From Nitrospirales bacterium (GTDB taxonomy: Bacteria; Nitrospirota; Nitrospiria; Nitrospirales; UBA8639), in contig BQIY01000048.1 in NCBI GenBank assembly GCA_021604265.1, positions 1-10,007 of the forward strand: a stretch of DNA of 10,007 nucleotides, written 5' to 3'. Positions 1-10,007 of this stretch are shown here, one piece after another (within the stretch, counting starts at the first letter, position 1; every line of letters starts with the position of its first letter). A program made the translations under genes and the position numbers. Below the pieces are notes generated by a model that was not told the DNA's origin, did no database searches, and was given only the letters and a program-made list of their open reading frames with translations.

Positions 1-123
1 ATGGAAAATATTCTTGGCGCCATCACGAATAATCTAGAGCAAATACCTGAATTAAAAGATCACATCCGAACATTAGTACAAAACTGGGAACAAAAGGCGG
101 TTCAAGAAAGTGATCATTGTTGA
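1..123 (+). CDS. Small unassigned ORF, or 3' end of a gene cut by the window edge
   Basis: An open frame runs from an ATG at the first base to a TGA at 121-123, giving 40 residues. The peptide is rich in E, Q, N and K, looks helical and amphipathic, ends in DHC, and has no signal peptide or known motif. Because the window starts on this codon, the true gene may begin further left and the ATG may be an internal methionine. No ribosome binding site can be judged. About 60 bases of A/T-rich DNA follow before the ferredoxin leader region. I do not recognise a family, and it may be a chance ORF or a C-terminal fragment. Confidence 0.3.
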   Translation: MENILGAITNNLEQIPELKDHIRTLVQNWEQKAVQESDHC

Positions 124-209
124 TAGATTCAGGACACGGAATAGCTAAGTCTTTGTGGCTCTGATACATTAATGTTCTTCAAAATTGTTACTGAGTACCG
201 ACTATCCTT

Positions 210-225
210 ATTACAGGTGTCCTGT
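210..225. promoter_or_regulatory. Inverted repeat upstream of the ferredoxin gene, also a stray copy of the array 1 core
   Basis: ACAGG-TGT-CCTGT at 213-225 is a perfect 5-bp inverted repeat with a 3-base centre, shaped like a regulator half-site pair, about 50 bp upstream of the preferred ferredoxin start. Separately, 210-223 is the exact reverse complement of 14 bases (598-611) in the second unit of the tandem array downstream of the gene. It could be an operator, a remnant of the repeat family, or both. No convincing sigma-70 promoter was found next to it. Confidence 0.3.
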
Positions 226-263
226 CATGAATATGTTCGAACTGTTTTCCCAGGGTTTATTTG

Positions 264-269
264 AAGGAG
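264..269 (+). promoter_or_regulatory. Shine-Dalgarno site deciding the ferredoxin start
   Basis: AAGGAG lies 8 bases before the ATG at 278. The open frame extends upstream to a TTG at 185 and an ATG at 227, but neither has a comparable site. The 278 start also removes a hydrophobic N-terminal stretch not expected in a small soluble ferredoxin. Confidence 0.65.
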
Positions 270-277
270 TCACTCCC

Positions 278-505
278 ATGATGGTAACTAGAGATCACCT
301 CGTTCGTCACCCAGACCGTTGTACCCATAATGCCGTGTGTATTCCCGTGTGTCCAACCGGCGCATGGCTCTCAACCCCTCCCTTTAAATTTGATTCGTCC
401 CGTTGTATGGAATCCTGTCGGCTCTGCCTAGACGCCTGCCCGACTCAGGCCATCTACACCGTCTTTAGAAAGGGTGAAAAAGTCCTTCTTCCACCTCAGG
501 ACTAG
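278..505 (+). CDS. Small ferredoxin-like Fe-S protein with seven cysteines
   Basis: This 75-residue protein has two cysteine motifs in a bacterial 2[4Fe-4S] ferredoxin arrangement. The first is C15-x5-C21-x3-C25-P followed by TGA. The second is C43-x3-C47-x2-C50-x3-C54-P followed by TQA. The CPTGA and CPTQA sequences are typical cluster-binding ends, so an electron-carrier role in the cytoplasm or attached to a redox complex is likely. The expected second cysteine of motif 1 is Asn18, and the first cysteine of motif 2 is displaced by one residue. Seven cysteines would fit a [3Fe-4S][4Fe-4S] (seven-iron) protein or one degenerate cluster; that is inference. There is no signal peptide. The stop codon touches the first unit of tandem array 1, and no partner enzyme gene adjoins it. 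The start was chosen for its AAGGAG site; in-frame starts at 185 and 227 remain possible. Confidence 0.8.
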   Translation: MMVTRDHLVRHPDRCTHNAVCIPVCPTGAWLSTPPFKFDSSRCMESCRLCLDACPTQAIYTVFRKGEKVLLPPQD

Positions 506-886
506 GACACCTGTCAGCAACACTCCTTGGGCCTCTATGCCTTACAAGCCATGGTCCAACACCCCGTTGCCATGCCCGCCTTGAACGATCGTGTCCGAGG
601 ACACCTGTAATCAACACTCCTTGGGCCTCTATGCCTCTTAAGCCAGGGTCCAACATCCCGTTGCCATACCCACCTTGAACGATCGTGTCCGAGGACACCT
701 GTCAGCAACACTCTTGGGCCTCTATGCCTCACAAGCCATGGTCCAACACCCCGTTGCCATGCCCGCCTTGAACGATGGTGTCCGAGGACACCTGTCAGCA
801 ACACTCTTGGGCCTCTATGCCTCACAAGCCATAGTCCAACACCCCGTTCCATGCCCGCCTTGAACGATCGTGTCCGAGAACACCTG
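504..886. repeat. Tandem array 1: four 92-94 bp units plus a partial fifth
   Basis: Units begin with AGGACACCTG at 504, 598, 692 and 785, with lengths 94, 94, 93 and 92. A decayed start of a fifth unit (AGAACACCTG) lies at 877-886. Units 3 and 4 share a one-base deletion in the CTCCTTGGG stretch, so they are the most recent duplicates, while unit 2 is the most diverged. Each internal junction reads GTGTCC-GA-GGACAC, so every unit starts and ends with complementary hexamers. Inside unit 1, GCAAC (517-521) can pair with GTTGC (566-570). The array fills the 400-bp gap between the converging ferredoxin and squalene/phytoene synthase genes. The period is not a multiple of three and the open frames in it are not credible genes. 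It resembles array 2 (3585-3883) when that is read on the minus strand. Confidence 0.9.
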
Positions 887-905
887 ATCAACTCAACAGA
901 CCCCC

Positions 906-1946
906 TCACACCACACGTTTTCGCAGATAGCCCCAATAGGCTGTTCCGACAGATCCACATCCACCAGATAATGTTGTCAGCGCCATAATTCGATACACGT
1001 CCCCACGAGAGACTTTTGACGGAGTAGTTGGATCGAGGATATGCGGTGAGACAGACAACTGCTGAAGCGTCCGGAGACCAATCAAAATTGGCCACATGCA
1101 CGCGAGCCGCAATCGAACCTCAAGACGAGGGATCGCCATCGTATAGCTCCATCCTTGATCTAAGTGCCCAAGAGCGGTGGCAATCAATTGCTTGAGAATC
1201 GGACGAAGACGCTGAGCATTTCGTTGATCTAGCAAATCTTCCGGCTGGAGATGCGCTTCATCCAAAAGATGTTGAGGGATATAACACCGACCAAGACGAA
1301 GATCTTGAGCCACATCTTTCAAAATATTGACTAACTGCAATCCCTTCCCATATCGAATTCCTGTGGGAACCATCACCGACGAATCCCAATGGGAGAGGCG
1401 AGGAAGATGGGCACACATGATTTTCGTCCAAAACTCCCCGACACACCCGGCGACTGCATACGTATAATAATCCAATTCTTTCATTGTCGGCAGTGCCGTC
1501 ACCCGCCCCTCAGATTGCTGAGGAAATTGCACAAGGTCAAATTCCATCCCTGCAATAATTGTTGGAAGCAATTCGGCAATGAGTTGTCGATCTTCACATG
1601 AGAGGGTTTCATACAACCCGAAACAGCGAGGAAGCTCTTCAAGTAATACCCGCTCACTCGGATCTCGTTGCAGCGAGGCAGCCAAAGCTTGAATCGATTG
1701 CACATCGGCTGCTTGGACTTGGCCATGTCGAAACTGTGCCTTGAATTGCTGGAGACAATGAAGCCTGGCCTCATGAGTGAGTTCGCCTGTATCTGCAATC
1801 GTATCCGCCGCTCGAGCAAACAAGTACGCGAGACCAACTTGCGAACGAACAGCAGTAGGCAGCACAGCTAGCGTGAGATAAAAAGACCGGGAAACACGTT
1901 TCAGAATCGTTTGAAGAAGGAACCTGTCTGTTGGTGGCGGAATCAT
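906..1946 (-). CDS. Squalene/phytoene synthase family protein (probable squalene synthase)
   Basis: This 346-residue protein belongs to the head-to-head trans-isoprenyl diphosphate synthases, which join two farnesyl diphosphates (or C20 units) through a cyclopropyl intermediate at the membrane surface. Visible marks are VSRSF (18-22); the first Asp-rich motif D48-TIA-D52; YYTYAVAGCVG at 160-170, matching the family's Y-x-x-x-VAG-x-VG segment; and the second Asp-rich motif NILKDVAQD with D211 and D215, followed by LGRCYIP. Length is normal for the family. A late KVSRGDVYRIM segment (311-321) resembles the K-x-x-(R/K) region of eukaryotic-type squalene synthases, so squalene is my first guess, with presqualene diphosphate, dehydrosqualene or phytoene as alternatives. 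The ATG lies 14 bp after the cupredoxin stop and lacks a clear Shine-Dalgarno site, which suggests translational coupling. No hopanoid or carotenoid gene adjoins it here. Confidence 0.88.
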   Translation of the reverse strand: MIPPPTDRFLLQTILKRVSRSFYLTLAVLPTAVRSQVGLAYLFARAADTIADTGELTHEARLHCLQQFKAQFRHGQVQAADVQSIQALAASLQRDPSERVLLEELPRCFGLYETLSCEDRQLIAELLPTIIAGMEFDLVQFPQQSEGRVTALPTMKELDYYTYAVAGCVGEFWTKIMCAHLPRLSHWDSSVMVPTGIRYGKGLQLVNILKDVAQDLRLGRCYIPQHLLDEAHLQPEDLLDQRNAQRLRPILKQLIATALGHLDQGWSYTMAIPRLEVRLRLACMWPILIGLRTLQQLSVSPHILDPTTPSKVSRGDVYRIMALTTLSGGCGSVGTAYWGYLRKRVV

Positions 1947-1960
1947 CTATTAAAGAAATG

Positions 1961-2470
1961 TCAGCGAACGGTGAGCATGCCTTCCATACCTTCTTCTCGA
2001 TGATCAGGGAAAAAGAGCAGCTGTTTATCGCAATAAAAAATATGCGCTCCGCTCTGAGTCGGGGTGAAATGAACCGTGACCTGCTCGCCGCTATCAACAT
2101 TTGCCTCAATCAGGCGAACACCATCAGGCGAATCCAACAGAAAGTTGTGCGGCACAAGAAACGACTCATTTTTCAGCAGAAATTCAATAGGTTGTCCAAC
2201 CTCAGCTGTCAACGTGTGCGGCGTAAACGTATAGCTCTCCATTGTGATAACTTGCAGCCCAGGCACAGACTCGATCGGCGCGCCTGCCTCCTGAGACCAC
2301 GCAGGACCTTGACTCAGCACGAGACCGCTGAGCATGACCCACACCACAAACACAATCTCATGAGGCCAAGGCCATGATAAATATTTCACAAATAATGTCT
2401 TTCTAGAAACTTGGGGATATTCAAACTTATTGAAACGCAGTATAATACCTGCAGGGGAAATAAGAATCAT
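1961..2470 (-). CDS. Exported cupredoxin (type 1 copper protein)
   Basis: The last 95 residues or so form a plastocyanin-like cupredoxin domain. With the ATG at 2470 (169 residues), the likely copper ligands are H108 (VPHNF), C147 (FYCDK), H157 (PDHRE) and M162 (EEGM). The usual C-x4-H-x4-M loop is lengthened to C-x9-H-x4-M. A hydrophobic stretch (about 38-53) followed by GPAWSQEA is a Sec signal peptide or membrane anchor, so the domain should work outside the inner membrane as an electron carrier or copper protein. The start is unsettled. AGAGGAG lies only 2 bases before a TTG at 2482 and 14 bases before the ATG at 2470; a GTG at 2389 would give the most conventional signal peptide (MKYLSWPWPHE, then the hydrophobic core) but has only a weak AGAAAG site. 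The gene is followed after 14 bp by the squalene/phytoene synthase gene. Confidence 0.82.
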   Translation of the reverse strand: MILISPAGIILRFNKFEYPQVSRKTLFVKYLSWPWPHEIVFVVWVMLSGLVLSQGPAWSQEAGAPIESVPGLQVITMESYTFTPHTLTAEVGQPIEFLLKNESFLVPHNFLLDSPDGVRLIEANVDSGEQVTVHFTPTQSGAHIFYCDKQLLFFPDHREEGMEGMLTVR

Positions 2471-2490
2471 CTTTTTGGCCAAGGCTCCTC

Positions 2491-2532
2491 TTGACTCGTC
2501 AGAAAAAAGTACTATCTTTCAAATAGATAGTA
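2491..2532. promoter_or_regulatory. Possible htpX promoter with an overlapping inverted repeat
   Basis: TACTATCT (2510-2517) and AGATAGTA (2525-2532) form a perfect 8-bp inverted repeat with a 7-base spacer in the divergent region between the cupredoxin and htpX genes. On the plus strand, TTGACT (2491-2496) and TATCTT (2513-2518) with a 16-base spacer make a passable sigma-70 promoter whose -10 lies in the left arm. That placement would suit a repressor acting on htpX. A hairpin in DNA or RNA is an alternative. Both the promoter and the operator role are inferred. Confidence 0.35.
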
Positions 2533-2630
2533 GACATTACGGGACCACATCTGAGTAACGTTCGATAAGATTCACTATCAACACATATCAAGGCTCATCA
2601 GCAAGTATTTATATAAAAGGGGGAGATTCG

Positions 2631-3515
2631 ATGAAAAATTTGAAAGGTATAGGGTTGTTGCTCCTCGCCAACATCCTCATCTTTATCACATTGTCCATTA
2701 CATTCACGGTTCTATCCGAGTTCATCCTGCCGTCGTTCGGAATTGATATACGTGGATCGATTGGACAGCAAGATTTGCTGTGGGCCTTTGTCTTTGGTTT
2801 TGGCGGCGCCTTTATCAGCTTGGCATTCTCCAAGCAAATGGCCAAAAGCATGATGAACTGTCAGCAAATCACCCAACCGCGTACACAAGCGGAAATGCTG
2901 GTTTTTGAAACTGTTCAAAAAATATCCACACGCTTGGATGTCAAAATGCCTGAGGTGTACGTCTACGAAGGAGAAGACCCCAACGCCTTTGCAACCGGAC
3001 CATCGAAGAATAATTCCATGGTGGCCGTCTCAACCGGCTTGCTCAGGAATCTCAATGAAAATGAAGTCCGGGCTGTACTTGCCCACGAAATGGGACATGT
3101 CTATAACGGCGATATGTTTACCACCACGATCTTAGCCGGCCTCATGAACACCTTCGTCTACTTTATTAGCCGGTGGGTGTATCGACAAGTCGCGGAACGG
3201 AACCCCATGCTCGGGTTCGGCGTCTATATTTTCTTACAGATTGTCTTATCGTTCCTGGCTATGATTCCGATCAGCTGGTGGTCACGACGACGAGAATTTG
3301 TCGCCGATCGATTTGCCGCCAACACAGTCGGCAAAGAACATATGATTTCAGCCCTGCAATCCATTGACCGTTGGGTCAAAGGCGTTGAATATCAGTATAG
3401 TACTGAAGACGCACTTGCCACGATGAAGATCTCAGGGCAAACCAGGAGCATGATGCAAATGTTTGCCACTCACCCGCCCATCGAAGCTCGAGTGGCCGCC
3501 CTGCAACGTCTGTAA
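2631..3515 (+). CDS. htpX: HtpX, membrane zinc metalloprotease (M48B)
   Basis: This 294-residue protein is close in length to E. coli HtpX and has its layout. There are two N-terminal membrane segments (about 5-29 and 50-67), a DPNAFATG motif (116-123), the zinc site HEMGH at 152-156, two further hydrophobic segments (about 163-185 and 194-216), and EFVAD at 222-226, whose Glu222 should be the third zinc ligand. A late FATHPP motif precedes the C-terminus. HtpX cleaves misfolded or damaged inner-membrane proteins and works alongside FtsH in envelope stress. The ATG is preceded by AAAAGGGGGAG at 5-base spacing, a strong ribosome binding site. The gene stands alone with a strong terminator 24 bp after the stop. 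The divergent spacer carries an inverted repeat over a possible promoter, so stress-linked control is plausible but unproven. Confidence 0.96.
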   Translation: MKNLKGIGLLLLANILIFITLSITFTVLSEFILPSFGIDIRGSIGQQDLLWAFVFGFGGAFISLAFSKQMAKSMMNCQQITQPRTQAEMLVFETVQKISTRLDVKMPEVYVYEGEDPNAFATGPSKNNSMVAVSTGLLRNLNENEVRAVLAHEMGHVYNGDMFTTTILAGLMNTFVYFISRWVYRQVAERNPMLGFGVYIFLQIVLSFLAMIPISWWSRRREFVADRFAANTVGKEHMISALQSIDRWVKGVEYQYSTEDALATMKISGQTRSMMQMFATHPPIEARVAALQRL

Positions 3516-3538
3516 GTTTTACAACCATAGACATCACC

Positions 3539-3573
3539 AAAAAGGGGCTTGCTATTCAGCAAGCCCCTTTTTT
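3539..3573 (+). terminator. Intrinsic terminator after htpX
   Basis: A 15-bp perfect stem (3539-3553 with 3558-3572) containing GGGGCTTGCT / AGCAAGCCCC closes over the 4-base loop ATTC and ends in a T-run. The A-run at its left edge makes it potentially bidirectional, so it could also stop transcripts reading out of pal and array 2 on the minus strand. Confidence 0.93.
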
Positions 3574-3584
3574 ACTTCTCCTAA

Positions 3585-3883
3585 TTGACTCAAGATCACC
3601 TAGGCAACGATTGTTGCACCCTGCTAGCCCAACTGCACTGGCAACCCAGATTGAACACTGCCTGCTCACTGAGGGGTTGATTTCAGGTCGCCTAGGCAAC
3701 GATTGTTGCACCCTGCTAGCCCAACCGCACTGGCAACCCAGATTGAACACTGCCTGCTCACTGAGGGGTTGATTTCAGGTCGCCTAGGCGACGATTGTTG
3801 CACCCTGCTAGCCCAACCGCACTGGCAACCCAGATTGAACACTGCCTGCTCACTGAGGGGTTGATTTCAGGTCGCCTAGGCAA
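3585..3883. repeat. Tandem array 2: three 92 bp units with degenerate edges
   Basis: CCTAGGC recurs at 3599, 3691, 3783 and 3875, exactly 92 bp apart. The three full units differ at only about one base each, so they were duplicated or homogenised recently. A decayed left edge (about 3585-3598) and a 9-base right fragment flank them. Each junction is centred on GCCTAGGC, and at 3780-3793 it becomes a perfect 14-bp palindrome, GTCGCCTAGGCGAC. Within units, GCAAC-GATT-GTTGC forms a small hairpin (the variant GCGAC in unit 3 still pairs through G-T), and CAACCC (3642-3647) can pair with GGGTTG (3674-3679). The array fills the gap between the htpX terminator and the converging pal gene. Read on the minus strand it matches the junction core of array 1. 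No credible ORF lies inside. Confidence 0.92.
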
Positions 3884-3911
3884 ACGTAATACTGTGCCTC
3901 AAACATTAGAA

Positions 3912-4613
3912 CTACGGTTGAAACACAAAGTGACTTCGACGATTATGTTTCCAACAATTCAACGAATGTTGAGAGCAAAATGGTTTGGCTTTGCCATAAC
4001 TCAACACTTCCATACTTTCAGGAGGAACACCCAGATCGACTAAATAGTCTTTCACCGCTTGCGCCCGCCGCACGCCAAGCGCCAAATTATACTCTTCGGT
4101 TCCACGCTCATCGCAATGACCTTGAATAATGACCTTTTTCTTAGGATAACGGCCCAAGAGGATTTTGGCATTGGTTTGCAATTCACTTAAATCATTGGGC
4201 CGAAGCGTGTATTGGTCATAATCAAAAAAGACATCCGTTAACGTATACGGAATACCCTCAAGATCATCAGGTTTAGCGAGATCAGAAATCGGTGCCGGGC
4301 GAGAGAGATCGGCTATAGGCTCACGGGCACCTTCCCCAGATGAGGCATACATATCATTGACATTCACTGGCTCATCCGGTTCACGTGACTGAGACCGTTC
4401 AGGCTCGGATTTGGCAACTGGTAAAATAGGAGGAGCCTCGATAGGGATTTCTTCCAATTGATTCGTAGTCATTTCATTTATTGGCGATTGACTATTAACT
4501 CGGGTGTGCTGACGCGAACTGCATCCTTCCAGGAACACCAGAATGCTCAAAATCAACAAGCCGAAGCTCACGATTGAATGCATACCCGACCGCTTTCCAA
4601 CGCAATGAACCAT
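3912..4613 (-). CDS. pal: Pal-type peptidoglycan-associated outer-membrane lipoprotein
   Basis: This 233-residue lipoprotein has a signal peptide with hydrophobic core SIVSFGLLILSILVF and lipobox LEGC, so Cys31 should be the lipidated first residue. A Pro/Glu/Ser-rich linker (about 32-120) leads to a C-terminal OmpA-like domain (about 124-233). That domain carries FFDYDQYTLRP, QGHCDERGTEEYNLALG (164-180), RRAQAVKDYL, the SYGKAKPFC segment and the closing NRRSHFV, all standard for Pal. Pal binds peptidoglycan and works with TolB in envelope constriction, but no tol genes adjoin it here. The linker looks longer than in E. coli Pal. The ATG at 4613 has GGGAG (4622-4626) 8 bases upstream. The frame stays open to an ATG at 4664 with no well-placed site, and ATG 4583 would also leave a signal peptide. 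Array 2 begins just after its stop. Confidence 0.93.
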   Translation of the reverse strand: MVHCVGKRSGMHSIVSFGLLILSILVFLEGCSSRQHTRVNSQSPINEMTTNQLEEIPIEAPPILPVAKSEPERSQSREPDEPVNVNDMYASSGEGAREPIADLSRPAPISDLAKPDDLEGIPYTLTDVFFDYDQYTLRPNDLSELQTNAKILLGRYPKKKVIIQGHCDERGTEEYNLALGVRRAQAVKDYLVDLGVPPESMEVLSYGKAKPFCSQHSLNCWKHNRRSHFVFQP

Positions 4614-4709
4614 GACGCGATCTCCCGATCCTAGCCAACCACCAATAATGGCCACTGTACTCATGACACAAATGAAGGTGAAAACTCCTCCCTTGTCATC
4701 ATCAATAGC

Positions 4710-4739
4710 TTGACACGCTCTTTTTTACTTTATCATACT
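4710..4739 (+). promoter_or_regulatory. Possible upstream sigma-70 promoter of the ABC operon
   Basis: A perfect TTGACA (4710-4715) is followed by either TATCAT (4731-4736, 15-base spacer) or CATACT (4734-4739, 18-base spacer). The first has the better -10 and the second the better spacing. The intervening DNA is a T-rich tract. It would drive the ABC operon with a leader of about 165 bases. It lies in the 297-bp divergent spacer (4614-4910) shared with pal; I found no convincing pal promoter in that spacer. Confidence 0.4.
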
Positions 4740-4794
4740 GAGATGCCGATGCGTACCTCGTTTATGGGCAACAGGGTTCTCAAAGTGGGAAAAC

Positions 4795-4824
4795 TTGACG
4801 GTATTTTGAATAGGCCGGTATGAT
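4795..4824 (+). promoter_or_regulatory. Likely sigma-70 promoter of the ABC transporter operon
   Basis: TTGACG (4795-4800) and TATGAT (4819-4824) each match the consensus at five of six bases, with an 18-base spacer. Transcription would start near 4831, about 80 bases before the ATPase ATG at 4911. Confidence 0.55.
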
Positions 4825-4910
4825 CTCCATCGTTCATCCTTCCAGTGACAGACACGAGCAGCATTAGCGCTTACCAAGAATTCACACATCAAGGCCCGTG
4901 GTTATCGATT

Positions 4911-5870
4911 ATGATTGAAGTTCAGCACGTCACAAAATGGTATGGCCCGCTCACCGCCGTTCAAGATATTTCCTTTTCCGTTGCCAAAGGGGAAATTGTG
5001 GGATTTCTTGGCCCGAATGGAGCTGGCAAAACGACGACCATGCGCATATTGACGGGCTATATGCCCGCCACAAACGGCTCTGTCCGTGTTGCAGACTTTG
5101 ACTGCCATGAATCACCATTGGACGTAAAACGACGAATAGGATATCTCCCAGAACATCCCCCCCTGTACCTTGAATTAACGGTTTATGAATACCTGACCTT
5201 CGTTGGACGAATGAAAGGCGTTGAGATGGGACAGGTTGCCCAGCGGATGGAGCGCGTGGTCGAACAAACCGGACTGGGAGAAGTCAAAAAACGGGTCATT
5301 GGAAATTTATCTCGAGGATACCGGCAACGGGTCGGCTTAGCACAAGCCCTCATTCATGATCCTCCGGTGCTTATCCTTGATGAGCCGACGGTTGGACTGG
5401 ACCCCAATCAAATTATCGAAATTCGTGAACTCATTCACAGCCTAAGAGGCTCCCATACCATTATTCTGAGCACTCACATTCTGCCGGAAGCCACGGCATT
5501 GTGCGAACGGGTTATTATTATTCATCGCGGAAAAATTGTCGCCATTGATACCCAGGAACAACTCGCCACTCGTCTTCGCCAGTCAGAAAAACTGCGGGTC
5601 ACCGTCAAAACGAGTCTGCCTGATATGGAAGACCAGCTACGAATGGTTCCCGGGGTCATCAATGTCTCTGCCGGGGAGTCAGTCAACACCTACCTAGTCG
5701 ATGCAGAACTCGGACATGACATTCGAGAAGCCGTCACGGAGTTTGTTATGACCCATCAATTAGGACTTCTGGAACTCGCCGTCGTCTCCATGTCTCTTGA
5801 GGATGTCTTTATTCAGCTCACGAAACAGGATTCATCGCACCCTCGCTCAGGAAACAACCAATCATCATGA
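4911..5870 (+). CDS. ABC transporter ATPase, GldA-like
   Basis: This 319-residue nucleotide-binding subunit powers the exporter encoded by the next two genes. Visible motifs are Walker A GPNGAGKTT (34-42), signature LSRGYRQR (133-140), Walker B VLILDEPT (153-160), D-loop GLDP (162-165) and H-loop His189. The Q-loop position reads GYLPEHPPLY, with Glu81 where most ABC ATPases have Gln; as I recall this is common in the GldA/NatA-like branch. Residues after about 220 form the usual C-terminal extension. The start at 4911 gives MIEVQHVTKWYG, the normal beginning for the family, though only weak ribosome-binding sequence precedes it; the frame is open back to a GTG at 4845 with no better site. 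The last four bases overlap the permease start (ATGA). The natural substrate is unknown, and Gld-type systems also occur in bacteria that do not glide. Confidence 0.93.
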   Translation: MIEVQHVTKWYGPLTAVQDISFSVAKGEIVGFLGPNGAGKTTTMRILTGYMPATNGSVRVADFDCHESPLDVKRRIGYLPEHPPLYLELTVYEYLTFVGRMKGVEMGQVAQRMERVVEQTGLGEVKKRVIGNLSRGYRQRVGLAQALIHDPPVLILDEPTVGLDPNQIIEIRELIHSLRGSHTIILSTHILPEATALCERVIIIHRGKIVAIDTQEQLATRLRQSEKLRVTVKTSLPDMEDQLRMVPGVINVSAGESVNTYLVDAELGHDIREAVTEFVMTHQLGLLELAVVSMSLEDVFIQLTKQDSSHPRSGNNQSS

Positions 5871-6637
5871 GACCTGTCACGACCCTGCTGGCGAAAGAAT
5901 TGCGCTGTTACTTCGTCTCACCCATTGTGTACGTCATTGCAGCCGTGTTTTTAGGTCTCGTCGGACTGCTGAGTTATTGGGCTGTAGTCAATGCCAGTGG
6001 GCAGGCCTTACGAATGATGCAAGTGTCGAATACCTATGCCCAAATTAACTTAAATGACCTGGTCTTCCGGCCCATGTTCTTCAGCATGAACCTTGTCCTG
6101 ATGTTTGTCTTACCGCTGTTGACGATGCGCACCTTTGCAGAAGAACGAAAACTCCGGACGTTTGAGTTGCTGCTCACGTCTCCGATCGGCATTAATGAAA
6201 TTGTCTCAGCCAAATTCCTCAGCGTGCTGGTCATTTATCTGATTCTTCTCATCTTCACCGGATTGATTCCGTTGGTGCTCTCAGCTTACGTCAGCTTCAA
6301 TTGGGACCCCATCTGGACTGGCTTTGTCGCCTTGCTGCTCCAGGGCGCATTTATGCTCGCTATTGGCGTCCTGGCCTCAGCGATGACCGAGAATCAAATC
6401 ATTGCGGCATTTTTGAGCTTTGGCATTATTTTACTGATTTGGCTGCTCGGCCTCTTCGCCACAGTCCTTGGGGATTCGACGTTAGGACACCTCTTCTCGT
6501 ACCTCTCATTCACCGAGCATTACGAACGTCTGGTTCGAGGTCTCGTGAGTGTGAAAGATATTGTGTATTACCTCTCAGGCATGGCCTTTATGTGGTTTGC
6601 TGCCCATCAAGTGATTGACGCCCATCGATGGAAATGA
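5867..6637 (+). CDS. ABC-2 type permease, GldF-like
   Basis: This 256-residue inner-membrane protein has about six hydrophobic segments (near 19-41, 70-88, 115-141, 152-172, 177-201 and 231-248). The EERKLRTFELLLTSP motif (92-106) between segments 2 and 3 is the cytoplasmic coupling-helix region typical of ABC-2 and GldF permeases. The N-terminal LLAKELRCYFVSPI and the late SYLSFTEHYERLVRGL segment are also characteristic. It would form the membrane channel with the ATPase encoded just upstream, probably as a dimer. Its ATG overlaps the ATPase stop by 4 bp, and its own stop overlaps the next gene, which indicates translational coupling. Substrate unknown. Confidence 0.92.
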   Translation: MRPVTTLLAKELRCYFVSPIVYVIAAVFLGLVGLLSYWAVVNASGQALRMMQVSNTYAQINLNDLVFRPMFFSMNLVLMFVLPLLTMRTFAEERKLRTFELLLTSPIGINEIVSAKFLSVLVIYLILLIFTGLIPLVLSAYVSFNWDPIWTGFVALLLQGAFMLAIGVLASAMTENQIIAAFLSFGIILLIWLLGLFATVLGDSTLGHLFSYLSFTEHYERLVRGLVSVKDIVYYLSGMAFMWFAAHQVIDAHRWK

Positions 6638-8157
6638 GTCGTTTTATCCCCATTCTCGGTGGTCTCGGAATCATCCTCGCTCTCGCAGGCGTGATAGTCC
6701 CGCTCATTGTTCCTCAAACCCATTGGTTCACGACTGCTTGTGAAATCGTTGCCTTGCTGTGCTTAACGACTGTCTGCTTCTATCACATCAAAACCATTAA
6801 AAGCTTTTCACAGCAACGCTCCACACGAATGGGGCTGAACAGCATCGTGGCAGTCGTGATGGTTGGAGCGATTCTGGTGATCATCAATTTCCTCGCGGCT
6901 CGTCATGCCCCGGAATGGGACTATTCCGAAACTCAGCACTTCACCCTTTCCAGGCAGACCTACCAAGTTTTACGAAAATTGGAGCAACCGGTTGCGATTA
7001 AAGTCTTTGCTCATGAGCGAAGCCCCAACTTTGCAGCCTTTCGCGATTTACTGAATACCTACACAAAAGAAACATCAAAAGTCTCTGTAGAATTTATCGA
7101 TCCCGAGCGGCAACCTGACATGGCCAAAGCCTATGCCATCACGCAGGTTGATACGGCAGTTGTCGAAAGCTCAGCACAAAAAATCTATCTCAACGAAGCT
7201 TCAGAAAATGAAGTCACCAATGCCTTGCTCCGCGTAACCCAAACCGCTAAAAAACGGCTGATCTTTCTCACCGGCCATGGAGAAAAAGGATTAACCGACC
7301 AACAATCGTCCGGTCTCTCCCGTGCTCAAGATGCATTAGAGAAACAGGGGTATCAGATCGACACAATTCCCAACATGACGCGTGAACACATCCAGTCAAC
7401 AGCTACAACAATCATCATGGCCTCACCTCAAGAACCATTGACGAAGGATGAACAAGTCAATCTCCAGCAGTATCTTCAGCAAGGAGGCCACTTGCTCCTA
7501 CTCGTTGACCCTCAGAATCAAGACTCAGTCGATGCCCTCACTCAGCATTGGGGCGTGACATTAGGGAAAGGGATTGTGGTCGACGAAGAACATCGGCTTG
7601 GACGCGGCAGTCCCACGGCATTGCAGATTCGAACCTTTACCGGTCATGACATCACTGATGAATTTACCGTACCGATCCTGCTTCCCGTCTCTCGATACAT
7701 TGACTTTGACATGGAAAACGGTCAAGACTGGGACTTCGTGTCGCTCGCGCAAACATCAGAGAATAGTTGGGCAGAAATGAATACGACGAAGACCACGCCG
7801 GAACTGAACACCGGTGAAGATGTCGAAGGACCGCTCACCATCGCCGCCGCCTTAACCGCAAAGACCTCATCGGAGGAGGGTCAGAATCCGGCCAAGATTG
7901 TGATCGTCGGCAACTCATCGTTTACGACAAATGGCTATTTGACCTATCCCGGCAATACCGACTTCTTTTTAAAAACCGTCGCCTGGCTGGCGGACGAAGG
8001 ACACCTGGTCTCCATCACGCCTAAGGAACCAGCCTTCCGGCCATTTGTCCCCAATCCGTCTCAGGAACAAGCCCTGCTTTTTTTCCAAGTCTTGTTCTTG
8101 CCGTCATTCACCTTATTTCTTGGGTTTTCTGTCTGGAAGAGACGCCGTCAGTTGTAA
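6634..8157 (+). CDS. GldG-like ABC transporter auxiliary protein
   Basis: From the ATG at 6634 this is 507 residues. It has three N-terminal membrane segments (about 6-26, 33-51 and 69-88), a large extracytoplasmic region, and a C-terminal membrane helix (about 481-500) ending in KRRRQL. Family marks include INFLAARH, the segment DYSETQHFTLSRQTYQVL, PVAIKVF, FIDPER and TGHGEK (near 213-218), as in GldG-type proteins of the ABC_transp_aux group. The soluble part is thought to act with the permease outside the membrane; no catalytic role is established. The start at 6634 overlaps the permease stop as ATGA, matching the previous gene junction; an in-frame ATG at 6628 adds two residues and neither has a strong ribosome binding site. 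A 120-bp gap separates it from the DUF4340 gene. Confidence 0.9.
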   Translation: MSRFIPILGGLGIILALAGVIVPLIVPQTHWFTTACEIVALLCLTTVCFYHIKTIKSFSQQRSTRMGLNSIVAVVMVGAILVIINFLAARHAPEWDYSETQHFTLSRQTYQVLRKLEQPVAIKVFAHERSPNFAAFRDLLNTYTKETSKVSVEFIDPERQPDMAKAYAITQVDTAVVESSAQKIYLNEASENEVTNALLRVTQTAKKRLIFLTGHGEKGLTDQQSSGLSRAQDALEKQGYQIDTIPNMTREHIQSTATTIIMASPQEPLTKDEQVNLQQYLQQGGHLLLLVDPQNQDSVDALTQHWGVTLGKGIVVDEEHRLGRGSPTALQIRTFTGHDITDEFTVPILLPVSRYIDFDMENGQDWDFVSLAQTSENSWAEMNTTKTTPELNTGEDVEGPLTIAAALTAKTSSEEGQNPAKIVIVGNSSFTTNGYLTYPGNTDFFLKTVAWLADEGHLVSITPKEPAFRPFVPNPSQEQALLFFQVLFLPSFTLFLGFSVWKRRRQL

Positions 8158-8277
8158 CAATACATGCGACAATCACGCCTGATTGAATCTAAGTTTCACA
8201 AGAAACAAGAGTTCTACATTGAATATGAAAGCAATCGAATAGGATGCGCATTATCTCTGCACTGGAGTCTGTAAAAG

Positions 8278-9645
8278 ATGTCTAGCTCGTACCGATTGAC
8301 CGTCATTCTCGCCGTCATTCTGCTGGGAATCGGAGGCTACGTGTATTTTGTCGATGTCCCGGCATCCGAGCAGGCGGTTCAGGTTAAGCAGGAACAACGG
8401 CAGCTGATTCCATTCGATGACCGTCACATCACGCAGCTGACATTAAAAACGGACAACGAACATATCATCTTTGACCGGGGCGAACGTGGCCGCTGGCTGA
8501 TTACCACACCATTGACAGCTCCAGCTGATGGACGAGAGGTCAGAAAAATTCTTCGCGCATTAACTCTGGGAAAAATCGAACGCGTCATTCAAGAGCAGGC
8601 AACTAACATTGAACAATACGGCCTTGAACCGCCCCATATGACCATCACCGTCACGGATGGAGAGCAAACCCTATCACTTGGCCTAGGAAATCCCGGTCCG
8701 TTTTCCTCTTCGCTGTATGTACGAAAATTCGCCGATAATAGTGTCGTCCTCACCACACTGGATGTCCTGACGTTCGCCAAAAAGAACTTATACACATTTC
8801 GGCTGAAAGACGTGAACTTTTTTAATCACGCGAATGTTGAACATCTCGAACTTCAGACTCAAGGGCAAAAGACCGTGCTCCACCGCGTTCCCGGCGTTCA
8901 TGGCATGAGTCCTAATTGGCGATTTACGCAACCAATCGAAGGACCGGCCGACAAAACAACCGTAGGCATTTTATTAATGGCGCTGGAAGATCTGAAAGCC
9001 GAAAAATTTGTGGATACGGAGAAGCAGAAACTCGCCCTTCTCAAATCTTTAGGCAAGCCCGTCGCTACGGCGGTCATGAAGACGGAAAAACACACGCACC
9101 CCGTATCATTTTATCAGAATGCCGAGGAAACCTACGCTCAAACCTCACCAGAGAAACCGCTATACCTGGTTCACTCACAAATCGTGAAGGAAGTTTCAAA
9201 AGGACTGTTTGGGTTACGCGACAAACGGCTATTAGGCATTCCAGTCGATGAACTGACCATCGTCCGCATTACGACTCCTCAAGAAACCTATGGACTCATT
9301 AATCAAAACGAGATATGGTTATGGGAAGAAGACCCTGCCACACCGCTGAACCAACAAGCCGTAAAACTCTTAGTCAGTCGTCTGGCCGACTTACCCGCCG
9401 AGCATCGTATCAAGAAAGAGGAAACGGCACTCGACCAATATGGATTAGACCAACCCATGTTTAAGATTGCGGCAACCGATCAACGGGGACGAGAACGAGG
9501 ACGCCTCCGTATCGGAAATGCGGAGCATGGCCTCGTCTACGCCACCGGCGCCGGGCTTCCCGGTATTGTCCAGGCCCGCTCAAACATCCTGACGCAAATT
9601 CCCGCCCTCTCACAACTCATCGAGCGCATTCACGAACGCGAATAA
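8278..9645 (+). CDS. Membrane-anchored DUF4340-type protein, partner of the GldAFG exporter
   Basis: This 455-residue protein has one N-terminal membrane helix (about 7-24) and a long extracytoplasmic part. I see three related modules, each opening with a Trp-led strand and a Pro-containing turn: RWLITTPLTAPADG (72-85), NWRFTQPIEGPADK (213-226) and IWLWEEDPATPLNQ (346-359). Each continues with a helix of the LLxALxxL type, and modules 1 and 3 have a YGLxxP motif (114-118 and 388-393). This is the DUF4340 pattern. Such genes commonly follow GldA-GldF-GldG type operons and are presumed to work with the exporter; the molecular role is unknown. GGAG lies 10 bases before the ATG. The spacing from the upstream gene is wider than within the core operon, so it may also have its own promoter, but I found no convincing one. 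Confidence 0.88.
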   Translation: MSSSYRLTVILAVILLGIGGYVYFVDVPASEQAVQVKQEQRQLIPFDDRHITQLTLKTDNEHIIFDRGERGRWLITTPLTAPADGREVRKILRALTLGKIERVIQEQATNIEQYGLEPPHMTITVTDGEQTLSLGLGNPGPFSSSLYVRKFADNSVVLTTLDVLTFAKKNLYTFRLKDVNFFNHANVEHLELQTQGQKTVLHRVPGVHGMSPNWRFTQPIEGPADKTTVGILLMALEDLKAEKFVDTEKQKLALLKSLGKPVATAVMKTEKHTHPVSFYQNAEETYAQTSPEKPLYLVHSQIVKEVSKGLFGLRDKRLLGIPVDELTIVRITTPQETYGLINQNEIWLWEEDPATPLNQQAVKLLVSRLADLPAEHRIKKEETALDQYGLDQPMFKIAATDQRGRERGRLRIGNAEHGLVYATGAGLPGIVQARSNILTQIPALSQLIERIHERE

Positions 9646-9896
9646 TTCCAGACCATCGAAAGGCTAAAACCCTGAGTATGGCCTTCACTCATGAATCGAT
9701 GGGACAACACTCATGATTTCCAATGAGTGAGAAGAGTGCTACCATCAGCACAAGACAAAAGAGACAAAAACTTGTTATCGAAGGCTCTCATGACCACGGG
9801 CAGCAATCGGAGACTTCTCCGCCTGGCCATTGCAGGCAGATCTCACACAACCATGCATGAGCCCATCGTCATCGTGCATTGTTCTTCAATCTCCCT
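9646..9896. other. Intergenic region with small hairpins and a repeated CACTCATGA
   Basis: CACTCATGA occurs at 9686-9694 and 9708-9716. The second copy can pair with ATGAGTG at 9723-9729 (7-bp stem, 8-base loop), but no T-run follows, so it is not a standard terminator. Two more small stems lie side by side: CGGAG-ACTT-CTCCG (9808-9821) and GCCTG/CAGGC (9821-9837). ATGCA (9853-9857) can also pair with TGCAT (9875-9879). An open frame of 36 residues (9790-9900) ends in an ATGA overlap with the next gene start. Nothing here is strong enough to call a gene or RNA. Confidence 0.35.
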
Positions 9897-10007
9897 ATGA
9901 ATATCATCATTCGATTTTGGCATAGTCTGAAAAATATATGGTTAAAATTTTTTTCCGATAATGGTCCATTTTTAGCCTCAGGACTCTCATTTGACCTTAT
10001 CCTCTAC
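9897..10007 (+). CDS. Start of a possible YihY/BrkB-family membrane protein (cut by window end)
   Basis: An ATG at 9897 opens a frame of 37 codons that reaches the right edge without a stop. It begins MNIIIRFWHSLKNIWL and continues with FFSDNGPFLASGLSFDLILY. The segment around D-N-G-P-x-x-A-x-x-L-x-F resembles the start of YihY/BrkB (formerly called RNase BN) inner-membrane proteins, in which a short amphipathic stretch precedes the first membrane helix. No good Shine-Dalgarno site precedes the ATG. The call rests on few residues and could be wrong. Confidence 0.5.
   Translation, partial: MNIIIRFWHSLKNIWLKFFSDNGPFLASGLSFDLILY

Follow-up and report, generated by a model that had tools for sequence, protein, structure and literature searches.

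Two tandem arrays occupy gaps between genes in the window, the 10,007-nt stretch of Nitrospirales DNA analyzed here, and they raise the question of whether both belong to one repeat family and, if so, what kind of element that family represents. The original prediction took them for diverged, oppositely oriented members of a single dispersed family that enters 3' gaps between convergent genes and then expands.

Two arrays of one family

TRF resolved array 1 (504-886) into 4.1 copies of period 93 with 92% matches, and array 2 (3599-3883) into 3.1 copies of period 92 with 98% matches; convergent genes flank both. With array 2 reverse-complemented, the best local alignment of doubled consensus units scored 29, compared with 16.7 ± 3.1 for dinucleotide shuffles. 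This score was reached by 4 of 500 shuffles. In the same orientation the arrays look unrelated, as had been claimed (score 17, reached by 320 of 500 shuffles). A hand count of the printed alignment gave 30 identical columns of 44; the original prediction had counted about 28 of 40 positions. Taken alone, the cross-array match is therefore modest, but it depends on orientation.

The kinship of the arrays becomes secure with data from outside the window. Model R1 was built from 39 of 51 units selected out of 108, with the underlying scan demanding at least five of six inner pairs. R2 is a covariance model from 33 of the 39 units of R1, with the units of the window and of locus L004 removed. R2 nevertheless found both arrays, in agreement with a dispersed family whose members lie in opposite orientation, and also found a third copy (Table 1). 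This copy, the nine-base-pair terminal stem, and the motifs inside the stem had been missed originally.

Array 1 comprises four units in 502-878 (periods 94, 94, and 93), with 4 nt common to neighboring units, and array 2 comprises three minus-strand units in 3600-3879 (period 92); the borders in both arrays are slightly shifted from those first proposed. The weak R2 scores of array 1 unit 3 and array 2 unit 2 result from these shared borders. The left end of array 1 overlaps the ferredoxin stop codon (503-505), and that of array 2 lies 32 nt from the end of an OmpA/pal-like gene (3912). Coding repeats were rejected, as array 1 has no constant frame with its unequal periods; a 188-aa antisense ORF spanning it was taken as mechanical. 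At the site of the third copy, degenerate counterparts were seen by eye in L003 and L004, and the sequence is missing in L001 and L002.

Table 1. Repeat units and adjoining features in the window
Feature	Position	Strand	Details
Third copy, single, upstream of ferredoxin gene	129..225	-	R1 E 2.6e-4; R2 E 1.3e-5
Ferredoxin gene ORF	185-505		TAG stop within CTAG (502-505), first four bases of array 1 unit 1
Array 1 unit 1, 98 nt	502..599	+	Arms CTAGGACAC / GTGTCCGAG; from sequence and ORF list
Array 1 unit 2, 98 nt	596..693	+	596-599 common to unit 1; R1 65.9 bits; R2 48.6 bits, E 1.2e-11 (best in array 1)
Array 1 unit 3, 97 nt	690..786	+	Right motif ATGG, not ATCG; weak in R2 as 694-782, E 0.037
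Array 1 unit 4, 96 nt	783..878	+	R1 match; R2 35.2 bits, E 3.3e-8
Array 1 left-end-like remnant past last unit (aacacctgatcaactc...)	879..898	+	Read by eye
Array 2 possible left-end-like remnant past last unit	3581..3599	-	Read by eye
Array 2 unit 3, 96 nt	3600..3695	-	R1 match; R2 38.1 bits, E 6.2e-9
Array 2 unit 2, 96 nt	3692..3787	-	Arms CTAGGCGAC / GTTGCCTAG, one G-U pair; weak in R2 as 3699-3780, E 0.022
Array 2 unit 1, 96 nt	3784..3879	-	Arms CTAGGCGAC / GTCGCCTAG; R2 38.1 bits, E 5.8e-9

Model matches at E ≤ 1, for which no more than 150 candidates were scored in any one genome, numbered 148, 122, 121, and 56 in the close relatives G001-G004, 4 in G009, and 1, weak (E 0.43), in G008; G005 and G007 had none. 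Further copies, whose absence the original prediction had counted against a family, number more than 100 in each of three relatives. At E ≤ 0.001, matches occurred in 6 of 48 family genomes, with 42 lacking any, and in at least 4 of 395 phylum genomes when the best 10 candidates per genome were scored. The family therefore has a high copy number and a narrow distribution, in one clade of Nitrospirales. A phage-borne family was rejected, as viral contigs gave no match to two exact patterns representing two arm sequences only. Literature searches found no description of this family, which is apparently undescribed so far.

A first analysis of gene context, the stem positions of single units, and unit identity used a set of 111 units, composed of 101 matches, minus four weak or truncated ones (L186 8361, L186 13307, L199 8047, and L197 7534), plus 14 neighboring units added by hand, with corrections to a few borders. 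Through overlapping loci (e.g. L004/L259, L163/L230, L165/L234/L236, and L232/L278), a few units are double-counted in the stem and orthologue counts.

A variable stem that remains paired

The unit measures about 95 nt (92-100 nt) and consists of a 9-bp terminal stem and the loop of about 75-81 nt that it encloses. The stem sequence varies from copy to copy, even within one genome, while pairing is kept; CTGTAATC lies just inside the left arm and A[TC]CG at the right arm, and the interior is hardly conserved. When the stem was not demanded, 73 of 157 units, counted as distinct sequences only, paired at all nine positions, compared with 8.0 with shuffled partners (79 of 164 compared with 8.8 when duplicates were included). 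In units preselected for pairing, 90.6% of 351 stem cells were paired, a level seen in 0 of 500 shuffles and compared with 17-36% in slid controls, and double changes occurred in six of the nine pairs. The stem edges were sharp: among 56 single units, retrieved by a model in which the stem contributes to the score, 50-55 were paired at each of the nine positions, 23 one step outside, and 1 one step inside.

Of 72 left-to-right motif distances up to 110 nt, 70 were 72-78, compared with 6 in the reversed control. No longer version with both ends was found in 1.19 Mb, where 47 forward motif pairings exceeded 110 nt; 35 of them spanned 161-368 nt, most being close to a multiple of the unit period, and 12 beyond 400 nt had no recurrent spacing. 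Units within 700 nt of each other had a mean identity of 0.65 (upper quartile 0.88) and units of different loci 0.47, and a reading of the junctions as a CRISPR array, in which unique spacers would separate identical repeats, was rejected.

Consensus folds revealed no internal structure beyond the terminal stem, and in seven single units the fold was no more stable than in shuffles, or only mildly more so (z -0.68 to -2.36). At gathering score, Rfam gave no match in the window and one tRNA match only in nine unit-bearing loci; a known structured RNA family was rejected, as none of these matches fell on a unit. When 480-3900 was searched permissively against Rfam, a single match of 22 bits fell on the htpX terminator.

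Orthologous sites, unit ends, and gene context

We compared copies at orthologous sites, which bear on the main alternative: that selection keeps the unit at fixed chromosomal sites for its structure, either as RNA or as a DNA cruciform or hairpin. After an ancient dispersal, the stem and two inner motifs would be maintained today, for example as a protein-binding site, a chromosome-organizing site, or a small structured RNA. Taken as a whole, this alternative is possible rather than probable. Across species, 79 of 82 distinct unit pairs shared site and orientation, with many interiors just 50-65% identical. Double changes in 30 orthologous locus pairs kept pairing in 15 of 17 cases in the inner five pairs and in 8 of 8 in the outer pairs, and at pairs 4-9 a unit's own arms paired in 351 of 360 cases, compared with 329 of 360 for arms from different species, all of which argues for a maintained structure. 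However, replacement by another copy could mimic such compensation, and the comparison carries survivorship, as it takes in recognizable units only. Many sites, moreover, look dispensable, since 37 of 106 orthologous flank pairs had no recognizable unit, an upper bound that includes degenerate copies and a few chance units (e.g. L187 12748). The lack of Rfam matches and of internal structure likewise speaks against this alternative.

A unit was shared between species in 69 of 106 flank pairs (both comparison directions included), and with so many sites in common, present mobility is not shown. The predicted expansion within arrays is supported by tandem copy numbers that differ between orthologous sites: four units in G001 (L194 8822-9210) correspond to two in G003 (L165), and the three units of window array 2 to one degenerate copy in L002 (by eye). 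No clean empty site keeping the left tetranucleotide was found for any single insertion; in the best case, that of window array 1, CTAG is kept in L001 and L002 and the following sequence is unrelated.

Some units lie inside miniature elements, one of about 315 bp with GGGCACCTCTAAAAA ends, which has four copies in G003, and a second family of about 95 bp with TATAGC ends. One copy of the longer element is missing at the orthologous site in G001, G002, and G004. The units might then be decayed passengers, spread mainly as cargo of such terminal-inverted-repeat elements, with template switching during replication correcting imperfect palindromes and so keeping their arms palindromic in the absence of selection. 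We consider this unlikely: one of the two miniature-element sequences lies within 150 nt of 20 of 148 units, but 128 have neither at that distance. In our judgment, arms about 75-81 nt apart are far for template switching, which would not keep the conserved motifs inside the arms, as these are not palindromic, and some units begin exactly at a stop codon.

A facing stop codon lay no more than 5 nt from the left end in 13 of 41 cases and from the right end in 0 of 40. Ten of these stops were TAG and three TAA; among all called genes, TAG accounts for 232 of 991. A tetranucleotide of CTAG/CTTG type marks the left end, and in many cases a stop codon supplies it. Among 118 first or single units (at least five, or seven, of nine pairs), the outer tetranucleotides were exact reverse complements in 73, compared with a mean of 26.9 and a maximum of 39 in 1000 shuffles. 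The paired ends were CTAG/CTAG in 33, CTTG/CAAG in 33, and GTAG/CTAC in 2, with CTAA/TTAG, CTCG/CGAG, and AATG/CATT also seen. We looked at the units with CTAG at both ends for target-site duplication; the other common type, CTTG/CAAG, is inverted and thus not a direct repeat.

For gene context, genes were longest-ORF calls rather than the output of a gene finder, and loci shorter than 7 kb were left out. Called ORFs were overlapped by more than 30 nt in 13 of 87 clusters. The 70 clusters clear of called ORFs with both neighbors known lay in 46 same-direction, 15 convergent, and 9 divergent gaps, against background gaps of 383, 107, and 137, respectively. There is no convergent excess and at most a mild shortage in divergent gaps. 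The predicted niche holds only as a preference of the left end for gene ends, and its convergent part is not upheld.

No gene-strand bias was found (24 sense, 22 antisense), which fits inserted DNA and not an mRNA element; given also the lack of internal structure in consensus folds, a cis-acting mRNA element (terminator, riboswitch) is unlikely. Nor did we find a replication-strand bias, with 41 of 89 clusters on the G-rich strand and 48 on the other (regional GC skew as proxy), and a replication-oriented, KOPS-like motif was rejected. Orientation that is random to both genes and replication also runs against selection on a structure at fixed sites. A lagging-strand single-strand DNA transposon would be expected to show a replication-strand bias, and the lack of one weighs against the mobile-element reading.

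A polarity of the arrays, with fraying at the right side only, was dropped. In a first count, a left-end-like stretch followed 43 of 103 last units (control 2%), and a right-end-like stretch preceded 9% of first units (control 0.3%); for some of these "last" units, window 596 among them, the filter had overlooked a further unit. The contrast shrank with relaxed recognition, to remnants after 19 of 83 last units (shuffled 2) compared with 13 of 101 before first units (shuffled 0).

A proposed mobile element and its likeness to known systems

The reading that we prefer, with confidence evenly balanced, is that the family is an old, interspersed mobile element of one Nitrospirales clade that depends on an enzyme supplied in trans. 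This enzyme would recognize the unit as a folded single strand, its stem by shape and its inner motifs by sequence. It would cut after the left tetranucleotide and join there, with the right-end tetranucleotide pairing with the left target tetranucleotide, and duplication at the 4 nt that neighboring units have in common would then let arrays lengthen and shorten where they stand. As part of this best reading, the element, which is non-autonomous, works like the REP/REPIN type, REP-like in role, yet is not a REP. No mobilizing enzyme was tied to the repeat: 21 sources around a subset of Y1 transposase genes (99.4 kb) contained 0 repeat matches, and Y1, with matches in 37 of 48 family genomes, does not track the repeat.

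Integron attC sites are recognized by their folded structure, vary in sequence, and occur in arrays; the units likewise vary in sequence and form arrays, and would likewise be recognized by their fold. Tandem copies would also fit the rolling-circle copying of IS91-type ends. Still, a known single-strand recombination site of either kind is most improbable. Of the 48 family genomes, 2 had an integron integrase (TIGR02249) above the curated cut-off, and these two, G022 and G029, do not carry the repeat; weaker matches in all 48 are as expected of other tyrosine recombinases. No gene cassettes were seen, and alignment A1 showed no attC core motif, as generally described, at unit ends. The IS91-type transposase PF04986 occurred in 11 of 48 family genomes and, among the six carriers, only in G002, so that neither enzyme is present in the carriers as needed. 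In favor of an IS91-type end, CAAG is among the targets listed for the IS91-like IS801 (PMC3189936).

REP/BIME/REPIN sequences often exceed 100 copies per genome, with composite inverted arrangements (PMC2817692); the ends of GTAG REPs are reported to supply TAG stop codons to neighboring genes (PMC3733652), and "double foot" REPs bear reverse-complementary tetranucleotides at both ends (PMC6006769). REPs are hairpins of 20-40 bp, or 21-65 nt, that carry a tag of the GTAG/CGTC type (PMC3733652, PMC6006769), and rules quoted in PMC6006769 set the loop at 2-5 nt. Our family resembles REP/REPIN sequences with RAYT (TnpA-REP) in its high intergenic copy number (56 to 148 matches at E ≤ 1 in four genomes), its foot tetranucleotide, its reverse-complementary end tetranucleotides, and the TAG stops at its ends. 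It differs from the short REP hairpin in its units of 92-100 nt, 9-bp stem, and motif distance of 72-78 nt, and from the unpaired GTAG/CGTC tag in its paired feet, mainly CTAG and CTTG/CAAG. Moreover, copies from one and the same genome already differ in stem sequence, units often stand head to tail in arrays, and, unlike RAYT-flanking REPs, no unit occurred in the Y1-gene sources tested. RepRanger has a default maximum loop of 11 nt and would miss these stem-closed units (PMC12306157).

In IS200/IS605 elements, the tetranucleotide outside the left end pairs with an element tetranucleotide (PMC6006769, PMC8266576). Here too the outer left tetranucleotide matches an element tetranucleotide by pairing, but its partner is the right-terminal tetranucleotide, and one stem joins both ends, whereas IS200/IS605 guides lie 5' of two subterminal hairpins. 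The units also lack the replication orientation bias of an IS200/IS605-derived miniature element (GC skew proxy). A rather doubtful extension of the mobile-element reading is that the right-end tetranucleotide, perhaps the whole 9-nt arm, is a guide that chooses or adapts to the insertion site by pairing with host DNA left of the other end. CTAG, often from a host TAG stop, would then face CTAG, and CTTG would face CAAG; a GAG-TAG gene end (GTAG) would face CTAC, and a CTAA gene end would face TTAG.

MIRU, BOX/RUP, ERIC, and STAR are small intergenic repeats of about 50-130 bp defined by conserved sequence; some form tandem arrays with variable copy number, and some, such as MIRU, overlap stop codons. 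Copy number that differs between orthologous loci is MIRU-like behavior, but, compared with these families as generally described, conservation here is limited to the pairing and two short motifs. In Porphyromonas gingivalis, a minisatellite is reported to lie inside a MITE (PMC4596501). Our tandem repeats likewise occur together with a miniature element; most units lie away from both miniature elements, and in contrast to the conserved terminal inverted repeats of a TIR-type MITE, the two arms of a unit change together and differ from those of other copies.

Taken together, this is a high-copy Nitrospirales repeat family defined by pairing more than by sequence, which tools seeking conserved repeats or short-loop hairpins would therefore miss. 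Its carriers are a few nitrite-oxidizing-type bacteria, with repeats scattered between their genes, and array length could be used as a marker in uncultured Nitrospirales. With orthologous copies whose stems show compensation in four species, the family lends itself as a natural test of what maintains interspersed repeats in bacteria, selection or mobility. If the pairing of the end with the host reflects targeting, it would be a new guide-target arrangement in single-strand DNA elements, with a re-programmable target in the far end and not in a subterminal guide as in IS200/IS605.

The two arrays and their genomic setting

The original prediction took two tandem arrays in the window, array 1 and array 2, for divergent and oppositely oriented members of one dispersed repeat family. 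Both arrays were present as it described. Array 1 aligned to reverse-complemented array 2 with a score of 29, against 16.7 ± 3.1 for shuffled sequences (4 of 500 shuffles scored as high), and the other orientation scored only 17; the match is thus specific to the predicted orientation and, taken alone, modest. As a query in the genomes of four relatives, array 1 returned core matches elsewhere, mostly of 25–38 nt, several of which were arrays that kept the ~92 spacing with different interiors. A covariance model built from 33 units (single repeat copies) at other loci, with none from the window, recovered both window arrays and also a third window copy (129–225, minus strand).

The window HtpX showed 98% identity to that of NPIRA01, 98% to NPIRA04 and 97% to NPIRA02 (MAGs), and 91% to OFTM51; judged by sequence, the window DNA is Nitrospirales. 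The loci of these relatives were compared under the genome labels G001 (NPIRA01), G002 (NPIRA04), G003 (NPIRA02) and G004 (OFTM51). At 3539–3572, directly 3′ of htpX and adjoining the right end of array 2, two perfectly matched inverted 15-bp arms enclose a 4-nt loop and are accompanied by a T run; by appearance this is probably an ordinary intrinsic terminator. A weak motif-scan match at 6482–6571, in the ABC-2 permease gene and seen also at loci L001 and L002, was put down to chance, since it lies in coding sequence and the models missed it.

Annotated genes of the window and examples of other repeat elements
Feature	Position	Strand	Support
Array 1	502-878	plus	
Array 2	3600-3879	minus	
Ferredoxin	227-505		Pfam
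Squalene/phytoene synthase	906-1946	minus	Pfam
Cupredoxin	1961-2482	minus	Pfam
M48 peptidase HtpX	2631-3515		Pfam
OmpA/pal-like protein	3912-4664	minus	Pfam
ABC transporter cluster incl. ABC_transp_aux and DUF4340 proteins	4911-9645		Pfam
~315-bp composite element copies	L177:1492-1820; near L166:9828-10146; L174; L180		
TATAGC-end family examples	L182:4575-4671 and 6034-6251		

Terminal stem and its compensation at orthologous sites

Units are 92–100 nt long, with positions 1–9 paired to the final nine. Directly after the left arm comes the motif CTGTAATC; the right arm, which almost always begins with G, is preceded by A[TC]C, often with AAC-N before it. Among 56 units without a listed neighbour, a set that came from a model scoring the stem, each of the nine positions was paired in 50–55 units, and this sharp border was marked by a drop to 23 of 56 one step outside and 1 of 56 one step inside. 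In the 39-unit alignment A1, whose units were chosen with a demand on pairing, 90.6% of stem cells were paired and double changes occurred in six of nine pairs; none of 500 shuffles was as high on any of five measures, and slid controls were paired in 17–36%. When the stem was not demanded and units were defined by the left motif (≤1 mismatch) plus A[TC]CG at 69–80 nt, all nine positions were paired in 79 of 164 units, versus 8.8 with shuffled partners (distinct units, 73 of 157 versus 8.0). A scan at any distance found a complementary arm (at least 8/9) 55–95 nt off at 71 of 293 left-motif sites. Complementary arms within 20–110 nt lay at 72–78 nt in 70 of 72 cases, so the loop is 75–81 nt; the reversed control gave 6 within 110 nt. 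Consensus folds revealed no structure apart from the terminal stem.

Flank matching gave 106 flank pairs, including both directions of a comparison, 69 with a unit and 37 without a recognisable one. Orientation was the same in 79 of 82 distinct orthologous unit pairs. Their 738 stem positions comprised 519 that were the same and paired, 53 double-changed and paired, 46 paired after a one-side change, 102 unpaired in at least one unit and 18 the same but unpaired. Across 30 locus pairs, the inner five pairs were the same and paired at 123 positions; double changes were paired at 15 and not at 2, and single changes kept pairing at 5 and lost it at 5. The outer four pairs were the same and paired at 83, with 8 double and 3 single changes that kept pairing, 20 single changes at which one side was unpaired, and 6 positions the same but unpaired. 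At pairs 4–9, a unit's own arms were paired at 351 of 360 positions versus 329 of 360 for arms mixed between two species; for the 18 locus pairs with a differing inner left arm, the values were 207/216 and 185/216. Examples of orthologous arms are CTTGGATAC/GTATCCAAG in G003 versus CTTGGCCAC/GTGGCCAAG in G001, and CTAGGGCAC/GTGCCCTAG in G003 versus GTAGGGCAC/GTGTCCTAC in G004; at the first of these sites G002 has, by eye, a left-end remnant only.

Such compensated pairs could also arise if one copy took the place of another. The compensated stems at shared sites would be explained just as well by selection maintaining the units for a structural function. We rate this reading as less likely than mobility; it fits less well with random orientation and with the flank pairs that lack a unit.

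In NPIRA04, the L002 counterpart of array 2 is, by eye, one degenerate copy. A further family copy lies at L002:251–346 (minus strand), ~5.7 kb upstream of htpX; its flanks align on both sides to loci L001, L003 and L004, and the unit itself is unaligned.

Array organisation, gene context and adjoining elements

Adjoining units usually overlap by four bases, CTAG or CAAG, and the array period is therefore the unit length minus four. In arrays sharing CAAG, the second and later units have lost the outer pairing and mostly kept the inner pairs. Mean unit identity was 0.65 at spacings of ≤700 nt versus 0.47 between loci. The proposal that arrays fray on their right alone was dropped (19/83 versus 13/101 with relaxed recognition).

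The outer tetranucleotides were exact reverse complements in 73 of 118 first or single units, versus a mean of 26.9 and a maximum of 39 over 1000 shuffles. The left tetranucleotide was neither CTAG nor CTTG in 38 units, of which seven were exact (CTCG/CGAG and GTAG/CTAC twice each, CTAA/TTAG, AATG/CATT and ATAG/CTAT) and 31, including some later array units or chance units, were not. At the ferredoxin stop the tetranucleotide is CTAG in the window and GTAG in G004, and the right end of the first unit there is CTAC in G004 and CGAG, only partly pairing, in the window.

More than 30 nt of overlap with a called ORF was seen in 13 of 87 clusters. The 70 others with both neighbours occupied 46 same-direction, 15 convergent and 9 divergent gaps, the background being 383, 107 and 137, respectively. 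Within same-direction gaps, 24 clusters ran along the gene strand and 22 opposite; relative to the regional GC skew strand, 41 clusters ran with and 48 against. A facing stop codon lay ≤5 nt from 13 of 41 left ends and from none of 40 right ends, and for ends facing a start codon the counts were 2/30 (left) and 0/33 (right). Junction stops were TAG in 10 and TAA in 3 cases; over all called genes, TAG makes up 232 of 991.

Some units are carried by other repeats. At four G003 loci, two convergent units sit within a composite element of ~315 bp whose inverted ends are GGGCACCTCTAAAAA; G001, G002 and G004 lack the L177 copy of this element at the site orthologous to it. A second ~95-bp family with TATAGC(C/G)-type inverted ends, which resembles an ordinary TIR miniature element, has many copies in G001–G003 and encloses a unit in several loci; in G002 and G003 it gave dozens of matches, alone or joined to stem-closed units. 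Within 150 nt of 148 units, the TATAGC-end family occurred at 15, the composite element at 5 and neither at 128, so carriage accounts for only part of the spread. Unit arrays also directly adjoin the palindrome TTCCACGTGGAA, which may be parS-like, at L081, L095 and L179 (G001, G002, G003), with two such places in G003.

Distribution and possible mobility

With the covariance model from A1, matches at E ≤ 1 among up to 150 scored candidates per genome numbered 148 in G001, 122 in G002, 121 in G003 and 56 in G004, followed by 4 in G009, 1 in G008 (E 0.43) and none in G005 and G007. At E ≤ 0.001, among up to 87 scored candidates per genome, 6 of 48 family genomes had matches: G001 84, G002 79, G003 81, G004 43, G027 18 and G009 3. 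Among 10 scored candidates per genome, 4 of 395 genomes of the phylum sample had matches, all known carriers, and viral contigs gave none to two exact patterns. A repeat family with pairing-defined ends and a narrow distribution is well supported. G027, a more distant carrier with 18 matches, has a 3.77-Mb contig of chromosome size (G027:C2).

Term searches of the Nitrospirales genome papers PMC12342949 and PMC10579370 found no mention of such repeats, "repeated" sorting being the only match in the latter, and the string "Nitrospir" is absent from PMC2267715. No title or abstract opening among the papers listed for Nitrospira/Nitrospirota repeats or MITEs describes the family, with subscription literature largely outside this scope. 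Background came from papers on REP definitions and gene-end overlap (PMC3733652), REP features and IS200/IS605 guide features (PMC6006769, PMC8266576), IS801 targets (PMC3189936) and RepRanger limits (PMC12306157).

Y1 (IS200/RAYT) matches occurred in 37 of 48 family genomes, and no units were found in 21 sources around Y1 genes of carriers. IS91-type transposase matches occurred in 11 of 48, one of them a carrier, and an integron integrase exceeded the cut-off in 2 of 48, neither a carrier. Against mobility, the carriers' data yielded no enzyme, clean empty sites or replication-strand bias. Nevertheless, because the stem is kept by shape, the left end has a target preference and gene-strand bias is absent, we give an even chance to the reading that the units are mobile and would be recognised as a folded single strand.
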